Origin: Paenibacillus mangrovi
GTDB lineage: Bacteria > Bacillota > Bacilli > Paenibacillales > Paenibacillaceae
Assembly (NCBI RefSeq): GCF_022898935.1
Contig: NZ_JALIRP010000005.1
Coordinates: forward strand, 372,001-436,000
Reading direction: 5' to 3'
Length of the DNA stretch: 64,000 bases
The notes under the pieces were generated by a model. That model searched no databases, was not told the DNA's origin, and saw nothing but the letters and a program-made list of their open reading frames with translations. Positions 1 to 64,000 of this stretch are shown here, piece by piece. The translations under genes and the position numbers were made by a program. Numbering within the stretch: the stretch's first letter is position 1; every line of letters starts with the position of its first letter.

Positions 1-519
1 TGTTTGTTCTAGTCCATAATGCGGCAAATAATAGTTTTTACCATCAGCAGACAGTATTGCCGATTTTACTTTTGGATGATCCTCAAGGAACTTGGAATAG
101 TTCGGCAGCTTATCTAGATGATCGAAGAAGTTGAGCAGCGCTCCGCTACTGCCGTATGTATTGGCTTGAGCCAGATTTGAAACAATCATAATATCCGGCG
201 TGTCCCCTGCAAAAGCCAGGTTTAGGGCCGTATCGTAATCACTTGGAGGTGCGGTTACCTTAAACTTAATGCCGAGTTTTTCTTCATAGTATTTATAGAT
301 TGCCCAATCTTCTTTGTACGGCCAGGATGGATGCTGGAAAACCATCATATCCAATGTAACCTTAGGATTGTTTTCGCTTTTTGTACTGCTAGTGCTGCTG
401 GTGCCACTGTTGCTCGTTTCAGACGAAGAAGTATTACTTTTTTGCGTTGAACATGCTGTAATTGCTAGAACCATAGCAAATACAAGTAAAACCTTGCTTA
501 TTACCGATTTGTTACGCAT
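1..519 (-). CDS. ABC transporter solute-binding lipoprotein, N-terminal part
   Basis: The gene runs off the left edge, so only the first 173 residues are present. It starts MRNKSVISK with an AAAGGAG ribosome binding site about 11 nt upstream. A lipoprotein signal peptide ends at the lipobox-like AITAC, followed by a Ser/Thr/Asn-rich linker and a domain typical of family 1 extracellular solute-binding proteins (a YKYYEEKLGIKF segment and GDTPDIMIVSN). Such proteins bind sugars or other solutes outside the membrane for an ABC importer. The permease genes are not in the window, so the substrate is unknown. The family call is from motif recognition only. Confidence 0.8.
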   Translation of the reverse strand, partial: MRNKSVISKVLLVFAMVLAITACSTQKSNTSSSETSNSGTSSTSSTKSENNPKVTLDMMVFQHPSWPYKEDWAIYKYYEEKLGIKFKVTAPPSDYDTALNLAFAGDTPDIMIVSNLAQANTYGSSGALLNFFDHLDKLPNYSKFLEDHPKVKSAILSADGKNYYLPHYGLEQT

Positions 520-653
520 ACATTCATCATCTCCTTTAACGATTTGGGTTGACTGCTATAATGACTTTATATCCCCCGGAGATGAATTTCTATTTACATT
601 TTTCAAGATTAACAGCGAATTTTAACGGCAAAAAAAAAGGCAATTATATGTGA

Positions 654-833
654 TTTGGTATATGGTTTCATCTTGTATCCATTGTGATGTCAACCGTCAG
701 TTTCGGCTTCGTTATCTACGGCTTCAGCCAAGTATCATTTAACACGAACGATCAAAAATGGGCCAACCAAATGCCGACCGACATCCCTATGACCATTAGC
801 AAAGTGATAATAAGTAAATCAATAGTACAATGA
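654..833 (+). pseudogene. Remnant of a DHA2-type multidrug MFS transporter
   Basis: An open frame between two stops reads HLVSIVMSTVSFGFVIYGFS and then continues to a TGA at 831. The S-T-x-x-F-G-x-x-x-Y-G-F-S pattern resembles the start of a transmembrane segment in 14-TM DHA2 drug exporters. There is no start codon with a ribosome binding site and the frame is under 60 codons, so it is read as a decayed fragment. The rest of the gap from 520 to 942 holds only the promoter side of the two flanking genes. Confidence 0.35.
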
Positions 834-942
834 AATCAATCATGGTTAAAAACATATAAATTGTAGACATTGTGGAGTTGAGCTAAGCTCTTATAATAAA
901 AGTAAGCCATTAATTTCATCAGTTCTATAGGAGTGATGATGC

Positions 943-2748
943 TTGTCAATTCATCAAGGAAGAGAATTTCATGTATCGATGACGGGAAATGACAGCTGGG
1001 AAGGAACATCCTTTGCACCTTTAAGAACCATTTCAGCCGCTGCAGCGAAAACACAGCCGGGGGATGTCATCACCGTCCATGAAGGTGTTTATCGGGAAAG
1101 AATCAGTCCGCCGCGCGGCGGAGAATCGGATTCGTTACGAATTGTCTATCAAGCAGCAGCGGGTGAGCGAGTTGAAATAAAAGGCTCCGAAATCGTGAAG
1201 GATTGGGAAAACGTACACGAGAACGTATGGAAGACAACGATTCCAAACACCTTTTTCGGAGCATTCAATCCATACAATGACCTCATCAAAGGGGATTGGT
1301 TTCTTCCTAATGAACGGGATCACCATACAGGATCGGTGTATTTGAATGGGGATGGGCTAGACGAATCAGCCAAGTTAGATGATGTCCTCCAAAACGGGGG
1401 CAGCACGCTGTTCTGGTTTGCAAGTGTCGATGAGTCGAATACGACGATCTGGGCGAATTTCGGCAGCGCAAATCCGAATGAGGAGTTAGTCGAAATCAAT
1501 GCAAGACAAACGGTGCTTTATCCCGAGAAGCCTGGAGTAGATTACATTACAGTCAGAGGGTTTAATATGAGCCATGCGGCAACGCCGTGGGCCCCGCCGA
1601 CCGCTGAGCAGATTGGTTTGGTTGGTACGCACTGGAGCAAAGGGTGGATTATTGAAAACAATACCATTAGCCACTCGAGATGCACGGGTATTACACTAGG
1701 AAAATATGGAGATGAGTGGGACAATTACGACGGAACAACCGAATCTTACCATAAAACAATCGAACGCGCGTTGGAAAATGGGTGGAACAGTGAGCATGTT
1801 GGTCATCATGTCGTTAGAAATAACACCATTTCCTATTGTGGAATGGCCGGAATTGCCGGCAGTTTAGGGGCTATTCACTGTGTAGTTACCGAAAATTACA
1901 TACACGATATTCATATCAATTGTACTTTCTCCGGTTATGAGATGGCCGGCATTAAGTTTCATGGCGCGATTGATACCTTGATCAGCAAAAACCATATTCA
2001 TCGAAGTGTTATGGGCATTTGGTTGGATTGGATGACGCAAGGAACGCACGTAACCGGCAACCTGCTCTATGACAACACGCAGTACGATCTCTTTATCGAA
2101 GTGAGCCATGGTCCGTGCGTGGTGGATCATAACCTCTGTCTCTCGGGAGGCACTGCGAATGCTTTACTTAACATGTCGCAGGGCGGCGCTTACGCTCACA
2201 ATTTATTCTTGGGTACAATCTTATTAGCGCCGGAGCTCAGCCGCTTTACGCCATATCTGCATGCGCATTCCACTCGCGTTGCAGGAACACATGATATACC
2301 AGGCGGAGACGATCGTTTTTACAACAATATGTTTATTGGGCAGGGAGAGCCGATTGGATTAGACAATTTTGATGAACCCGCATTCCCTGTTTTCTTAGAT
2401 GGCAATTTGTATCTGAATGGTGCGCAACCTGCCAAGCATGAGACGGCGCCTGTTCAAATAGATAATTTTGACCCTGAAGTCAAGCTCACGGTGAAGAAAG
2501 ATGGGGTTTATCTTTATTTGAAAGGTCAAGAAAATTGGAAAAATCAAGGGAATCGCAGCCTTGTTACAGGGGAGCTTCTTGGTAAAACGCGCATAACGGA
2601 GCTGCCTTATGAGGATGTTGATGGAACCCCGATTTGTTTGAACAAGGATTATTTAGGCAAGTCACGGGATGAGTACAAACCTTTCCCTGGCCCATTCGAA
2701 ATCATCCATGACAGCATGAACGTTATCAAAGTATGGCCAGGTCAATAA
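943..2748 (+). CDS. Right-handed parallel beta-helix protein, probable carbohydrate-active enzyme
   Basis: The protein is about 600 residues. The start chosen is TTG at 943 because AGGAG lies 9 nt upstream and the nearby ATGs are out of frame. The N-terminus (REFHVSMTGNDSWEGTSFAPL followed by a TISAAAA-PGD segment and HEGVYRE) is the usual opening of pectate-lyase-like beta-helix proteins. The middle repeats short N-x-I/N-x-L turns such as NNTISH, NNTISY, KNHIHRS and GNLLYDN, as expected for helix coils. No signal peptide is seen. Such proteins act on plant or bacterial polysaccharides (for example GH141 or polysaccharide lyase families); the substrate cannot be assigned. The neighbouring solute-binding protein would fit sugar use, but this is inference. 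Confidence 0.75.
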   Translation: MSIHQGREFHVSMTGNDSWEGTSFAPLRTISAAAAKTQPGDVITVHEGVYRERISPPRGGESDSLRIVYQAAAGERVEIKGSEIVKDWENVHENVWKTTIPNTFFGAFNPYNDLIKGDWFLPNERDHHTGSVYLNGDGLDESAKLDDVLQNGGSTLFWFASVDESNTTIWANFGSANPNEELVEINARQTVLYPEKPGVDYITVRGFNMSHAATPWAPPTAEQIGLVGTHWSKGWIIENNTISHSRCTGITLGKYGDEWDNYDGTTESYHKTIERALENGWNSEHVGHHVVRNNTISYCGMAGIAGSLGAIHCVVTENYIHDIHINCTFSGYEMAGIKFHGAIDTLISKNHIHRSVMGIWLDWMTQGTHVTGNLLYDNTQYDLFIEVSHGPCVVDHNLCLSGGTANALLNMSQGGAYAHNLFLGTILLAPELSRFTPYLHAHSTRVAGTHDIPGGDDRFYNNMFIGQGEPIGLDNFDEPAFPVFLDGNLYLNGAQPAKHETAPVQIDNFDPEVKLTVKKDGVYLYLKGQENWKNQGNRSLVTGELLGKTRITELPYEDVDGTPICLNKDYLGKSRDEYKPFPGPFEIIHDSMNVIKVWPGQ

Positions 2749-2774
2749 TAGTTTATTTTTGACACAAAATTTCT

Positions 2775-2802
2775 AAAGTCCGCGTAAATCGCGGGCTTTT
2801 TT
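2775..2802 (+). terminator. Rho-independent terminator of the beta-helix gene
   Basis: A 7-bp stem GTCCGCG/CGCGGGC (one G-U pair) with a 5-nt loop is followed by six T residues, 27 nt after the stop codon. Confidence 0.85.
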
Positions 2803-2905
2803 GCGGGTGGACACATAATAATTAGATCAACCCTTGGCAGCTCTTCAGTACAGATAATTCGTTAGCCAAGAGCCAATCTCCAAGTCATCTTCAATTTATA
2901 AAATT

Positions 2906-3103
2906 TTAGGAATTACTCTCTTTCCCTCCGGTTATTATCCCTAAAGGTTCGGGAGACTTCTTATCCATTTTATTGTATTGATCAATCCACAAACGATTAA
3001 TTCCATTCCCTCCAAATAGATGGTTTAAAATTGAAAATGGAACCGTTGGAGAGGAATAACTCTCCAGGCCCTGTTGAGCATTACTGTCCAAAATTTCGCT
3101 CAT
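2906..3103 (-). pseudogene. C-terminal gene fragment abutting site A
   Basis: A minus-strand frame runs out of repeat site A and ends at a TAA at 2906. It reads MSEILDSNAQQGLESYSS and later FGGNGINRLWIDQYN, then KSPEPLGIITGG, which looks like real protein and not noise. No ribosome binding site precedes it, and the frame is open only back into the att-like repeat. It is therefore read as the tail of a gene whose 5' part was lost at the recombination site. The parent family was not recognised. Confidence 0.35.
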
Positions 3104-3144
3104 TTGTGGTACGGTCCTCCGCGCTAACCAAAACGGCAAGTTTA
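3090..3144 (-). repeat. rlmH-like attachment site A
   Basis: Left arm AAAATTTCGCT, core CATTTGTGGTACGGTCCTCC, right arm AACGGCAAGTTT. On the minus strand the core reads codons for G-G-P-Y-H-K and a TGA stop, a one-residue variant of the rlmH C-terminus G-E-P-Y-H-K. It is the most distal of nine such sites and has the same orientation as rlmH. Confidence 0.75.
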
Positions 3145-3183
3145 AATGTCACGGATACACGGTTCGTCTATTGGTCAGCCATA

Positions 3184-3228
3184 AAAAAAAGCTCTTCGAA
3201 ACCCGCTGCACGCGAGAATTGAAGAGCA
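3184..3228 (-). terminator. Terminator of the TMEM175-like gene
   Basis: GCTCTTC and GAAGAGC form the base of a hairpin with a long loop, followed on the minus strand by eight T residues, just after the stop codon of the 3233-3811 gene. Confidence 0.7.
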
Positions 3229-3232
3229 TTTC

Positions 3233-3811
3233 TTAGTGGCCTCTCAGAGCATGCTCAATTCGCTTATCCGGCACGAACCAGATTACAGCAACGAGTACAA
3301 AAAAGAAGCCGGATATCCAAGGACTCACATATGCGGTCAAGACTGCGATCAAGTAGAGCAAGGTAGATAATCTCACCTTCCAGTCTTTCCCCATCGCCAG
3401 AACGAATGAGGAATCGCCGGGATGCTGGTTAATAATCGCGCGCTGAAGCAGCCAGTATGAGAATGCCGCGAGTAGTAGAATAATACCGTACAGCGCCGTT
3501 GGAGTGGCTGCAAAGTGGCTTTCCCCCATCCAAGCTGTCGTGAACGGCACAAGAGATAACCAGAAGAGAAGCAGCAAATTGAGCCACATCAACCGCCCGT
3601 TCATCGTTCGAACCATGTGTAGCAAATGATGATGATTGTTCCAGTAGATGCCGATATATACGAAACTGAAGATGTAGCTAAGAATCTTTGGGCCAAGCCC
3701 GATCAGCGCATACCAGTCATGGCCTTCCGGCACTTTAAATTCCAACACCATGATCGTAATGATAATCGCCAGTACGCCATCGCTGAACGCTTCCATTCGA
3801 TTGGCTTTCAT
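3233..3811 (-). CDS. TMEM175-family (DUF1211) potassium channel-like membrane protein
   Basis: The 192-residue protein starts at ATG 3811 (MKANRMEAFSDGVLAI), where GGAAGGAG lies 7 nt upstream; an upstream in-frame start has no ribosome binding site. The FSDG motif in the first helix is the hallmark of the TMEM175 family, in which the first-helix residues line a K+ pore. Several further hydrophobic helices follow, to give about six. Bacterial members are small K+-conductive channels of unclear role. It is cargo of unit A-B with its own terminator. Confidence 0.85.
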   Translation of the reverse strand: MKANRMEAFSDGVLAIIITIMVLEFKVPEGHDWYALIGLGPKILSYIFSFVYIGIYWNNHHHLLHMVRTMNGRLMWLNLLLLFWLSLVPFTTAWMGESHFAATPTALYGIILLLAAFSYWLLQRAIINQHPGDSSFVLAMGKDWKVRLSTLLYLIAVLTAYVSPWISGFFFVLVAVIWFVPDKRIEHALRGH

Positions 3812-3957
3812 AGTGTTTCTCCTTCCCCACTTCTCGTGCTCTGTTAACCTTTTCGACACCTGTAACTTCCCATAAAACCCTTCATCTTGTCAAGCAAAAA
3901 CCCTGAGTACTTTTCCAATTCGAATGGCCATAAAATTACGATAGCCCTTACAGCACA

Positions 3958-4125
3958 TCAGTCACGGCCCGCCTCGTATAACTTCTGTGCTACCATGGCC
4001 GGCCTTGTGCGCGTGTCCGTAAAATGATCCTTTGCACGCACGGATGCTTTATTCCATGTAAACGGTCGAAGCGAATAATATATTGTAAAAGTGATTTTAT
4101 CGATATAGCCGTAATTATACCACGG
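3958..4125 (-). pseudogene. Possible gene remnant, function unknown
   Basis: In the 3812-4187 gap a minus-strand frame between two stops encodes about 55 residues, including YSLRPFTWNKASVRAKDHF and RPAMVAQKLYEAG. The composition is protein-like but there is no start with a ribosome binding site. It may be the tail of a lost gene. Nothing else was seen in this gap apart from the promoter region of the TMEM175-like gene. Confidence 0.2.
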
Positions 4126-4187
4126 TTACAACTCGATCCTCTGCTTTACCACTACTCGGCCAATGGTTGATTGCGTTGTTGGACAGA

Positions 4188-4228
4188 AAAAAATAAGCTG
4201 AGAGAAGAAATCCTCTCTCAACTTATTT
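4188..4228 (-). terminator. Terminator overlapping the stop of the solenoid gene
   Basis: AATAAG-TGAGAGA pairs with TCTCTCA-CTTATT across a 9-nt loop, followed on the minus strand by a T run. The 5' stem arm includes the stop codon of the 4223-6049 gene. Confidence 0.8.
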
Positions 4229-6049
4229 TGATAATAACTGATTTGCTAACTTGCGGTCCTCTTTATCTTCTGTCGTAGTTGAGATGCTTTTAATAGCGGC
4301 AAGTATATTAGGTTGTTGCCAAATTGAAGGAGTCCATTCTTCAAGCACACTTAGTGCCTGATATTGTATTACCCCTGTATCCGATTCAAGAGCAGCTTGA
4401 ATCAATGGTAGTCCCACTCCTTCATGCCCGTGTAAATCTTGAACAATATATCGCAGACAATCTTCTTCCTCATTTGACGGGCTTGATAACGATAAATGAT
4501 TTTCTGCGAATGTACAGAGGTCTATGATATGCTGGCGATGATTTGTACCCATAATGAAAAAATATATTTCACTGTTTGTCGGATATTTCTCTAGCATCTC
4601 AAACAAATTCGGAATGATGTCTAATTGGTAAAATCGGGCGACTTCAAGTGCCTTTATATCGATATCTTGTTGTAGTGCATCCATAGCAAGCTGTGACCAC
4701 TTAGGATCATTTATAAATGTTTGAATCGCTTTCTGAATAGAAATGCGCTCCTGTTGCTTCCATTGATCATTAGATCTTTCATCCCAAATTTCTTCAGCAT
4801 TTATAAATTCACATATTTTCATAAGGGGATGAAAATCTTCAAGCGTTTGGCAATGGATACGAGCATGGTCAGCGAAACGGAAAAGAATCGCGTTTTCAAA
4901 TAAATAATCTTCGATATCAGGGTCTACCTCTTCATGAAGTAACGTTTGGATGATAAGACCCGCTCCATCATATAGCTCTTTTGAAATCGTCCCTGGGTGT
5001 AGTGCTACAGCAAGTTCTCCTTTGATGGCACACGTATAGGCTAAATATTCATTCATAATGGCATTTTCACAGCCCTTTGTCAGCAACCATTGTTTTATTT
5101 CTGGCGTTGTTGCTTCCAACCTTTTAACTGCAGCAATTTTACCCCAGCCATGGACAGACTGAGCGAGCTGCCAAATTTGGTCATTCGCTTGCCTTGTTCC
5201 ATTTTTCAATGCAAATATGACATATAATGTAAATTCTTCATGCATGCCTAATGTGAATAACAGATCTTTATATTTTTCACAATTCGTACAACCAAGTACA
5301 GTGATTGAGAATTTTACAACCTCTCGATGTGCTGCATGTTCAAGAAGCCATAATGCCTCTTGCTGTACGAGAGATTCATCCCACTCAGCTTGTTCGAAGC
5401 GTTCAATAAATTCTTCACCGTAGCTAGCAATATTGTCAGAAATGATTTCTTCGTAAGTTGCCTTTCGTGTTTTGTTCGTAGGATGTTGGAGTTGTCTTTC
5501 AAATAGCTTTAGCAGCTTTTTCGCATAGAATGGAGTAGGTATGTCATCTACCAAATGATCAGATGAACCCGCAGCCATTCGTGGATGATTTTCATCATAT
5601 ACATATTCGTCATCCGGTAAACCATCGTCTACTATTTTGTTGTGTGTTTGGACTTGTCGCTCAATAAAAGGGACGATTTTTTCTTTATGGTTCCACGGAA
5701 GAAAGTCAAGCGCCAGTGAATCATCGAGCACCGTAACATTGTCGATTTTGACAATACAGTTTAAGCTTATACTATAGCCACCGAGTTTAACGGAAACTGT
5801 ATGCTTTACGCCATCTCCCAGATCAAGAGTCCCAGATAATTTGGTATAAGGAATAATGAGTGAAAATAAAGATTTCCGTTTATTCGTATCCACCGTAGTT
5901 CCATCAATGATAAGACACTCTTCTTTTAACTGGTGTATAACTTCAACACAATGCCCTTTATAATCAATCTTCCACGTCTTATTTGCTTCTTTTTCTATAT
6001 CTTTCATCGCGTTACGTATTCCACGTTTCAATTCATCTTTAAAACCCAT
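4223..6049 (-). CDS. 608-residue helical-repeat (HEAT-like) protein, function unknown
   Basis: The first 35 residues are charged and amphipathic (MGFKDELKRGIRNAMKDIEK), followed by a short beta-rich domain to about residue 130. From about residue 170 to the end the protein is a run of helical pairs with the spacing of an alpha-solenoid (for example IQYQALSVLEEW near the C-terminus). There is no signal peptide or membrane segment, so it should be cytosolic. AGTAGGA sits upstream of the ATG. Similar proteins in bacilli are annotated only as HEAT-repeat or hypothetical. It is alone with the K+ channel gene in unit A-B, and no enzyme motif was found. Confidence 0.7.
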   Translation of the reverse strand: MGFKDELKRGIRNAMKDIEKEANKTWKIDYKGHCVEVIHQLKEECLIIDGTTVDTNKRKSLFSLIIPYTKLSGTLDLGDGVKHTVSVKLGGYSISLNCIVKIDNVTVLDDSLALDFLPWNHKEKIVPFIERQVQTHNKIVDDGLPDDEYVYDENHPRMAAGSSDHLVDDIPTPFYAKKLLKLFERQLQHPTNKTRKATYEEIISDNIASYGEEFIERFEQAEWDESLVQQEALWLLEHAAHREVVKFSITVLGCTNCEKYKDLLFTLGMHEEFTLYVIFALKNGTRQANDQIWQLAQSVHGWGKIAAVKRLEATTPEIKQWLLTKGCENAIMNEYLAYTCAIKGELAVALHPGTISKELYDGAGLIIQTLLHEEVDPDIEDYLFENAILFRFADHARIHCQTLEDFHPLMKICEFINAEEIWDERSNDQWKQQERISIQKAIQTFINDPKWSQLAMDALQQDIDIKALEVARFYQLDIIPNLFEMLEKYPTNSEIYFFIMGTNHRQHIIDLCTFAENHLSLSSPSNEEEDCLRYIVQDLHGHEGVGLPLIQAALESDTGVIQYQALSVLEEWTPSIWQQPNILAAIKSISTTTEDKEDRKLANQLLSK

Positions 6050-6291
6050 AGTGTCCTACTTTCGTGTGTTCATTTTTTACGTAAAAAACTATAGCTGATA
6101 AACGCTGTTCATAATCCTTTCTTCACAAACCGATTACCATCAAACGATCACATTGTCTTAGAGACAAAATTTCGTCCTATTTATAGTACGATGGGCATTA
6201 TATCACCAAGATACACTTTAATGCCATTTCCTTTTTTATCCTATTTACTGCTCCCAGTGTGAATAGAGAATATAGATAAACTTACGAACAT

Positions 6292-6323
6292 AAAAAACCC
6301 CTAAAACCAATGGTCTTAGAGGT
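6292..6323 (-). terminator. Intergenic terminator between site B and the solenoid gene
   Basis: ACCTCTAAGACC and GGTTTTAGGGGT form a 12-bp stem with a 3-nt loop and a T run on the minus strand. It lies in the 6050-6530 gap, on the distal side of site B. Confidence 0.75.
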
Positions 6324-6384
6324 TGATAACACCTAAAATGATTTTATTAATTGTTCATTTCACTTTAAACGTTCGAAAAATCCC

Positions 6385-6427
6385 GACAAAAAAAGCGCCA
6401 AGAGCATTGACTGTTCTTTGACGCTTC
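6385..6427 (-). terminator. Second terminator just distal of site B
   Basis: AAGCGTCAAAGAACA pairs with TGCTCTTGGCGCTT around GTCAA, followed on the minus strand by seven T residues. Together with the hairpin at 6292 it would stop transcription leaving unit B-C. Confidence 0.75.
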
Positions 6428-6440
6428 AGCTTCAATTAAC

Positions 6441-6497
6441 TAAATTTGTGCTTACTTATGATACGGTTCAGCGTATCACTGTAACTGCGAATCTTTG
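6441..6497 (-). repeat. rlmH-like attachment site B
   Basis: Core ACTTATGATACGGTTCAGCG (6454-6473) reads on the minus strand as A-E-P-Y-H-K and a TAA stop. The left arm is AAATTTGTGC and the right arm ACTGCGAATCTTT. Confidence 0.8.
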
Positions 6498-6530
6498 TAG
6501 AAATCGGAAGCAGCAATTGCCCTAATCCCT

Positions 6531-7445
6531 CTACTCTTTCCCCGCCGCAACAAACGAACCCGCATTCTCTTCAAACGGCTGGCAAGCGTCTTTCAAGAGC
6601 TCGATTTTCTCCTTTTCCCGCAGATCGTTCGTTCGAATTTGCTCGGCAGCCTTCGCATAATTTCCCCATACAAGGACGCAGTCCGCTTCTTCCCAAAGTG
6701 TTAAATATTCGTTTTCAACCATTTTGTATAGGCGGCTTTTTTTGATTAAATTGTATGTAAAGAAATCGTTGGCCGTAATTCGCTGATCGTCTTCGTCCCG
6801 ATTGTGCATGTATGGCCCCGTCACGATATGCAGATCTACTTTATAAGTATCACTGAACAAAGGTTTCCTCGTAAAGCGCACCTCGCAAACCTGTTCGACG
6901 GGACGATTCGCCTCTCTGCATGCTTTTGCGATTGCACTGAACAATTTGCAGTAATTGTCGATGATACGATCGTATTCTCCATAAACCAATCGAAAGCCGT
7001 CCAGCCAGGGAGGGGAAATCAATATTTTCATGACTGCTCCTTGCTTGATCGCTTGGGACAAGCTTGCGGTGATTTTGCTAGTCAGGATAAGTCGGTATCC
7101 GGAGACCCATACTTCCTTGTCGCATGTCTTCAACAAGTGTTCCAAGAGCAGCTGCTTATTAAAATGAAGATCGTTGATACCGAACTCGTGAATTCCTTCC
7201 AGGAGCTTATCGTTTTCATGATTTTTATACTTGACGTAAATATCGGAAACGAGCGAGAAGATAGACGCGAGCAAAGACGTGGCACAGGCGAGCGCCAGCT
7301 CCGGGACAAAGCGGATCTCTCGCAAAGGGGATACATAAATCAGGATGGAACCCAGCACACTTGCCGCCAACATCAAAACAACATACACATTGTTATGAAG
7401 CTTATATGCTTGCAGCTTCTGCCATAAGGATCGTTCGCTGTTCAT
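6531..7445 (-). CDS. Membrane-anchored protein with a PLD-like domain, function unknown
   Basis: This 304-residue protein has two predicted transmembrane segments at about residues 20-38 and 45-66, then a soluble domain. The part around residues 105-150 (EVWVSGYRLILTSKI then GAVMKILISPP) has the look of phospholipase-D-like folds, where a lost membrane or stress position is read out, but a complete HxK motif was not found. AGGAGGG precedes the ATG by 12 nt. It lies 17 bp downstream of the GNAT gene, so the two are very likely co-transcribed. The pairing suggests a joint function, which is not known. Confidence 0.55.
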   Translation of the reverse strand: MNSERSLWQKLQAYKLHNNVYVVLMLAASVLGSILIYVSPLREIRFVPELALACATSLLASIFSLVSDIYVKYKNHENDKLLEGIHEFGINDLHFNKQLLLEHLLKTCDKEVWVSGYRLILTSKITASLSQAIKQGAVMKILISPPWLDGFRLVYGEYDRIIDNYCKLFSAIAKACREANRPVEQVCEVRFTRKPLFSDTYKVDLHIVTGPYMHNRDEDDQRITANDFFTYNLIKKSRLYKMVENEYLTLWEEADCVLVWGNYAKAAEQIRTNDLREKEKIELLKDACQPFEENAGSFVAAGKE

Positions 7446-7462
7446 AAAAGAGTCTTGCCCTC

Positions 7463-7996
7463 CTATAAATTCTTGCGATAATAGACCGTGTCGAGACCGG
7501 GACCGCGTCCGTTTTCGATTCTTTTGACTTCCTGCATTCTGATTTTATTCAATACCCGAATATGGCTGTCGTTCGTAGACCAAGTTCTCGTCATAATCGG
7601 CTGGTCTCCTTGCTTTGCGATTTCCTCCAGTTCCACATAAAAGCGCGTCGTGATTCCTTTACCGCGGTACTCCTTATCCACGATAACGGTCGTAACATAG
7701 ATCGTTTCAACCTGGTCATTCAAATCCTCTGAAACATAATGAGTGCGAAAAGACATGAATCCGATTACCTTGTCTTGATCCTGTGCCAGCAAAAACGATT
7801 GCTTCTTTAACGTTTCAAAATATCGATTCGGCTCTTGTTTTGCCGCCTGGCAACCCCTCAAATCGGACTGATACGTATAATCGCGGGCGGACAGAGGCGG
7901 GATAAATTCACGATCGTAGAGGCACAGCAATTCCCATACCCCATCCAACAGAATGGGATTCATCAGTATTTCGTAAAATCGAAATTGGATCGGCAC
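7463..7996 (-). CDS. GNAT-family N-acetyltransferase
   Basis: The start is GTG at 7996 with GGGAGGAG 10 nt upstream. The 177-residue protein carries the acetyl-CoA binding motif A as VIVDKEYRGKGITTRFYVEL (about residues 107-126), preceded by a beta strand ETIYVTT, as in GNAT enzymes. These transfer an acetyl group to an amine; the acceptor is unknown. It is the first gene of a two-gene operon with the PLD-like membrane protein. Confidence 0.8.
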   Translation of the reverse strand: MPIQFRFYEILMNPILLDGVWELLCLYDREFIPPLSARDYTYQSDLRGCQAAKQEPNRYFETLKKQSFLLAQDQDKVIGFMSFRTHYVSEDLNDQVETIYVTTVIVDKEYRGKGITTRFYVELEEIAKQGDQPIMTRTWSTNDSHIRVLNKIRMQEVKRIENGRGPGLDTVYYRKNL

Positions 7997-8221
7997 GGTT
8001 GTCTTACTCCTCCCAGTTCCCCAAGATGTATTTAATTTATTATACTGTAAAATTTAACCTGAGAGAATATCCCAGTACAATGTTTGAGGCACATTTTGTG
8101 GGAGAAATGATTAAATTAACATTATCAAATGGTGGTGGACAGAAGTGTTGGAGAAATAGTAACATTGCTTATCGCTGACCATTCTGCCGTTGAAAATATT
8201 CTTTAGTTCAATTTATCTAGT

Positions 8222-8250
8222 TGTAACGAAATGATATGAACACAGTCATA
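8222..8250 (+). promoter_or_regulatory. Probable ECF sigma-dependent promoter
   Basis: TGTAAC at 8222 and GTCATA at 8245 are 17 nt apart, close to the usual ECF -35 (TGAAC/TGTAAC) and -10 (CGTC) elements. They lie just ahead of the ECF sigma gene, which points to autoregulation. Confidence 0.5.
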
Positions 8251-8257
8251 TATACGA

Positions 8258-8776
8258 ATGGGGGGTGAGAATCTGACGAATTTTGAAAATGTGTACAAGC
8301 AATACTTCCGAGACATCCACTTGTTTGTTCTTTCGTTATGTCGAAATGAAGCTATTGCTGAAGAAATAACACAAGAAACCTTCTTTAAGGCTTTGAAGAG
8401 CATCGACACATTCAAAGGCCAGTGTAAAATCAACGTTTGGTTGTGTCAAATCGCAAAAAACACTTATTTTTCCTATCTAAACAAACAAAAACGATTTGAG
8501 CCGGAGTACAAACTCGATGAATTACATGTAGAAAATTTTGAAGAAATTATACTGAATAAGGATGCTGCTTTCAGAATTCATAAGGTATTACGCCAATTGA
8601 ATGAGCCATACAAGGAAGTGTTTACCCTAAGGCTGTTTGGAGAGCTGTCCTTCTCACAAATAAGCCAGCTCTTTGAGAAAAGTGAAAGCTGGGCAAGAGT
8701 TACATTTTACCGGGCTAAACAAAAAATTCAAAACTTACTGGAGGAGGAGTCTGAACTTGATCAAAATAAAATGTGA
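8258..8776 (+). CDS. ECF-family RNA polymerase sigma factor
   Basis: The protein (172 residues at most) has sigma region 2 (YKQYFRDIHLFVLSL to EEITQETFFKALKSI) and region 4 (LNEPYKEVFTLRLFGELSFS to VTFYRAKQKI). The start is uncertain: the ATG at 8258 lacks an upstream ribosome binding site, while the GGGGGTGAG just inside could serve a start at CTG 8273 or slightly later. It overlaps the anti-sigma gene, which implies translational coupling. The sigma factor would direct its own promoter and unknown targets on cell-surface stress. Confidence 0.85.
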   Translation: MGGENLTNFENVYKQYFRDIHLFVLSLCRNEAIAEEITQETFFKALKSIDTFKGQCKINVWLCQIAKNTYFSYLNKQKRFEPEYKLDELHVENFEEIILNKDAAFRIHKVLRQLNEPYKEVFTLRLFGELSFSQISQLFEKSESWARVTFYRAKQKIQNLLEEESELDQNKM

Positions 8777-9461
8777 AATCATCAACGATTTACTGCCATT
8801 ATATATCGATAACGTGTGCAGTGAAGAGAGCCGAAGATTGGTTGAGGAACACTTGGCATCTTGCAGCAGTTGTACATATGAAGCTCAGAAATTTCAAAGT
8901 GAAATTGCATTATCCAGGGTAAACTTCGTTAATAATCAAAGCGAGGTTAAAGTGTTGCAATCCATATCAAATTTCTGGAATAAGACAAGAACAAAAGCCT
9001 TTATGAAAGGGCTCCTTGTAGCTTCTTTATTATTTGTTATATTCATTCTCGGCTATATCGGTTTATTTCGATGGAACATTATACCCGTACCTATGAACGT
9101 TGTAGAAATAAAGGATGTAAGTCAATTGGCTGATGGTAGAATCGCCTATCATGTCCAATTAACAGATGGTTATGATTTGAATGTTATAAAACACAAACTG
9201 GACGAAGACGGAAACATGTACATCATGCCTTACCGCACAATAATCAAAAAGAAGCCTATCACTGATGTGGGGCTTCATAATATGTACTATCTGTCAGACC
9301 CTGCTGAAAATAATGCCTGGCAAGCTAAATGGGGCGATAATATAGAAATGCGGGCCTTGTATTTTGGAACAAAGGATGACAACATACTGATTTGGAAAAA
9401 AGGAATGAACCTGCCTGCAGCAAGTAAACAAATTGAAGACAATTATAATATGAGTAATTAA
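8757..9461 (+). CDS. Anti-sigma factor with zinc-finger (ZAS) N-terminus and one membrane helix
   Basis: TTG at 8757 is the start because GGAGGAGGAG lies just upstream, inside the end of the sigma gene. The N-terminus has the H-x3-C-x2-C pattern of ZAS anti-sigma factors (EEHLASCSSC), then a transmembrane helix at about residues 83-105 and an extracytoplasmic domain of about 130 residues. It should hold the partner sigma factor at the membrane until a signal is received. The 20-bp overlap with the sigma gene is typical of such pairs. Confidence 0.8.
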   Translation: MIKIKCEIINDLLPLYIDNVCSEESRRLVEEHLASCSSCTYEAQKFQSEIALSRVNFVNNQSEVKVLQSISNFWNKTRTKAFMKGLLVASLLFVIFILGYIGLFRWNIIPVPMNVVEIKDVSQLADGRIAYHVQLTDGYDLNVIKHKLDEDGNMYIMPYRTIIKKKPITDVGLHNMYYLSDPAENNAWQAKWGDNIEMRALYFGTKDDNILIWKKGMNLPAASKQIEDNYNMSN

Positions 9462-9507
9462 GGATCAGAAACATTGGATTGTTCATTAATACTAATTTAA
9501 ACAATTG

Positions 9508-9562
9508 ATTTCGCCCTACTTATGGTACGGTTCACCGCCCTGTCTGTAACGGCAAGTTTTAA
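9508..9562 (-). repeat. rlmH-like attachment site C
   Basis: Core ACTTATGGTACGGTTCACCG (9518-9537) reads on the minus strand as G-E-P-Y-H-K and a TAG stop. The left arm is ATTTCGCCC and the right arm ACGGCAAGTTTT. The right part TGTCTGTAACGGCAAGTTT is the same as in site E. Confidence 0.85.
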
Positions 9563-9586
9563 GGCCATCCTTGGCGGGATGGCCTT
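9561..9586 (+). terminator. Hairpin joined to site C
   Basis: AAGGCCATCC and GGATGGCCTT form a strong stem with a short loop directly after the right arm of the site. The T run is weak. It may end the sigma/anti-sigma transcript and that of the opposing AraC gene. Confidence 0.6.
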
Positions 9587-9631
9587 ATATTCAGAAATGA
9601 TGTACCAGTACTACGGTAAGAACCTCTTTCA

Positions 9632-10504
9632 TTATTTTTTCATAACCGGTATCCAAATCTCGCTTCTAAAATTGGGGGAAGATACATCCTTACTTCCATT
9701 CCATAATATCTCCGGTCCCATTGCTAGCTCATAATTTGCGGAGGGAAACCATTCCGAATAGATCCGTCCCCAGACATTTTGTAATGTATCGGGAAACGGT
9801 CCGACAGCTTCGAATATAGCCCATGTTAGTGCAGAAACCTCTAATTTTACTAAATTTTCAGGACAATCCTTGGTTGTAGCTACACCTATATAATAGTCAA
9901 GCTCCCCCTTCTCCTCCATTCGCCCTTCAGAAAAATTTGTCGACGCTGAAATCAGCCCCGGCGGTTCAGTATTAGAGAGCTTTTTTAGCTGGTCGATGTC
10001 AGCACTGGTTAAGCTTTTCCACATGGACGCAATTTCTTCGCTTACGCCATTAAATTGGATTGGCACCCTTTTCATGATACCCACAATACGAAAAGATTCT
10101 TTCTCAACAATTCGATAATTCATTGCGCTTCCTCCCTGAATAGTTAATTGGAAGGTCATACGCGGATAGGCTTTTAAAGATGGGGCATGGGACTTTACCA
10201 AAGAGGGCGAAATGCCGTGCAAGCCTTGAAAAGCTCTGGAAAAAGCGTCTGCTGAGCTATATCCGTATTTTACCGCCACGTCCACAATCCTTAAATCACT
10301 GGTTCCAAGCTCAAATGCTGCTAGGGTTAAGCGTCTTCGACGGATGTATTCCGATAGCGTAATGCCTGCAAGGAAAGAAAACATTCTTGAAAAATGCTAG
10401 TCAGAACAACAATCCAGCCTCGCTGCTTCCTTCAGATCTATATCTTCATCAAGATGCTCTTCGATATAATTTAAAGCTCGATTTAGATTGCCAAGTAAAT
10501 CCAT
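9632..10504 (-). pseudogene. AraC-family regulator with GyrI-like domain, broken by an amber codon
   Basis: The full frame starts at ATG 10504 with GGGAGG 7 nt upstream and begins [18 protein letters not shown]. At 10397-10399 an in-frame TAG interrupts it, exactly where related proteins have an aromatic residue before HFSRMF. After the stop the frame continues without further damage: the AraC helix-turn-helix pair, then from about residue 125 a GyrI-like effector-binding domain ([15 protein letters not shown] to WIPVMKK). A single TAC/TAT to TAG change would explain it. An internal restart at the ATG at 10384 would lack half of the DNA-binding domain. It is the only gene of unit C-D. Confidence 0.8.
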
Positions 10505-10589
10505 TCGCATGACCTCCCTTCAGGTACAGCATAGCAAGGTTCGGAAACACCCATCCGACATCTCATGCACAGTTTTGTGGGATTATCCA

Positions 10590-10646
10590 AACCTTTCCAT
10601 AACTTGTGGTAAGGTTCTCCATATCATTTAAAGAGCAAAATTCTGT
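10590..10646 (-). repeat. rlmH-like attachment site D
   Basis: Core ACTTGTGGTAAGGTTCTCC (10602-10620) reads on the minus strand as G-E-P-Y-H-K, but the next codon is TTA and not a stop. Arms are AACCTTTCCAT and AAAGAGCAAAATTCTG; the right arm resembles that of site G. Confidence 0.75.
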
Positions 10647-10693
10647 CCGCCGTCGCGTGGGGGTTTTCGCAACCTCTTAGATTGTTAAATAAT

Positions 10694-10754
10694 AAAGGAG
10701 TCCCGCGGATGACATCGCGGGTTGCCCAAGCCACATGACAGGAATAGCTCCTTT
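10694..10754 (-). terminator. Terminator of the GntR/ABC operon
   Basis: CCCGCG and CGCGGG form a stem followed on the minus strand by ACTCCTTTATTATTT; an outer AAAGGAG/CTCCTTT pairing encloses it. Confidence 0.5.
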
Positions 10755-10756
10755 TT

Positions 10757-11122
10757 TCAATAAATCCTCTTCAACAGCTCAATGACTTCATCCAAGGTAA
10801 GGTCGAAGGATTTGTAGTAGGAAGTGTCGCTTTCCATTTGCTTCAAAACCGTCTTATTGCGTATCTGCAGCATCTCCTCGGGTGAAAATTCGGCGACAAA
10901 GCATCCTTTGCCGGTTACGGTGTTGATCAAACCGCTTCGTTCAAGCTCTTCCCAAGCTTTCTTGACGGTGATGACACTGACGCGAAGCTCCTGGGCGGCC
11001 TGCCGAATGGGTGGCAATACATACCCGCTCTCCAGTTCGCCTTTGAGAATCTGGGCGCTGATCTGTTCGAATAACTGCTGGTAGATCGGTTTCTCCGATG
11101 TGTTCGAGATTGATATGTTCAT
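10757..11122 (-). CDS. GntR-family (YtrA-type) transcriptional regulator
   Basis: The protein is 121 residues: a GntR winged helix (PIYQQLFEQISAQILKGEL, then LPPIRQAAQELRVSVITVKK) and only a short C-terminal tail, as in the YtrA subfamily, which usually controls a nearby ABC transporter. The ATG overlaps the stop of the permease gene by 4 bp, so it is translated from the same transcript. The palindrome ahead of the operon at 12648 is its likely operator. The regulator is last in the operon here; in B. subtilis ytr it is first. Confidence 0.88.
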   Translation of the reverse strand: MNISISNTSEKPIYQQLFEQISAQILKGELESGYVLPPIRQAAQELRVSVITVKKAWEELERSGLINTVTGKGCFVAEFSPEEMLQIRNKTVLKQMESDTSYYKSFDLTLDEVIELLKRIY

Positions 11123-11781
11123 AGAAGTTCCACTTTGAGGAATCGTTTCACCGCAATCCGGTAAGCAATCAGGGTGAATGCCGCAAAGATGACGATTCCT
11201 GCGATCAAGACGGATGCGTGAATAGCAATATGGTCAGCGATGGTCACATTAAAAATGTCGGACACGGACTTTATCTGAATTCCCAGCCATTGTACGATTC
11301 CGGCAAAAATCATAGCGGCTGAAGTAGCTGAGAACAGCGCCCCGCTAAATTTGTACGCCGTCTTGTAGTACATGGGGATAAGGATGATGTTGAAGATCGC
11401 CAGCATGGCCATGCAGAGTCCCCAAAAACCCATGGAAGGTGCGAAGAAATAGTAGGTTATGTTCAAGTTCGAGTATACAAGATCATGGACCAGACCGAAG
11501 ATCACCGCAAACCCGATGTGCAAGATCTCCAGGATGACAATAACGGATACCCTTGCTTTCACAATATCCTTCTTGGTTACGGGCATCATCGAGGTAAACA
11601 TCAAGTCATTCTGCGTTTTAAAATTGCCGAACATGTTCGGGACCGAGATCCAGAAAAAATACATAGGGACAAGAAAATAGATCCAGCTAGGAATGAGCAT
11701 TAGCATTCCCAACAAAATAGGGAATACAAAAAACATCGGCTGAATGCCTAACTTCAAATCCTTCATCACCAAGTTATACAT
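11119..11781 (-). CDS. ABC-2 type permease subunit
   Basis: The 220-residue protein has about six hydrophobic helices and the layout of the ABC2 permease group found with YtrA regulators (MYNLVMKDLKLGIQPMFF at the start, TSMMPVTKKDIVKAR in the first cytoplasmic loop). It overlaps the ATPase gene by 8 bp and the regulator by 4 bp. It should form the membrane part of an exporter, possibly for a cell-envelope-active compound; the substrate is not known. Confidence 0.85.
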   Translation of the reverse strand: MYNLVMKDLKLGIQPMFFVFPILLGMLMLIPSWIYFLVPMYFFWISVPNMFGNFKTQNDLMFTSMMPVTKKDIVKARVSVIVILEILHIGFAVIFGLVHDLVYSNLNITYYFFAPSMGFWGLCMAMLAIFNIILIPMYYKTAYKFSGALFSATSAAMIFAGIVQWLGIQIKSVSDIFNVTIADHIAIHASVLIAGIVIFAAFTLIAYRIAVKRFLKVELL

Positions 11782-12628
11782 ACGCAGGCTCCTTCTTCGC
11801 GAAATAGATCATGATCTCCTCAAGACTCGGCGTGGCGGCTTTGATGCCGGAAGAGGGATCGAAGTCTTCGGAGCGGATCAATCCCGTAAAGCCGAACGAA
11901 TTGACTTTGTAGGAAATCATCCGTTCCCTCACCTGGCTCAGTTGGCTTTCGTCACCGCTCAGCAAGCGATAAGACTCCTTAAACTCTTCTTTCTCAGCGC
12001 TGTTAATGATTTGCCCATCCGCGATAAAGGTAATAAAATCTGCGCACTTCTCCAAGTCGGAGGTAATATGGGTCGAGAAAAGAATGCTGATCTCGCCGCC
12101 TGCGACAAGCTCTTGGAAGAGATCCAGCAGATCGTCTCTGGCCACCGGGTCGAGTCCGCTTGTCGGCTCATCGAGAATGAGCAGCTTCGCACCATGGGAT
12201 AACGCAAGGGCCAGAGTGTACTTCACTTTCATCCCCGTCGACAATTCGGCGACTTTTTTATTCTCATCCAATTTAAATCGACTCAAATAGCCGGAATAGG
12301 CTGCTTCGTCCCAATGCTTATAGAACCTCTTGATCACGTCGGTCAACGTTTTGATCTTGCTGCGGTTATAAAAGTCGACGCCGCCAAATGCGCATCCGAT
12401 CTCTTGCTTCAGCTCGATTTCGTGTTCGGCCATGTTCTTGCCCAGAACGCGGACAACGCCGCCATCGGTTTGAATCATATTCATGATCGATTTGATGGTG
12501 GTCGTCTTTCCTGCGCCATTGGCGCCGATGAAGCCCATAATATAGCCCTTCTCCAGCTGGAATGACACATCTTTGAGCTGAAAATTTGGGTATTCCTTAT
12601 TCAAATTTCGAATATCTAATGCCAGCAT
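11774..12628 (-). CDS. ABC transporter ATP-binding protein
   Basis: The 284-residue protein has Walker A GANGAGKTTT (about residue 35), the signature LSTGMKVK, Walker B LLILDEPTSGLD and the switch histidine in FSTHI. The C-terminal 70 residues are an accessory region. GGGGAGG lies 7 nt ahead of the ATG. It is the first gene of the ATPase-permease-GntR operon and would power the export of an unknown substrate. Confidence 0.92.
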   Translation of the reverse strand: MLALDIRNLNKEYPNFQLKDVSFQLEKGYIMGFIGANGAGKTTTIKSIMNMIQTDGGVVRVLGKNMAEHEIELKQEIGCAFGGVDFYNRSKIKTLTDVIKRFYKHWDEAAYSGYLSRFKLDENKKVAELSTGMKVKYTLALALSHGAKLLILDEPTSGLDPVARDDLLDLFQELVAGGEISILFSTHITSDLEKCADFITFIADGQIINSAEKEEFKESYRLLSGDESQLSQVRERMISYKVNSFGFTGLIRSEDFDPSSGIKAATPSLEEIMIYFAKKEPAYV

Positions 12629-12647
12629 ACCGTATCCTCCCCATCAA

Positions 12648-12672
12648 ATTGTGTATGTTGTGCATACACAAT
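12648..12672 (-). promoter_or_regulatory. Palindromic operator for the GntR/ABC operon
   Basis: ATTGTGTATG and CATACACAAT are perfect 10-nt arms around a 5-nt spacer. The centre lies 32 nt upstream of the ATPase start codon. YtrA-type regulators bind inverted repeats with GTAT/ATAC-type half-sites, so autoregulation is likely. Confidence 0.75.
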
Positions 12673-12705
12673 GTACCATGGGGATTTTATGAAGTCAACA
12701 AGTTT

Positions 12706-13059
12706 TTAGCATAAATTTTGGATAAGAAACATCATCCTCAATCGTTCGTCCGGAAAGTCAGCTCTTGAAGAAGCGAGACGTTGCGTATCCTCGGACATGG
12801 CAAGGAGTGTCGGCAGCGCATTTTCGGATATACGGGTGCGGCGGGCACGGTCGATCAGCCGCCTACGGGCGGCAGTAATTAGCCATGCTTCAGGCTTATC
12901 CGGAACGCCGGCCTTGGGCCAAGTTTCTAGCGCAGCTAGAAAAGCATCTCCAATGGCATCCTCAACAGCATGCAAATCCCGCCAGTTTACAGCCAAATAG
13001 GAGAGCAATCGCCCATAAGCATCACGTGCCGTTTCTTCAATGACCTGATTCGTATCCAT
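12706..13059 (-). pseudogene. Truncated ECF42-type sigma factor
   Basis: The frame encodes the sigma region 2 part of a large ECF factor (VIEETARDAYGRLLSYLAV to WLITAARRRLIDRARR and FPDERLRMMF) and then stops after 117 residues. Members of this group have about 400 residues, so region 4 and the long C-terminal domain are missing. The break lies in the AT-rich stretch next to the ABC operon promoter. It lies 7 bp downstream of a broken DGPF gene, its usual partner. Confidence 0.75.
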
Positions 13060-13066
13060 AGAATGA

Positions 13067-13412
13067 TTACTTCAACGCGGGAAGGTTCTGTCTGACCTCT
13101 ACCGTATCGACTGGCCCTCGCGCAGCCCACTCTAGCGCAATATCAAAGTCCGGAACATCAATCACGAATATCCCACCCAGCTGTTCTTTCGTCTCGGGAA
13201 ACGGTCCGTCCTGAACCATCATTTCACCGCCGCGCCGTTTCATCGTCCCAGCTGTCTCAGGAGCACATAGACCCGAACCGAATACCACGATTCCTGCCTG
13301 TCGCAAAGCATGCACATAGTGCGCAGCCTGCCAAGTATTCTTGTTGCCTAGCTGGATCCGTTCTTGCCGCAAAATCCTCTTGACTCTCGTAAAACATCAA
13401 AGTGTAATTCAT
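13067..13412 (-). pseudogene. YCII/DGPF-domain protein, frameshifted
   Basis: The intact start is ATG 13412 (MNYTLMFYESQEDFAARTDP) with GGGAGGAG upstream. After about residue 29 the homology moves to another frame (AAHYVHALRQAG, then MVQDGPFPETKEQLGG with the DGPF motif). A small deletion near 13320-13330 explains the shift. DGPF proteins are genetically linked to ECF42 sigma factors, as here. Both genes are decaying together. Confidence 0.75.
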
Positions 13413-13520
13413 GCAAAAGCTCCTCCCTTTAAAACCGTATTAGAATTCGACTTCACTACAATGTCGTTTCGGTTAATCCGATTTCTACATTTCAAGAAAA
13501 AATGTTTCAAAGCAAACCGG

Positions 13521-13550
13521 CAAAGCCGCCAGATCAACTCCCTGGCGGCC
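13521..13550 (-). terminator. Hairpin downstream of trpB
   Basis: GCCGCCAG and CTGGCGGC form an 8-bp GC-rich stem 17 nt after the trpB stop, followed on the minus strand by TTTGCC, a weak T run. Confidence 0.5.
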
Positions 13551-13566
13551 ACTGCACTCACGTCTA

Positions 13567-14727
13567 TTATTTGAGCATCTGATACACTTGTTCAACATCC
13601 TTGTCCCCGCGGCCAGACAGGTTCACGATGAGAATCTGATCCCGACTCATCGTAGGCGCCAGCTTCTTCGCGTATGCAACTGCGTGCGCGCTCTCTAGAG
13701 CAGGAATGATGCCCTCCGTGCGGGACAGCTCCTGGAAGGCTTCCAGCACTTCCTCATTCGTGATGGTCGCATATTCGGCCCGTCCTGTCACTTTCAAGTG
13801 GCTATGTTCCGGCCCGATGCCCGGATAATCGAGCCCTGCAGCGATCGAATAGGTCTTCTGCGGCTGGCCTTCTTCGTCCAGCAGAACTAAGCATTTGAAG
13901 CCGTGAATGATGCTGGGGACGCCTTGGGTTAAGCTTGGCGCTTTGTCAGGTTCGACCCCAATCAAGCGGACGCTTGGCTCGTCAATGTAGTGAGCGAATG
14001 CACCAATCGCATTGCTGCCCCCACCCGCGCATGCCACAACCGCATCCGGCAACCGACCTTCTTTCTCCAGAATCTGCTGCTTCGACTCTTCGCTAATGAC
14101 GGCCTGGAAATGCTTGACCATCGTTGGGAACGGATGCGGACCAACCGCGGATCCGAGCAAATAAAACGTATTTTTATAGTTTCGTACCAGATCGTCTAGC
14201 GCTTCATCCACCGCGTCTTTCAGTCGTCCCTGTCCTTTATGAACCGGAATGACGGTTGCGCCGAGCAGTTCCATCCGGAACACGTTAAGCGCTTGGCGGC
14301 GCGTATCTTCGGCTCCCATGTAAATGACGCATTCCATATTGAACATAGCGCAGGCCGTTGCCGTAGCGACACCGTGCTGCCCGGCACCGGTCTCGGCGAT
14401 AATCCGCTTCGCTCCCATCCGCTTCGCGAGCAGAATCTGGCCAATCGCGTTGTTAATCTTATGCGCTCCGGTATGATTCAGGTCCTCCCGCTTTAAGTAG
14501 ATCTTAGGGCCTCCCCAAGCTTCGGACAGCCGCTCCGCATACGTTAGCGGGCTCTGGCGACCAACATATTCGCGTAGGTAATAGCTAAGCTCTTCCTTGA
14601 AGTCCGGGTCGTCTCGAAACTTATAAAATTGCTCACTCAAATAGTTCAGCACTTCCTGCAATTCCGGTGGGACAAAGCTGCCCCCGAACTCTCCGAAATA
14701 CCCCTCTTGATGCAATGGTTGGTCCAT
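13567..14727 (-). CDS. trpB: Tryptophan synthase beta chain, orphan copy
   Basis: The 386-residue protein matches TrpB along its whole length: the N-terminal [13 protein letters not shown], the PLP lysine in [14 protein letters not shown] (about residue 90), the phosphate-binding GGGSNAIG and the C-terminal NLSGRGDKD. TrpB makes tryptophan from indole and serine. GGAGG precedes the ATG. No trpA or other trp gene is nearby, so it may serve as a stand-alone indole salvage enzyme. A 6-nt inverted repeat (GGTAAT/ATTACC) lies about 30-55 nt upstream of the start. Confidence 0.95.
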
Positions 14728-14893
14728 ATGTATGCGCCTCCATAACTATGAATTGGTAATGTTTGCATACTATATTACCATGAAATCCAGCTTCTGATGA
14801 GCATAAGCCATTCATAATGAAAGAAAATTAGATGGTCGATAATTTGCAACTGGTTGGATCAATATCGCATGGTCGCAATTCGGCAATACCTAT

Positions 14894-16669
14894 TTATATT
14901 TCCCTAGTTTCTTCCCTTAGCCATACTCTCTCTTCTTCATTTAAATAAAGAGCTAGCTTTGTGTATACCTCTTGATGATAATTGTTTAACCATTGCTTTT
15001 CACTCTCTGTTAACATATCTTTATGGATACCGGCTAAATCAATAGGGCAATACGTGATTGCTTCAAACTTCATAAATTGACCAAACTCTGTTTTCTCGTC
15101 TTGGGCGACTAACATCATATTTTCAATTCTAATTCCATATTTACCTTCGAGGTATATTCCCGGTTCATTCGTAATAATCATGCCTTTTTCTAATACAACA
15201 TTATTATTATTCCTTATGCTTTGTGGTCCTTCATGAACATTCAAGAAAAAACCCACCCCATGTCCTGTCCCGCATTTATAGTCCAAACCATACTGCCAAA
15301 TGGGTTGTCTTGCCAAAACATCTAAGTTAGCGCCTGTTGCTCCGTATAAATATTTTACTGAGCTTAATGCAATAAACCCTTTTAACACCAAAGTAAAATC
15401 TCTTTTTTGTTCATCGGTAAGTTTCCCTAAAACAATCGTTCGTGTAATATCGGTTGTTCCATCATAATACTGTCCGCCTGAATCAATTAAAAAAAGACCT
15501 TCATTCTTAAGCGTATATTGCGTTTCTTTATTAGCTTTATAATGCATCATCGCAGCATGTTCTTTATAACCTGCTATCGTATCAAAACTAGGTCCAACAA
15601 ATCCTTCCTGCCCTCTTCTGAAATCTTCTAATCTTTCTTCTGCAGTTATCTCTGTAATTTCTTCTTTATCTACAACGTTTTTTAGCCATTTTATAAATTT
15701 CACCATGGCTAAACCATCTTTTATTCCACACCATTTTAAATTTTTTATCTCAACTTCATTTTTAATAGCTTTTAAATTAGTCGTGATGTCAGGACTTTCA
15801 ATTTTCTTTGTATTACTATTTATGGCATTATATAAACTGATATTTGTTTTATTCGAATCTAAAATAATCGCATCTTCGCTTGGGAGATTTCTCAAGAATG
15901 TTTGTATTTCATAATTCGCTTTTAACTCGATTCCTTCAGCCTCCAGTTCTGTTTTGACCAATGAGGGAACCTTGCTAGAATCAATAAATAAATAACATTT
16001 ATGTTCTGCTACAATTACATTAGCTATTACAACTGGATTGTTAGGCACATCGGCCCCTCTTATATTCAATAGCCATGCAATGTCATCAAGAGAAGTTAGA
16101 ATATAATAATTTGCTCCTATATTTTTCATTTCTTCTCTTACTTCATTTAATTTTTCTACTCGCGATTTGCCTGCATATTTTACGTCATGGGTAAAAATTG
16201 ATCCTTTAGGAATCTCCGGTCTATCTTCCCACAGATCACCAATGAAATCTTGATTCATTTTTAATTCGATTCTCTTTGCTTTTAGATCTTTTTCCATCTT
16301 TTTAACCATATCCAATGAAAAAACATTTCCATCAAAGCCCACAATGCTTCCTTCATTTAGAACATCTGCTAGCCATTTTGTATAAAATGGTACCCCAGGA
16401 TCCATCATTCTAAATAATCTGATTCCTGATCCCTCAAGCTGCTTTTCAGCTTGAATATAGTATCTGCCATCTGTCCATAGCCCAGCATCCTCTAATGTAA
16501 TAACTACAGTGCCTGCAGACCCTGTAAATCCTGATATCCATTGTCTAGATTTCCAATGTTCTGCTACATATTCACTCTGATGTGCATCAAAACTCGGAAT
16601 GATATAAGCATCCATTTGATTTTCTTTCATTAGCTGTCTTAACTTTTCGACTCTGTCCCTGATATTCAT
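14894..16669 (-). CDS. Xaa-Pro aminopeptidase (M24B, three-domain type)
   Basis: ATG 16669 (MNIRDRVEKLR) is the start, with GGAGG 8 nt upstream. The 591-residue protein has two creatinase-like N-terminal domains and a C-terminal M24 domain with all five metal ligands: D and D in IDSGGQYYDGTTDITRT, H in GTGHGVG, E in NEPGIY and E in RIENM. The length and layout are those of the eukaryote-like aminopeptidase P group, cytosolic dimers that remove an N-terminal residue ahead of proline. It is the last gene of an operon with a cupin regulator and an EutH-like transporter. Confidence 0.9.
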   Translation of the reverse strand: MNIRDRVEKLRQLMKENQMDAYIIPSFDAHQSEYVAEHWKSRQWISGFTGSAGTVVITLEDAGLWTDGRYYIQAEKQLEGSGIRLFRMMDPGVPFYTKWLADVLNEGSIVGFDGNVFSLDMVKKMEKDLKAKRIELKMNQDFIGDLWEDRPEIPKGSIFTHDVKYAGKSRVEKLNEVREEMKNIGANYYILTSLDDIAWLLNIRGADVPNNPVVIANVIVAEHKCYLFIDSSKVPSLVKTELEAEGIELKANYEIQTFLRNLPSEDAIILDSNKTNISLYNAINSNTKKIESPDITTNLKAIKNEVEIKNLKWCGIKDGLAMVKFIKWLKNVVDKEEITEITAEERLEDFRRGQEGFVGPSFDTIAGYKEHAAMMHYKANKETQYTLKNEGLFLIDSGGQYYDGTTDITRTIVLGKLTDEQKRDFTLVLKGFIALSSVKYLYGATGANLDVLARQPIWQYGLDYKCGTGHGVGFFLNVHEGPQSIRNNNNVVLEKGMIITNEPGIYLEGKYGIRIENMMLVAQDEKTEFGQFMKFEAITYCPIDLAGIHKDMLTESEKQWLNNYHQEVYTKLALYLNEEERVWLREETREI

Positions 16670-17774
16670 TACGAATACCTCCATTTTTCTTAAGGCTAAA
16701 TTCTTTGCTTTCACGATCATACAGCCATGAAGCTAGTACTATACTAATGATTCCGGCTGTAAGCTTTGATATGATAAACGCTCCTAACATTTCAGGGGCT
16801 ACTCCTGACACAAAGCCAAGCTGACCACCAAATACAAATGCTCCACTTACTCCAAAGGCAGCACATACCACTTTTCCTTTAGGATTCATCTCCTTATATG
16901 TTCCGAATATCAACAGATTACTAGCCAAATTCCCTAGAATCCCCGCTACTGACACGGAATTAATTCCAAATTTATCCCCTATTTTTTCAAAACTATTTTT
17001 AAAAATTCGAATAATAAAATCTAGCATAGGATATGCTCCACCTAAGACCAAAGCGATTTTGCCTACGATAACTGTACATTCAGATAGGGGTGCTAATCCT
17101 GAGACAAGCCTTACACCAAATATCACATCTATACCTTGTAAAAGTAATCCAACAGTACTCAAACTCATGATAAGCTTTCCAAATACATTAAAAACTTTTA
17201 TAAAAACATGAGGAGCTTTTAATAAAGCTGCTCCTAAAATAATGGCAAAAACAAATATAGGTGCCAGATTCCATACTAATATGCCGAAATTTATTTTTTG
17301 CCATAAGCCAGCTGCAAGACATCCTATCGGTATAGTAATAATTCCAACCAGCACACCCTTAGAAAAATACTTTTCATCCTCTTTAGAAAGCATCCCTAAC
17401 GCGACAGGTATTGAAAAACTAATTGTGGCTCCTAAAGTTGACGCGATGATAATTCCTGAGAATGCCCCCATTTCCTTTGTTAATGCTAGCTTATCAGCGA
17501 TTTGATAGCCCCCCATATCTACAGCTAAAAATGCTGCGGGAACGATAGAAGGATCTAGATGAAAAGCTCTACAGATTGGAATAATCACAGCGGATAGAAA
17601 ATTTGTAAATATAGGGGCTAAAGAAAGTATTCCTATCATGCCAAGCCCTAAAGCCCCCATGGTCTTTATGCCTTCCTCAAATTTCCCACCCAGTTTCAAA
17701 TGATTTCCGGTAATATAATCAATAGCTCCGATTACAAAGAAAGAACCGATTAGATATAATATAAATTTATCCAT
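16587..17774 (-). CDS. EutH-like ethanolamine-family transporter
   Basis: The 395-residue protein is very hydrophobic (about ten helices) and has the EutH landmarks AAFLAVDMGGYQIAD and GNLASNLLIFGTYKEMNPKGK. EutH proteins import ethanolamine, but the neighbouring aminopeptidase and lack of eut genes suggest another small amine or amino acid. The last 30 or so residues (after SKEFSLKKNGG) overlap the start of the aminopeptidase gene by 83 bp and look like read-through in a second frame, so a stop may have been lost. It overlaps the regulator gene by 8 bp. Confidence 0.75.
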   Translation of the reverse strand: MDKFILYLIGSFFVIGAIDYITGNHLKLGGKFEEGIKTMGALGLGMIGILSLAPIFTNFLSAVIIPICRAFHLDPSIVPAAFLAVDMGGYQIADKLALTKEMGAFSGIIIASTLGATISFSIPVALGMLSKEDEKYFSKGVLVGIITIPIGCLAAGLWQKINFGILVWNLAPIFVFAIILGAALLKAPHVFIKVFNVFGKLIMSLSTVGLLLQGIDVIFGVRLVSGLAPLSECTVIVGKIALVLGGAYPMLDFIIRIFKNSFEKIGDKFGINSVSVAGILGNLASNLLIFGTYKEMNPKGKVVCAAFGVSGAFVFGGQLGFVSGVAPEMLGAFIISKLTAGIISIVLASWLYDRESKEFSLKKNGGIRNEYQGQSRKVKTANERKSNGCLYHSEF

Positions 17775-18339
17775 TGTTAAACCGACTATTGTAGATATAA
17801 TTAGGGGTATTCACAGCGATAAGCTTGACCTTTTTGTTTGTATAATTAGCCCAATTGTGGTCAATATTTGAGTCCATATGAACACTGTCACCAGGATATA
17901 CTTCATGCCTCGTACCATTTATGTAGACTGTTAATATACCTTCTAATACATAAATGAACTCTTCTCCCTCATGCTTATAGGATAATATTTCTTCATCTTT
18001 CATTTGAGGAAGAATTTCTATAAGTCTTGGAACAAGTTGTTTATTCTCCAAATCTGTACTTAAACTATATTTAATAAAACCACCTTCTACTGAATCCATT
18101 ATTTCTTGTTCATAGCTTCTTAGAACCACATCTTTCTTTTTAGGTGGATAATCAAAAAAATGTGTTAAATGTACTTCCAAAATATCAGCTAGTTTTTCAA
18201 GTGAATCAACTGCTATGGTCGTAAGCCCCCTTTCTAATTGAGACAGAAATCCAACAGATAGTTCGCTTTTTTCACTTAGCTCTTTCAAAGTAATTCCTTT
18301 TTCAGTCCTCAATTTCTTTATTTCCATCCCTATATTCAT
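17767..18339 (-). CDS. XRE-family regulator with cupin sensor domain
   Basis: The 190-residue protein has an N-terminal helix-turn-helix (EIKKLRTEKGITLKELSEKS, then LSVGFLSQLERG) and a C-terminal cupin (YKHEGEEFIYVLEGILTVYI, then PGDSVHMDSNIDHNW). Such regulators bind a small ligand in the cupin and control amine or amino acid uptake and catabolism genes. It heads the operon with the EutH-like transporter and aminopeptidase P, and two palindromes upstream are likely operators. Confidence 0.9.
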   Translation of the reverse strand: MNIGMEIKKLRTEKGITLKELSEKSELSVGFLSQLERGLTTIAVDSLEKLADILEVHLTHFFDYPPKKKDVVLRSYEQEIMDSVEGGFIKYSLSTDLENKQLVPRLIEILPQMKDEEILSYKHEGEEFIYVLEGILTVYINGTRHEVYPGDSVHMDSNIDHNWANYTNKKVKLIAVNTPNYIYNSRFNNG

Positions 18340-18353
18340 TACTCCACCCTAAA

Positions 18354-18369
18354 TTTCATATTTATGAAT
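18354..18369 (-). promoter_or_regulatory. Operator 1 of the XRE-cupin operon
   Basis: TTTCATATTTATGAAT contains the dyad TTCAT-N4-ATGAA, 15 nt upstream of the regulator start. The same dyad recurs exactly 60 bp further upstream. Confidence 0.65.
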
Positions 18370-18402
18370 AATGTAATATATACAAGAGCAACATTCAATA
18401 TA

Positions 18403-18429
18403 TTATGAAATAATTTCATAAATATGAAA
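18403..18429 (-). promoter_or_regulatory. Operator 2 of the XRE-cupin operon (overlapping dyads)
   Basis: TTATGAAATAATTTCATAA (18403-18421) is a perfect palindrome that overlaps TTTCATAAATATGAAA (18414-18429), the second TTCAT-N4-ATGAA dyad. The 60-bp distance to operator 1 is near six helical turns, which would suit cooperative binding or a small loop. Confidence 0.6.
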
Positions 18430-18435
18430 TGACAC

Positions 18436-18471
18436 AAAAAAAGACGCTTGATCTATTAGATCAGTGCGCCT
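18436..18471 (-). terminator. Terminator of the LRR gene
   Basis: A stem around GATCTAATAGATC, extended by GCGC/GCGT, is followed on the minus strand by seven T residues. On the plus strand it is also next to operator 2. Confidence 0.7.
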
Positions 18472-18484
18472 AGATTGAATTCTG

Positions 18485-19987
18485 TTATGCGGTCTTATTC
18501 TCAAAAATGATGACCATTTTTTTGCTGCCTAAATATTCAACAGAAGTATTAAGCTGCTCCGACACAAAGCGTACAGGAACGAAAGTGCTGTTATTTCTCA
18601 GTAGTAAAGGAGCGTCGGACATCACAGTTTGCTGGTTTATCTTAACTTGCTTATTCCCCACAGACCAACGAATCGTTTTACCGTCCTTTTGAATCGTTAC
18701 CTCTTTCGTACTCTGGTTCCAGTTCACCTTTGCCCCTAGCTTCTCGGAAATGAAACGAATAGGTACGTAGGTACGGCCTGTCTGAATGAATGGCGCTGCT
18801 GTTATATTGTAGATACTGTCGCCCACATAGGCTGTCTTGCTGCCGATCATCAAGCGTTGAGTCTTGCGCTGAGACATAATACCATAACGATCCGCATTCA
18901 ATTTGTTAAATATTTTATAGGTTTGGGTTCCTTGCCTTAAGTCCAAGTAGTTATCGTTCAACTGCAGTCCGTAGCGTTCTGCCCCCGTATCCCAATGAAA
19001 ATCATAACTATTATTTTGAATCGGCTCCAGATCCCATACCCGGTTATTGTTCAAATTTAGAATTCTTAGGGACTTCAAATTTCTTAACGGTTCCAAATTC
19101 CACACTCGGTTGTTATCCAAGTAGAGGGTATCTAACTTGTTCAATTGTTTTAACGGGTCTACATCTTTAATCTCGTTGGAGGATAGATCCAATGTAGACA
19201 AGTTAGTTAATTTCGCTAAAGGGGCAAGACTCTCGATGTTATTGTTGTTGGCAGAGAGACCTTCGAGATTGTTGAATCCTTCTAGCAGCTTAAGATCAGT
19301 AACCCGGTTTCCGCTAATCCCCAGATACGACAGACTTTTGGATAGCTTCCGTAGCGGCGAAAAATCCTTAATCTTATTGTAAGACACATCAAGATATGTC
19401 AGATTCTTCATGTTGCCGAGGGGAACTATGTCTTCTATCGCGTTGTCGCTCATTTTCAAATACGCTAATTCTGCGGCACTAGAGAGTGCTTGAACATTCG
19501 AAATTTGATTATGGTCGGCGTCCAACTCGATTAGGTGAGGCAATTGTTTCACTACATCCAAGGATGATATCTGATTCCAGCTTACTTCAAGATACTTCAA
19601 ATCCTTCAGAGCTGACAATTCCTCAATCGATGAGATCTGATTTGCTTTGAGGCTGAGACTACGGATCTTTGAAAGGTTCTTTAGCGGTGTAAGATCAGTA
19701 ATTTCATTACGGTCTAAATCGAGTTCCGTGACATTGACGGCATACTCCAATCCCTGCAGATCTTTAATTCCTTTACCTGCTAAAGATACATTAGTGAGTG
19801 ACTCTAAATCCGCTTTGGTAAGTGGTTCATCACCTTTTTTAGCTAACCAAGAATGAATCGCTTGTTCGAGATTTTCATCTTTAATAATCGGTTCTTGGCT
19901 AAGCGCTTCCATCGAAGCTTGTCCTGGAACGACCAAACTTAGGACAAAAATACAAATAAATAAGCGTACAGCAATACGTTTCTTCAT
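18485..19987 (-). CDS. Secreted leucine-rich-repeat protein with C-terminal stalk (copper amine oxidase-like) domain
   Basis: ATG 19987 (MKKRIAVRLFICIF) gives a clean signal peptide cut near GQASM; GGGGG lies 13 nt upstream. Residues about 75-330 hold around ten internalin-type LRRs of about 22 residues with the pattern L-x-x-L-x-x-L-x-L-x-x-N-x-I. Residues 390-500 are two beta repeats of the copper amine oxidase N-terminal-like domain (TYVPIRFISEKLGAKVNWN and STFVPVRFVSEQLNTSVEY) common in Paenibacillus surface proteins. It should act outside the cell in protein or glycan binding. Confidence 0.85.
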   Translation of the reverse strand: MKKRIAVRLFICIFVLSLVVPGQASMEALSQEPIIKDENLEQAIHSWLAKKGDEPLTKADLESLTNVSLAGKGIKDLQGLEYAVNVTELDLDRNEITDLTPLKNLSKIRSLSLKANQISSIEELSALKDLKYLEVSWNQISSLDVVKQLPHLIELDADHNQISNVQALSSAAELAYLKMSDNAIEDIVPLGNMKNLTYLDVSYNKIKDFSPLRKLSKSLSYLGISGNRVTDLKLLEGFNNLEGLSANNNNIESLAPLAKLTNLSTLDLSSNEIKDVDPLKQLNKLDTLYLDNNRVWNLEPLRNLKSLRILNLNNNRVWDLEPIQNNSYDFHWDTGAERYGLQLNDNYLDLRQGTQTYKIFNKLNADRYGIMSQRKTQRLMIGSKTAYVGDSIYNITAAPFIQTGRTYVPIRFISEKLGAKVNWNQSTKEVTIQKDGKTIRWSVGNKQVKINQQTVMSDAPLLLRNNSTFVPVRFVSEQLNTSVEYLGSKKMVIIFENKTA

Positions 19988-20227
19988 GATAACCATTTCC
20001 CCCTGATGACTTATTATGTATACTACCTCGAGCTTCTTGATAAGAACAGACATAATGTATATCCGTTACGCTATCGACAGATTAGTATAACACCTGAAGT
20101 TTGCTTAGTGGATAGGAAAATATTGGGTATTATGAAGTTGGGGAGGTGCGATCATATCGCATCCTGATAAAGTTCCTACTCACGATCTCATCCGTCCCCG
20201 CTCTATTCTTCTCAAGATCATTTTTTG

Positions 20228-20268
20228 TTGACATTGGAAACAAAACGAATTAATATGATATTGTTTCC
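20228..20268 (+). promoter_or_regulatory. Promoter with overlapping MarR-type operator
   Basis: TTGACA (20228) and TAATAT (20251) are 17 nt apart. An inverted repeat GGAAACAA (20236) / TTGTTTCC (20261) straddles the -10 box. Binding of the downstream MarR-type protein would block the promoter. Confidence 0.7.
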
Positions 20269-20293
20269 TAAGTATACAATATTGAGGTGCGCC

Positions 20294-20770
20294 ATGATCG
20301 TCAATGAAGAATTAAGCCGAATTTTCAATCGCGTTTCGGAAAGACATAACTTGATCAAAACGATGGAAGAGAAAAAGTATAAGTTCATGCGTGAGAACAC
20401 ATTTATGGAAGTTCACTGCATCGATCTTATCGAGAAAATGCAGGACCCCAACGTGTCCAAATTGGCGAGATCCTTTCAAGTCACCAGAGGTGCGATTAGC
20501 AAGGTGACAAAACGATTGATCGAAATGGGGGCTATTGAACGCTACCAAAAGCCTGAGAATAAGAAGGAGCTTTACTTCAGGCTCACAGACATCGGCAGAG
20601 AGATCTATAAGGAACACGAAATGATGCATGAAACAAGAATAGAAAGAGACAGCAGTTTTTTCAGTCCGTTAAGTGAAGTGGAAAAAGATCAAATGATTCA
20701 GATGTTACAGAAAATATACGGCCAAATCACCGAAGAGCTTAAAAAAATGGGTTTGGACAATTACATCTGA
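20294..20770 (+). CDS. MarR-family transcriptional regulator
   Basis: ATG 20294 (MIVNEELSRIFNRV) is preceded by GAGGTG. The 158-residue protein has the winged helix of MarR proteins (LARSFQVTRGAISKVTKRLI, then a wing GAIERYQKPENKKELYF) and a C-terminal dimer helix. It is the first gene of a three-gene operon with a membrane protein and an alpha/beta hydrolase, and its own promoter carries an inverted repeat, so it is likely an autorepressor that responds to a small organic compound. Confidence 0.88.
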   Translation: MIVNEELSRIFNRVSERHNLIKTMEEKKYKFMRENTFMEVHCIDLIEKMQDPNVSKLARSFQVTRGAISKVTKRLIEMGAIERYQKPENKKELYFRLTDIGREIYKEHEMMHETRIERDSSFFSPLSEVEKDQMIQMLQKIYGQITEELKKMGLDNYI

Positions 20771-20789
20771 TGAAAGGAGGTTGAATTAA

Positions 20790-21179
20790 ATGGTGGAAGG
20801 CAATCAAACAGAGCCTTCACGTCTAAGGATATGCAGAATGGCTTTCTCCCTTCTTGCCTTGGCATTGTTCATATGTATCGTCGCACAAGTATATCTGGCT
20901 GGGATGGCGTTGTTCGGTAACTCGGAAGCATGGAAATGGCACCGAACATTCGTTCATATGTTTGAATACATTTCGGTAATCCTATTTTTTCTTGGAATCT
21001 TCGGGAAGCTTTCCTGGAGGATGATCTGGGGGAGTCTCGGTTTGTTCCTCCTTTTCAACATTCAATACTATACGGCGCACGGAATCGCCGGCGCCCTTCA
21101 TCCTGTTTTGGCGCTTGTCTTGTTTTGGGGAGCTCTTGCATTGGTGCGAAGTTCATATCCATTTTTGAAACGTAGATGA
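20790..21179 (+). CDS. Four-helix membrane protein (DUF6220-like)
   Basis: The 129-residue protein has four hydrophobic helices, with HRTFVHMFEYISVILF in the second and AHGIAGALHPVLALVLF in the last; the conserved histidines are typical of small DUF6220/DoxX-like membrane proteins. AAAGGAGG lies ahead of the ATG. Function is unknown. It sits between the MarR regulator and the hydrolase, 19 bp and 23 bp apart. Confidence 0.7.
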   Translation: MVEGNQTEPSRLRICRMAFSLLALALFICIVAQVYLAGMALFGNSEAWKWHRTFVHMFEYISVILFFLGIFGKLSWRMIWGSLGLFLLFNIQYYTAHGIAGALHPVLALVLFWGALALVRSSYPFLKRR

Positions 21180-21202
21180 CTTAAATACGGGAGGGATCGT
21201 GC

Positions 21203-22018
21203 ATGGTAAGTTCGGGATTCGTAAAAACCGAAGGAAACGAACTCTATTATGAAGTCCGGGGAGAGGGCGAGCCGCTTATTATGATTTCGGGCGGAAGTGG
21301 AGATGCCGGATTTTACACGTACGTGGCTGATATTCTCGCCGACGAATACCAGGTAATCACATATGACCGTCGCGGTAATTCGCGAAGCACTCGGAACGAA
21401 CTACAAAATTTTGAGGTTAGCCAACAAGCCAGAGATGCGGTTGCGGTGTTGAAAGCAGTCGGTCATCCGTCAGCTTATGTTTTCGGGAATAGCGGAGGTG
21501 CCATCTTCGCGCTGGAAATGGCGGCAAGGCATCCGCAAGCGGTCAAAGCGATGGTGGTCCACGAACCGCCCGTCGTAAGACTCCTTCCAGATTCTGAGAA
21601 GTGGCAAAGATTTTTTGCGAACGTTTATCGAACCTCATTCCGATTTGGTGTTCAAGCAGCCAGCTTCAGATTCAATTTATCCCTGTCCATTCCGTTCAGC
21701 GCTTTTAAGACGGTTCCGAAAGATTTCCAACAGCGGGTTACGAAGGCGAACAATGAAAGCTTCTTAATCCGGTATGAGATGATCCCTGGCGTAAATTATA
21801 TGCCCGATATCGAGAAGATTAGGCAAAACGGGGTGAAAATTGCCGTAGCCGCAGGCAAGATGACGTTGGATAAAAGGAAATATTACGGACGGACCGTTCC
21901 CATCTTAGCGGAGAAACTTGGCTGCGAAATGGCCACTTTTCCAGGCCATCACATTTCTTTTTTCGATATGCCTCGGGAATGGGCGACCAGTTTGCGGGAT
22001 ATCCTTCATCGGCTATAA
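21203..22018 (+). CDS. Alpha/beta-fold hydrolase
   Basis: The 271-residue protein has the oxyanion motif MISGGSGD (about residue 27), the nucleophile elbow GNSGGAIF (S near residue 97) and a C-terminal catalytic histidine in FPGHHISFF. GGGAGGG precedes the ATG. It is probably an esterase or related hydrolase whose substrate also induces the MarR regulator. It is the last gene before the terminator of site E. Confidence 0.85.
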   Translation: MVSSGFVKTEGNELYYEVRGEGEPLIMISGGSGDAGFYTYVADILADEYQVITYDRRGNSRSTRNELQNFEVSQQARDAVAVLKAVGHPSAYVFGNSGGAIFALEMAARHPQAVKAMVVHEPPVVRLLPDSEKWQRFFANVYRTSFRFGVQAASFRFNLSLSIPFSAFKTVPKDFQQRVTKANNESFLIRYEMIPGVNYMPDIEKIRQNGVKIAVAAGKMTLDKRKYYGRTVPILAEKLGCEMATFPGHHISFFDMPREWATSLRDILHRL

Positions 22019-22049
22019 GGCAAACATAACTCATTCCTGAAGAGTACCC

Positions 22050-22108
22050 CAATTTTTCACCGTCACTTATGATAAGGTTCTCCGCGCTGTCTGTAACGGC
22101 AAGTTTCG
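22050..22108 (-). repeat. rlmH-like attachment site E
   Basis: Core CACTTATGATAAGGTTCTCC (22064-22083) reads on the minus strand as G-E-P-Y-H-K and a TGA stop. The left arm is AATTTTTCACCGT and the right arm ACGGCAAGTTTCG. The right half is identical to that of site C over 19 nt. Confidence 0.85.
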
Positions 22109-22111
22109 AAA

Positions 22112-22141
22112 AAAGGGCATCCTGAGGGAGGATGTCCCTTT
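22112..22141. terminator. Bidirectional hairpin joined to site E
   Basis: AAAGGGCATCC and GGATGTCCCTTT form a stem of about 12 bp with A and T runs on the two sides. It would end both the hydrolase operon (plus) and the secreted-protein gene (minus, ending at 22156). Confidence 0.75.
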
Positions 22142-22155
22142 GTTTCGTTAGATGC

Positions 22156-22893
22156 TCACTTCTTCTCAATAAACTTTCCCTGTTGAAGATTAAAAATTTT
22201 CATCGTGGTCTTTGAGTCTCCCTCTTGCTTGTTGTCCTCTAAGGATGCGTCCATTTCGGTCTGCCAATAGAAAAGTTCCCCATTATCATCATTGAACTGG
22301 TAACTACCCATGACAACATGATATTTACCTTGAAATACAGAGCGGTCTTTAAGGGTACCTTTCCAAGCTTCTGTCCATACTCCAGAATCGTTCATATACA
22401 TTAGATGAGATTCCCTAACATCGGCATCTGTTCCGCCTGTGCGCGTGACTATATTAAATAAAGGATTCATTCCATCAGCACGAAAATTCTCAATATTCCA
22501 AGATTCAACATGCCACGGTTGCTCAAAGATTAATTTATATGAACCGTTGGACTGTTTGTCAAAGATGAAGAAATCACCAAGATGTACCCCTCCATCAATT
22601 CGCACAAGTACTTCTGGTTCGGAATCCCCATCTACATTCATTTCTTCAAAGGATAAACCATCAAAATAATAGTCCCTCTTTGCATTGCCTTGCTTTCGTA
22701 TCCAATCTTCAACCATATCCTTTGTAATTCCTGTTTGAATGTTTACTGAATGATCAAGTTTAGTTTCTTTAGGACTCAGCGCCTTACCATTAACGAACAG
22801 ACCAACAGAATTGCTAGCCACAGCAGTTCCGACAAAGATCGTACACGCCCCCAAAATTGGAAGTAACACTCGCAAACTTCTTTTTACTTTCAC
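22156..22893 (-). CDS. Secreted protein of unknown function
   Basis: The 245-residue protein begins with a signal peptide (MKVKRSLRVLLPILGACTIF, cut near AVASN). The mature part resembles proteins in which a short repeat reports a numeric property: DVDGDSEPEVLVRIDGG-like wording here is MNVDGDSEPEVLVRIDGG, an acidic D-x-D-G-D-x-E-x-E turn seen in FG-GAP/VCBS-type calcium-binding loops. No enzyme motif was found. It stands alone at the distal end of unit E-F. Confidence 0.6.
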   Translation of the reverse strand: MKVKRSLRVLLPILGACTIFVGTAVASNSVGLFVNGKALSPKETKLDHSVNIQTGITKDMVEDWIRKQGNAKRDYYFDGLSFEEMNVDGDSEPEVLVRIDGGVHLGDFFIFDKQSNGSYKLIFEQPWHVESWNIENFRADGMNPLFNIVTRTGGTDADVRESHLMYMNDSGVWTEAWKGTLKDRSVFQGKYHVVMGSYQFNDDNGELFYWQTEMDASLEDNKQEGDSKTTMKIFNLQQGKFIEKK

Positions 22894-22998
22894 TGCCCTC
22901 TTCTCCTTCTAGAACGATTATATTATTTAGACGCTTTACGTTGATCTAAAGTTTCCTTAAAGACCCATCCCGCATCACAATCGTTATCTGAAGACAAA

Positions 22999-23619
22999 TT
23001 AAACAGTCAAATTCGGGAAAAGGAATTTCTCGATTCCTTTTGCCGTAACTTTGATGCTACCTTCCGGTATAGGATGGATGCTGTCCGGAATCCATCGGTC
23101 AAAAAGCGCCCGATCTTGATTGTACAAAGCACTCCATTCTACAAAATGGTCAATAATAGGAAGATTCTTTTCTTTCGCAACCGAACGGTAAACTTCATAA
23201 TATTCATGGAAGTTAGGTCTAATCTCAAGAGAATCGCCTACAGGAGGGTTCATGGTCATGAGCACGATATCACAATTGTCGTTTTTCTCCAGTATGCTGC
23301 TAATCATGTGCTCCAATCGGCTCCTGGATTGCTCAAGACTTGTTTCATACGGCAAATAAGCATCGTTAATGGCGAATTCGATGAAAACCATATCCGGATT
23401 GTGATCAAGTACCCTTTCCGATAAGTTCTGGACTCCCCACTCGGACCACATTCCGTTTTTACCGCTATTGATGACGGTTGCACGACCGGGATATCGCTCC
23501 TGAAGCTGGGTACGCAGTTCATCCACCCAAGCTCCCCCTTCCGTCAGACTGGTACCATACGTTACAACACACTGGCTAATACCCGCATCTAGTTGTCCAA
23601 TCGTCCGAAGAGCACACAT
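22999..23619 (-). CDS. SGNH/GDSL-family hydrolase
   Basis: ATG 23619 (MCALRTIGQ) is chosen because AAGGAG lies 10 nt upstream. The four SGNH blocks are present: YGTSLTEGG (block I, serine), INSGKNG (block II), FAINDAY (block III, Asn) and DSIHP (block V, Asp and His). These enzymes are esterases or lipases, often removing acetyl groups from sugars. There is no signal peptide, so it acts in the cytosol or is exported by another route. Confidence 0.88.
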   Translation of the reverse strand: MCALRTIGQLDAGISQCVVTYGTSLTEGGAWVDELRTQLQERYPGRATVINSGKNGMWSEWGVQNLSERVLDHNPDMVFIEFAINDAYLPYETSLEQSRSRLEHMISSILEKNDNCDIVLMTMNPPVGDSLEIRPNFHEYYEVYRSVAKEKNLPIIDHFVEWSALYNQDRALFDRWIPDSIHPIPEGSIKVTAKGIEKFLFPNLTV

Positions 23620-23724
23620 GAGATTCACTCCTTGAATCTAGTAATGTTTTTCCACAATATAACACCGAAACGAATTTGATTTCAATTACCATTTTTTTGA
23701 TACGGAATGAAAGGATATCATGCC

Positions 23725-23765
23725 TAAAAAAAAGAACAGCGGCGGACTCTTCAAGTCGCTGCTGA
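23725..23765 (-). terminator. Terminator of the alpha/beta hydrolase gene
   Basis: CAGCAGCGACT and AGTCCGCCGCTG pair around TTGAAG, followed on the minus strand by TTCTTTTTTTT. Confidence 0.75.
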
Positions 23766-23846
23766 ACCTTTCATTTTTTAACCGTTTCGGGTTGCGTCCA
23801 CCCCTTTTCAACATATAGACGTCCATGCCGCTTAGCTTAGTACTCC

Positions 23847-24752
23847 TCACCTCACAGGAAATTCCAATTTTGTATTAAATACATCCGTACAGGTGCTATC
23901 AAAAAAATTCTTGATCAACATTGCTGTTACATAGCTTGCTTCCTCCAGCACGAAATGCCCGCCGCATAACAGATGCGTTGCCACACATTTTAGTTCCCTT
24001 TCAAAAAATTCCGCTCCCTTTAAAGTAAATATAAAATCGTTACGGCCCCAAACGACAAGCACAGGTGGTTGATACGTGCGCAAATATTGCTGCCAGATAG
24101 GGTACTGCTCCACATTCTTGCGATAGTCGTAGCCAAGAGCAACTTGTATCTCCTGATTACCGGGGCGATTCAGAAACATTTGATCCATGTAGGGTCCATC
24201 GGGACTAACCCTTTCGGGATAGCATGCTCCAGTAAAGTACTGCTTCTTGGTGAAGTCGAAAGAGGTTACGGTAGCTGCGAATTCCTGCTGCGTCCGGGCA
24301 TCCGGGTGCTTCCAGAGCGCCTTGAATACATCAAATGGCGTTCCCAATCCCTCGAAGTTTACGACGGAATTTTGAATGATAAAGCCTCGGACGCGATGAG
24401 GGTGCCTGACAGCCAACCGAAATCCGACAGGACCGCCATAATCGTGGCAGTACAAAATAAACTTTGGAATAGACAGCTGATCTAATAGTTGCTCAATAAT
24501 GAGCGAGAACTGTTCAAATGTATAAGAGAAATCGCTGATTGAGGGCATGTTGCTGTACCCAAAACCGGGGTAATCAGGCGCAATAAGGTAGAAGCGATCT
24601 GCAAGCAAAGGAAGAAGCTCCCTGAACATATGGGATGAACTAGGAAACCCGTGGAGAAGCACCAGTGCAGGATTTGAAGGTGAACCAGCCTCGCGATAAA
24701 AAACCGATAAGCCTTGTACCGTTGCATATTTGTAACGAACCCATTCCGACAT
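23847..24752 (-). CDS. Alpha/beta hydrolase of the epoxide hydrolase/haloalkane dehalogenase type
   Basis: ATG 24752 (MSEWVRYKYATVQG) follows a GGGGAGGAG. The 301-residue protein has HGFPSSSHMF (oxyanion loop), the aspartate nucleophile in CHDYGGPVGF (about residue 115) and the catalytic histidine in CGGHFVLEE. An Asp nucleophile marks the epoxide hydrolase and dehalogenase branch, which attacks epoxides or halogenated carbons. The substrate is unknown and the gene stands alone. Confidence 0.85.
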   Translation of the reverse strand: MSEWVRYKYATVQGLSVFYREAGSPSNPALVLLHGFPSSSHMFRELLPLLADRFYLIAPDYPGFGYSNMPSISDFSYTFEQFSLIIEQLLDQLSIPKFILYCHDYGGPVGFRLAVRHPHRVRGFIIQNSVVNFEGLGTPFDVFKALWKHPDARTQQEFAATVTSFDFTKKQYFTGACYPERVSPDGPYMDQMFLNRPGNQEIQVALGYDYRKNVEQYPIWQQYLRTYQPPVLVVWGRNDFIFTLKGAEFFERELKCVATHLLCGGHFVLEEASYVTAMLIKNFFDSTCTDVFNTKLEFPVR

Positions 24753-24893
24753 CCGACATACACTCCTCCCCAACTGTCTTATAATATGTATGAAGCTAGT
24801 AGGGAAATAGACGATTGGTTACGGAAGAACCCGAGCCCATATTATTCGTTTCTTCATGCGGATGCCTGCCTATGTCTGATTTGTTACAAAGTC

Positions 24894-25763
24894 TTACTTT
24901 TCTATTGGTTCAGTTAATTCTCTTCTAAGTAAAGCGATTTCATGTTTATACGGAGGATTTTTGTATTTAATAGGTCCAATAGATGGAGTTTCAAGCAGTT
25001 TGGGGAGATTAGAAAGTTGAGGATGGTGAACAATATAGTCCAAGGCATGCAGGCCTATAAATCCATGTCCGATATTCTCGTGCCGATCTTTACGGGAGCC
25101 GGGTTCGTTCTTGGAATCATTAATGTGAAGCACTTTTAACCGATTAAGCCCAATGATGCGATCGAACTGATCAAGCACGCCGTCAAAGTCATGGACAATA
25201 TCGTATCCGGCATCATGAACGTGGCAAGTGTCCAGGCAAATTGAAAGACTCTCATTGTAAGTTACTCCATCTATAATGCGAGCCAGTTCCTCAAAGCGAG
25301 CACCACATTCCGTCCCTTTACCTGCCATTGTCTCTAACGAGATTTGAACCTTTTCATTCCGGGTAAGAACTTCATTTAGCCCCTTAATGATCTTGTTAAG
25401 TCCCTTGCCTACTCCTTCTCCAACGTGTGATCCGGGATGCATCACAATCTGTTCCGAACCTAATGCTTCCGTCCTGTCCATTTCATCGCGCATAAAGGAA
25501 ATGCTATGACTGAATACTTGATTGTTCATGGAATTTGCCAGATTGACCAGGAAAGGAGCGTGGACAACAATATTGCTGATTCCATGCTCTTTCATATGCG
25601 CATGTCCCTCTGATATCTTGTAATCAGAGATCGGCTTTCTTTTCGTATTTTGTGGAGCACCGGTGTATATCAGGAATGTATTCGCTCCATAAGAAGCAGC
25701 CTCTTTGCTGGCTTTAAGCAACATCTCCTTGCCGCCCATGGATACGTGACTTCCGATTAGCAT
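24894..25763 (-). CDS. nfo: Endonuclease IV (AP endonuclease)
   Basis: The 289-residue protein matches endonuclease IV over its length: [13 protein letters not shown] at the start, [21 protein letters not shown], the metal-site [26 protein letters not shown] and [20 protein letters not shown]. It cuts the backbone 5' to abasic sites in base excision repair using zinc ions. It is a second-copy candidate, because most bacilli carry nfo elsewhere in the core genome. Ends TEPIEK. Confidence 0.95.
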
Positions 25764-25926
25764 GTATTATCCCCCGAATTCCGCATTTCGCTAAAAAGAA
25801 TATTTTCAGCATTTACGGGAAGAGAGGATGTTATACATCAGGCAATAAACAACTGACAAACTGAAACGATAACGTGTGATGGATAAAACAGAAGCTATAG
25901 CTTACGCAAGAAGTCCAATTAATATC

Positions 25927-25966
25927 AAATCCGGCATGTGATGAGAACTCATCATATGCCGGATTT
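25927..25966. terminator. Strong hairpin downstream of the cwlJ-like gene
   Basis: An 18-nt near-perfect stem (AAATCCGGCATGTGATGA with its complement) has a GAAC loop. It lies 49 nt after the stop of the minus-strand gene at 26015; T residues on the other side are few, so it may serve both directions. Confidence 0.7.
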
Positions 25967-26014
25967 GTTGTTCCGTATAAATGCTTTATTTCCGTCTATT
26001 CGTTTATACAATTA

Positions 26015-26455
26015 TTACGTATTATATATACTTTCACATTCTTCAACGGTCGGTTGATAAAAACAGTGCTTCCTCCATCGTCCTACGAGCGGCTGATTGT
26101 ACCAAGTTGGCGGACATGGTCCGGGATTTTCGAACGTTCCTGGACGGAAATACCATAAGGAGAATTCGGCTGGCCAACTCCGCTCACCATTCACAGCCCG
26201 TTGCGCAAGACGACGTTCCCTATCTCTTGCGCTTTGATAGAACATGCCATGTTGCAATGCTTCAAACGCATGCGGCTGGTAGATCATTTCGGGAATTGTC
26301 CGGATATTTTTAAAATCGGAGCAATCCACTCTTATTCGGTTAATGCCAACACTTCCAACAAGGAGCATGCCCGTTTCGCCTTCGGTCTCAGCTTCAGCTC
26401 GAAGCAACCTTGCCAACATATCAATATCCTGTTTTCTGGCTCTTACGACTGCCAT
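26015..26455 (-). CDS. Cell-wall hydrolase of the CwlJ/SleB family
   Basis: The 146-residue protein consists of a Hydrolase_2 domain: LARLLRAEAETEGETGMLLV with the catalytic glutamate, then VGINRI and the C-terminal CFYQPTVEEC. CwlJ is a spore cortex-lytic enzyme that acts on muramic-lactam cortex in germination. There is no signal peptide, as for CwlJ. It fits a spore-forming host. Confidence 0.88.
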   Translation of the reverse strand: MAVVRARKQDIDMLARLLRAEAETEGETGMLLVGSVGINRIRVDCSDFKNIRTIPEMIYQPHAFEALQHGMFYQSARDRERRLAQRAVNGERSWPAEFSLWYFRPGTFENPGPCPPTWYNQPLVGRWRKHCFYQPTVEECESIYNT

Positions 26456-26648
26456 TTGCTCACCTCTTTAGATTTCTAGACTCATCATATTGTAGGTGAA
26501 GCGGATGTGTTACTCTGGCAAAATTAAGAACAATAATAAATAGCCGTTCCAGGTGATCGGCGAAAAACAAAGAAACTGCAATAGGCTAAAGCATTCGATA
26601 CATTCTGTTTATCATCAGCCTCGTTTTTTTAACATACCGGAGATTTTG

Positions 26649-27140
26649 CTAAATGATTTCAGTTGGTATATTTTCTTTATTTGTCTTCTGGTTCCAAACA
26701 TCATAACCTGAACGTTTTGCTGATAATTTTTCCATAATTTGAATCCATGACTTTTCATAATCAGCATCGAATTGTGAAAAGATTGATGATAGTTGCTCGC
26801 GTTGTCTATTGCTAAGTTCTTTTTCTAACTTCTCTCCTTCATCTGTTAAAAAAAGCCGTTTGACTCGGCGATCATGCTCCGCCTCTTTACTAAACATTAA
26901 ATTTTTCTCAATTAATATGCGCATCGGTCCATGCAGCGCTTGTTTGCTTATTTCTAATAACTCTAACAGTTCGTTTACACTAAGACCTGGAAATCTGGAG
27001 ACAAAAAATAAAATACGATGATGCACACGCTGGATTCCGTACTTTTGAATAATTAGATCTGGTTCTTCGGTAAATGTTTTATAAGCAAAATAAAAAAGTG
27101 CTAGTACCTCATTCATTCGCTTTTCTTTTTCTAGATCCAT
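26649..27140 (-). CDS. MarR-family transcriptional regulator
   Basis: ATG 27140 (MDLEKEKRMNE) has GGGAGGAT 6 nt upstream. The 163-residue protein shows the MarR winged helix (NELLELLEISKQALHGPMRI, wing SKEAEHDRRVKRLFLT). It is divergent from the keto-acid decarboxylase gene, with two palindromes between them, and most likely represses that gene and itself. Confidence 0.88.
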   Translation of the reverse strand: MDLEKEKRMNEVLALFYFAYKTFTEEPDLIIQKYGIQRVHHRILFFVSRFPGLSVNELLELLEISKQALHGPMRILIEKNLMFSKEAEHDRRVKRLFLTDEGEKLEKELSNRQREQLSSIFSQFDADYEKSWIQIMEKLSAKRSGYDVWNQKTNKENIPTEII

Positions 27141-27247
27141 AATCATCCTCCCGCTTTCTTACCTTTTTGACGCAAAACACAATGAAACCTCATTTCATTC
27201 CCATTCCCTTTACATTAATATACTACATTCCTTTCCCTTTAAAAAAG

Positions 27248-27264
27248 GGTCAATATAATTGACC
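27248..27264. promoter_or_regulatory. MarR operator 1
   Basis: GGTCAATATAATTGACC is a palindrome with 7-nt arms (GGTCAAT/ATTGACC) between the MarR and decarboxylase genes. Confidence 0.75.
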
Positions 27265-27294
27265 TAAACTAATTACTCTGTTATACTGCGATTA

Positions 27295-27311
27295 GGTCAA
27301 TAATATTGACA
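27295..27311. promoter_or_regulatory. MarR operator 2
   Basis: GGTCAATAATATTGACA repeats the same dyad 47 nt further on, 21 nt upstream of the decarboxylase start, so it would block its promoter or early elongation. Confidence 0.75.
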
Positions 27312-27331
27312 TAATTTTTGAGGTGATAAAA

Positions 27332-29002
27332 ATGAAGAATGTATTTACAGTTGGAAACTATTTATTAGACCGTTTATCAGAACTAGGTATTCGTCATATC
27401 TTTGGCGTGCCTGGAGACTATAATTTATCTTTTTTAGATGACGTAATTGAATATGAAGGAATAGATTGGGTTGGCAATTGTAATGAATTAAACGCCGCTT
27501 ATGCAGCCGACGGCTATGCGAGAGTGAATGGAATCGCTGCTTTAATTACAACATTTGGTGTTGGAGAATTAAGTGCGATCAATGGAATTGCAGGATCTTA
27601 TGCTGAAAATGTGCCGGTTGTTAAAATTACAGGTCTTCCAACAACAAAAGTTATAAACGATGGGTTATATGTGCATCACACACTAGGTGACGGTAAGTTT
27701 GATCATTTTTCTAACATGTTTAAAGAAGTAACGGTTGCTCAAACACTGTTAACACAAGAAAATGCAGCACAAGAAATTGACCGCGTCCTTCTTTCATGCT
27801 GGAGGGAAAAACGACCTGTTCATATAAATTTACCTATTGATGTGTACAATAAACCGATTAACAAACCATCAAAACGATTACTTGATGATATTGTTTCAAG
27901 TAACCAAGATGCTCTACATCAGCTTCTTACAGAAATAACACCTATCATAAATCAAGCGAAAAGCCCTGTTATTTTGGCAGACTATGAAGTATATCGCTAT
28001 CAAGCACAAGAAATGCTTCAGCATTTCGCTGAAAAAACTGGGTTCCCTGTTGCTACATTAAGTATGGGAAAAGGTGTTTTCAATGAAGAACATCCGCAGT
28101 TTATTGGTGTTTATAACGGTGATTTAAGTTCTCCTTATATACAACAGCGCATCGATCAAGCAGACTGCATCATTAGCATCGGTGTAAAGTTAACGGATTC
28201 AATTACAGGAGGCTTTTCTCATGGATTTTCAGAAGAAACCGTCATTCACATTCATCCTTTTTCAGTAAAAGCAAAAAACAAAAAATATGCACCTGTTACA
28301 ATGAATGAAGCGTTATTATCATTAAGCAATGAGATTGAACAAAGAAATTTTGAGGATTTAAACATTATTTCTGTTAATTCCCAAACAACTAAGGATCAGT
28401 ATGTTGTAAAAGAGGGCATGATTACGCAAAAATGTTTTTTTGAACGAATTTCTCATTTTTTAAAAGAAAAAGATGTATTATTAGCAGAACAAGGCACATC
28501 CTTTTTTGGAGCAACGATGATGCCTCTGCCAAAAGATACAACTTTTATCGGTCAGCCTTTATGGGGTTCTATTGGATTCACACTTCCTGCTTTATTAGGA
28601 ACACAGCTGGCTGATCAAAGCCGACGCAACATTCTATTAATTGGAGATGGTTCATTTCAACTGACAGCACAAGAAATTTCAACCATGCTTCGTCAGCAGA
28701 TCAAACCCATTATTTTTTTAATCAACAATGACGGCTACACGGTCGAACGTGCCATTCACGGCGAGGACCAAGTATATAATGATATTCAAATGTGGGACTA
28801 TCAAAAAATTCCTGATGTACTAGGTCCTAAAGAACGCAGCCTAACTTTTAAAGTACAAACAGAACCGGAACTTGAAGAAGCATTAGAAGCAGCAGAACGT
28901 GACCGTGACCATTTGATTTTTATTGAAGTTGTCATGGACCGCGATGACAAGCCTGAATTGCTCAACCATATTTCAAAACGATTTGCGACTCAAAACATTT
29001 AA
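27332..29002 (+). CDS. Thiamine-diphosphate-dependent 2-keto acid decarboxylase
   Basis: ATG 27332 follows GAGGTG with a 6-nt gap. The 556-residue protein is a complete pyruvate decarboxylase-type enzyme: catalytic glutamate in GNCNELNAAYAADGYAR (residue about 50), the HH pair in GLYVHHTLGDG, and the ThDP motif GDGSFQLTAQEIS to INNDGYTVE. The HH pair marks decarboxylases of the indolepyruvate, pyruvate and branched-chain keto acid group; the product would be an aldehyde. The base composition is visibly more AT-rich than the core genes, which suggests transfer from a Bacillus-like source. Confidence 0.92.
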   Translation: MKNVFTVGNYLLDRLSELGIRHIFGVPGDYNLSFLDDVIEYEGIDWVGNCNELNAAYAADGYARVNGIAALITTFGVGELSAINGIAGSYAENVPVVKITGLPTTKVINDGLYVHHTLGDGKFDHFSNMFKEVTVAQTLLTQENAAQEIDRVLLSCWREKRPVHINLPIDVYNKPINKPSKRLLDDIVSSNQDALHQLLTEITPIINQAKSPVILADYEVYRYQAQEMLQHFAEKTGFPVATLSMGKGVFNEEHPQFIGVYNGDLSSPYIQQRIDQADCIISIGVKLTDSITGGFSHGFSEETVIHIHPFSVKAKNKKYAPVTMNEALLSLSNEIEQRNFEDLNIISVNSQTTKDQYVVKEGMITQKCFFERISHFLKEKDVLLAEQGTSFFGATMMPLPKDTTFIGQPLWGSIGFTLPALLGTQLADQSRRNILLIGDGSFQLTAQEISTMLRQQIKPIIFLINNDGYTVERAIHGEDQVYNDIQMWDYQKIPDVLGPKERSLTFKVQTEPELEEALEAAERDRDHLIFIEVVMDRDDKPELLNHISKRFATQNI

Positions 29003-29010
29003 TCCTATCT

Positions 29011-29027
29011 ATAACGGCAAGTTTTAG
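29011..29027 (-). repeat. Half attachment site J (right arm only)
   Basis: ATAACGGCAAGTTTTAG follows CTATCT after the decarboxylase stop and matches the right arms of sites C and E. The core and left arm are missing, so it is taken as the scar of a lost site 0.3 kb before site F. Confidence 0.55.
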
Positions 29028-29061
29028 GGTCATCCTTTACGGGATGGCCTTTTCCTTTTTT
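29026..29061 (+). terminator. Terminator of the decarboxylase gene, joined to half-site J
   Basis: GGTCATCC and GGATGGCC (one G-U pair) form a stem followed by TTTTCCTTTTTT. Its sequence resembles the hairpin next to site C. Confidence 0.85.
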
Positions 29062-29065
29062 GACT

Positions 29066-29320
29066 TTACTTAACTATCGTATCTGACCACATAAGCTGTA
29101 TACCCCGAAAAATCTTTTTGTTTTGAAGATAATTTGCATATGCCTGATTGGTAATATAGTTATTATCATTATAATGAGGTGCAGATTCCACCTTAACTGC
29201 GGAATAACCTGTTGCTGGTACATAGTCTTTGGTGCTTTGACGTTGATTTTTATTATTATCCCAGAATAATGCATAATCATGCTTATAAGTATTTCTATGC
29301 TCACGAATTAACCACAACAA
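29066..29320 (-). pseudogene. C-terminal gene fragment abutting site F
   Basis: The frame starts inside the left arm of site F without a ribosome binding site and runs to a TAA at 29066. It encodes about 85 residues (HRNTYKHDYALFWDNNKN, SAVKVESAPHYNDNNYITNQ), protein-like but not recognised. It is most likely the tail of a gene cut at the site, between J and F. Confidence 0.4.
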
Positions 29321-29381
29321 AATTTTTCGCCGTCACTTATGGTATGGTTCCCCGTAACGGGTCTAACGGCGAATTTAAAAT
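29319..29381 (-). repeat. rlmH-like attachment site F
   Basis: Core CACTTATGGTATGGTTCCCC (29334-29353) reads on the minus strand as G-E-P-Y-H-K and a TGA stop. Its own arms AAAATTTTTCGCCGT and ACGGCGAATTTAAA are clear inverted repeats. Confidence 0.88.
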
Positions 29382-29400
29382 GGCACCCTGTCGGGTGCCA
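29381..29400. terminator. Hairpin joined to site F
   Basis: TGGCACCC and GGGTGCCA form a perfect 8-bp stem with a 4-nt loop right after the right arm of site F. No T run is present, so its role as a terminator is uncertain. Confidence 0.5.
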
Positions 29401-29466
29401 CATGATTGATGAAGTGTAGACATCCGGCAACGGATTGCGTGTCACACCTGTATAGAGGGTTGTAAT

Positions 29467-31206
29467 TTAAAGCAACTTGATCAGCTCTTCTAGCTCATCA
29501 ATCAATACTTTCGCAAGTTCAAAATCAGTATTTTTCAAAGCCATTTCTATTTTCATTTCAACTGATTTTTTATTTTTTTCAGTTTCTAAATAATCTCGAT
29601 CAAAATGATTAGCATAAATCATCTGTCTAAATTTTCGCATACTCATTTTTCTAATCGTCTTATCGTCAATGATTAACACATAATCCATACCATTTACAAC
29701 AGAATAGAAATCGTGAGAAATCATGAGAATCGCACCTTTATAGTCTTCAATGGCTTTCTCCAGTGCGATTTGTGTATAGGTGTCTAAATGGCTTGTCGGT
29801 TCATCCAGAAGCAATACGTTTGCTTTACTGGCAGAAACTTTAGCTAATTGAAGCACATTTTTTTCTCCACCCGATAAAGATCCTATCTTTTGATTAACGA
29901 TTTCCCCTTCAAAGCCATAGCTTGAAACATGCGATCTAATCTCATCATAAGTTTTAAACCCAGCATCGATGAATTCTTCTAGTATTGTATTAGAATCCCT
30001 TAGCACTTCGCCTTGAACCTGAGATAAATAGCCCACTTTAGCATCAGCATTTATTTCAATTGAATCATGATTATTATTAAAGATATCTCGGAGTAAAGTC
30101 GTTTTTCCGGTACCGTTTGAACCAATAATGGCTACTTTATCCGTAGATTTTATCTCAAAGTTAACATTGTCTAAAAGCAACTCATCAAAGGCAACACTAT
30201 AATGATTGACATTTACAACAATGCTGTCTTCCATTTCTTTATCCATATCAAAACGAATATTCGGTTGCTTAATCTCAACAAATGGCGTTTTAATTCTACG
30301 CGCTTCCAATCTTTCTTGAAACTTAACTCTAGCTTTTAATGCTCTCCCTCTAGATGCATCTGCATTATTAGTTGCGATTTCTCTGAGATTATTGATGATG
30401 TTCTCATTTCTCTCCACTTCTTCATCATCAGCGATTGCGAGTTCTTGTAACTCAATTTTAGTCTGAAGTAATGAGAAGTTATAATCAATAAATCGCCCAT
30501 CAAACTCTTGGATCTCCTTGTTTTCAAGGTGTATAATTTTGTTGAAACAATGATTCAATAGATATCGGTTATGCGTAACAACTAGCAGTGTTCCTTTGTG
30601 AGAATTAATAAGGTTTTTAAGCGCATTTAGGTTTTCAAAGTCCAAAAATACATCGGGTTCGTCCATAATCAATAAGTCTGGACTACTAAGCATTCCCTTC
30701 ATGACTTGAATAAGTTTGAATTCCCCGCTACTCAGATCGGATACCCTAAGATCTCTTAGCTTCATGAGGTTTGCTAGATTTAGTTTCTTAATAATTTTGC
30801 TCTCAAAATCATCCCCACCGATTGAATCCAATGCGTCTAACGCTACTTGATACTTTTCTAATAAAGAATCAATATCCGACGATGTTTCCATTTCAGTACA
30901 AATAGAAGTTATTTCATTTTGTATCTTAATAAATTCTTCCCCTATATATTCAAAAACAGTTGTTTCTTTAGTTGCGTCTAGTTGAGAAAATTGACTTACA
31001 TGCTCAATTTTGTAGGTCGGGTCTATTTCTAGCCTGCCCTCGAACAGATATCTTTCGGGATCCATCAGTATATCTATTAATGTACTTTTCCCATTGCCAC
31101 TTGTTCCTATAAAAGCGCAATGTTGTGCCTCTTCAAGCGTAAATGAAATGTTGGTATATAGTTCTTTTTGCGGGAATGAGAAGGATAAGTTATCAACTTT
31201 TATCAT
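29467..31206 (-). CDS. ABC-F family ATPase, possible ribosomal-protection resistance protein
   Basis: ATG 31206 (MIKVDNLSFSFP) follows AAAGG. The 579-residue protein has two ATP-binding cassettes and no membrane segment: Walker A GTSGNGKST and GSNGTGKTT, signatures LSSGE and LSGGE, Walker B LLIMDEPDVFLD and VLLLDEPTSHLD. The linker between them (about residues 240-320) is charged and helical, as in ABC-F proteins that enter the ribosome E site. Some ABC-F proteins (Vga, Lsa, Msr) confer resistance to ribosome-targeting antibiotics; which, if any, cannot be read from sequence. It is the only intact gene of unit F-G. Confidence 0.9.
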   Translation of the reverse strand: MIKVDNLSFSFPQKELYTNISFTLEEAQHCAFIGTSGNGKSTLIDILMDPERYLFEGRLEIDPTYKIEHVSQFSQLDATKETTVFEYIGEEFIKIQNEITSICTEMETSSDIDSLLEKYQVALDALDSIGGDDFESKIIKKLNLANLMKLRDLRVSDLSSGEFKLIQVMKGMLSSPDLLIMDEPDVFLDFENLNALKNLINSHKGTLLVVTHNRYLLNHCFNKIIHLENKEIQEFDGRFIDYNFSLLQTKIELQELAIADDEEVERNENIINNLREIATNNADASRGRALKARVKFQERLEARRIKTPFVEIKQPNIRFDMDKEMEDSIVVNVNHYSVAFDELLLDNVNFEIKSTDKVAIIGSNGTGKTTLLRDIFNNNHDSIEINADAKVGYLSQVQGEVLRDSNTILEEFIDAGFKTYDEIRSHVSSYGFEGEIVNQKIGSLSGGEKNVLQLAKVSASKANVLLLDEPTSHLDTYTQIALEKAIEDYKGAILMISHDFYSVVNGMDYVLIIDDKTIRKMSMRKFRQMIYANHFDRDYLETEKNKKSVEMKIEMALKNTDFELAKVLIDELEELIKLL

Positions 31207-31244
31207 CGTATTACCTTTCTTTACAAATATAATCATGACTATTA

Positions 31245-31430
31245 TTAGGTGTATTGCACAACATAGATTTTGAGTTTACCGTTGCTAGAGTAACACTGTT
31301 TACAGCCAACTTCAATCCCATTGTATCCCATCCCCGGAATAGGTCGGGTAGGCCCTCCTTTCCTTTTGAATATATCACCGGCGATTTTTGCATACTTGAT
31401 TTGAGTTGTACAATAAAAACTTGCCGTCAC
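31245..31430 (-). pseudogene. C-terminal gene fragment abutting site G
   Basis: The frame opens inside the core of site G (GTG after an in-frame TAA) and reads through to a stop at 31245: FYCTTQIKYAKIAGDIF, then GGPTRPIPGMGYNGIEVG and CKQCYSSNGK. It has no ribosome binding site and was not assigned to a family. It is read as the tail of a gene that lost its 5' end at the site, like the fragments at A and F. Confidence 0.4.
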
Positions 31431-31470
31431 TTATGATATGGTTCACCGTATCATCTAAAGAGCGAATTTT
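31415..31470 (-). repeat. rlmH-like attachment site G
   Basis: Core CACTTATGATATGGTTCACC (31428-31447) reads on the minus strand as G-E-P-Y-H-K and a TGA stop. The left arm is AAAAACTTGCCG and the right arm AAAGAGCGAATTTT, close to that of site D. From 31471 to 31752 no gene or structure was recognised. Confidence 0.88.
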
Positions 31471-31752
31471 GGTGCAGATAATTCCGCAGCACAACTTACA
31501 TTCCAGAAGCTGTCCGATGGACCCGATAGTACCTAGAAGGCAGCTTCTTTTCATTCCAATCGAACAGAGCGAATGCACATGAACAATTCCAATCTCCTGC
31601 AACTTCTACAGAGCCAGTTCTGCACCGACGGCCTATACTCCGCTGGTGGACAAAATGTCTGGGTCATGGCAGCTATTGTTTCCGCGCTCAGGAATACCAC
31701 ATAGCTCATGCAACCGAGCGCGATAGGGATACAAACAGTGTTGCTTGTTGTC

Positions 31753-32697
31753 TCATCTGTTGTTTTGAACAACCATACTGTTAAAGAGCCAGCGAAAGTT
31801 CCATCTGAAATACTGGGGCAGATGCCAATCCTCATAGCCTTCTAATACCCCTTGTTCCAACCAGTAAGACTCTGATTTCCCGCTTGTTACAGCTCTAGAA
31901 ACATAAGCGATCGTTTTCTCCAAAAAGCGTATGACATCCGTGATTCGATCTGAATTAGACACATCTCCGTGTCCCGGAACGACAGTATCGACCTTGAGGT
32001 CTTTTTGAATACGTTTAAGGATGCGTATCCAAGCGTATGGATTACCGTATGGCATGACCGGAATCGTCTTAGTCGATATTAAATCACCAGCGATCAAAGT
32101 TTGCTCTTCTGGAACGTACACAACAGCATCACTTAAAGAATGACCGCCTCCGTAAGATAAAACTTCGATAGTTCGCTTTGTTCCTTGAATAACGAGTTTA
32201 TCTTCAAAGGTTATCGTGGGTATCACCCTGCAAAGGGAAGGGATGGCATCATACAGGGCTCGCTGTACAGAAAGATCATAGTCGATTTCGGTTAGCATGT
32301 GGGGATCCCTTTGCTGTGAACGTACATGATTTAAGCTAGTTATTAACTTTTGAATGTTTTGTTGCATGAGATCAATATTCACTTCGCCCATATCATATAG
32401 CAAATCTCTTGTCCAAACGGTAGATATAAATTCGCTTTTCATAAATTCCTGATTGCCGTTGACATGATCTCCATGAAAATGTGTATTCACTACATATTTA
32501 ACTGGTTTGTTTGTTAATTGTTCAGCAGTATGACGTAACAAAGCACCAGATTGCGGCAGGTTGGTTGTATCCACTACAACGGTTATATCCCCAAGATCAA
32601 TAATTGCTGCATTCCCCAGAGAACCGCTGCCTGGAACCGAAATAGCACCCCAGATACCTTCCGATGCTTGTTGAATCGTGAAATATTCGTTGTTCAT
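31753..32697 (-). CDS. Metallo-beta-lactamase-fold hydrolase
   Basis: ATG 32697 (MNNEYFTIQQ) follows AAAGGGG. The 314-residue protein has the zinc motif NTHFHGDHVNG, GGGHSLSDA, IAGDLIST and PGHGDVS in the expected order. The family includes beta-lactamase-like, quinoprotein relay and lactonase enzymes, so the substrate is open. It is divergent from a MerR gene, with a MerR-type promoter between them, so it is probably induced by the compound it degrades. Confidence 0.88.
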   Translation of the reverse strand: MNNEYFTIQQASEGIWGAISVPGSGSLGNAAIIDLGDITVVVDTTNLPQSGALLRHTAEQLTNKPVKYVVNTHFHGDHVNGNQEFMKSEFISTVWTRDLLYDMGEVNIDLMQQNIQKLITSLNHVRSQQRDPHMLTEIDYDLSVQRALYDAIPSLCRVIPTITFEDKLVIQGTKRTIEVLSYGGGHSLSDAVVYVPEEQTLIAGDLISTKTIPVMPYGNPYAWIRILKRIQKDLKVDTVVPGHGDVSNSDRITDVIRFLEKTIAYVSRAVTSGKSESYWLEQGVLEGYEDWHLPQYFRWNFRWLFNSMVVQNNR

Positions 32698-32738
32698 TGT
32701 TATACCCCTTTTCGTGTTTGTTGTTTCCTGTATTTCAG

Positions 32739-32769
32739 CTAGTAACTTTAACTTACAAGTTAGAGTCAA
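32739..32769 (-). promoter_or_regulatory. MerR-type promoter of the hydrolase gene
   Basis: On the minus strand TTGACT and TACTAG are separated by 19 nt, the stretched spacing typical of promoters activated by MerR proteins. A dyad ACTTTAACTT/AAGTTAGAGT (32745-32766) fills the spacer. Confidence 0.75.
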
Positions 32770-32818
32770 CTAGAAGTCAAGGGGTTTTATAAGGAATAAT
32801 TAGGAAGGATTGTAAACA

Positions 32819-32849
32819 TTGACTTTGGGTTAACTGCAAGCTGTATAAT
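32819..32849 (+). promoter_or_regulatory. Promoter of the merR-type gene
   Basis: TTGACT (32819) and TATAAT (32844) are 19 nt apart, 42 nt upstream of the start codon. Confidence 0.5.
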
Positions 32850-32890
32850 AGTTTTCAATATTAGCATATAAAAGGAGGGGCAGAAATCGG

Positions 32891-33304
32891 ATGCTTACGA
32901 TCAGTCAAGTGTCAGAAAAAACGGGATTAACTCCTTATACGATACGTTATTATGAGAAAATTGGGGTACTTCATGAACCCAAGCGTAGAAATGGAGGGGC
33001 GCGTGTCTACAAAGAAAGCGAGGTTTCATACATTCAATGTCTAAATAAACTAAAAAATTTGGGCTTATCGCTTGAGGAGATTACGGAATTTACTCGTGAG
33101 GGCTGTGTGATGGATAAAATTCAACAAGGGGAGGATCTTTCTGATTATACTCCCACCTTAGAAAGACGGATTGAAATCCTTGAGAAGCATCTGATGGAAC
33201 TGGAAGCTAGGCGGCAAGAAATTGATGATATTATTTCTCTCACCGAAGAGAAACTTGCCCTATACCGAGAACTCACGAAAGAAGTCATAGTAGACACTAG
33301 ATAA
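32891..33304 (+). CDS. MerR-family transcriptional regulator
   Basis: The 137-residue protein starts MLTISQVSEKTGLTPYTIRY, the standard MerR helix-turn-helix, followed by ARVYKESEV (wing) and a long coiled coil (about residues 80-125). AAAGGAGGGG precedes the ATG. The C-terminal ligand part is short and lacks the cysteine set of metal sensors; an organic ligand or redox signal is more likely. It should activate the divergent hydrolase gene. Confidence 0.9.
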   Translation: MLTISQVSEKTGLTPYTIRYYEKIGVLHEPKRRNGGARVYKESEVSYIQCLNKLKNLGLSLEEITEFTREGCVMDKIQQGEDLSDYTPTLERRIEILEKHLMELEARRQEIDDIISLTEEKLALYRELTKEVIVDTR

Positions 33305-33332
33305 TAACGTCGTGATCCTATGTGAACACTGT

Positions 33333-33363
33333 AGGGTGCCTGATGTAGAAAATCAGACACCCT
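33333..33363 (+). terminator. Hairpin after merR-type gene
   Basis: AGGGTG-CTGAT and ATCAG-CACCCT form a stem with one bulge, 28 nt after the stop. T residues do not follow directly. Confidence 0.5.
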
Positions 33364-33392
33364 GTGCCAGTTAATTGAAAGACTTGTTTTCA

Positions 33393-33421
33393 AGACCCCT
33401 TTCGAGGGGTTATTTTCATTT
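33393..33421 (+). terminator. Second hairpin after merR-type gene
   Basis: ACCCCT and AGGGGT form a stem with a TTCG loop, followed by TATTTTCATTTTC. Confidence 0.6.
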
Positions 33422-33515
33422 TCAGGAGGTATGTCAATTAAGCATCATCAAAACGAAGATTGTGTCATTCGGAACTGCTTCCTGCAGCACTCATCTCCAT
33501 ACCCGGTTGATGCAT

Positions 33516-33572
33516 TAAATTTCGCCCTACTTACGATACGGTTCACCGTAACGCATCTAAATGAGGTTTTTT
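33516..33572 (-). repeat. rlmH-like attachment site H
   Basis: Core ACTTACGATACGGTTCACCG (33529-33548) reads on the minus strand as G-E-P-Y-R-K and a TAG stop (H to R change). The left arm is TAAATTTCGCC. The right arm AAATGAGGTTTTT is the exact inverse of the AAAAACCTCATTT on the distal side of rlmH, so unit H-I has matching ends. Confidence 0.88.
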
Positions 33573-33616
33573 CATGGAGCTCAAGGTACCTTAAATTTAA
33601 TTCCAACTAGCAGTCT

Positions 33617-34024
33617 TTATTCTGGTTTTTCACCTGATTCAAAAATAGTTTTATCATCAGCAAATCCCCAAATTTTATATCCGTTAGGTTTTTTGGGACC
33701 ATTTTCCCCTTGAATCATCGCAGCAGTCCCACTCGGACCTTTCTAGTTGAACTAAATTATTTGGTTCCAACCATTAGATGCCTGTTTATTTGTAATGATA
33801 CTACCTGGTAATATTGTAATCATTTCAAGCTTTTTCGCATTTCTATTATAATAGCCGCTAGCCATACCTTTAATAAATATATTCGGGCTTAAATTCAGTT
33901 CAATGCAGGTGCTATTGTTAGAATTCTTTAAAAGATATTCCAAGTTAACGTTTAACTCTTGTAACTGTCCTTTAAGAATTGATGTTGTTTTCGAAAAAAT
34001 AATTGTGATTATAAAGAAAATCAT
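33617..34024 (-). pseudogene. Membrane-anchored or secreted protein, two nonsense mutations
   Basis: A frame of 136 codons from ATG 34024 to TAA 33617 starts with a hydrophobic segment (MIFFIITIIF) and continues LEYLLKNSNNSTCIELNLSP and MITILPGSIITNKQASNGWN. Two in-frame TAG codons lie close together after WNQII (then FN); beyond them the frame reads KGPSGTAAMIQGENGPKKPN and YKIWGFADDKTIFE. Both could be CAG to TAG changes. The family was not recognised. Confidence 0.6.
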
Positions 34025-34123
34025 ACAGGAATTGGAATTGGATACATCGAAATATACTAGGTACTATGTTAATTTTTAGTTGATCATTTAATTTATTCAA
34101 CAAGAAAGAGAGGAGATATTATT

Positions 34124-35368
34124 ATGAAAAAAGAATTTCACATGGAAAACAGAGAAACACTATATCACAGTATGGAGGCAGGGTCACTTGCTGTTATGTT
34201 TAGCGGACATGCACCTAGGAAAACTGGTGATGAAGACTATCCTTTTTTCGCTAACCGTAATTTTGTATATTTAACAGGCATAGAGCAGCAAAATAGTATT
34301 TTTCTATCAGAAGTGCAGGGAAATGAAAGAAAAGAGACATTATTCTTACTTCCATCTGATCCTTTTGCAGAACGGTGGACAGGGAGAAGATTAACATCAA
34401 TAGAAGCCTATGAAGTTTCTGGTATAGATGAAATCAAATATATAGATCAATTTCAGAATTTTTTGAATCATATAATTGCTTCAAAAGAAATTCAAAGAAT
34501 CTATTTGGATTTTGATAAAATAAGAGATAATGAACCGGATAGTGAAGCATACAAATTAGCAGAGTACATAAGAAATAGATATCCATTCATCACCCTTAAA
34601 AATCTCCAACCACAGCTGAAAAAACAACGAACCATCAAAAAACCTTGTGAAATTATAGCCATGAAAGAGGCAGAAAAGATTACAAGAGCGGGTATTCTTT
34701 CTATGATGCAGTCTTCTAAACCCGGTAGGTATGAATACCAATTCAAAGCAGAATTTGATTATACTCTGGCACAACATGGGGTACTGGCTCCAGGATTCCC
34801 GCTCATCATTACTGCGGGAAAGAATAATTTCTGTATACATAATTATTCTTACCGAGGGCAAGCTCAGGATGGAGATATGATTTTAAACGATGTGGGGGCT
34901 TGCTGGGACAATGAAATCAATGATGTCTCACGTGGCTGGCCTTGTAATGGTAAGTTTAATGAAAAACAAAAATTGTTGTATCAATGCGCCTATGAAACCT
35001 CTGAGTATATGTTCCGCATACTAAAGCCTGGCATTCCTATGAAAGACGTAGATTTGATGATACGTAAATATAATTTTGAACAATTAAAGGCTATCGGCCT
35101 TTGTGATGACTATGCATCTGTTGGCAAATATATATGGCATGGTGGAGCTCATCATGTAGGGTATGATGTTCATGATCTGGCAGACTCTACTATGCCATTA
35201 ACTCCCGGAATGATTTTTTGCGTTGATGTCGGTATATACTGTGAAGAATGGGGAATCGGCTTCCGTTTAGAAGATAACTGCCTGATTACAGAAACAGGAT
35301 GCGAAAATCTATCGGCAATCATACCTAGAAGCATAGAAGATATTGAAGCTGCGATGGGTAAAAGGTAA
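34124..35368 (+). CDS. M24-family aminopeptidase P-like peptidase
   Basis: The 414-residue protein has an aminopeptidase P N-terminal domain (YPFFANRNFVYLTGIEQQNS) and a C-terminal M24 domain. Four ligands are conserved: D in NDVGACWD, D in NDVSRGWP, H in GAHHVGYDVHD and E in RLEDN. The fifth, the glutamate of the usual EPG motif, is replaced by Asp (CVDVGIY). Asp can still bind metal, so activity may be kept or changed. GAGAGGAG precedes the ATG. It is the only intact gene of unit H-I, next to rlmH. Confidence 0.85.
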   Translation: MKKEFHMENRETLYHSMEAGSLAVMFSGHAPRKTGDEDYPFFANRNFVYLTGIEQQNSIFLSEVQGNERKETLFLLPSDPFAERWTGRRLTSIEAYEVSGIDEIKYIDQFQNFLNHIIASKEIQRIYLDFDKIRDNEPDSEAYKLAEYIRNRYPFITLKNLQPQLKKQRTIKKPCEIIAMKEAEKITRAGILSMMQSSKPGRYEYQFKAEFDYTLAQHGVLAPGFPLIITAGKNNFCIHNYSYRGQAQDGDMILNDVGACWDNEINDVSRGWPCNGKFNEKQKLLYQCAYETSEYMFRILKPGIPMKDVDLMIRKYNFEQLKAIGLCDDYASVGKYIWHGGAHHVGYDVHDLADSTMPLTPGMIFCVDVGIYCEEWGIGFRLEDNCLITETGCENLSAIIPRSIEDIEAAMGKR

Positions 35369-35562
35369 TTGGTAGTTATTCTCCAATTATATTGAAAAAC
35401 AATGGTAATCTTATGTTGTAATTAATTCGTTACGTTAAACTCGTTTATTAATAATGATTTATCACAAGGTAAGACTGTTAAAGGTGATATGGAATTTATA
35501 TCTATGGAGAAGGAACTATAATTACAAAAATTAAACTCACAATCTTCTTAAAAGATGTATCA

Positions 35563-35596
35563 AGGACTTACTTTATTACAGTAAGTCCTGTTTTTA
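35563..35596 (+). terminator. Terminator after the M24 peptidase gene
   Basis: AGGACTTACT and AGTAAGTCCT form a perfect 10-bp stem with a 7-nt loop, followed by GTTTTT. The gap 35369-35717 also holds a short open stretch (FINNDLSQGKTVKGDMEF) that may be a gene scrap. Confidence 0.85.
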
Positions 35597-35706
35597 TGTC
35601 TATATCAACAGTATTATAAATAATTCTAAATTTATACATAAGGAAAAACCCCAACTAATATATAATCGCGCTTTACCCTACCACCATACCTTTACCCAAT
35701 TATAGT

Positions 35707-35740
35707 AAAAACCTCATTTATTTATGGTAAGGTTCCCCCC
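35707..35740 (-). repeat. Attachment site I: 3' end of rlmH with distal arm
   Basis: The last codons of rlmH (G-E-P-Y-H-K and TAA) at 35718-35738 are the intact parent of the repeat. AAAAACCTCATTT on the distal side is the inverse of the right arm of site H. Everything beyond this point to lower coordinates is accessory. Confidence 0.85.
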
Positions 35741-36197
35741 GATTTATCTTCACTGCGCGATAAATCTGCTCCGTGAGCACCAGCCGCATCAGCTGATGCG
35801 GCAAGGTCATGCGCCCGAAGCTCAGCTTCTGCTGGGCGCGGCGCAGCACCTGATCGGAGAGCCCGTGGCTCCCTCCGATCACGAACACGACATGGCTCGT
35901 CCCGTAGGTGCCGAGCCTGTCGAGTTCGGCGGCCAGCTCTTCCGAGCTCCACAGCTGGCCGCCGATAGCGAGCGCGATGACATGCGCGCTCTCTTTAACA
36001 TGCGCGAGGATGCGTTCGCCCTCGCGCTCTTTAACGATCGACACCTCAGCATCGCTCAAGGTGTCCGGGGCCTTCTCGTCCGCGACCTCGATCACCTGGA
36101 ATTTGATGTACGGGGTCAGACGCTTCGCGTATTCCTGGATGCCCTGCACCAAATACTTCTCCTTCAATTTGCCAACGCCAATCAATTGAATCAACAT
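35718..36197 (-). CDS. rlmH: 23S rRNA (pseudouridine1915-N3)-methyltransferase
   Basis: The 159-residue protein is a full-length SPOUT methyltransferase: [20 protein letters not shown] at the start, [15 protein letters not shown] (SAM knot) and the C-terminal INRGEPYHK. It methylates pseudouridine 1915 in helix 69 of 23S rRNA. It is the well-known target gene (orfX) of staphylococcal SCC elements, and here too its 3' end bounds an accessory island. Its GC-rich sequence contrasts with the AT-rich DNA just downstream. Confidence 0.97.
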
Positions 36198-36272
36198 GAT
36201 ATATCCTCCGTCCTTACCGTTATGTCATTTATTATGGCAACCGCTTCCGGCTTCATCCCTTCGTTACTCCAC

Positions 36273-36300
36273 AAAAAAAGGAGCGTGCTTCCACGCTCCT
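36273..36300 (-). terminator. Terminator upstream of rlmH
   Basis: GGAGCGTG and CACGCTCC with a 4-nt loop are followed on the minus strand by seven T residues. It ends the htrA/CxxH transcript, so rlmH needs its own promoter. Confidence 0.9.
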
Positions 36301-36322
36301 CCCTTACCTTATGATATTCGTA

Positions 36323-36490
36323 TCATACCACCAGAAACTTGCCGGCCTGCTCACAGTGCGCGCACTGTACCGGGGGGTCCCAATCGGAGAACTCCGTATC
36401 CTTCAGGTCCACAATGTCCGGAGCATCCTCGAATTCGTCCACAAACATTTCAATGGCAAGCTCCAAATGTTCTTTGCATACTACATACAT
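36323..36490 (-). CDS. Small CxxH/CxxC zinc-binding protein
   Basis: A 55-residue frame starts MYVVCKEHLELAIEMF and ends PPVQCAHCEQAGKFLVV. The CxxH near the start and CxxC near the end match the small CxxH/CxxC family seen next to rlmH in bacilli, where the four residues should hold one zinc ion. AAGGGA lies upstream. The function is unknown. The gene is too short for most ORF callers but the context supports it. Confidence 0.85.
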   Translation of the reverse strand: MYVVCKEHLELAIEMFVDEFEDAPDIVDLKDTEFSDWDPPVQCAHCEQAGKFLVV

Positions 36491-36620
36491 AAATGAAAGC
36501 ATCCCTTCTAGTGCTGCACACGGTTGTCATAAGTTCATCTTTTGCAAAATGCTTATGTCTTACTCAAATTATATCCCTTTTTCAGCATTTCGCACACTTG
36601 TTTTTTCAGCCGCTGCTTTA

Positions 36621-37868
36621 TTACTGATCCGGCTTCTCTGCCAGCTTCACGTTCGTTGTCTGCTCCTTGCCGTCACGGTAGAAAGTGACCTTTACGGTAT
36701 CACCGATTTTGACCTTGTCGTACAGGAATTTCTTCATTTCCAGCGTAGTCGTGATCGGATCGTCGTTAAACTTCACGATAACGTCATTGAGCTTCAGACC
36801 TGCCTCCGCCGCCGGACCAATGGCATCCAGAACCACGACCCCATCCTTCACGTCACTTGGCAGCTTCAGCTCCTTCAGCTGATCATCATCCATTGGAGCG
36901 TAAGAATTGTTCAGATCCATGGAATAGATGCCGATATACGGGCGGGCGATTTTGCCGTGAGCCATCAGCTCGTCAACAGTTTTCATCACCTGGTCTATCG
37001 GGATGGCAAAACCAAGTCCCTCTACGCCGGTATCCGCGATTTTCATGGTGTTGATGCCAATGACTTTTCCGTCCAAATCCACAAGCGCCCCGCCGCTGTT
37101 GCCTTCGTTAATCGCCGCATCGGTCTGGATGACCTCCTGCTCCCAGTCATAGTTGCCGTCCTGGTTCAGCGATACTGGCACAACGCGGTTCGTGTAGCTT
37201 ACAATTCCGGAAGTCAGCGTGTCGCCGAGTCCCAGCGGATTCCCGATCGCAAGCACCGTTTCCCCGAGCCGCAGCTTGTCGGAGTCGCCCATTTCCGCCA
37301 CTTCATTGATATTTTTATCATCCACGGCGAGAACGGCGATATCATTCACCTTGTCTGCGCCAACGAGCTTCGCTTCTTTCATCTCACCACTTACCAGTAC
37401 CACCTCAAGCTCCTGCGCGCCTTCAATCACGTGGTTGTTGGTAATCACAAAAGCCTTGCCGTTGTCTTTTTTGAAAATAACGCCTGATCCTAAAGCCGAA
37501 TCCTCCAAGTTATTCTTATCCTTCTTGGCATCCTTGTAGTTCACGATGCTTACCACGGTAGGGCGCACTTTTGCGGCTGCCGTGACCAATCGGTCATAAG
37601 GATCCCCGCTGCTGTCCAGGTGCTTGGAGTTGATGGCGCTAACCGCGGCCACTTTATGCTCGTAGGAAGGCAGACCCGTGATCATGCTGAACAACAACAC
37701 GGCCACAAATGCGCTGATGACCGAACTAATCGTAGCGATCTGAAGTGTCGAGAGACCCCGGCTGCGCCTGTAACTTGGCCAGACTTCCTGCTCCTTGCGG
37801 GCTTTACGGAATCCGCGTCTACGCTTTGGCACTTTGGTCGAATAAAAATCATCTTGAAACAGCCCCAT
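36621..37868 (-). CDS. htrA: Membrane-anchored HtrA-type serine protease
   Basis: The 415-residue protein has a cytosolic basic N-terminus, one transmembrane helix (about residues 42-66), a trypsin-like domain with the triad H (ITNNHVIEG), D (NDIAVLAV) and S (EGNSGGALV), and a PDZ domain from about 315. It degrades misfolded proteins outside the membrane. The position between walJ and rlmH is that of htrC/yyxA in B. subtilis. Confidence 0.95.
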   Translation of the reverse strand: MGLFQDDFYSTKVPKRRRGFRKARKEQEVWPSYRRSRGLSTLQIATISSVISAFVAVLLFSMITGLPSYEHKVAAVSAINSKHLDSSGDPYDRLVTAAAKVRPTVVSIVNYKDAKKDKNNLEDSALGSGVIFKKDNGKAFVITNNHVIEGAQELEVVLVSGEMKEAKLVGADKVNDIAVLAVDDKNINEVAEMGDSDKLRLGETVLAIGNPLGLGDTLTSGIVSYTNRVVPVSLNQDGNYDWEQEVIQTDAAINEGNSGGALVDLDGKVIGINTMKIADTGVEGLGFAIPIDQVMKTVDELMAHGKIARPYIGIYSMDLNNSYAPMDDDQLKELKLPSDVKDGVVVLDAIGPAAEAGLKLNDVIVKFNDDPITTTLEMKKFLYDKVKIGDTVKVTFYRDGKEQTTNVKLAEKPDQ

Positions 37869-38149
37869 GTGATCCTCTCCCCTTTGTTGTCACGCACCCT
37901 AAACGGGCCGCCGTCAGTGTATCTTTAATACCTCATCAGGTATGCTTATGCAGCCTTCATCTGATTCATTATGACCCTTCGAGGGAATATTCTGCATCAT
38001 GTTTCAGCACTGTTCTTATACCTAAAGATTACCTTTTCGGCGGTGTTTTTTCTGTAGTACAAAAGTCTCCATTAATATAAACTGCATGTTGACCCTAAAG
38101 GTTGCGTGTGAAACTCTCTTTATTTTAATTACCCACAAAAAAGCCCCTC

Positions 38150-38410
38150 TTAAGCAAAAAAAAACGATTTTCCTTCTACTCTCTTTTTCATAACTCTGAA
38201 TTTATCGAATTCTCTTAAAAAACAGGAATATTTCCGCCAGCAAGCTACTAGAATAATAACAAAAGGGCAGAAAACAACCGCTGAACAAGCTAAGCCTATC
38301 CAGATGATTTTCCTAAAAAATGGAGGATCATAAGTTCCTCTCAGACCAATAACCCCAAGGCTTTTCAGGTTTTCCTCTTGCACAGACCATTGTATCACAT
38401 AGAGGCCCAT
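38150..38410 (-). CDS. Doubtful small membrane protein
   Basis: An 86-codon frame has one hydrophobic stretch (IIWIGLACSAVVFCPFVIIL) with basic residues behind it. The ribosome binding site is weak and no family is recognised. It lies in the AT-rich gap between htrA and the small 38523 gene, which otherwise (37869-38522) shows only promoter-like DNA. It may not be a gene. Confidence 0.2.
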   Translation of the reverse strand: MGLYVIQWSVQEENLKSLGVIGLRGTYDPPFFRKIIWIGLACSAVVFCPFVIILVACWRKYSCFLREFDKFRVMKKRVEGKSFFFA

Positions 38411-38522
38411 TGGCCTAATCTAATTCGGAAATAAATGATGGAGCGTTGCTGAATCTCATTGTGTTTTTTTGGAAATCATAGTATAGAAGATTTGCTGATT
38501 TTCACTTATAAGGAGGATAAAT

Positions 38523-38732
38523 ATGATGGAGCGATTTCCGTCCAGTATGGACTACGTGCAGATGATGGCCAAGCTTGGAGATTTAAAAGACGAGCATTAC
38601 CGCAATACCCTTGCCCTCAGCACGATCATCGAGCTGCTGGTAGACAAGGGTATCCTCACCCGTGAAGAAGTAGAGAGGAAAGCGGCCGAACTCGACCAGT
38701 TTATGGTTCACTCACCTTATCCCATGGTGTAG
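38523..38732 (+). CDS. Small conserved protein, function unknown
   Basis: The 69-residue protein starts MMERFPSSMDYVQMMAKLGD with a strong AAGGAGG 6 nt upstream, and has a C-terminal helical part ILTREEVERKAAELD that resembles the short helix found in nitrile hydratase-like subunits. It is the only plus-strand gene in this block and its end overlaps the end of walJ by 32 bp, tail to tail. Confidence 0.7.
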   Translation: MMERFPSSMDYVQMMAKLGDLKDEHYRNTLALSTIIELLVDKGILTREEVERKAAELDQFMVHSPYPMV

Positions 38733-39507
38733 GGCGGTCATAATACGTATCGCATAGCTTGAATTCACTGTCTTTATAAAAACAGCCGCGTTCCTCCATG
38801 CTGTCACGCACCGTCATTTTCGCCAGCTCCATCATATTATGGTCGCGGCTGAGATGCGCCAGATAGGTTCGCTTGAGATCACCCGTAAGCAGCTCGCTCA
38901 AGGCTTCACCCGCAGCCACATTCGATAAATGGCCCATATCGCCCAGAATGCGGCGCTTAATATTCCATGGATATCTGCCCATACGTAGCATTTCGATATC
39001 ATGGTTCGCTTCCAGCACCATTACGTTCGAGTCGCTGAGCGCCTGCTTCACCTTATCACTCATATACCCGAGATCCGTCGCTACGCTGAGCTTTTCATTT
39101 CCATCATAAAAACAATACCCCACCGGCTCCGCCGCATCATGCGAGATTCCGAAGGATTCTACGCGCAGCGAGCCGAAGTCGCGGACTTCTCCGCTGTCCA
39201 TCACGATGCGGTTCTCCTCTGCGATTTTGCCGATGGATTTCTCCATCGCTTCCCAGGTCTTCTCGTTGGCATAGATCGGCAGATCGTACTTGCGCGCTAC
39301 GGCTCCAAGACCCTTGATATGATCCGAGTGCTCATGGGTGACCAGAATGCCATCAATCTCCTCGCCCGTCACATCCCGCTCCTTCAGCAGCTCGTCAATC
39401 CGTTTGGCGCTGAGGCCCGCGTCAATCATGAGTGTCGTTTCTTCATTTCTGACTACGGTCGCATTACCAGTCGAGCCGCTGGATAACACGGTAAAAGATA
39501 TTCCCAT
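38701..39507 (-). CDS. walJ: WalJ (YycJ) metallo-beta-lactamase-fold nuclease
   Basis: The 268-residue protein has SSGSTGNATVV, the zinc motif THEHSDHIKG and further ligands in FGISHDA and HLSRDHN. The family member YycJ/WalJ is a 5' exonuclease linked to DNA mismatch repair and lies in the walRK operon. It follows walI by 6 bp. Confidence 0.93.
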   Translation of the reverse strand: MGISFTVLSSGSTGNATVVRNEETTLMIDAGLSAKRIDELLKERDVTGEEIDGILVTHEHSDHIKGLGAVARKYDLPIYANEKTWEAMEKSIGKIAEENRIVMDSGEVRDFGSLRVESFGISHDAAEPVGYCFYDGNEKLSVATDLGYMSDKVKQALSDSNVMVLEANHDIEMLRMGRYPWNIKRRILGDMGHLSNVAAGEALSELLTGDLKRTYLAHLSRDHNMMELAKMTVRDSMEERGCFYKDSEFKLCDTYYDRPTPWDKVSEP

Positions 39508-39513
39508 CTCCCA

Positions 39514-40311
39514 TTACTCCTTTTCTTTTTCGGTCTTCGGACTGCTCACGGTCACATCCCCGCTGACGCCCTGCACGTAATACATGTCTCCACTTTCCAG
39601 CGTAAACCGCCACGAAGGCGCGGCCACCTGGCTCTCGGAATTATATACCTGCCCGTAATATCCGAGCTGAATGTCCTTAATAATTGATCCTGGCGGCAGG
39701 TGCCGCTCCACCAGCGTCTTCAGCGCATTGCTGGCCGGCATCATCTTTTGATTCTCCTCATCTGCGAGCGCTGAAATCTCAATCGGCGACTGCCTGTAAG
39801 AGATAATCCGCTGCTCACTGTAGTACAATTCCAGCTGATCGTTAAAGAGCGGCCATTTCTGGTCGACAAGCGGATGCATCACGAATCGTCCGGCAGCGCC
39901 GGCCTGCTTGACCCGCTCCATTTCGCTTTTGCTCATGTATTCACTCGCCAGCGGATCATACCAGTAGTTTTCGATATCCGGTATAACTCCCTGCAAGGCA
40001 CTCACCAATTCTTTATCCTTAAATATCAGCTGGCTTTCAATCTTGTCCTTGAGCGGTACCTGCTCACCAATGCTTTCCCCGTTCACATACTGATACGTAA
40101 TCTTGGGAAGCTGCGGCGTCATGCTCGGAATTTGGCACTGCAGCTGGATCGACTTTTCCTTCATCACTTTCTGGGTACTCTCGGATAAGGAGGCAAAATC
40201 CAGATTAGTGTCCGCCTGCTCACGCACATCGACCCATAGCTGATAGCCCAGCACGAGGTTCAGCAGCAAAAAAGCGTATATCAGCACATTTTTGGCTCTA
40301 CCCCAATCCAT
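39514..40311 (-). CDS. walI: WalI (YycI), regulator of the WalK kinase
   Basis: The 265-residue protein has a short N-terminal cytosolic part, one transmembrane helix (VLIYAFLLLNLVLGYQLW) and an extracytoplasmic domain with the YycI pattern. In B. subtilis it joins WalH to control WalK at the membrane. Gene order walR-walK-walH-walI-walJ is conserved. Confidence 0.9.
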   Translation of the reverse strand: MDWGRAKNVLIYAFLLLNLVLGYQLWVDVREQADTNLDFASLSESTQKVMKEKSIQLQCQIPSMTPQLPKITYQYVNGESIGEQVPLKDKIESQLIFKDKELVSALQGVIPDIENYWYDPLASEYMSKSEMERVKQAGAAGRFVMHPLVDQKWPLFNDQLELYYSEQRIISYRQSPIEISALADEENQKMMPASNALKTLVERHLPPGSIIKDIQLGYYGQVYNSESQVAAPSWRFTLESGDMYYVQGVSGDVTVSSPKTEKEKE

Positions 40312-40330
40312 CCTTTTGCCTCCTTTATTC

Positions 40331-41608
40331 TCAAGAAATTGTCCGGATCTGCCCGTTCGCCAGCTTCACAGCCCAGACCGGCGTCAGTTTGAGTCCCTTG
40401 GTTTCAAGCTCTGGCAGATAAGCCGGGTAAAGATCCACCACAGGCGACTCCTTCTCGAAAGCCATCAGTTGGGCCTTGAGCTCCTCCCCACCAGGCAGCT
40501 TCTTCATTGTCTTCTTCTGTCCTGTCTTCGTATAGATCAGGGAACGCTCGTATGTCGTGACATTGCCCTGCTGTAACTCCAGCTTCATCGTGCCGTAATG
40601 GAAGCTCATCGTATCCAGAATCGGATAAGAGCCGTAGTACTGCTGGAAAATAATCTGTCTTTGCTCTGTTCCAGCGCCGGACATGTCCAGGCGGTACACG
40701 CCATTCCAGCCGCCATGCTCATTCACAAAATCAACAGCCGCCAATATGTCTTTGCTGTCGCTGCTCTCTCCAGCCGGCGGAGCTGCCGGATCCGTGTAGC
40801 TCATCCATTTCTGCTCCTGCCGCACCTGTAGGCTGCGCTTGGTGTCCGTATAAATCTCCGATCCGTCTTTCTCCTGAATGTACCGGGTAATTCCCGGATC
40901 GAAAAACAGGCTTTGCTGCATCTGCGCAACCGTATACGAACCGATCTCCAGATCGGCCTCTACCATATCCACCGGCTTCTCAGGCAAATAATAAGCACCG
41001 TCGCCCTGCATAGCATATGGCGTCCATTGTTTGCCGAAGTCGACATGCTGCTGCACGTCCTGCACGGTCAGATCGACCTTGCCAGCTTCATACACCACAT
41101 CGCCCTCCGTGCTGAAAAAGAGCGCATGCGCCTTCGAATCGTTTGGTGTGTTGTATATCCAAATACGGTTAATCCGCTCAGCCTCAAACAGAGAATCCGG
41201 CTGAATCTGCATCACCCGCTGCAGCATCGACACTGGAACCCCGGAGCCGAAGGTCATCTCAATACCAGGATTTTCATTGCGGATTTTGTTCCAGTCCATA
41301 TTCTCTACGGACCGCCGCTGGAAGCCTTCGAAGCTGCGCCCTTTGAGACGTGTGTAAATCAGCTTGTAGAACGTCGAATTCGGATAGAAAATGGTATGCT
41401 TGCCTTCTCCCATATGAATCACCATCTTATCCGGGAATAGCAGGTTCTCCACCTTTTCTTGAGGCCCCATATTATCCGTCTTGATATAGCTGTTCATTGC
41501 TTTGGTGGCCGTATCGCTGCCCGGAAGACGGTAGATGAGGTAATAGCTCTGTACCAGGCTTCCCACCACGAGCAGCAGCAGGAGGAGTGATTTCATCCGT
41601 TCCTTCAT
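40331..41608 (-). CDS. walH: WalH (YycH), regulator of the WalK kinase
   Basis: The 425-residue protein has one N-terminal helix (LLLLLLVVGSLVQSYYLIYR) and a large extracytoplasmic YycH domain with SYPILDTMSFHYG near the C-terminus. It overlaps walK by 4 bp, implying coupled translation. It acts with WalI on WalK. Confidence 0.9.
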   Translation of the reverse strand: MKERMKSLLLLLLVVGSLVQSYYLIYRLPGSDTATKAMNSYIKTDNMGPQEKVENLLFPDKMVIHMGEGKHTIFYPNSTFYKLIYTRLKGRSFEGFQRRSVENMDWNKIRNENPGIEMTFGSGVPVSMLQRVMQIQPDSLFEAERINRIWIYNTPNDSKAHALFFSTEGDVVYEAGKVDLTVQDVQQHVDFGKQWTPYAMQGDGAYYLPEKPVDMVEADLEIGSYTVAQMQQSLFFDPGITRYIQEKDGSEIYTDTKRSLQVRQEQKWMSYTDPAAPPAGESSDSKDILAAVDFVNEHGGWNGVYRLDMSGAGTEQRQIIFQQYYGSYPILDTMSFHYGTMKLELQQGNVTTYERSLIYTKTGQKKTMKKLPGGEELKAQLMAFEKESPVVDLYPAYLPELETKGLKLTPVWAVKLANGQIRTIS

Positions 41609-43431
41609 GTTGCCACCCCCTCATTCGCTGCCAGCGGCAGGGTAAACGTCACCTTGGTGCCCTGCCCAAGTTCGGACTGAATGGAGATCGTACCGCCGTG
41701 GGCCAGCACAATCTCGCGGGCAATGGAGAGGCCAAGTCCCGTACCGCCCATACTGCGGGAACGCGCCTTGTCCACCCGGTAGAACCGCTCGAAGATGCGG
41801 TCGAGATCCTTTTTCGGAATTCCGATGCCGGTATCCTGTACGGAGATCGCCAGCAGGTTACCCGGCGCCCCGGCAGCCTCCATGGCGATGCTTCCGCCCG
41901 GCTGCGTATATTTCATGGCATTGGACACCAAATTGTCCAGCACCTGATCGATTTGGTCACGGTCGCAGAGCGCCTTTTGCAGCCCCTCTTCCACTCTGAC
42001 CTCAGACCTTATGTCCTTCTGCTGCATTTGGAACGAAAACCGGTCCGCGACATCCTCTAGCATTTCCAGCACATCGGCCTGCTGCATGCGAATCAAGGCT
42101 TCCTTGTTATCAAGCCGCGACAAATGCAAAAGATCCGTTACGAGCCGGATCATCCGGCCTGTCTCATTCTGGATGACGCCTACAAAACGCGATGCCAGCG
42201 GCGGATCATCCAGCGCGCCATCATCCAGCGCCTCGCTGTAGCTCTTGATAGTCGTCAGCGGCGTCCGCAGCTCATGCGAGACGTTCGCCACGAATTCACG
42301 CCGCGATGCTTCAAGCTTCTCCTGCTCCGTAACATCCTGCAGTACGGCGATCGTTCCCGTAATGCCGAACTCCCGGCGGTGTATCGGAGTAAGCGTCACG
42401 CGGATCATGTATGAACGCTCCGCTTCCGGACTCATCTGCAGCAGCATTGAAACATACGTTCCTTCCGTGAACGTCTGCGTCTGCTCACCGCTCAGTCCGA
42501 GCACTTCGGCGATGTCGCTGCCAGAGAGCTCATCTTCATCCACGCCCAGAATCGCACCTGCGCGGCGGTTCATCAGAATGATCCGTCCCGCTTCATCCGT
42601 TGCGATCACGCCGTCGCTCATGTTGGTGAGAATAGAAGCCAGCTTCTCCTTCTCCTCCTCATTCACAAGCAGCGCTTCCCGCAGACGGGTCGTCATATAG
42701 TTAAACGCCTCGCTCAGCTGGCCAATTTCGTCATTGCCAAAGACGGGCATCTTCTGGTCAAAGTCCCCCTCAGCCACCGCCGTGGCATGCTTCGTCATTT
42801 CCTTGATCGGATGGGTAATCGTATGCGCCAGAATCACACCCAGAACGGCTGTAAGCACAAGTGCCAGCAAAATACCCGATATGAAAATATTGTTGACCCG
42901 TCCCATCGTCGTGTACAGCTCTTTCATCGAGGCGACAATGTATACCGCGCCGACGATTTTGCCTTTATTGAACACTGGCTTCGCCACGACCTTCTTGCGG
43001 ACATTGTCCTCGTCGATGATGTATTCCTCGTTATCCTTGCTGCCCTGCAGCGCGCGGCTGACCACAGTCTGCGTATTCTTGCGACCCACATAGTCCATAT
43101 GCGCCGGGTTGGATGTAATGAGCACCTTGCCGGTTGCGTCCAGTATCTGAATCTCCGCTCCGTCCATGTTGAACAGATTCGTGACAATCGCTCCCAAGCT
43201 TTCAATGGAATTATTCTCTCCTGTTTCGGCGGTGCTCCCCAGTTTATCCGAGGCCAGCACGGACAGAAGCTCGGCTCTCTCCTGCAGATCCTGCGAAAAA
43301 TTGCGGGTCAGCGAGTTTTTCATGGCGCTCACAAAATAAACACCAATCAGCTGCATGGCGATCAAAATAAGCAGTACATATATGATGATCAGCTTCGCCT
43401 GAATAGTGCGGAAAAAGGAGGTCCATTTCAT
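41605..43431 (-). CDS. walK: WalK sensor histidine kinase
   Basis: The 608-residue protein has two transmembrane helices (about 12-32 and 180-200), an extracellular domain, HAMP, PAS (about 260-360) and the kinase core with the phospho-accepting H in FVANVSHELRTPLTTIKSYS and the ATP motifs DNLVSNAMKYT and GTGLGLSI. It senses the state of the cell wall and phosphorylates WalR. It directly follows walR. Confidence 0.97.
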   Translation of the reverse strand: MKWTSFFRTIQAKLIIIYVLLILIAMQLIGVYFVSAMKNSLTRNFSQDLQERAELLSVLASDKLGSTAETGENNSIESLGAIVTNLFNMDGAEIQILDATGKVLITSNPAHMDYVGRKNTQTVVSRALQGSKDNEEYIIDEDNVRKKVVAKPVFNKGKIVGAVYIVASMKELYTTMGRVNNIFISGILLALVLTAVLGVILAHTITHPIKEMTKHATAVAEGDFDQKMPVFGNDEIGQLSEAFNYMTTRLREALLVNEEEKEKLASILTNMSDGVIATDEAGRIILMNRRAGAILGVDEDELSGSDIAEVLGLSGEQTQTFTEGTYVSMLLQMSPEAERSYMIRVTLTPIHRREFGITGTIAVLQDVTEQEKLEASRREFVANVSHELRTPLTTIKSYSEALDDGALDDPPLASRFVGVIQNETGRMIRLVTDLLHLSRLDNKEALIRMQQADVLEMLEDVADRFSFQMQQKDIRSEVRVEEGLQKALCDRDQIDQVLDNLVSNAMKYTQPGGSIAMEAAGAPGNLLAISVQDTGIGIPKKDLDRIFERFYRVDKARSRSMGGTGLGLSIAREIVLAHGGTISIQSELGQGTKVTFTLPLAANEGVAT

Positions 43432-44163
43432 TTACAAGCCTCCATTTTTGGGGCTACGCATGACATACCCGAGACCCCTGCGCGTCAAAATATACTCCGG
43501 CTTGCTCGGATTCTCCTCGATCTTCTCGCGCAGCCTCCGGATCGTAACATCCACCGTGCGGACATCCCCGAAATATTCAAAGCCCCATACGGCTTGGAGC
43601 AGATGCTCCCGCGTCATAACTTTCCCGGCATTCTTCACCAGGTAATATACCAGCTCATATTCGCGGTGCGTCAAGTCCAGCGCCTCGCCGTCCTTATACA
43701 CCAAATACATATCGGTATCTATAAAAAGGTCAAAAAGCTGGATGCCCTGCTTCGGCTCAGGCTCAGCCACGGCTGCAGCCTCCACGCCCGCCGGCTTCGT
43801 CTGGCGCCGCATATGCGCTTTTACACGGGCGAGAAGCTCACGCGTACTGAATGGCTTCGTGACGTAATCATCAGCCCCAAGCTCAAGTCCAAGCACTTTG
43901 TCGATCTCGCCATCCTTGGCGGTAAGCATAATAATCGGCATATGCAGGCCTTGGGCACGCACCTCGCGGCATACGTCCATGCCGTCCTTGCCGGGCAGCA
44001 TCAAATCCAGCAGCATCAGATCCGGCTGAATGGATAACGCCATTTCCACCGCGCTGACGCCGTCAAAGGTGCATATCACCTCATAACCCTCTTTTTCCAA
44101 ATTGAATTTTAATATGTCAGCAATGGGCTGTTCGTCATCCACGACCAGAATGGTTCCCTGCAT
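43432..44163 (-). CDS. walR: WalR response regulator
   Basis: The 243-residue protein has a receiver domain (phospho-acceptor D in [13 protein letters not shown]) and an OmpR-type winged helix ([20 protein letters not shown]). WalR controls autolysins and wall metabolism and is essential in most relatives. It is the first gene of walRKHIJ. Confidence 0.97.
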
Positions 44164-44279
44164 CCGCTTTTCACCCCGTTCATCAGAACTCGTACTTGTA
44201 TTTTACCATACCTGACCTCGTGTCACATCCTGCTTTAGGGCGCTTTAATATGCATTTATCCCTCAAATCATCATTAGAC

Positions 44280-44316
44280 ACAAAAGCACCGCCCCCCAAG
44301 GATAGAGGCAGTGCCT
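44280..44316 (-). terminator. Terminator between the M23 peptidase gene and walR
   Basis: GGCACTGCC and GGCGGTGCT form a stem with a 13-nt loop, followed on the minus strand by TTTTGTGT. It separates the M23 peptidase transcript from the walR operon. Confidence 0.65.
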
Positions 44317-44383
44317 GTTCTATTTATATTCGTGTATGACTGATGATGATTGCTGATTGATGATGACTGATGTTGTAATGAGT

Positions 44384-45877
44384 TTAATTCAGATATTTCA
44401 TCGGATTTTGAATGGAGCCGTTCTTATGGATTTCAAAATGGAGATGGGTACCGGTAGAATGCCCGGTACTGCCCATAACGCCAATACTATCACCCTGGTC
44501 CACATGTGCTCCCGTATGAGTCGTAATGCTCTTCAAATGCCCGTACAGCGTTTCATAACCATTGCCGTGGCTGATGATAATGGCATTGCCATATCCATTA
44601 ATCTGTCCGGTGAAAGTCACAGTGCCGTCGTCGGCAGCCTTGATTGTATGGTCCCCCGAGACGATGTCGATGCCTTTATGCATCTTGCCCCAGCGTGAAC
44701 CATAGGAACTGGAGATGCTGGCGCCATTGACCGGCCACGCGAATCTGCCTGTACCTTTGCCAGGAACCTTCGTGCCCTGCATCACGACTTCGGTGACGGA
44801 AGGCTTCACGACCATCTGGCCTACCCACTGCTCATCCACGACTTTGCCATTTTCCTTCGTAACGACATAGTTCATGACCTTCTGGCCTTCTTGTCCGGGA
44901 CGAACCACCTTGCTCTTGCCCGCCGGTAGATCCTTCGACTTGCGGATTTCAATATCCGGCGCTGTCGCCACTTGCTCGGACACCTTTTCCACGGTTTTGA
45001 TCGTCAAAGGCGGCTTCGGTACCGTCAGTTTCAGTTGATCGCCAATTTGCAAATACTTTTCCTTAATCTGCGGATTGTTCGCAAAAATCTCCTTTTGGCT
45101 CACATGAAACTGGCTCGCGATCGAGCTGATCGTATCGCCTTCCTCCACTGTATACTCGAGCGGAGCATCCTTACCTGTGACCAGGAGCTTGGCTGCCTCT
45201 TCAGCAGTCAGAACCTTGTTCGGATCGGTCTTGACCGGAGAAGAGGTCACTTTCTCTTCAATCTGCACTGATTTGACACCCTTACTTGCGGCTGTTCTTT
45301 GAGGCTTGGCGACTCCACTCGCTGCGAGTGTTTTCACGGTAGGACCTTTCGCCTTTGATGCCACGGTGGTTTGCGGTGCATACTTCTGCTTCGCAAGTTC
45401 CAATGCCTTATTCACAGTGGCTTGATCCTTAACAATACCTACGACCTTGCCGTCCACCTTCAGCTCCACGCCTTCCGCGTATCCCTTTAGCATACCGTCA
45501 AGCTTGTCGATCGTTTTCTGGGTATCGGGCTCAACCTTATAGGCCTTATCCAATTTGGTTGTAATCCCCTCCGTATGCAGCTCCATCGCTACATCCGGAT
45601 ACTTATTCTGATATTCCTGCCGTTTCTGGCTATATAGTTGTTCGATTCGTGCCGGATCGTCAATCGTTCCGATCTCTTTCCCATGTATGTAGACATGATA
45701 GTAAGGAACCGTCTTCGCTTCGACATATTGATTGCCGGCAAACACGAGACCCGTGATCACCACAGCTGCACCAGCCGCGCCTAGGATCCACTTTCGGGCA
45801 GCACTCCATCTCTGCCGATTCGGCTCACCCAGGGTGGAAGTGTTCATGCCGTCATGTTCTTCGTGCAAATCTTTCAT
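44384..45877 (-). CDS. M23 peptidase with LysM and G5 domains
   Basis: The 497-residue protein has a signal-anchor helix (about 28-46), a middle LysM (YTVEEGDTISSIASQF to IGDQLKL), a G5 domain (about 300-370) and a C-terminal lysostaphin-type M23 domain with the zinc ligands in SSYGSRWGKMHKGID and HLHFE. It is a cell-wall hydrolase or activator of the wall machinery; its place directly before walR suggests control by WalR, though no clear WalR box was seen. Confidence 0.9.
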   Translation of the reverse strand: MKDLHEEHDGMNTSTLGEPNRQRWSAARKWILGAAGAAVVITGLVFAGNQYVEAKTVPYYHVYIHGKEIGTIDDPARIEQLYSQKRQEYQNKYPDVAMELHTEGITTKLDKAYKVEPDTQKTIDKLDGMLKGYAEGVELKVDGKVVGIVKDQATVNKALELAKQKYAPQTTVASKAKGPTVKTLAASGVAKPQRTAASKGVKSVQIEEKVTSSPVKTDPNKVLTAEEAAKLLVTGKDAPLEYTVEEGDTISSIASQFHVSQKEIFANNPQIKEKYLQIGDQLKLTVPKPPLTIKTVEKVSEQVATAPDIEIRKSKDLPAGKSKVVRPGQEGQKVMNYVVTKENGKVVDEQWVGQMVVKPSVTEVVMQGTKVPGKGTGRFAWPVNGASISSSYGSRWGKMHKGIDIVSGDHTIKAADDGTVTFTGQINGYGNAIIISHGNGYETLYGHLKSITTHTGAHVDQGDSIGVMGSTGHSTGTHLHFEIHKNGSIQNPMKYLN

Positions 45878-46020
45878 AATACTCCCCCTAGCGCTATCCG
45901 TTTCGGGGCCTTTAGATTTTACAAATCTATCGACAAAAAGGTTAAAATTTTGATACCTTTTTACACCCTTGTTTACTTTAACATAAGGTCAGGTAACAAT
46001 TCAACTCTGTGCAATTAGCA

Positions 46021-46046
46021 AATAAACCCGCTCGGAGAGCGGGTTC
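46021..46046 (-). terminator. Terminator of the 46165 gene
   Basis: AACCCGCT and AGCGGGTT form a stem with a short loop; on the minus strand TATTTG follows. Confidence 0.6.
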
Positions 46047-46164
46047 CAGGATCTCAGTGCTTTTATGCGGCAAATCATACTGATGACAAAAAGATAACAT
46101 TTTCTCGAGTTTTGCCGTATTTGAACTGGAAATTCATCTGCGAATTCATGGCATCAAACTACCT

Positions 46165-46905
46165 CTACTCCTGCTCCAGCATCTGCTTCAGGACATTGTA
46201 CACCTCCGTACTTAAATACTTGGAAATGGTGTCTTCAATGGTTTGCAGTTCCTGCTCGGTCAGCCCATCCTCCATTGCACTCGAGATCTTCTGCATTTCG
46301 GATTGGGGCAGCTTCGTCATGAGGATGTTAAAAATCTGTTCCTTTTCACTGCTGGTCAGCTCCTGCTTTTTCTTAGCTACATCCTCTGGGCTTATCATCA
46401 CCTGCTGGTCCTGAACCGATTGGCTGCCCGCCGCGGATTCACCCATCAGACCCTGACCCATAACCGGAATCGAGTTGTCTAGCGTCTCCCCGCCGTTTGT
46501 AGAATTTCCTTCCTTACCGGTGGTGCCGTTCGTGCTGCTGTCCTCAGATTTGGTATCGACGCTGTCAGAGGATCCGCCGTCTGCAGTCCCCATGCTACCC
46601 TCGGTAAGCGAGCCGGTGTCGCCTGATTCGGACTTACTTGCCGTATCCTGCTTTCCAGACGTTTTTGCAACGTCCTGCGATGTTTTCGCTTCAGGAGTCT
46701 TATCCGCACCACTCCCGCCACCAAACCCCAGCATTCCTTTCATCATGCCGCCCAAGCTAAGAGACTGCCCTTCAAGCGTTATATTAAAACTCGCTAGCAG
46801 CGATTGCACATAACTGTTGACTATGGCTCCGGTCGTTAATATGGTTAAACCGCTGATCAAAACGACCGTCAATACCGTTTTGATCAGCCACGTTGTTATT
46901 TTCAT
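46165..46905 (-). CDS. Membrane-anchored protein with a Ser/Thr/Gly-rich linker
   Basis: The 246-residue protein has an N-terminal transmembrane helix (LIKTVLTVVLISGLTILTTG), a low-complexity linker (about 65-155, rich in S, G, D, T) and a helical C-terminus (SSEKEQIFNILMTKLP). The C-terminal part should be outside the cell. No family or motif is recognised; it seems to be a conserved Paenibacillus-type gene next to the M23 peptidase. Confidence 0.7.
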   Translation of the reverse strand: MKITTWLIKTVLTVVLISGLTILTTGAIVNSYVQSLLASFNITLEGQSLSLGGMMKGMLGFGGGSGADKTPEAKTSQDVAKTSGKQDTASKSESGDTGSLTEGSMGTADGGSSDSVDTKSEDSSTNGTTGKEGNSTNGGETLDNSIPVMGQGLMGESAAGSQSVQDQQVMISPEDVAKKKQELTSSEKEQIFNILMTKLPQSEMQKISSAMEDGLTEQELQTIEDTISKYLSTEVYNVLKQMLEQE

Positions 46906-47077
46906 GCCGCCTTTCCTCCTTTATGCCAACCACGCTGGATAAAATGAACTAAAGTGTTTATATCCTTTTCTTTAGCTCATTTTATATGGATGATTGCTAG
47001 TATTAGGATCCCCTTATGAAACTTCCTATTACTAGCAGTATTGACGGATTGGGAGGGCTTTTAATCCCTTGTGGACA

Positions 47078-47122
47078 AAAAAAGCCCATCCGCCGGGGAA
47101 AATCCCGGTGAGATGGGCAGAC
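47078..47122 (-). terminator. Terminator of purA
   Basis: GCCCATC with CACCGGG and CCCGG with GATGGGC form a long stem with one mismatch, followed on the minus strand by seven T residues. Confidence 0.9.
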
Positions 47123-47135
47123 ATTTATTATAAAC

Positions 47136-48419
47136 TTAGTAGATTGGCAAAATCTGATTCGTTTGGCTGCGATTGCGGCCGACGGAGAAGATAGCAATCG
47201 GAATGCCTGTCAGCTCGGATACGCGTTTTACATAATTGCGTGTCGTTTCCGGCAGATCCTCAAGCGTCTTCGCTTCCGAGATATCCTCGTGCCAGCCTGG
47301 CATTTCTTCGTAGATCGCTTCGCATTCTTCAAGCATTTTCAGGCTTGCCGGATAATGCTGGATCACTTCGTCGCGATATTTGTAGCCTGTGCAAATTTTG
47401 ACGGTATCGAGACCAGTCAGCACGTCCAGCGAGTTCAGTGACAATCCGGTCAAACCGCTGACACGGCGGGTATGACGTACCACGACGCTGTCAAACCAGC
47501 CGACACGACGAGGACGTCCAGTTACCGTACCGTACTCATGGCCTTTTTCACGGATGTAATCGCCGATTTCATTGTTAAGCTCGGTCGGGAACGGTCCGTC
47601 ACCCACGCGGGTGGTATAGGATTTCGCAACCCCGATGACTTGATTGATACGCGATGGACCCACGCCTGAGCCGTTGCAAACGCCACCCGCAGACGGGTTC
47701 GAGGAAGTAACGTACGGATAGGTACCTTGGTCGATATCGAGCATCACGCCTTGAGCGCCTTCAAACAGCACTTTGCGGTCCGCGTCGATCGCGTCGTTCA
47801 GCACGACCGAAGTATCTTTTACGTATTTGCGGAGCACATCCGCGTATTCCAGGTACTGCTTCAGCACTTCTTCGACGTCAAGCGGTTCGCCGCCGTAGAC
47901 CTGCTGGATCACGTTGTTCTTTTCTTGCATGAGCGGACGCAGCTTCTGTTCGAATTCCTCTGGATCCATGAGATCGACGATCCGAATACCGTTACGAGCT
48001 GCTTTATCCATATAGCAAGGGCCGATGCCTTTGCGTGTCGTACCGATTTTGTTCTGACCTTTGCGGTCCTCTTCAAGCGCGTCAAGCACTAGATGGTATG
48101 GCATGATGACATGCGCGCGATCGCTGACGACCAAATTATCCGTGGTAAAACCGTTATCGTGAATGTAATTGATTTCGTCAATAAGTGCACCCGGATTGAT
48201 GACCGTACCGTTTCCAATTACACAAACCTTATCAGAATAGAACACGCCAGATGGAATCAGCGTAAGCTTATATTTTTTATCGTCAATTAGAATGGTATGT
48301 CCGGCATTGTTGCCGCCCTGGTAACGGGCTACCACATCGGCGCTCTCTGCGAGAAAGTCCGTGATTTTGCCTTTGCCTTCGTCTCCCCATTGTGTTCCCA
48401 CAACGACTACTGTTGACAT
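47136..48419 (-). CDS. purA: Adenylosuccinate synthetase
   Basis: The start is ATG 48419 ([20 protein letters not shown]) because GCGGGGGA is too close to the ATG two codons upstream. The 427-residue protein has the GTP loop [31 protein letters not shown] and the late [11 protein letters not shown]. It makes adenylosuccinate from IMP and aspartate in AMP synthesis. Confidence 0.97.
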
Positions 48420-48560
48420 TTTCATTCCCCCGCTTGGTGCTTACGCACCTCATTTTAATAATTCTTATGAATTTTGCACGAAAATCCAAAACTCTATGCA
48501 TCATTTCACTACCCTAAGGCAGCATTACCAGTGTAACAGTCCCCATTTTCAAAGTCAAAT

Positions 48561-48600
48561 AAAAAACGAACAATCGCACATTGGTGTGTACGATTGTTCG
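48561..48600 (-). terminator. Terminator of dnaB
   Basis: CGAACAATCG and CGATTGTTCG form a 10-bp stem with a further CACA/TGTG pairing inside, followed on the minus strand by TTTTTT. Confidence 0.9.
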
Positions 48601-48663
48601 GAAATAGCCAAATATTTGCGTTTTACCTTTAACGAAAACATACAGAATATATAATTGCACCAG

Positions 48664-50025
48664 TCAAACAGCAAAGGGCTCCGCATGAGTCCTTTCATAA
48701 TTGACGAATTTGTTAAAGTTCTTAAGGAATACCAGCTCTACTGTGCCTACGGGACCATTACGCTGCTTGGCAATAATAATCTCGATAATATTTTTCTTTT
48801 CGGTTTCCTGGTTATAGTAGTCATCACGGTAGAGGAAGGCTACGATATCGGCATCCTGCTCGATGGAACCCGATTCACGAAGGTCGGACATCATCGGACG
48901 TTTGTCCTGACGCTGCTCTACACCCCGGCTGAGCTGGGACAAAGCAATAACCGGCACGCTCAGCTCACGAGCAATCTGTTTCAGTGTACGTGAGATCTCA
49001 GATACTTCCTGCTGACGGTTCTCGCCAGCTTTACCGCGCCCTTGAATGAGCTGCAGGTAGTCGATGACAATCATGCCCAGACCCTTTTCTTTCTTCAGTC
49101 GGCGGCATTTGGAGCGGATATCCGCTACCGTAATGCCGGGGGTATCGTCAATGTATATCTCGGATTCAGCGAGCGAGGCAATGCCCATCGTTAGCTTGGC
49201 CCAATCATCATCCGTCTTAAAATCACCCGTCCGCATAATATTGGCGTCCAAATTAGCTTCGGCGCAGATCATACGGTTAACGAGCTGAGGCGCGGACATC
49301 TCCAAACTGAAGATGGCTACGGTCTCTTTGGCCCGCACGGCGACATTTTGGGCAATGTTGAGCGCAAACGCCGTTTTACCTACGGAAGGCCGCGCAGCCA
49401 CAATGATCAGGTCCGAACGCTGAAAGCCGTTGGTCATCTTGTCCAAATCCACAAAGCCTGTTGGGATACCGGTTGTGCTGCCGCTTTGCTGATGCAAAAC
49501 CTCCACGCGATCGAACACTTCCATCAGCACGTCGCGGATCGCTACAAAGCCACTGCCGGTCCGCCGGTTGGATATCTCCAGGATCTTCCGCTCTGCATCG
49601 CTGAGCATGCCGGATACGTCTTCACCGCCGGTGTAGCCTTCACTTACAATCTGGGTGGCCGTTCGGATCAACCGCCGCAGCATCGATTTCTCTTCGATGA
49701 TTTGAGCATAATATTCGACGTTGGCTGCGGTCGGTACCGCATGCGCAAGCTTTGCAAGATAGCTGACGCCGCCAACATCCTCCAGCTGGCCCTTATCCTG
49801 CAGCTTTGAAGTTAAGGTAATCAGATCGACAGGCTGATTCTCTTCTCCGAGCTGGATCATCGCTTCATAGATCAACTGATGCGGCGCGTCGTAAAAGTCC
49901 TCCGGCTGCACCCGCTCCATCGCGGTTATCATCGCTTCACTCTGCAGCAGAATTGCGCCTAGAACCGCCTGCTCTGCCTCCAAGTTCTGCGGGGGAATCC
50001 GGTCGAAAAAGAGCTCTCCGCCCAT
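48664..50025 (-). CDS. dnaB: Replicative DNA helicase
   Basis: The 453-residue protein has the N-terminal DnaB domain (RIPPQNLEAEQAVLGAILL) and the RecA-like helicase domain with Walker A ARPSVGKTAFA, SLEMSAPQL, IVIDYLQLI and RESGSIEQDADIV. It unwinds the fork as a hexamer. It follows rplI by 1 bp, the order found in B. subtilis (where the gene is called dnaC). Confidence 0.97.
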   Translation of the reverse strand: MGGELFFDRIPPQNLEAEQAVLGAILLQSEAMITAMERVQPEDFYDAPHQLIYEAMIQLGEENQPVDLITLTSKLQDKGQLEDVGGVSYLAKLAHAVPTAANVEYYAQIIEEKSMLRRLIRTATQIVSEGYTGGEDVSGMLSDAERKILEISNRRTGSGFVAIRDVLMEVFDRVEVLHQQSGSTTGIPTGFVDLDKMTNGFQRSDLIIVAARPSVGKTAFALNIAQNVAVRAKETVAIFSLEMSAPQLVNRMICAEANLDANIMRTGDFKTDDDWAKLTMGIASLAESEIYIDDTPGITVADIRSKCRRLKKEKGLGMIVIDYLQLIQGRGKAGENRQQEVSEISRTLKQIARELSVPVIALSQLSRGVEQRQDKRPMMSDLRESGSIEQDADIVAFLYRDDYYNQETEKKNIIEIIIAKQRNGPVGTVELVFLKNFNKFVNYERTHAEPFAV

Positions 50026-50026
50026 C

Positions 50027-50470
50027 TTATTCCTCCGTAACCTGAACCTTAAGCGTTGCTTTCACTTCAGGATGCAACTTTACCGTCATCTGGGTGACAC
50101 CCAGGTGACGAATAGGTTCTTCCAGTTCAATTTTGCGTTTGTCGATTTTCACGCCAAGCTCCGCAAGTGCTTCGGCGATCTGCTTCGAGGTAATGGCACC
50201 GAATAAGCGTCCGCCTTCGCCGGCTTTGGCTTTCAGCTGCACCATCATTCCCTCCATTTTTTTACCAAGCTGCTGCGCTTCTTCCTTTTCCTGTTCCTTG
50301 CGTCTTTGCTCCGCTGCATTTTGGTTTTCTAGTGTTTTCATATTTCCATCTGTTGCCGGGCGAGCTAGCCCACGCGGCAGCAGAAAATTGCCTGCATACC
50401 CTTCGGATACCTCTTTAATTTGTCCTTTTTTACCTTGACCCTTAACATCCTTCAAGAAAATAACTTTCAT
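50027..50470 (-). CDS. rplI: 50S ribosomal protein L9
   Basis: The 147-residue protein has the L9 signature [20 protein letters not shown] near the N-terminus, a long central helix and the C-terminal RNA-binding domain. It overlaps gdpP by 4 bp. Confidence 0.97.
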
Positions 50471-52479
50471 TCGAACAACCCCTCTTTCTCCTCAATTTGC
50501 GCAAGAACCTCAAGCAGCTGCTTCTCAGCATCTTCCACGCTGCCCTTCAGCTGTACGGCAGCATTCGTTAAATGCCCGCCGCCGCCGAGTCTTTCCATGA
50601 CGACCTGAACGTTCATACGGCCCAGTGAGCGTGCACTGATGCCGATCAGGCCATCCGGCCGTTCGCTGATGACAAATGACGCCACCACGTCGACCATATT
50701 AAGCAGCGCATCCGACGCCTGAGCAATTAGCAGCTGCGGAACGACGGTTCCCGGCTCGGTTACTGCAAGAGCGACATGATCATATACCATTTTAGCATGC
50801 TTTATGATATCTGACTTTGCCAGATATTCCTGTAGGTCTTCTTTCAGCATCCGCTGGATTTGAATGGTATCAGCACCACTTCGGCGAAGGAATCCTGCCG
50901 CCTCAAAGGTGCGCGAACCGGTATGGAGTGCGAAATGCTTCGTATCCACCGTAATGCCTGCCAGCAGCATCGTGGCCTCCATCGGCGTAAGCTGTATTTT
51001 CTCATGAATGTATTGCAGCAACTCCGTAACCAGCTCACATGCCGAAGAAGCATACGGTTCCATATACACCAGCACGGCATCGTTAATAAATTCCTCGCCG
51101 CGGCGGTGATGGTCCACAACGACAATCCGGCTTGCATTTTGTACCAGCTTCGGCTCCATCGTCATGGAAGCCTTATGGGTGTCCACCACCACCAGAAGAC
51201 TGTGCGGATTCAGCATGGACAGGGCTTGCTCTGGTGAGATGAACCGCTCGACAAGCTTCTCGTCCTTCTGCACCTGTTCCATCATCCGTTCAATGGACGG
51301 ATTGGTGCCCGGCAGGATGATATAAGCCTCGACATTATAAATCTGCGCTGCCTTCAGCACCCCGATCGAGGCGCCAATCACGTCCATATCCGGCATACGG
51401 TGTCCCATGATGAACACCTTATCGCTTTCCTGAATCAAATCACGCAGGGCATGAGCAATAACCCTAGCCCGTACACGCGTACGTTTCTCCACGGCATTGG
51501 ATTTACCGCCGTAAAAGGACAGACGCTGCCCTGCTTTGACCGCTGCCTGATCTCCACCGCGACCAAGAGCCATGTCCAGTGAAGACTGCGCCAATTCGCC
51601 CAGCTCGCTGATGCTTTCCGGACCAAAGGCGAGCCCGATGCTCAGCGTCATGGGCACTTTCAGTTCTGCCGTCATTTCGCGGACTTCGTCCAAAATTACG
51701 AATCTGCTTTTTTCCAGCTCCTGCAGTGATTTGTAATTTAGCATCATCAGGTACCGGTCCGATGACAGACGTCGCAGGTATACCTCATAATGTCTTGCCC
51801 ACTCCGTAATCTCTGTCGTTACTTTGGCGATTAGGGAGGTGCGCTGCTGGTCATCCATGCCTTGGGCGGCCTCGTCGAGATTATCCATCACGATAATGCC
51901 GATTGCCAGCTTCTCTGACTCATATTTCTCGCGGAGGACCGCCATTTCGGTCACATCATACAGATAAATCAGGCGTTCCTCCATATTCAGCATCAAATGA
52001 AAGTACGACTCACCGATTTTAAGCTCGGTATGGACAATCTTATGTCCATCCTTGTGGCCGTCCTTATGCCCATCCCTTTTCTCATTCAGGATGGATGACA
52101 ATGGCGGGAAAAGCTCCTGAAGCGAGTCGCCCACAAGCGACTTTTGCCCGAATATTTTACATACATAACGGTTATTCCATTCAACAGCCCTGTCCTCGCT
52201 ATAGAGCACAATCCCGAACGGCAGGGTGCCGATCGCTTCACCTTCGACTCTTTTGACACGGAAGGACAGGCCGTTGATATACTCCAGCAAGTTCCTCCGG
52301 TACCGTATTTCCGCCTTCAGCAACAGGTAGCAGAGCACCGCCACAAGAATGAGACATATCATTCCGAGCGGCCAGTTGTACCGGGTCACAATAATGACTA
52401 GAAGCAGCATCAGCATAAACGCCCAGACGGTATAATAGCCGTGCCAGCGCTGTTGTAGAAATTTAGGCATGACTCCCAC
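50467..52479 (-). CDS. gdpP: Cyclic-di-AMP phosphodiesterase
   Basis: The 670-residue protein has two N-terminal transmembrane helices, a PAS-like domain (about 75-160), a degenerate GGDEF domain (about 170-310) and a DHH/DHHA1 domain with [10 protein letters not shown] and VVDHHRRGE. It hydrolyses c-di-AMP, a second messenger for wall and osmotic control. A short repeated stretch ([12 protein letters not shown], about residues 131-142) in the PAS region is unusual. Confidence 0.95.
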
Positions 52480-52480
52480 C

Positions 52481-53407
52481 CTAACGTTTTGATTTAGTCA
52501 TATATTGACGCAGCGGAAATGCAAGATCCAGTATGCCGATGATCCGCATGGGCGGAAACAGCACGATCGGAATGGTGAACAGCAACGGTATAACCGGACT
52601 CCATTTTTTCGTATATCCCAGGTAGTAGAAAAATCCTATAGCCTGGATCATAAAACCAATATGCAAAAGCAGCACCAGGTTCACGGCAACCATCGTCAGG
52701 AACGAGCTGCCGGTGCCCTTGGCGAAGATTTCAACCACAACTGCGATCAAATAATACCAAATCAACGATTTAGGAAGCATCCATTCACGCGCAGGCTTTA
52801 GCTTAGGAACATGGAAGCCGGTACTTTCGATGATTGGACGGGCCAGCGAATGTGTAATAACGGACATCATAAAGGAGCTGATAATCATCGCAAAAGGGAT
52901 CATCTTCATCGTCGCGTTGCTTACCATCTGCATATCTTCCGGTGTCCAGGCCATATCACTGATGAGCGGATTGTTGCCCCCAACATCTTTGAGCGGCGAC
53001 ATCGTCATTTTCACAATTTCCTGCACGTAACTGGATAAGTCAAAGTTCAGAAACAACGTGCCAATGATCAGCAGAAGCAGCATCTCAGCCAGAATCGTGC
53101 CTGCTCCGGTTATCAGCGTGCGAAGTGCGGAAGCCTTCTTTTTATAGGCCCGGCCCATCACAAGCGAAGGGATCATAAAGTACAGCGCCAGCAGTAAATT
53201 CGCCGGATGCACGATAAAGGCAATCAACCACACCGGGATGACATGCAGCAGAAACGATTTCAGATTTAAGGTTGCAAAAAGAATCGTGGCGGGTAATATA
53301 AGAAAAAATACCGTCACGATTGAAAAAGGAGTCATTAAGGAGAGTAGCAGAAGCAAATATATAACGCTCCATACTACCGATGTCCAGCGCATTTTCAATG
53401 TCTTCAC
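52481..53407 (-). CDS. DUF2232 (YybS-type) membrane protein
   Basis: The 308-residue protein has about eight transmembrane helices (SVVWSVIYLLLLLSLMTPFS first) and lies directly upstream of gdpP, the position of yybS in B. subtilis. Its role is unknown. Confidence 0.88.
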   Translation of the reverse strand: MKTLKMRWTSVVWSVIYLLLLLSLMTPFSIVTVFFLILPATILFATLNLKSFLLHVIPVWLIAFIVHPANLLLALYFMIPSLVMGRAYKKKASALRTLITGAGTILAEMLLLLIIGTLFLNFDLSSYVQEIVKMTMSPLKDVGGNNPLISDMAWTPEDMQMVSNATMKMIPFAMIISSFMMSVITHSLARPIIESTGFHVPKLKPAREWMLPKSLIWYYLIAVVVEIFAKGTGSSFLTMVAVNLVLLLHIGFMIQAIGFFYYLGYTKKWSPVIPLLFTIPIVLFPPMRIIGILDLAFPLRQYMTKSKR

Positions 53408-53706
53408 CTCTTACGCATATGTTCTTCCAGCGCGGAAATATCCTGATACCAGTCCTCAAGCTGGTGGCCTTCCTGTTTATGTTTCTTCAGTTTCTCGATC
53501 AAAAGATCATCCAGATCCCGGTACGACATCCCGAGCCTGCGAGCCAGTATGTAGGAACTCATGATCAAGCTAGCGAGACTGTCACCCACACGGGTCGTGC
53601 TGCCTTCCCATAATGCCTTAAACAGCCTAGATACGTTTTCAACCACTTCGGTCTTGAGCCATTCAATGACTTTCGCGCGTTTGGCTACATCCAAATCCTT
53701 TGGCAT
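53404..53706 (-). CDS. MazG-like small protein
   Basis: The 100-residue protein has all-helical MazG-like features: LKTEVVENVSRLFKALWEG and SLASLIMSSYILARRLGMSY. It overlaps the yybS-like gene by 4 bp. MazG-type proteins hydrolyse nucleotides, but the short length leaves activity open. Confidence 0.7.
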   Translation of the reverse strand: MPKDLDVAKRAKVIEWLKTEVVENVSRLFKALWEGSTTRVGDSLASLIMSSYILARRLGMSYRDLDDLLIEKLKKHKQEGHQLEDWYQDISALEEHMRKR

Positions 53707-53810
53707 GTCTGAAGGTCACACTCCCTGAAAAAAGCTTTATTCTCCATTATACCATAAAAAGCTACCGCTCACGAAAATCTACCCTGGCACCCTGACTTCC
53801 TATAACTGCG

Positions 53811-53854
53811 GCAAAAAGACCTGCGTTTCGTATCTAATCAAAAGCAGGTCTTTT
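53811..53854 (-). terminator. Terminator of the CBS-domain gene
   Basis: AAAAGACCTGC and GCAGGTCTTTT form an 11-bp stem with an 18-nt loop. On the minus strand the 3' arm ends in TTTT, followed by GCC and no further T run. Confidence 0.7.
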
Positions 53855-53895
53855 ATCATTGTATGCCTCTAAAAATAGATGATTTCAAGCGGATG

Positions 53896-54321
53896 TTACC
53901 GTGAATTCATGGATTCCTTAGAAACAAACCGCTCGCAATATTCAATAATCTGGCTTCTGCGGACGATCCCGATGAAGCGGTTCATATCATCCACCACTGG
54001 TACAAAGTTCTGAACCTTGGCCAGATTGATCAGATCTTCCATATTGGCGTCAATGGACACCGGCTTATTATTTACCTTGAGCGGCACATCTCTCAGCAAA
54101 AATTTGGACGCATTCTCAAAATTCACTTTACCGTTCGAGTTTTTCATATGCCATAGCAGGTCACCTTCAGTTACCGTTCCGGCGTACGTGCCATCCTTGC
54201 TTAGAATCGGTACAGCCGTATATCTGTGGTACTCCATGCGTTCAAGTGTCTGCCGCAGCGTGGAGTCCATCGTAACCGTAACGACTTCCTGTTTAGGTAG
54301 CAGAAAAAACGCAATATTCAT
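53896..54321 (-). CDS. CBS-domain protein
   Basis: The 141-residue protein has two CBS modules (KQEVVTVTMDSTLRQTLERM to GTVTEGDLLWH, and PVSIDANMEDLINLAKVQNF to IGIVRRSQIIEY). CBS pairs bind adenosine nucleotides. It stands alone, so partner and role are unknown. Confidence 0.85.
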   Translation of the reverse strand: MNIAFFLLPKQEVVTVTMDSTLRQTLERMEYHRYTAVPILSKDGTYAGTVTEGDLLWHMKNSNGKVNFENASKFLLRDVPLKVNNKPVSIDANMEDLINLAKVQNFVPVVDDMNRFIGIVRRSQIIEYCERFVSKESMNSR

Positions 54322-54492
54322 GTGGAATTAATCCTCCTCTACCCTTCTTCAAGCTTCTCCTAACTACTTACGTTTCAATCCTGGCATTGTTTCAGGCGGA
54401 CACAAAATCAGCAGCCGCACCTGTGGCTGCCGATATCAACATTTCCCCATCTCTCACATCATTTTGTTCTTCTTTTATTTTACCGTAAGCTC

Positions 54493-55485
54493 TTATGCCT
54501 TGTCATCTGGCTGCATCAGCTGATCCGAAGGCGTATCTGGATTTTGCCAGTTGTCGATGAGTTCTTTGGCTTTTTCCACATCTTCTGGGTTAGCCTCATC
54601 ATAATAGACGCCGTTGATACGAATACCTTCACCCATTATCGTATAGCTGGAGATCTGAGCCTCCGAACCTGTTAAGACCTGTTTAGCCAGATCGATAATA
54701 AATTTTGGCTGCATATCCGTTTGGAAATTATTGCCCATAATATCAAGCAGCTCCGGAATTTTGGAGATTTGGTCCAGTCCAAGCATCTGGTTTGCGACCG
54801 CATTTAGGAATACCTGCTGCCGTTTGGTACGGTTGAAATCACTGTCCTCCCTGTAGCGTACGTAATTCAGGGCTTCCTCACCGCTGTAGATCGGTTTATT
54901 GGCTTTCACCGTAAACTTCTCATGGTCAAAGCCTTTGTTCACGATATCTTTCTCAATCGGCAGCTTTACACCGCCAAGCGCATTGACTGCATCCTTCAGA
55001 CCTTGAAAATTAATCGTAGCGTAATAGTCCACATTATGACCGAGGAAAGCTTCGACCGTGTCCTTCGACATCTGCTGCCCGCCAAATGCATAGGCATGCG
55101 TAATTTTATCCTTCTTTCCTTTTCCTATAATCTCAGTATACGTATCCCTCGGAATGGAAATGAGCAATACTTTGGAATCCTTAGGGCGTGCAACCGCATA
55201 AATAAGCGTATCTGAACGGGCTGGTTCATCTTTTCGCTGATCCGTACCCAAAAGCAGCACCGAAAAGGGCTTGTTCAGATATACTACGGGTTCAGCCGGC
55301 TTGGTAGGCGTATTGTCCATGGATTCCAGCGGCTGATAGGATTTTTGCAGCGAGCTCTCCACCCGCTTGGAAAGAAATAAATCAAATGCCATCACCGCGA
55401 GCTGCTTGCGGTAAACATAAGCGCTCCCTGCAACCAGAACCAAAATCACGGCTATGGATATATATATTTTTGTTCTCTTTTTCAT
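54493..55485 (-). CDS. LytR-CpsA-Psr (LCP) family glycopolymer transferase
   Basis: ATG 55485 (MKKRTKIYISIAVIL) follows GAAGGA. The 330-residue protein has an N-terminal helix and the LCP domain with FSVLLLGTDQRKDEPARSDT, LISIPRDTYTEI and NYVRYREDSDFNRTKRQQ (the arginines that bind the pyrophosphate lipid). It attaches wall teichoic acid or a related polymer to peptidoglycan. Confidence 0.93.
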   Translation of the reverse strand: MKKRTKIYISIAVILVLVAGSAYVYRKQLAVMAFDLFLSKRVESSLQKSYQPLESMDNTPTKPAEPVVYLNKPFSVLLLGTDQRKDEPARSDTLIYAVARPKDSKVLLISIPRDTYTEIIGKGKKDKITHAYAFGGQQMSKDTVEAFLGHNVDYYATINFQGLKDAVNALGGVKLPIEKDIVNKGFDHEKFTVKANKPIYSGEEALNYVRYREDSDFNRTKRQQVFLNAVANQMLGLDQISKIPELLDIMGNNFQTDMQPKFIIDLAKQVLTGSEAQISSYTIMGEGIRINGVYYDEANPEDVEKAKELIDNWQNPDTPSDQLMQPDDKA

Positions 55486-55593
55486 TTTATTCCTTCTCTT
55501 ATACATAATAAAAGTCCTAAATCCTAGAAAAAACGGTTTGCTTTAGCCTCCTTTCTTTTTATAAACGGATCATGGCTTTTGATGTATTTTGCG

Positions 55594-55622
55594 AGTAAAG
55601 AATCCGCTTTAGTCATTGTCAA
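55594..55622 (-). promoter_or_regulatory. Promoter of the LCP gene
   Basis: On the minus strand TTGACA and TTTACT are 17 nt apart, about 110 nt upstream of the start codon. Confidence 0.5.
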
Positions 55623-55747
55623 ACGACACTAACATTGTAAACGGTAATTTTATAAAAAGAAACCGTATTCCCGTGTCGATTCCTGAAAAAAGGTTCCTTT
55701 GCCGCTAAATATATGCAGTTTTTCTGCATCAATCGGGGGAACAAAGA

Positions 55748-55778
55748 AGCTCTACCGTCATGGCAGAGCTCTCCGTCA
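55748..55778 (-). terminator. Terminator of the MFS gene
   Basis: AGAGCTCTGCC and GGTAGAGCTTC pair around ATGAC on the minus strand, followed by TTTGTTC, 14 nt after the stop. Confidence 0.55.
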
Positions 55779-55791
55779 AATTATGTTTTGT

Positions 55792-57372
55792 TTAAGCACG
55801 CCCCGCTTGAAGTTTCGCTGCTTTTTTACGGCGAATCGCTCCTAGAATAAGCGCGGATCCCAAGGATAGCACACTGAAAATGAGCGCCGACCAGAAAAGA
55901 CCGTTATAACCTTCCTTCACCGTCACGTGTAGGGCATTCAACAGGACATTTCGCACTCCTTCATCCGGAACGCTTAGGAAGGCCTGGTGAATACTGTGAT
56001 AGTCTCCGGCTGCTCCGGCTTTTGAAGCAAACTTTTGCATGAGATCTGCAGGCACTTGAATACCGCTCTCAGCAAAGCCCTGCTGGATATGACTTCCGAT
56101 ATTCATGAACGAACGGGCCAGAAAACCTGCAAATATTGTAGGCGCGATTGACATCGCCAATTGACGGGAAAGCGAACTTGTTGCCACCGCGATCCCTTTG
56201 TTCTTTTCGCCTGCCTCTTCTGTAACCAGTACGTTCACCGGCGCGCCGAGCATAGAGCCAAAACCGACTCCAACGAAAACACCGGCGACGATCATCTGCC
56301 AGATGCTCTGCACCCATAGCGCAAACAAAAGGAAGCCGAAAATACTGAAACAGCTCGCCAGCGCAATGGTCCACGTAGGTCCTTTTTTATCAACCAGGAA
56401 TCCGCCACCTGCAGCCCCAATGCCTGCAGCCAGCGCTACAGGGGTGAACCAGTATCCGGCAACGGTACTCGAAACGTCCATATACTGCTCCAGGAATCCC
56501 GGCAAGAAAATAACGGACGCGAGGATCGCTCCCGAGAAGAACGCAATGAGCAGCGCCCAGCGGAAGGTGGACTGCTGCAACAGCTGAACCGGTACGACAG
56601 GCTCGATATCCGAGTGCTGCAGTCTTTTTTCCATAAAATAAAATATAACGAACAGCACAATGGCGGCCAGGAAAAACACGTAAAATTTCCAGGACAGGAG
56701 ACTGTCAATCACGTTCACTCCATCCAGATTCGTGAAGCTGTACATCAAACTGAGCACGCCGAGGATCAGGACGGAAATACCGGACCAATCCATTTTGGCC
56801 TGGGAATGCTCCTGCTCTTCTTTAATGAAGCGAACCCCAAAAATAAGCAGCAAAATAGCAATCGGCACATTGATCAAAAACAGCCAGTGCCAGTTCCCCG
56901 TAGCCCCCAATATAAAGGAACCGATATTCGGACCCAGCACCGAAGCAATACCGTTCATGCCTCCAAGCATTCCGAGTGAGCGCCCGTGCCGTTCTTTCGG
57001 GAATGTAGCTAGGACATACGAGCTGGCAATAACGAAGATTCCTCCCCCTCCAAGCGCTTGAATCAGTCTTGCAATCAGGAAAAATGTAAAATTCGGACTC
57101 AGCGCTACTAGCAGCGAACCTGTACCGAATAAAAGAACTTCAATAATAAACAACTTCTTTCGACCATAACGGTCTGAAAGCTTGCCCGCAATCGGTACAC
57201 TGACAGCTAGACCAAGCGTATACAACGTAATGGTCCAGGCACCCCAGGTCGGACTGACACCAAAGGAATAGATCAGTGTCGTCAGAGATGATGTGATAAT
57301 ACCGTTATCCAGTGCAGCCATAAACACACCAATAGCAAAAATTAAAAGCGAGACTTTCATATTTTTTTGCAC
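55792..57372 (-). CDS. DHA2-type MFS exporter with 14 helices
   Basis: GTG 57372 (MQKNMKVSLLIFAIG) is chosen because GGAGGT lies 7 nt upstream; the longer frame to 57444 has no ribosome binding site. The 526-residue protein has the motif GKLSDRYGRKKLF (motif A) and AALDNGIITSSL near the start, with 14 hydrophobic helices. These export drugs or metabolites by proton antiport. The substrate is unknown. Confidence 0.92.
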   Translation of the reverse strand: MQKNMKVSLLIFAIGVFMAALDNGIITSSLTTLIYSFGVSPTWGAWTITLYTLGLAVSVPIAGKLSDRYGRKKLFIIEVLLFGTGSLLVALSPNFTFFLIARLIQALGGGGIFVIASSYVLATFPKERHGRSLGMLGGMNGIASVLGPNIGSFILGATGNWHWLFLINVPIAILLLIFGVRFIKEEQEHSQAKMDWSGISVLILGVLSLMYSFTNLDGVNVIDSLLSWKFYVFFLAAIVLFVIFYFMEKRLQHSDIEPVVPVQLLQQSTFRWALLIAFFSGAILASVIFLPGFLEQYMDVSSTVAGYWFTPVALAAGIGAAGGGFLVDKKGPTWTIALASCFSIFGFLLFALWVQSIWQMIVAGVFVGVGFGSMLGAPVNVLVTEEAGEKNKGIAVATSSLSRQLAMSIAPTIFAGFLARSFMNIGSHIQQGFAESGIQVPADLMQKFASKAGAAGDYHSIHQAFLSVPDEGVRNVLLNALHVTVKEGYNGLFWSALIFSVLSLGSALILGAIRRKKAAKLQAGRA

Positions 57373-57516
57373 AGGAATGACCTCCATTTCACATGTAATT
57401 AAAGCATTTATGTATTCTCTCAACGCTTCACAACCGCTGCCCACTTTCTTATATCATTGTCAATTCTGCTCATTATATCTAATGGGAGAACAACAACATT
57501 GACTAAAGTTTAATCA

Positions 57517-57539
57517 AAGAGATAGGTACCTATTCTTTA
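57517..57539. promoter_or_regulatory. Palindrome upstream of the MFS gene
   Basis: ATAGGTACCTAT is a perfect 12-bp palindrome, flanked by AAAGA and TCTTT, about 150 nt upstream of the exporter start. It is a candidate operator, though no regulator gene is adjacent. Confidence 0.45.
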
Positions 57540-57649
57540 GTTCAATTTATGTTGCAAGTCAGTTTTCAGTTAAAAATATATACCCGTTTTAGGTTATAGT
57601 CAACTACTTATTAATCATACCTGATTATATTTTTCGTGAACGGACTCAA

Positions 57650-57693
57650 TACAAAAAACAGCCCTATGACCAGAACACTGGCACAAGGCTGTT
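57650..57693 (-). terminator. Terminator of the opp operon
   Basis: AACAGCC and GGCTGTT form the base of a hairpin with an inner CCAG/CTGG pairing, followed on the minus strand by TTTTTTGT, 66 nt after oppF. Confidence 0.75.
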
Positions 57694-57758
57694 ACATAGC
57701 ATTTCATATTTTACTTAACGTTCAGGAGGACCCCAATCCTACCTAGTATTAGCTCATT

Positions 57759-58766
57759 TTATCTGTTCAGCTTGCTCAGATCAGAACCGCCTTCCACACC
57801 AATCGGGAAGTGACAGGCAACCTGGCGTCCAGGCATAACTTCCTGAAGCTTCGGCTCAACCTTACTGCATTTCTCTGAAGCAAAAGGACAACGTGTATGG
57901 AAACGGCATCCTGACGGCGGATTAGCTGGTGAAGGAACATCCCCCTGTAGAACGATTCGGTTCCGTTTCTTGGTTGGGGACGGCTTCGGAATGGCCGACA
58001 GCAGAGCCGCAGTATATGGATGCAAAGGATTTGCATACAACGACTCGGTTTCGCCGACTTCAACCATTTTACCCAGATACATAACGCCTACACGGTCGGA
58101 AATGTGACGAACGACATTCAGACCATGCGCGATGAACAGGAATGTCAGTCCCATCTCTTTCTGCAGCTTCATCAGCAGGTTGATAACCTGTGATTGTACG
58201 GATACGTCGAGAGCGGATACGGCTTCGTCTGCGACGATGAATTTGGGTTTCAGCGCAATGGCGCGGGCAATCCCGATCCGTTGGCGCTGACCGCCTGAGA
58301 ATTCATGCGGATAACGGTTGCGGCGTGTTGGGTCGAGACCCACAAGATTCATCAATTCCACAACGCGGTTGTCAATTTCTTTGGCGGACATCTTCGTATG
58401 AATCTTAAGCGGTTCACCAATAACGTCTTTGACTAAGAAACGCGGATTGAGTGATCCGAACGGATCCTGGAAAATGATCTGCATTTCTTCACGCATTTTA
58501 TTCAGTTCGCGGTTGCTTAAGCTGTGAACATCACGGCCGTTGATCTTAACGGAACCCTCTGTCGCACTTTGCAAACGTAAAATGACGCGTCCGAGAGTAG
58601 ATTTACCGCAGCCAGATTCCCCTACCAAACCAAAAGTTTCACCTTCACGGATGGTCAGAGAAACATCATCAACAGCCTTAACGTTGCCGACAACACGGTT
58701 CAAGAGGCCTTTATGGATAGGGAAATACTTTTTAATGTTATTGACTTCAACCAGATTCTTAGCCAT
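57759..58766 (-). CDS. oppF: Oligopeptide ABC transporter ATPase OppF
   Basis: ATG 58766 ([16 protein letters not shown]) overlaps the oppD stop by 8 bp. The 335-residue protein has Walker [10 protein letters not shown], the signature FSGGQRQR, Walker [13 protein letters not shown] and the C-terminal oligopeptide/dipeptide region. Two details differ from most OppF proteins: the usual DEP after Walker B is DEA, and the residue after the switch histidine is G (FIAHGLN) and not D. It powers oligopeptide import. Confidence 0.95.
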
Positions 58767-59778
58767 GGGTGTTTTCCCCTTTCCCGTGAGCCGCTGCCTT
58801 GGCCTGATCCTCATACAACCAGCACTTCGTAAAATGCTCGCTGCCGATTTGCAGATCTCCCGGCTCAACCTGACGGCACTTATCCATCGCATGCGGGCAA
58901 CGAGGATTGAAACGGCATCCTTTCGGCAGATTGCCCAGTGCCGGAATTGTACCTTTAATGGTATACAGCTCCCCGCCGCGATCGCCTTCAATGCCAGGGA
59001 TGGATTGCAGGAGGCCAGTGGTATATGGATGAGAAGGGTTCGTGAAAATCTCTTCCACCGTCCCTTGCTCTACGATCGCACCTGCATACATTACCGCAAT
59101 ATGATCGGCCATTTCTGCTGCCACACCCATATCATGAGTAATGAGCAGAATGGATGTACCAAGCTTTTCTTTCAAATCCTGAAGCAGCTCCAGAATTTGT
59201 GCTTGAACGGTCACGTCAAGCGCGGTTGTCGGTTCATCGGCAATCAGAAGTTCCGGTTTGGCAGCCAGAGCAATTGCGATGACGACGCGCTGACACATAC
59301 CCCCAGACAGCTGGTTCGGATACTGCTTAGCGCGAATTTCAGGTGAAGGAATACCCACCATTCTCAAAAGCTCGACAGCTTCATCCCAGGCTTCTTTCTT
59401 GTTCTTGTTCTGATGGAGACTCAAGCTCTCGGCAATTTGGTCACCGACCGTAAACACCGGGTTCAGTGCTGACATCGGATCCTGGAAAATCATCGAGATT
59501 TTATTCCCACGGATGTCTTTCAGTTCCTCTTGCTTCTTCGCGGCCAGATCTTCACCCTTAAAATTAATGCTGCCTTCGAGGATCATGCCGTTTGCGTAAT
59601 CAATCAAACGCATAATAGACAAGGAGGTTACACTCTTGCCGCTGCCGGACTCACCGACGAGGCAGAGCGTTTTCCCTTTTTCAATGTTTAGTGAAATGCG
59701 GTCAGTTGCTTTGACAAGACCTTTATCTGTTAAAAAGCCAGTGGTCAGATTCCGGACTTCAAGAAGTTTTTCCGCCAT
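58759..59778 (-). CDS. oppD: Oligopeptide ABC transporter ATPase OppD
   Basis: The 339-residue protein has Walker [10 protein letters not shown], the signature LSGGMCQRV, Walker [13 protein letters not shown] and switch His in LITHDMG. It is the other half of the ATPase pair with OppF. It overlaps oppC by 34 bp. Confidence 0.95.
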
Positions 59779-60731
59779 TTAGCTAACCTCCTCCGGGAGT
59801 TTTTCTGTCTTGGATCGAGAGCATCACGGATCCCGTCACCAATGAAGTTAACAGCAAGGACGACAATCAGAATACACAGACCCGGATAAATCGCCTGCAT
59901 TGGGTTGGTCAGCATGAATTCCTGGGAATTACTTAGCATTTGTCCCCAGCTGGTCTTTGGAATTTGAATGCCCAGACCCAGATAGGACAAACCGGATTCC
60001 GAAAGAATTGCACCGCCTACCATCAGTGTAGCGTTCACGATAATTGGAAAGCTCGCATTGCGAAGCAGATGTCGGAAGATAATGCCCCAGCTCGAAACAC
60101 CTGTCGCTTTCGCAGCTTCAACATATTGCATCTCACGCAGCTGCAGGAACTGTCCCCTTACGAGACGGGCTACCCCGGTCCAGCTGGTGAGTGCCAGAAT
60201 GAGAATCAAATAGATCATTTTGGTGCCGAAAATCGCCATAACCAGAATGTTGACGAACAAGGAAGGCAAGGAAATCATGACGTCGATGATACGCATGATG
60301 AGCGTGTCAATCCATCCGCCAAAATAACCTGAAATCGCACCAATGATCGAGCCAAAACACACAGCGATCAAGGCTACTGAAAAGCCGATCGTCATTGAGA
60401 CCTGACTGCTGTAAACAAGACGCGAGAATATATCTCGGCCTAGCTCATCCGTTCCCAGTAAGTGGTCGCCTGTTCCCGGCTTCAAGTTAGCGCCCAGCAT
60501 ATCAATTTGGGCCGGATCATACGGAGCAATCCATTTGGCGAAAATAGCTACCAAAATAAAAATAGTTAATACGACTAAGCCTGTCATCGCAAAAGGATTA
60601 CGCGAAAACTTTTTCCATACCATCATCCAGGGACCCGGAGGACGTTTGGAAGGAGGAAGCGGTGCATTTTCAGGCACCATCGGTTCAGTAGGCTGAACGT
60701 TCGGAGCGGTTGTAGTATTGAGTTCACTCAT
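59745..60731 (-). CDS. oppC: Oligopeptide ABC transporter permease OppC
   Basis: The 328-residue protein has a long proline-rich N-terminus, about six helices and the EAA-like loop EMQYVEAAKATGVSSWGIIF. It pairs with OppB in the membrane. The start codon overlaps the last base of oppB, and the end runs into oppD. Confidence 0.95.
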   Translation of the reverse strand: MSELNTTTAPNVQPTEPMVPENAPLPPSKRPPGPWMMVWKKFSRNPFAMTGLVVLTIFILVAIFAKWIAPYDPAQIDMLGANLKPGTGDHLLGTDELGRDIFSRLVYSSQVSMTIGFSVALIAVCFGSIIGAISGYFGGWIDTLIMRIIDVMISLPSLFVNILVMAIFGTKMIYLILILALTSWTGVARLVRGQFLQLREMQYVEAAKATGVSSWGIIFRHLLRNASFPIIVNATLMVGGAILSESGLSYLGLGIQIPKTSWGQMLSNSQEFMLTNPMQAIYPGLCILIVVLAVNFIGDGIRDALDPRQKNSRRRLAKWRKNFLKSGI

Positions 60732-61699
60732 TATGCATTTCCTCCTTTACGTCCAAGTTGAACACGCGGATCGACCAATTTATAAAGTATATCAGCAATC
60801 AGGTTGCCCGCGATGACTGCGACAGCAGTGATCATCGTGATGGCCATCAGGACCGAATACTCGCGGGCTAGTGCCATATCGACGAACAAGCGCCCCATTC
60901 CCGGCCAGTTAAATACTTTCTCTGTTAGGGTTGCACCAGCGACGAGAATCGGCAGATCCAAACCAATTACTGTAATAATCGGAATTAAGGCATTGCGCAG
61001 GGCGTGACGGAAAATGACTTTTCGTTCAGGAACACCCTTTGCACGTGCAGTACGGATATAATCCTGCTCAAGCACCTCAAGCATACTGGAACGGGAATAC
61101 TTAACATACGAAGCCAGGTTGGCAAGAATCAACACGGAGGCTGGTAAAATCAAGTGCATAAATAAGTTCCCTAGATCCCCCTGCTTATCCATGGAATACA
61201 TATCCGAGAGTGGTAACCAGTCCAATTTCAGCGAGAAATATTCTTGCAATATAATACCGAACCAGAAGGCCGGCATAGCAAAACCGACATAGGTGACAAA
61301 GTTGGCCGTCTGATCAGACAAGCCATATTCGCGGGTACTGTTATAAATCCCCCAAGGTATAGCAATAATCAAACTGATAATCCAAGAGAAAGACATCAAA
61401 ATAATCGTATTTTTTACAGCAGGCCAAATCAGATCGCCAACAGGAACATTGTTCTTGAACGTAGTTCCCATATCGCCTGTTAACATGTTTTTGAGCCAAA
61501 TAACGTATTGAGTAGGTACTGGTTTATCCAGACCCAGGTTGTGCTTTTGAATCGCTGCAGTCTCAGGCGAGAGGCCCGGAGAAATCATCATTTGAGTCGG
61601 ACCGCCAGGAGCAGCATGCATCAGGGCAAATGCAGCCACCGAAACTAAAAATAATACCAATATGGATTGAAGCAACCGGCGGATGAGATATTCTGTCAT
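60731..61699 (-). CDS. oppB: Oligopeptide ABC transporter permease OppB
   Basis: The 322-residue protein has six helices, the N-terminal MTEYLIRRLLQSILVLFLV and the EAA loop LEQDYIRTARAKGVPERKVI. It forms the channel with OppC. It follows oppA after a hairpin. Confidence 0.95.
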   Translation of the reverse strand: MTEYLIRRLLQSILVLFLVSVAAFALMHAAPGGPTQMMISPGLSPETAAIQKHNLGLDKPVPTQYVIWLKNMLTGDMGTTFKNNVPVGDLIWPAVKNTIILMSFSWIISLIIAIPWGIYNSTREYGLSDQTANFVTYVGFAMPAFWFGIILQEYFSLKLDWLPLSDMYSMDKQGDLGNLFMHLILPASVLILANLASYVKYSRSSMLEVLEQDYIRTARAKGVPERKVIFRHALRNALIPIITVIGLDLPILVAGATLTEKVFNWPGMGRLFVDMALAREYSVLMAITMITAVAVIAGNLIADILYKLVDPRVQLGRKGGNA

Positions 61700-61753
61700 A
61701 ATTAATCCTCCTAAAAATTAAACGTACGCGGCACCGCAATCATCCGGAAACGC

Positions 61754-61785
61754 AAAAAAGGGCGAGGGGAAGTATCCTTCCCCTC
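61754..61785 (-). terminator. Hairpin between oppA and oppB
   Basis: GAGGGGAAG and CTTCCCCTC form a perfect 9-bp stem with a GATA loop, followed on the minus strand by GCCCTTTTTT. It should stop or slow part of the transcripts, so oppA would be made in excess over the membrane genes. Confidence 0.8.
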
Positions 61786-61819
61786 TAGCACATATATGCC
61801 CCTTGAAAATTACATTTTA

Positions 61820-63562
61820 TTATTTTGCGTCGTCAATCCACCAGTTGATTGCGTGGAAGAAGTAGCCGTAGGACAGAGATGGTTCTGGTTTATCATCATC
61901 AGCAAATTTAATCTTCTTGTTCATTGCTTCAGGAGTACCATATTGATACATGAAGATGTAAGGCAGGTCCGTCGAAAGAATCTTTGCAGCTTCTTTGTAG
62001 ATTTCAGCACGTTTGGCCTGATCTACAGTCGATGTACCTTGCTCCCACAATTTATCAAGTTCAGGATTTTTGTACCAAACGTTGTTTTGGCCAGTTGGCG
62101 GCGTAAACTTGGAGCCGAAGGTCGTCTCTTGGTCCGGATCCGGATTGTTCAGGGACCAGCCGATCAGAACGGCTTCGAATTTACCTGGGTTCAAGTTCTG
62201 GTCAATCCAGGCTGCAAAGTCAAGCGCTTTAGGTTTAACTTCGATACCAACATCTTTCAGGTTTTGCTGGATTACAGCAGACACAGCTTCACGACGGCTA
62301 TTGCCGGCATTGTATTGCAGTTCGAAGGAGAAACGGTGTCCGTCTTTCACGAGGATGCCGTCGCTGCCAGCCTTCCATCCATCTTCAGCAAGCAATGCTT
62401 TTGCTTTTTCTGGATCGTAGCCATAGTGAGTAGCGGCATCTTTCGGATCCGCCCAAGATCCTGGAAGGAACGGAGCGTCCATGATTGTACCGATACCCTT
62501 GAGAACGTTGTCAATCATACCTTGACGGTTGAGGGCATAAGCCATCGCTTGTCTTGTTTTAGCCGTATTCCAAGGAACATAATTATCCTTGAAGTTTTCA
62601 GGCTTATGGTTCAGACCGATGTATTCGTATTGAGGACCTGGATCCGTGCTCACAGTCAGGTTGTCTTTGGATTTCAGAACGTCCAGCTGAGTTACAGGTA
62701 CACCGGACACAAGGTCGATGTCGCCTTTGATCAGAGCTTGAACTTCAGTGTTTTGGTCAGCATAGATTTTGTATACGACCTTTTGGATGTGAGGCTTAGG
62801 ACCCCAGTAATCCGGATTTGCTTCGAATGTCAAATACTCTTTTTGTTTCCACTCTGTCCATTTCCAAGGACCGCTTGTAACGGTTTTGGCTGGATCCATA
62901 CCGTAGCTGAATTTCTGCATTTCTTCAGGCTTTACATCCTTCAGAATGTGCTGAGGAACAATCTCAGATGCCAGTACGTATTGGAATGGAGCATAGATTT
63001 CTTTCAACGTGATTTTGACCGTCTTGTCATCGACTTTCTCGATTTTAGTCACTTTGTCAAAACCAGTGATGCCAGGAGAACCTGCTTTAGGGTTGCGGAT
63101 CGTTTCGAAAGTAAATACAACGTCGTCGGCAGTGATCGGCTGGCCGTCACTCCATTTGATGCCGTCTTTCAATTTGATCGTGTATTCCAGACCGTTATCG
63201 GAAATAGTCATTGGCTCAGCTGCCAGGGACCAAGGCTCAACAGCCACTTTTCCTGAGCGGTCGATATCAAACAATTTAGCGTATAGGAACTGCTCAGCGT
63301 CACCGGATGCTGTATCTTGTACATAGATCGGGTTAACGCTTACGATGTCGGACGTGCTACCGAAAGTCAGCGTACCGCCGTCTTTAGGAGTGCCAGCTGC
63401 CGGCTCTTCTTTTTTCTCACCATCCGTATTTTTTGCTGGTTCTTCTTTCTTAGGCTCGTCCTTAGGAGCATCTGCAGTTTTGGAATCGCCGCAGCCTACA
63501 AACAGAGCACTGACAACAGACAATGAAACCAATAACGACAACCATTTTTTCTTACTTGCCAT
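61820..63562 (-). CDS. oppA: Oligopeptide-binding lipoprotein OppA
   Basis: The 580-residue protein has a lipoprotein signal (LSVVSALFVGCG), a Lys/Glu/Pro linker and a family 5 solute-binding domain (DGGTLTFGSTSDIVSVNPIY, VEPWSLAAEPM, WSDGQPITADDVVFTFE). It captures peptides outside the membrane for OppBCDF. Its gene is first in the operon. Confidence 0.95.
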   Translation of the reverse strand: MASKKKWLSLLVSLSVVSALFVGCGDSKTADAPKDEPKKEEPAKNTDGEKKEEPAAGTPKDGGTLTFGSTSDIVSVNPIYVQDTASGDAEQFLYAKLFDIDRSGKVAVEPWSLAAEPMTISDNGLEYTIKLKDGIKWSDGQPITADDVVFTFETIRNPKAGSPGITGFDKVTKIEKVDDKTVKITLKEIYAPFQYVLASEIVPQHILKDVKPEEMQKFSYGMDPAKTVTSGPWKWTEWKQKEYLTFEANPDYWGPKPHIQKVVYKIYADQNTEVQALIKGDIDLVSGVPVTQLDVLKSKDNLTVSTDPGPQYEYIGLNHKPENFKDNYVPWNTAKTRQAMAYALNRQGMIDNVLKGIGTIMDAPFLPGSWADPKDAATHYGYDPEKAKALLAEDGWKAGSDGILVKDGHRFSFELQYNAGNSRREAVSAVIQQNLKDVGIEVKPKALDFAAWIDQNLNPGKFEAVLIGWSLNNPDPDQETTFGSKFTPPTGQNNVWYKNPELDKLWEQGTSTVDQAKRAEIYKEAAKILSTDLPYIFMYQYGTPEAMNKKIKFADDDKPEPSLSYGYFFHAINWWIDDAK

Positions 63563-63637
63563 TTACCATATTCCTCCCCTTTGAGAATAAAATGATGGAT
63601 ACCTGCAGTTGCTGCATGGAGCATCCTAAGACCTTGC

Positions 63638-63674
63638 TAATAGTCCAAGCGAACTTGTCCGCCCAGCTATTAGG
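63638..63674 (-). promoter_or_regulatory. Stem-loop in the oppA leader
   Basis: On the minus strand CTAATAG and CTATTAG enclose CAAG-TTCG-CTTG, a stem with a stable UUCG loop, 75-110 nt upstream of oppA. It may stabilise the mRNA or serve regulation; no known riboswitch is recognised. Confidence 0.45.
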
Positions 63675-63786
63675 GACTTTACACCTGTGTTGAATCCGTT
63701 CTACAGACCCCGAATCTTGCTTGACACAATACCCCTCTTGTATACAACCAAATCTAAAAACAAGGGTGACGACAACAGGTGAAGCA

Positions 63787-63808
63787 ATATATTAAAAGTT
63801 TAATATAT
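63787..63808. promoter_or_regulatory. Palindrome upstream of oppA
   Basis: ATATATTAAA and TTTAATATAT are perfect 10-nt arms around AG, about 225 nt upstream of oppA. It is a candidate operator or a hairpin; the rest of 63675-64000 shows nothing further that could be supported. Confidence 0.45.
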
Positions 63809-64000
63809 CCAAATATTAGGAGGTGAAAACCCTGGTAGATTCGCCAATTATCAATGCTCAATTTGTGAACAAACCAGACAAATTTACGTAAACCTAATAA
63901 CGCAATAAAGCATTAATGCCTTAAATGACCATCGGTCAATTGAAATCAGCAGAATGGTAATGACTAAATTGGTTAAAACTTCCTACGTAAATTTAATGTA

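Follow-up and report, generated by a model that had tools for sequence, protein, structure and literature searches.

The window, by which we mean the whole 64,000-nucleotide stretch of the Paenibacillus mangrovi contig that was analysed, carries rlmH on its minus strand (35718..36197), and the 3' end of this gene (35718-35735, GAACCTTACCATAAATAA) anchors an array of units. Approximately 4.5 kb downstream of rlmH lies a unit with one gene of substantial length, which encodes an ABC-F ATPase (29467..31206, minus strand). This unit is bounded by an rlmH-proximal att-like site, GAACCATATCATAAGTGA (31427..31444, minus strand, in a repeat block at 31415-31470), and a distal one, GAACCATACCATAAGTGA (29333..29350, minus strand, repeat block 29321-29376), and both sites re-encode the last rlmH codons (G-E-P-Y-H-K-stop). 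With up to 2 mismatches allowed, the core GAACCNTAYCATAARTRA is matched nine times in the window (3100, 6452, 9516, 10600, 22063, 29333, 31427, 33527 and 35718), always in the same orientation on the minus strand and never on the plus strand. The match at 22063..22080 (minus strand) is the next site on the far side and bounds a 7-kb unit beyond the ABC-F unit. Throughout the genome, the 18-bp core has 13 matches at the same tolerance compared with 0 for the reversed pattern, and a 21-bp repeat has three matches against a mean of 0.02 in shuffled sequence. The att-like sites that flank the ABC-F gene are real. Inverted arms, TTCGCCGT/ACGGCGAA, can be read by eye around the site at 29333, and are less clear at the other sites. 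A further att-like site, GAACCGTACCATAAGTAA, lies away from rlmH, near the start of another contig (G000:C1:1734-1751). Within the 7-kb unit, an inverted repeat with 25-nt arms (88% complementary, 2-nt gap) is found at 25921-25972 beside an endonuclease IV gene. A short terminator-like repeat at 29005-29060 of the window (stem AGGGTCATCC/GGGATGGCCTT) recurs in many genomes of the genus, several times near rlmH.

The ORF enclosing the ABC-F gene (29467-31236, minus strand) is intact, and its likely start at 31206 gives a protein of 579 aa composed of NBD1, Arm helices (approximately residues 90-128), a linker hairpin (239-305, tip approximately 281-283), NBD2 and a C-terminal two-helix extension (539-578). 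Two ABC_tran domains are present, with the NBDs joined by the linker in one chain, and the next longest ORF of the unit has 61 aa; the preliminary description of the unit as holding one intact two-domain ABC-F ATPase gene is therefore correct. NBD1 carries the motif DEPDVFLD, which is invariant in 18 aligned sequences of the family and conserved to at least 98% per residue in 118 members, whereas the equivalent motif in the compared ABC-Fs outside the family is DEPTNHLD, DEPTNYLD or DEPTTHLD. The distance from Walker A to the signature is 124 residues, as in EttA (124) and close to PoxtA2 (126), compared with 63 in MsrE and 43 in VgaALC, so the Arm has been kept. The linker of 90 residues compares with 82 in OptrA, 86 in PoxtA2, 78 in EttA, 89 and 107 in the paralogues L007 and L004 of this genome, and 110-114 in VgaALC, MsrE, MsrA and LsaE (114 in MsrE). 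The extended linker that is characteristic of ARE1-5 only is thus not seen in this protein; OptrA is likewise described as being without it in PMC6723617.

The sequences around the gene were compared over 116 loci, comprising the window, the top 80 among 477 related stretches and 35 from hand-chosen regions, which take in known rlmH-linked copies, so that fractions of the 116 are no population estimates; three duplicate loci were removed before the analyses of the upstream block, leader, att sites and tree. An upstream block of approximately 105-110 nt (31207..31317, minus strand) is common to most family members in both genomic contexts. It holds TTGAAG-N17-TACTCT, which conservation alone marks as promoter-like, together with the Shine-Dalgarno sequence AGAAAGG; a strict promoter pattern is present upstream of the gene at 71 of the 116 loci, and a consensus promoter scan of the locus did not call the element. 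Downstream of the ABC-F stop codon, ahead of the distal att site, lies a terminator-like hairpin of 9 pairs, 6 of them GC (29380..29401, minus strand); three such hairpins occur in 2.5 kb against a shuffled mean of 1.3, which is not significant by itself. Drug-inducible 5' leaders are frequent, not universal, among ARE ABC-Fs. A short in-frame ORF in the window, MLCNTPNNSHDYICKER, ends in the Shine-Dalgarno region upstream of the gene. Attenuation by a leader peptide is not supported: an ATG in that frame, ahead of the stop in the Shine-Dalgarno region, is kept at 37/116 loci, and the stop is absent at 21/116. RNAalifold returned no consensus fold for the upstream regions of the family loci (0.0, with column-shuffled controls also at 0.0), and no Rfam family was found in the window between 22000 and 36300.

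The array downstream of rlmH is modular. Next to the ABC-F unit, on its rlmH side, is a separate att-bounded unit (31753..33304) with a gene for a metallo-beta-lactamase-fold hydrolase (MBL; 31753-32694, minus strand) and a divergent gene for a MerR-family regulator (32891-33304, plus strand), followed towards rlmH by a weaker att-like site with 2 mismatches (33527..33544, minus strand) and an aminopeptidase unit. Most of the length of the MBL/MerR unit is found again, at 86-94% DNA identity, in 17 other genomes of the genus. In 12 of them it lies within approximately 55 kb downstream of rlmH, and 11 of these (all but G026) either lack the ABC-F gene or carry it elsewhere.

The arrangement resembles that of staphylococcal pseudo-SCC and composite SCC elements, in which tandem units after rlmH are bounded by copies of the rlmH end (PMC8407400). 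The staphylococcal site given there, GAAGCATATCATAAATGA, is identical to the two sites bounding the ABC-F unit at 15/18 and 16/18 bases. As described in the same source, pseudo-SCC elements are without known ccr genes, and the ABC-F unit is without a recombinase on its contig: the PF07508 matches of this genome lie on contigs C1, C27 and C29 and none on C28, the window contig, the same holds for PF00239, and no tyrosine integrase was found when C28 was searched for the three families (large serine recombinase, resolvase and tyrosine recombinase). The parallel with staphylococci that had been drawn at the outset therefore applies to the rlmH target and the sites, and fails for the recombinase. 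The unit also differs from staphylococcal SCC in that it contains one gene, and in that its cargo is an ABC-F gene rather than mec or a known resistance gene. In Paenibacillus pinistramenti, the rlmH islands are composite and tandem, and are reported in PMC10061031 to have two large serine recombinases; the ABC-F unit, unlike these islands, has one gene and no recombinase was found on its contig. Pairs of large serine recombinases lie within approximately 22 kb downstream of rlmH in at least 8 genomes (G072, G068, G011, G053, G044, G057, G017 and G087). The tandem pairs near rlmH (L172, L173, L174, L175, L176, L177, L178 and L182) are of 515-584 aa, except for one L175 partner of 363 aa, and in arrangement they look like ccrA/ccrB. 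The large serine recombinases of the P. mangrovi genome are at most approximately 33% identical to these rlmH-near pairs; because they are this distant and lie on other contigs, mobilisation of the ABC-F unit in trans is something we infer.

The ABC-F gene is patchily distributed. It was found in 68/100 genomes of the genus, its own included (E <= 1e-120), with no match in the other 32, whereas rlmH is present in all 100, split in a few. Among the 68 carriers, 11 (G000, G004, G016, G026, G034, G054, G072, G079, G088, G091 and G092) have the gene within approximately 35 kb downstream of rlmH on the same strand, and among single-contig genomes with the gene, linkage within 35 kb holds for 3 of 25, which speaks against rlmH being its usual home. 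The family can do without cassettes. Where RlmH shares 94% identity or more with that of the window, 3 of 11 genomes carry the gene and 8 have no match; where RlmH is at most 77% identical, 4 of 13 carry it, at 84-85% identity. The identities of ABC-F and RlmH to the window copies do not correlate (rho 0.14, p 0.26, n=64, leaving out the own genome and those with split RlmH matches only, namely G022, G041, G043, G048 and G063). Across genera, the copies of Paenibacillus sp. RC67 and Cohnella terricola are 97.5% identical at the DNA level, and G016 holds two copies from different clades. At 72% identity, the gene also occurs in two genomes from other families of the phylum (G331 and G105) without an att-like site nearby, which indicates that it has not spread by cassette alone. 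The gene is thus mobile and has moved horizontally between related bacteria, and the earlier view of the unit as an rlmH-linked, att-bounded, mobile single-gene cassette is upheld by sites that exceed the shuffled and reversed controls, by the patchiness of the gene and by the recurrence of short units at other loci. An origin as a known plasmid gene was rejected, the best plasmid match being at 48% (Acetoanaerobium), as was one as a known phage gene, with 27-30% identity among 15 listed of 80 phage records.

In a tree with reference ABC-Fs and those of this genome, and without Sal, VmlR, CplR, YdiF, YfmM and TaeA sequences, the window protein and its relatives, down to an Acetoanaerobium protein at 48%, form a clade of their own (100/100, stem 1.89). 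This clade lies outside the Msr/Vga and Lsa groups, the group of OptrA with L003 of this genome, that of YbiT with L008, and the Uup/EttA and YheS groups, and stands beside PoxtA2 and this genome's L002 and L005 with weak support (82/80). The protein thus falls inside none of the characterised ARE clades sampled in the tree; nor is it a near-universal member of a housekeeping clade, as it is outside the EttA/Uup, YbiT and YheS groups and occurs in 68 of 100 genomes. No NCBIfam ARE cut-off was reached (NF000355, 286.9 against 380; Vga, 228.7 against 725; CplR, 223.4 against 780; Msr, 201.5 against 680). With NF000355, two relatives score 293 and 306, the nine other ABC-Fs found in this genome 384-524 and PoxtA2 495. 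As all nine of these paralogues pass the cut-off, this model does not separate resistance from housekeeping proteins, and the low score marks the window protein as remote from ordinary ABC-Fs. In these sequence comparisons, the drug resistance that the preliminary description had expected appears without backing, the protein belonging to no sampled ARE clade, scoring below all ARE cut-offs and having no long linker of the ARE1-3 type. Clustering with housekeeping ABC-Fs, which had been named as the result that would overturn that expectation, is borne out half-way: the protein has no firm place among them, and none in the ARE clades.

The predicted structure (mean pLDDT 87.9) has a long hairpin with a tip of approximately three residues; the alignment behind it took in the paralogues of this genome, Msr- and Lsa-family proteins among them, and an earlier model built on 13 close relatives (pLDDT 49) was set aside. 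PoxtA is the top Foldseek match of the model (E 2.2e-39), and VgaL, VgaA-LC, LsaA, VmlR2, Uup and PoxtA align to it with VIA-align at Z 31-34. As modelled, the fold matches that of ribosome-bound ABC-Fs, resistance and housekeeping alike.

These observations are best explained, on what we regard as even chances, by a one-gene SCC-like (pseudo-SCC) cassette with an accessory E-site ABC-F that would relieve ribosome stalls. In this cassette, which lacks a recombinase of its own, two copies of the rlmH end enclose the upstream block, the ABC-F gene and the terminator-like hairpin. Site-specific recombination would have inserted it into the tandem array behind rlmH or exchanged it there, and fuller elements would presumably have provided the large serine recombinases in trans. 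By analogy with other ABC-Fs, the protein would act at the ribosomal E site and relieve stalls there; E-site action, trans mobilisation and drug protection are the parts of this account that we infer. A drug-induced stall, as for PoxtA and OptrA, and a physiological one are about evenly likely, the former slightly ahead because the ABC-F is accessory and moves horizontally in a genome with many other ABC-Fs. The case for resistance, which we place near even, would draw on the accessory, mobile and genus-wise patchy nature of the gene and on the PoxtA-like short-linker architecture. Patchy presence within a genus is a hint used in predicting AREs (PMC6723617), and variable presence within the genus together with horizontal transfer is what we found for the window ABC-F. 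The likeness to PoxtA and OptrA consists of the kept Arm, the short linker (86, 82 and 90 residues in PoxtA2, OptrA and the window protein) and mobility. In contrast to these proteins, the window protein has DEPDVFLD in NBD1 and its own C-terminal two-helix extension, and it shares 23% identity with PoxtA in the Foldseek alignment and sits in a separate, long-stemmed clade. According to PMC6723617, FAF1 and FAF2 are listed from Firmicutes only and were predicted to be AREs from patchiness within genera; the window family is also patchy within its genus. TaeA of Paenibacillus sp. LC231, reported in the same source to confer tiamulin resistance in E. coli, is likewise an ABC-F from a Paenibacillus; it is of Uup type, whereas the window protein lies outside the Uup/EttA clade, which holds L006 of this genome (TaeA is absent from the tree).

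An accessory translation factor with no part in resistance, which would resolve physiological stalls (difficult nascent chains, cold or stress) as do YfmR, YkpA and EttA and would travel as a fitness gene, is a serious alternative to which we give roughly one chance in three. With the Arm kept, the 90-residue linker is nearer to those of the EttA, Uup and YbiT types (77-81) than to those of Msr, Vga and Lsa (110-114); the family is widespread, often without att sites; and the native ABC-Fs of B. subtilis are stall resolvers (PMC11381351). However, 32/100 genomes of the genus and 8 of 11 close relatives have no match to the gene, the protein belongs firmly to no housekeeping clade, and seven other ABC-Fs of the genome also stay below every specific ARE cut-off. 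An anti-phage role was rejected, as PADLOC gave ATPase-like matches only, the best being mad3 at 133 bits.

For the cassette itself, the alternative is that a native chromosomal ABC-F gene sits in the variable rlmH region among repeats that are old scars, and is not cassette cargo. No recombinase of the three families was found on the window contig, no att-like site was present within 8 kb of the gene at 48/116 loci (68/116 have at least one), and, although the genes beside the ABC-F gene mostly vary between loci, small sets of unlinked loci have common neighbours. We nevertheless consider this alternative unlikely. Att-like sites within 8 kb at the 116 loci are codirectional with the gene in 171 cases and reversed in 5, compared with 1 codirectional and 6 reversed for the reversed-pattern control, and short bounded units of 2.1-2.9 kb were found at 10 of the 116, the window included; others are in P. 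eucommiae (L024), P. selenitireducens (L035) and P. contaminans (L052) and at the second copy in G016, and the longest other ORF in the short units is of 40-74 aa (124 aa in L029). The five rows nearest to the window copy, which is itself placed to its group only, are att-bearing loci in other species, and the carriers closest to the window in RlmH have copies in another well-supported clade. In a tree built from the DNA of the 116 copies, the label for presence or absence of att-like sites switches 14 times, with at least 8 switches forced by well-supported branches, against a shuffled mean of 37; the label is clustered on the tree, yet has changed repeatedly. Of the 477 related stretches, the 80 best comprise 78 from Paenibacillus or Cohnella, one from a Paenibacillaceae bacterium and one from a Bacillus sp., and 19 of these 80 loci have rlmH within 8 kb upstream on the same strand. 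The ABC-F gene is more AT-rich than its flanks at 111/116 loci.

The window gene and its motifs are intact and under purifying selection. In both halves, the key residues of Walker A and of Walker B with the catalytic Glu, and the His of the H-switch, vary little or not at all among 118 family members, and dN/dS against six equal-length relatives is 0.17-0.34 (two pairs of unequal length were left out). That the NBD1 signature of the window copy, LSSGE rather than the consensus LSGGE (30721-30735, codons 158-162), marks a decaying copy with lost NBD1 function is very improbable: residue 160 is as in the window in 1% of the 118 members, but the frame is full-length, the remaining key residues are intact, dN/dS is low and the Lsa-family protein of this genome, L010, also has a non-consensus first-half signature (LSNGE).

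Rather tentatively, we propose in a broader form of the cassette reading that a new class of ribosome-protecting ABC-Fs, with DEPDVFLD, a short linker and a helical C-terminal extension, may owe part of its spread in Paenibacillaceae to integron-like one-gene cassettes at the rlmH end, mobilised in trans by rlmH-linked serine-recombinase pairs. Such cassettes would parallel SCC-borne resistance in the environment, beyond the Staphylococcaceae, and would form a reservoir of a new drug-protection factor. Composite rlmH-linked islands in Paenibacillus (PMC10061031) and predicted orphan resistance ABC-F subfamilies (PMC6723617) are already in print; among titles and abstracts of the open-access literature, with subscription papers outside the scope, none was found on this ABC-F or its cassette. 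If ribosome protection is its function, many Paenibacillaceae carry a resistance factor that has escaped notice, since its scores fall short of each NCBIfam cut-off applied and annotation by such models passes over it. Should it have no protective role, this would be an unusual instance in which a stall-resolving factor travels as a cassette, and would help to ask which natural stalls accessory ABC-Fs relieve. In either case, recombinase-less units bounded by rlmH ends, as in staphylococcal pseudo-SCC, also exist and shuffle in a distant family. On other contigs, the P. mangrovi genome encodes an Msr-family ABC-F ribosomal protection protein (L009, G000:C27:145786-146565; 740.3 against a cut-off of 680) and an Lsa-family one (L010, G000:C1:914679-915269; 818.8 against 750), so resistance-type ABC-Fs are not foreign to this genome.
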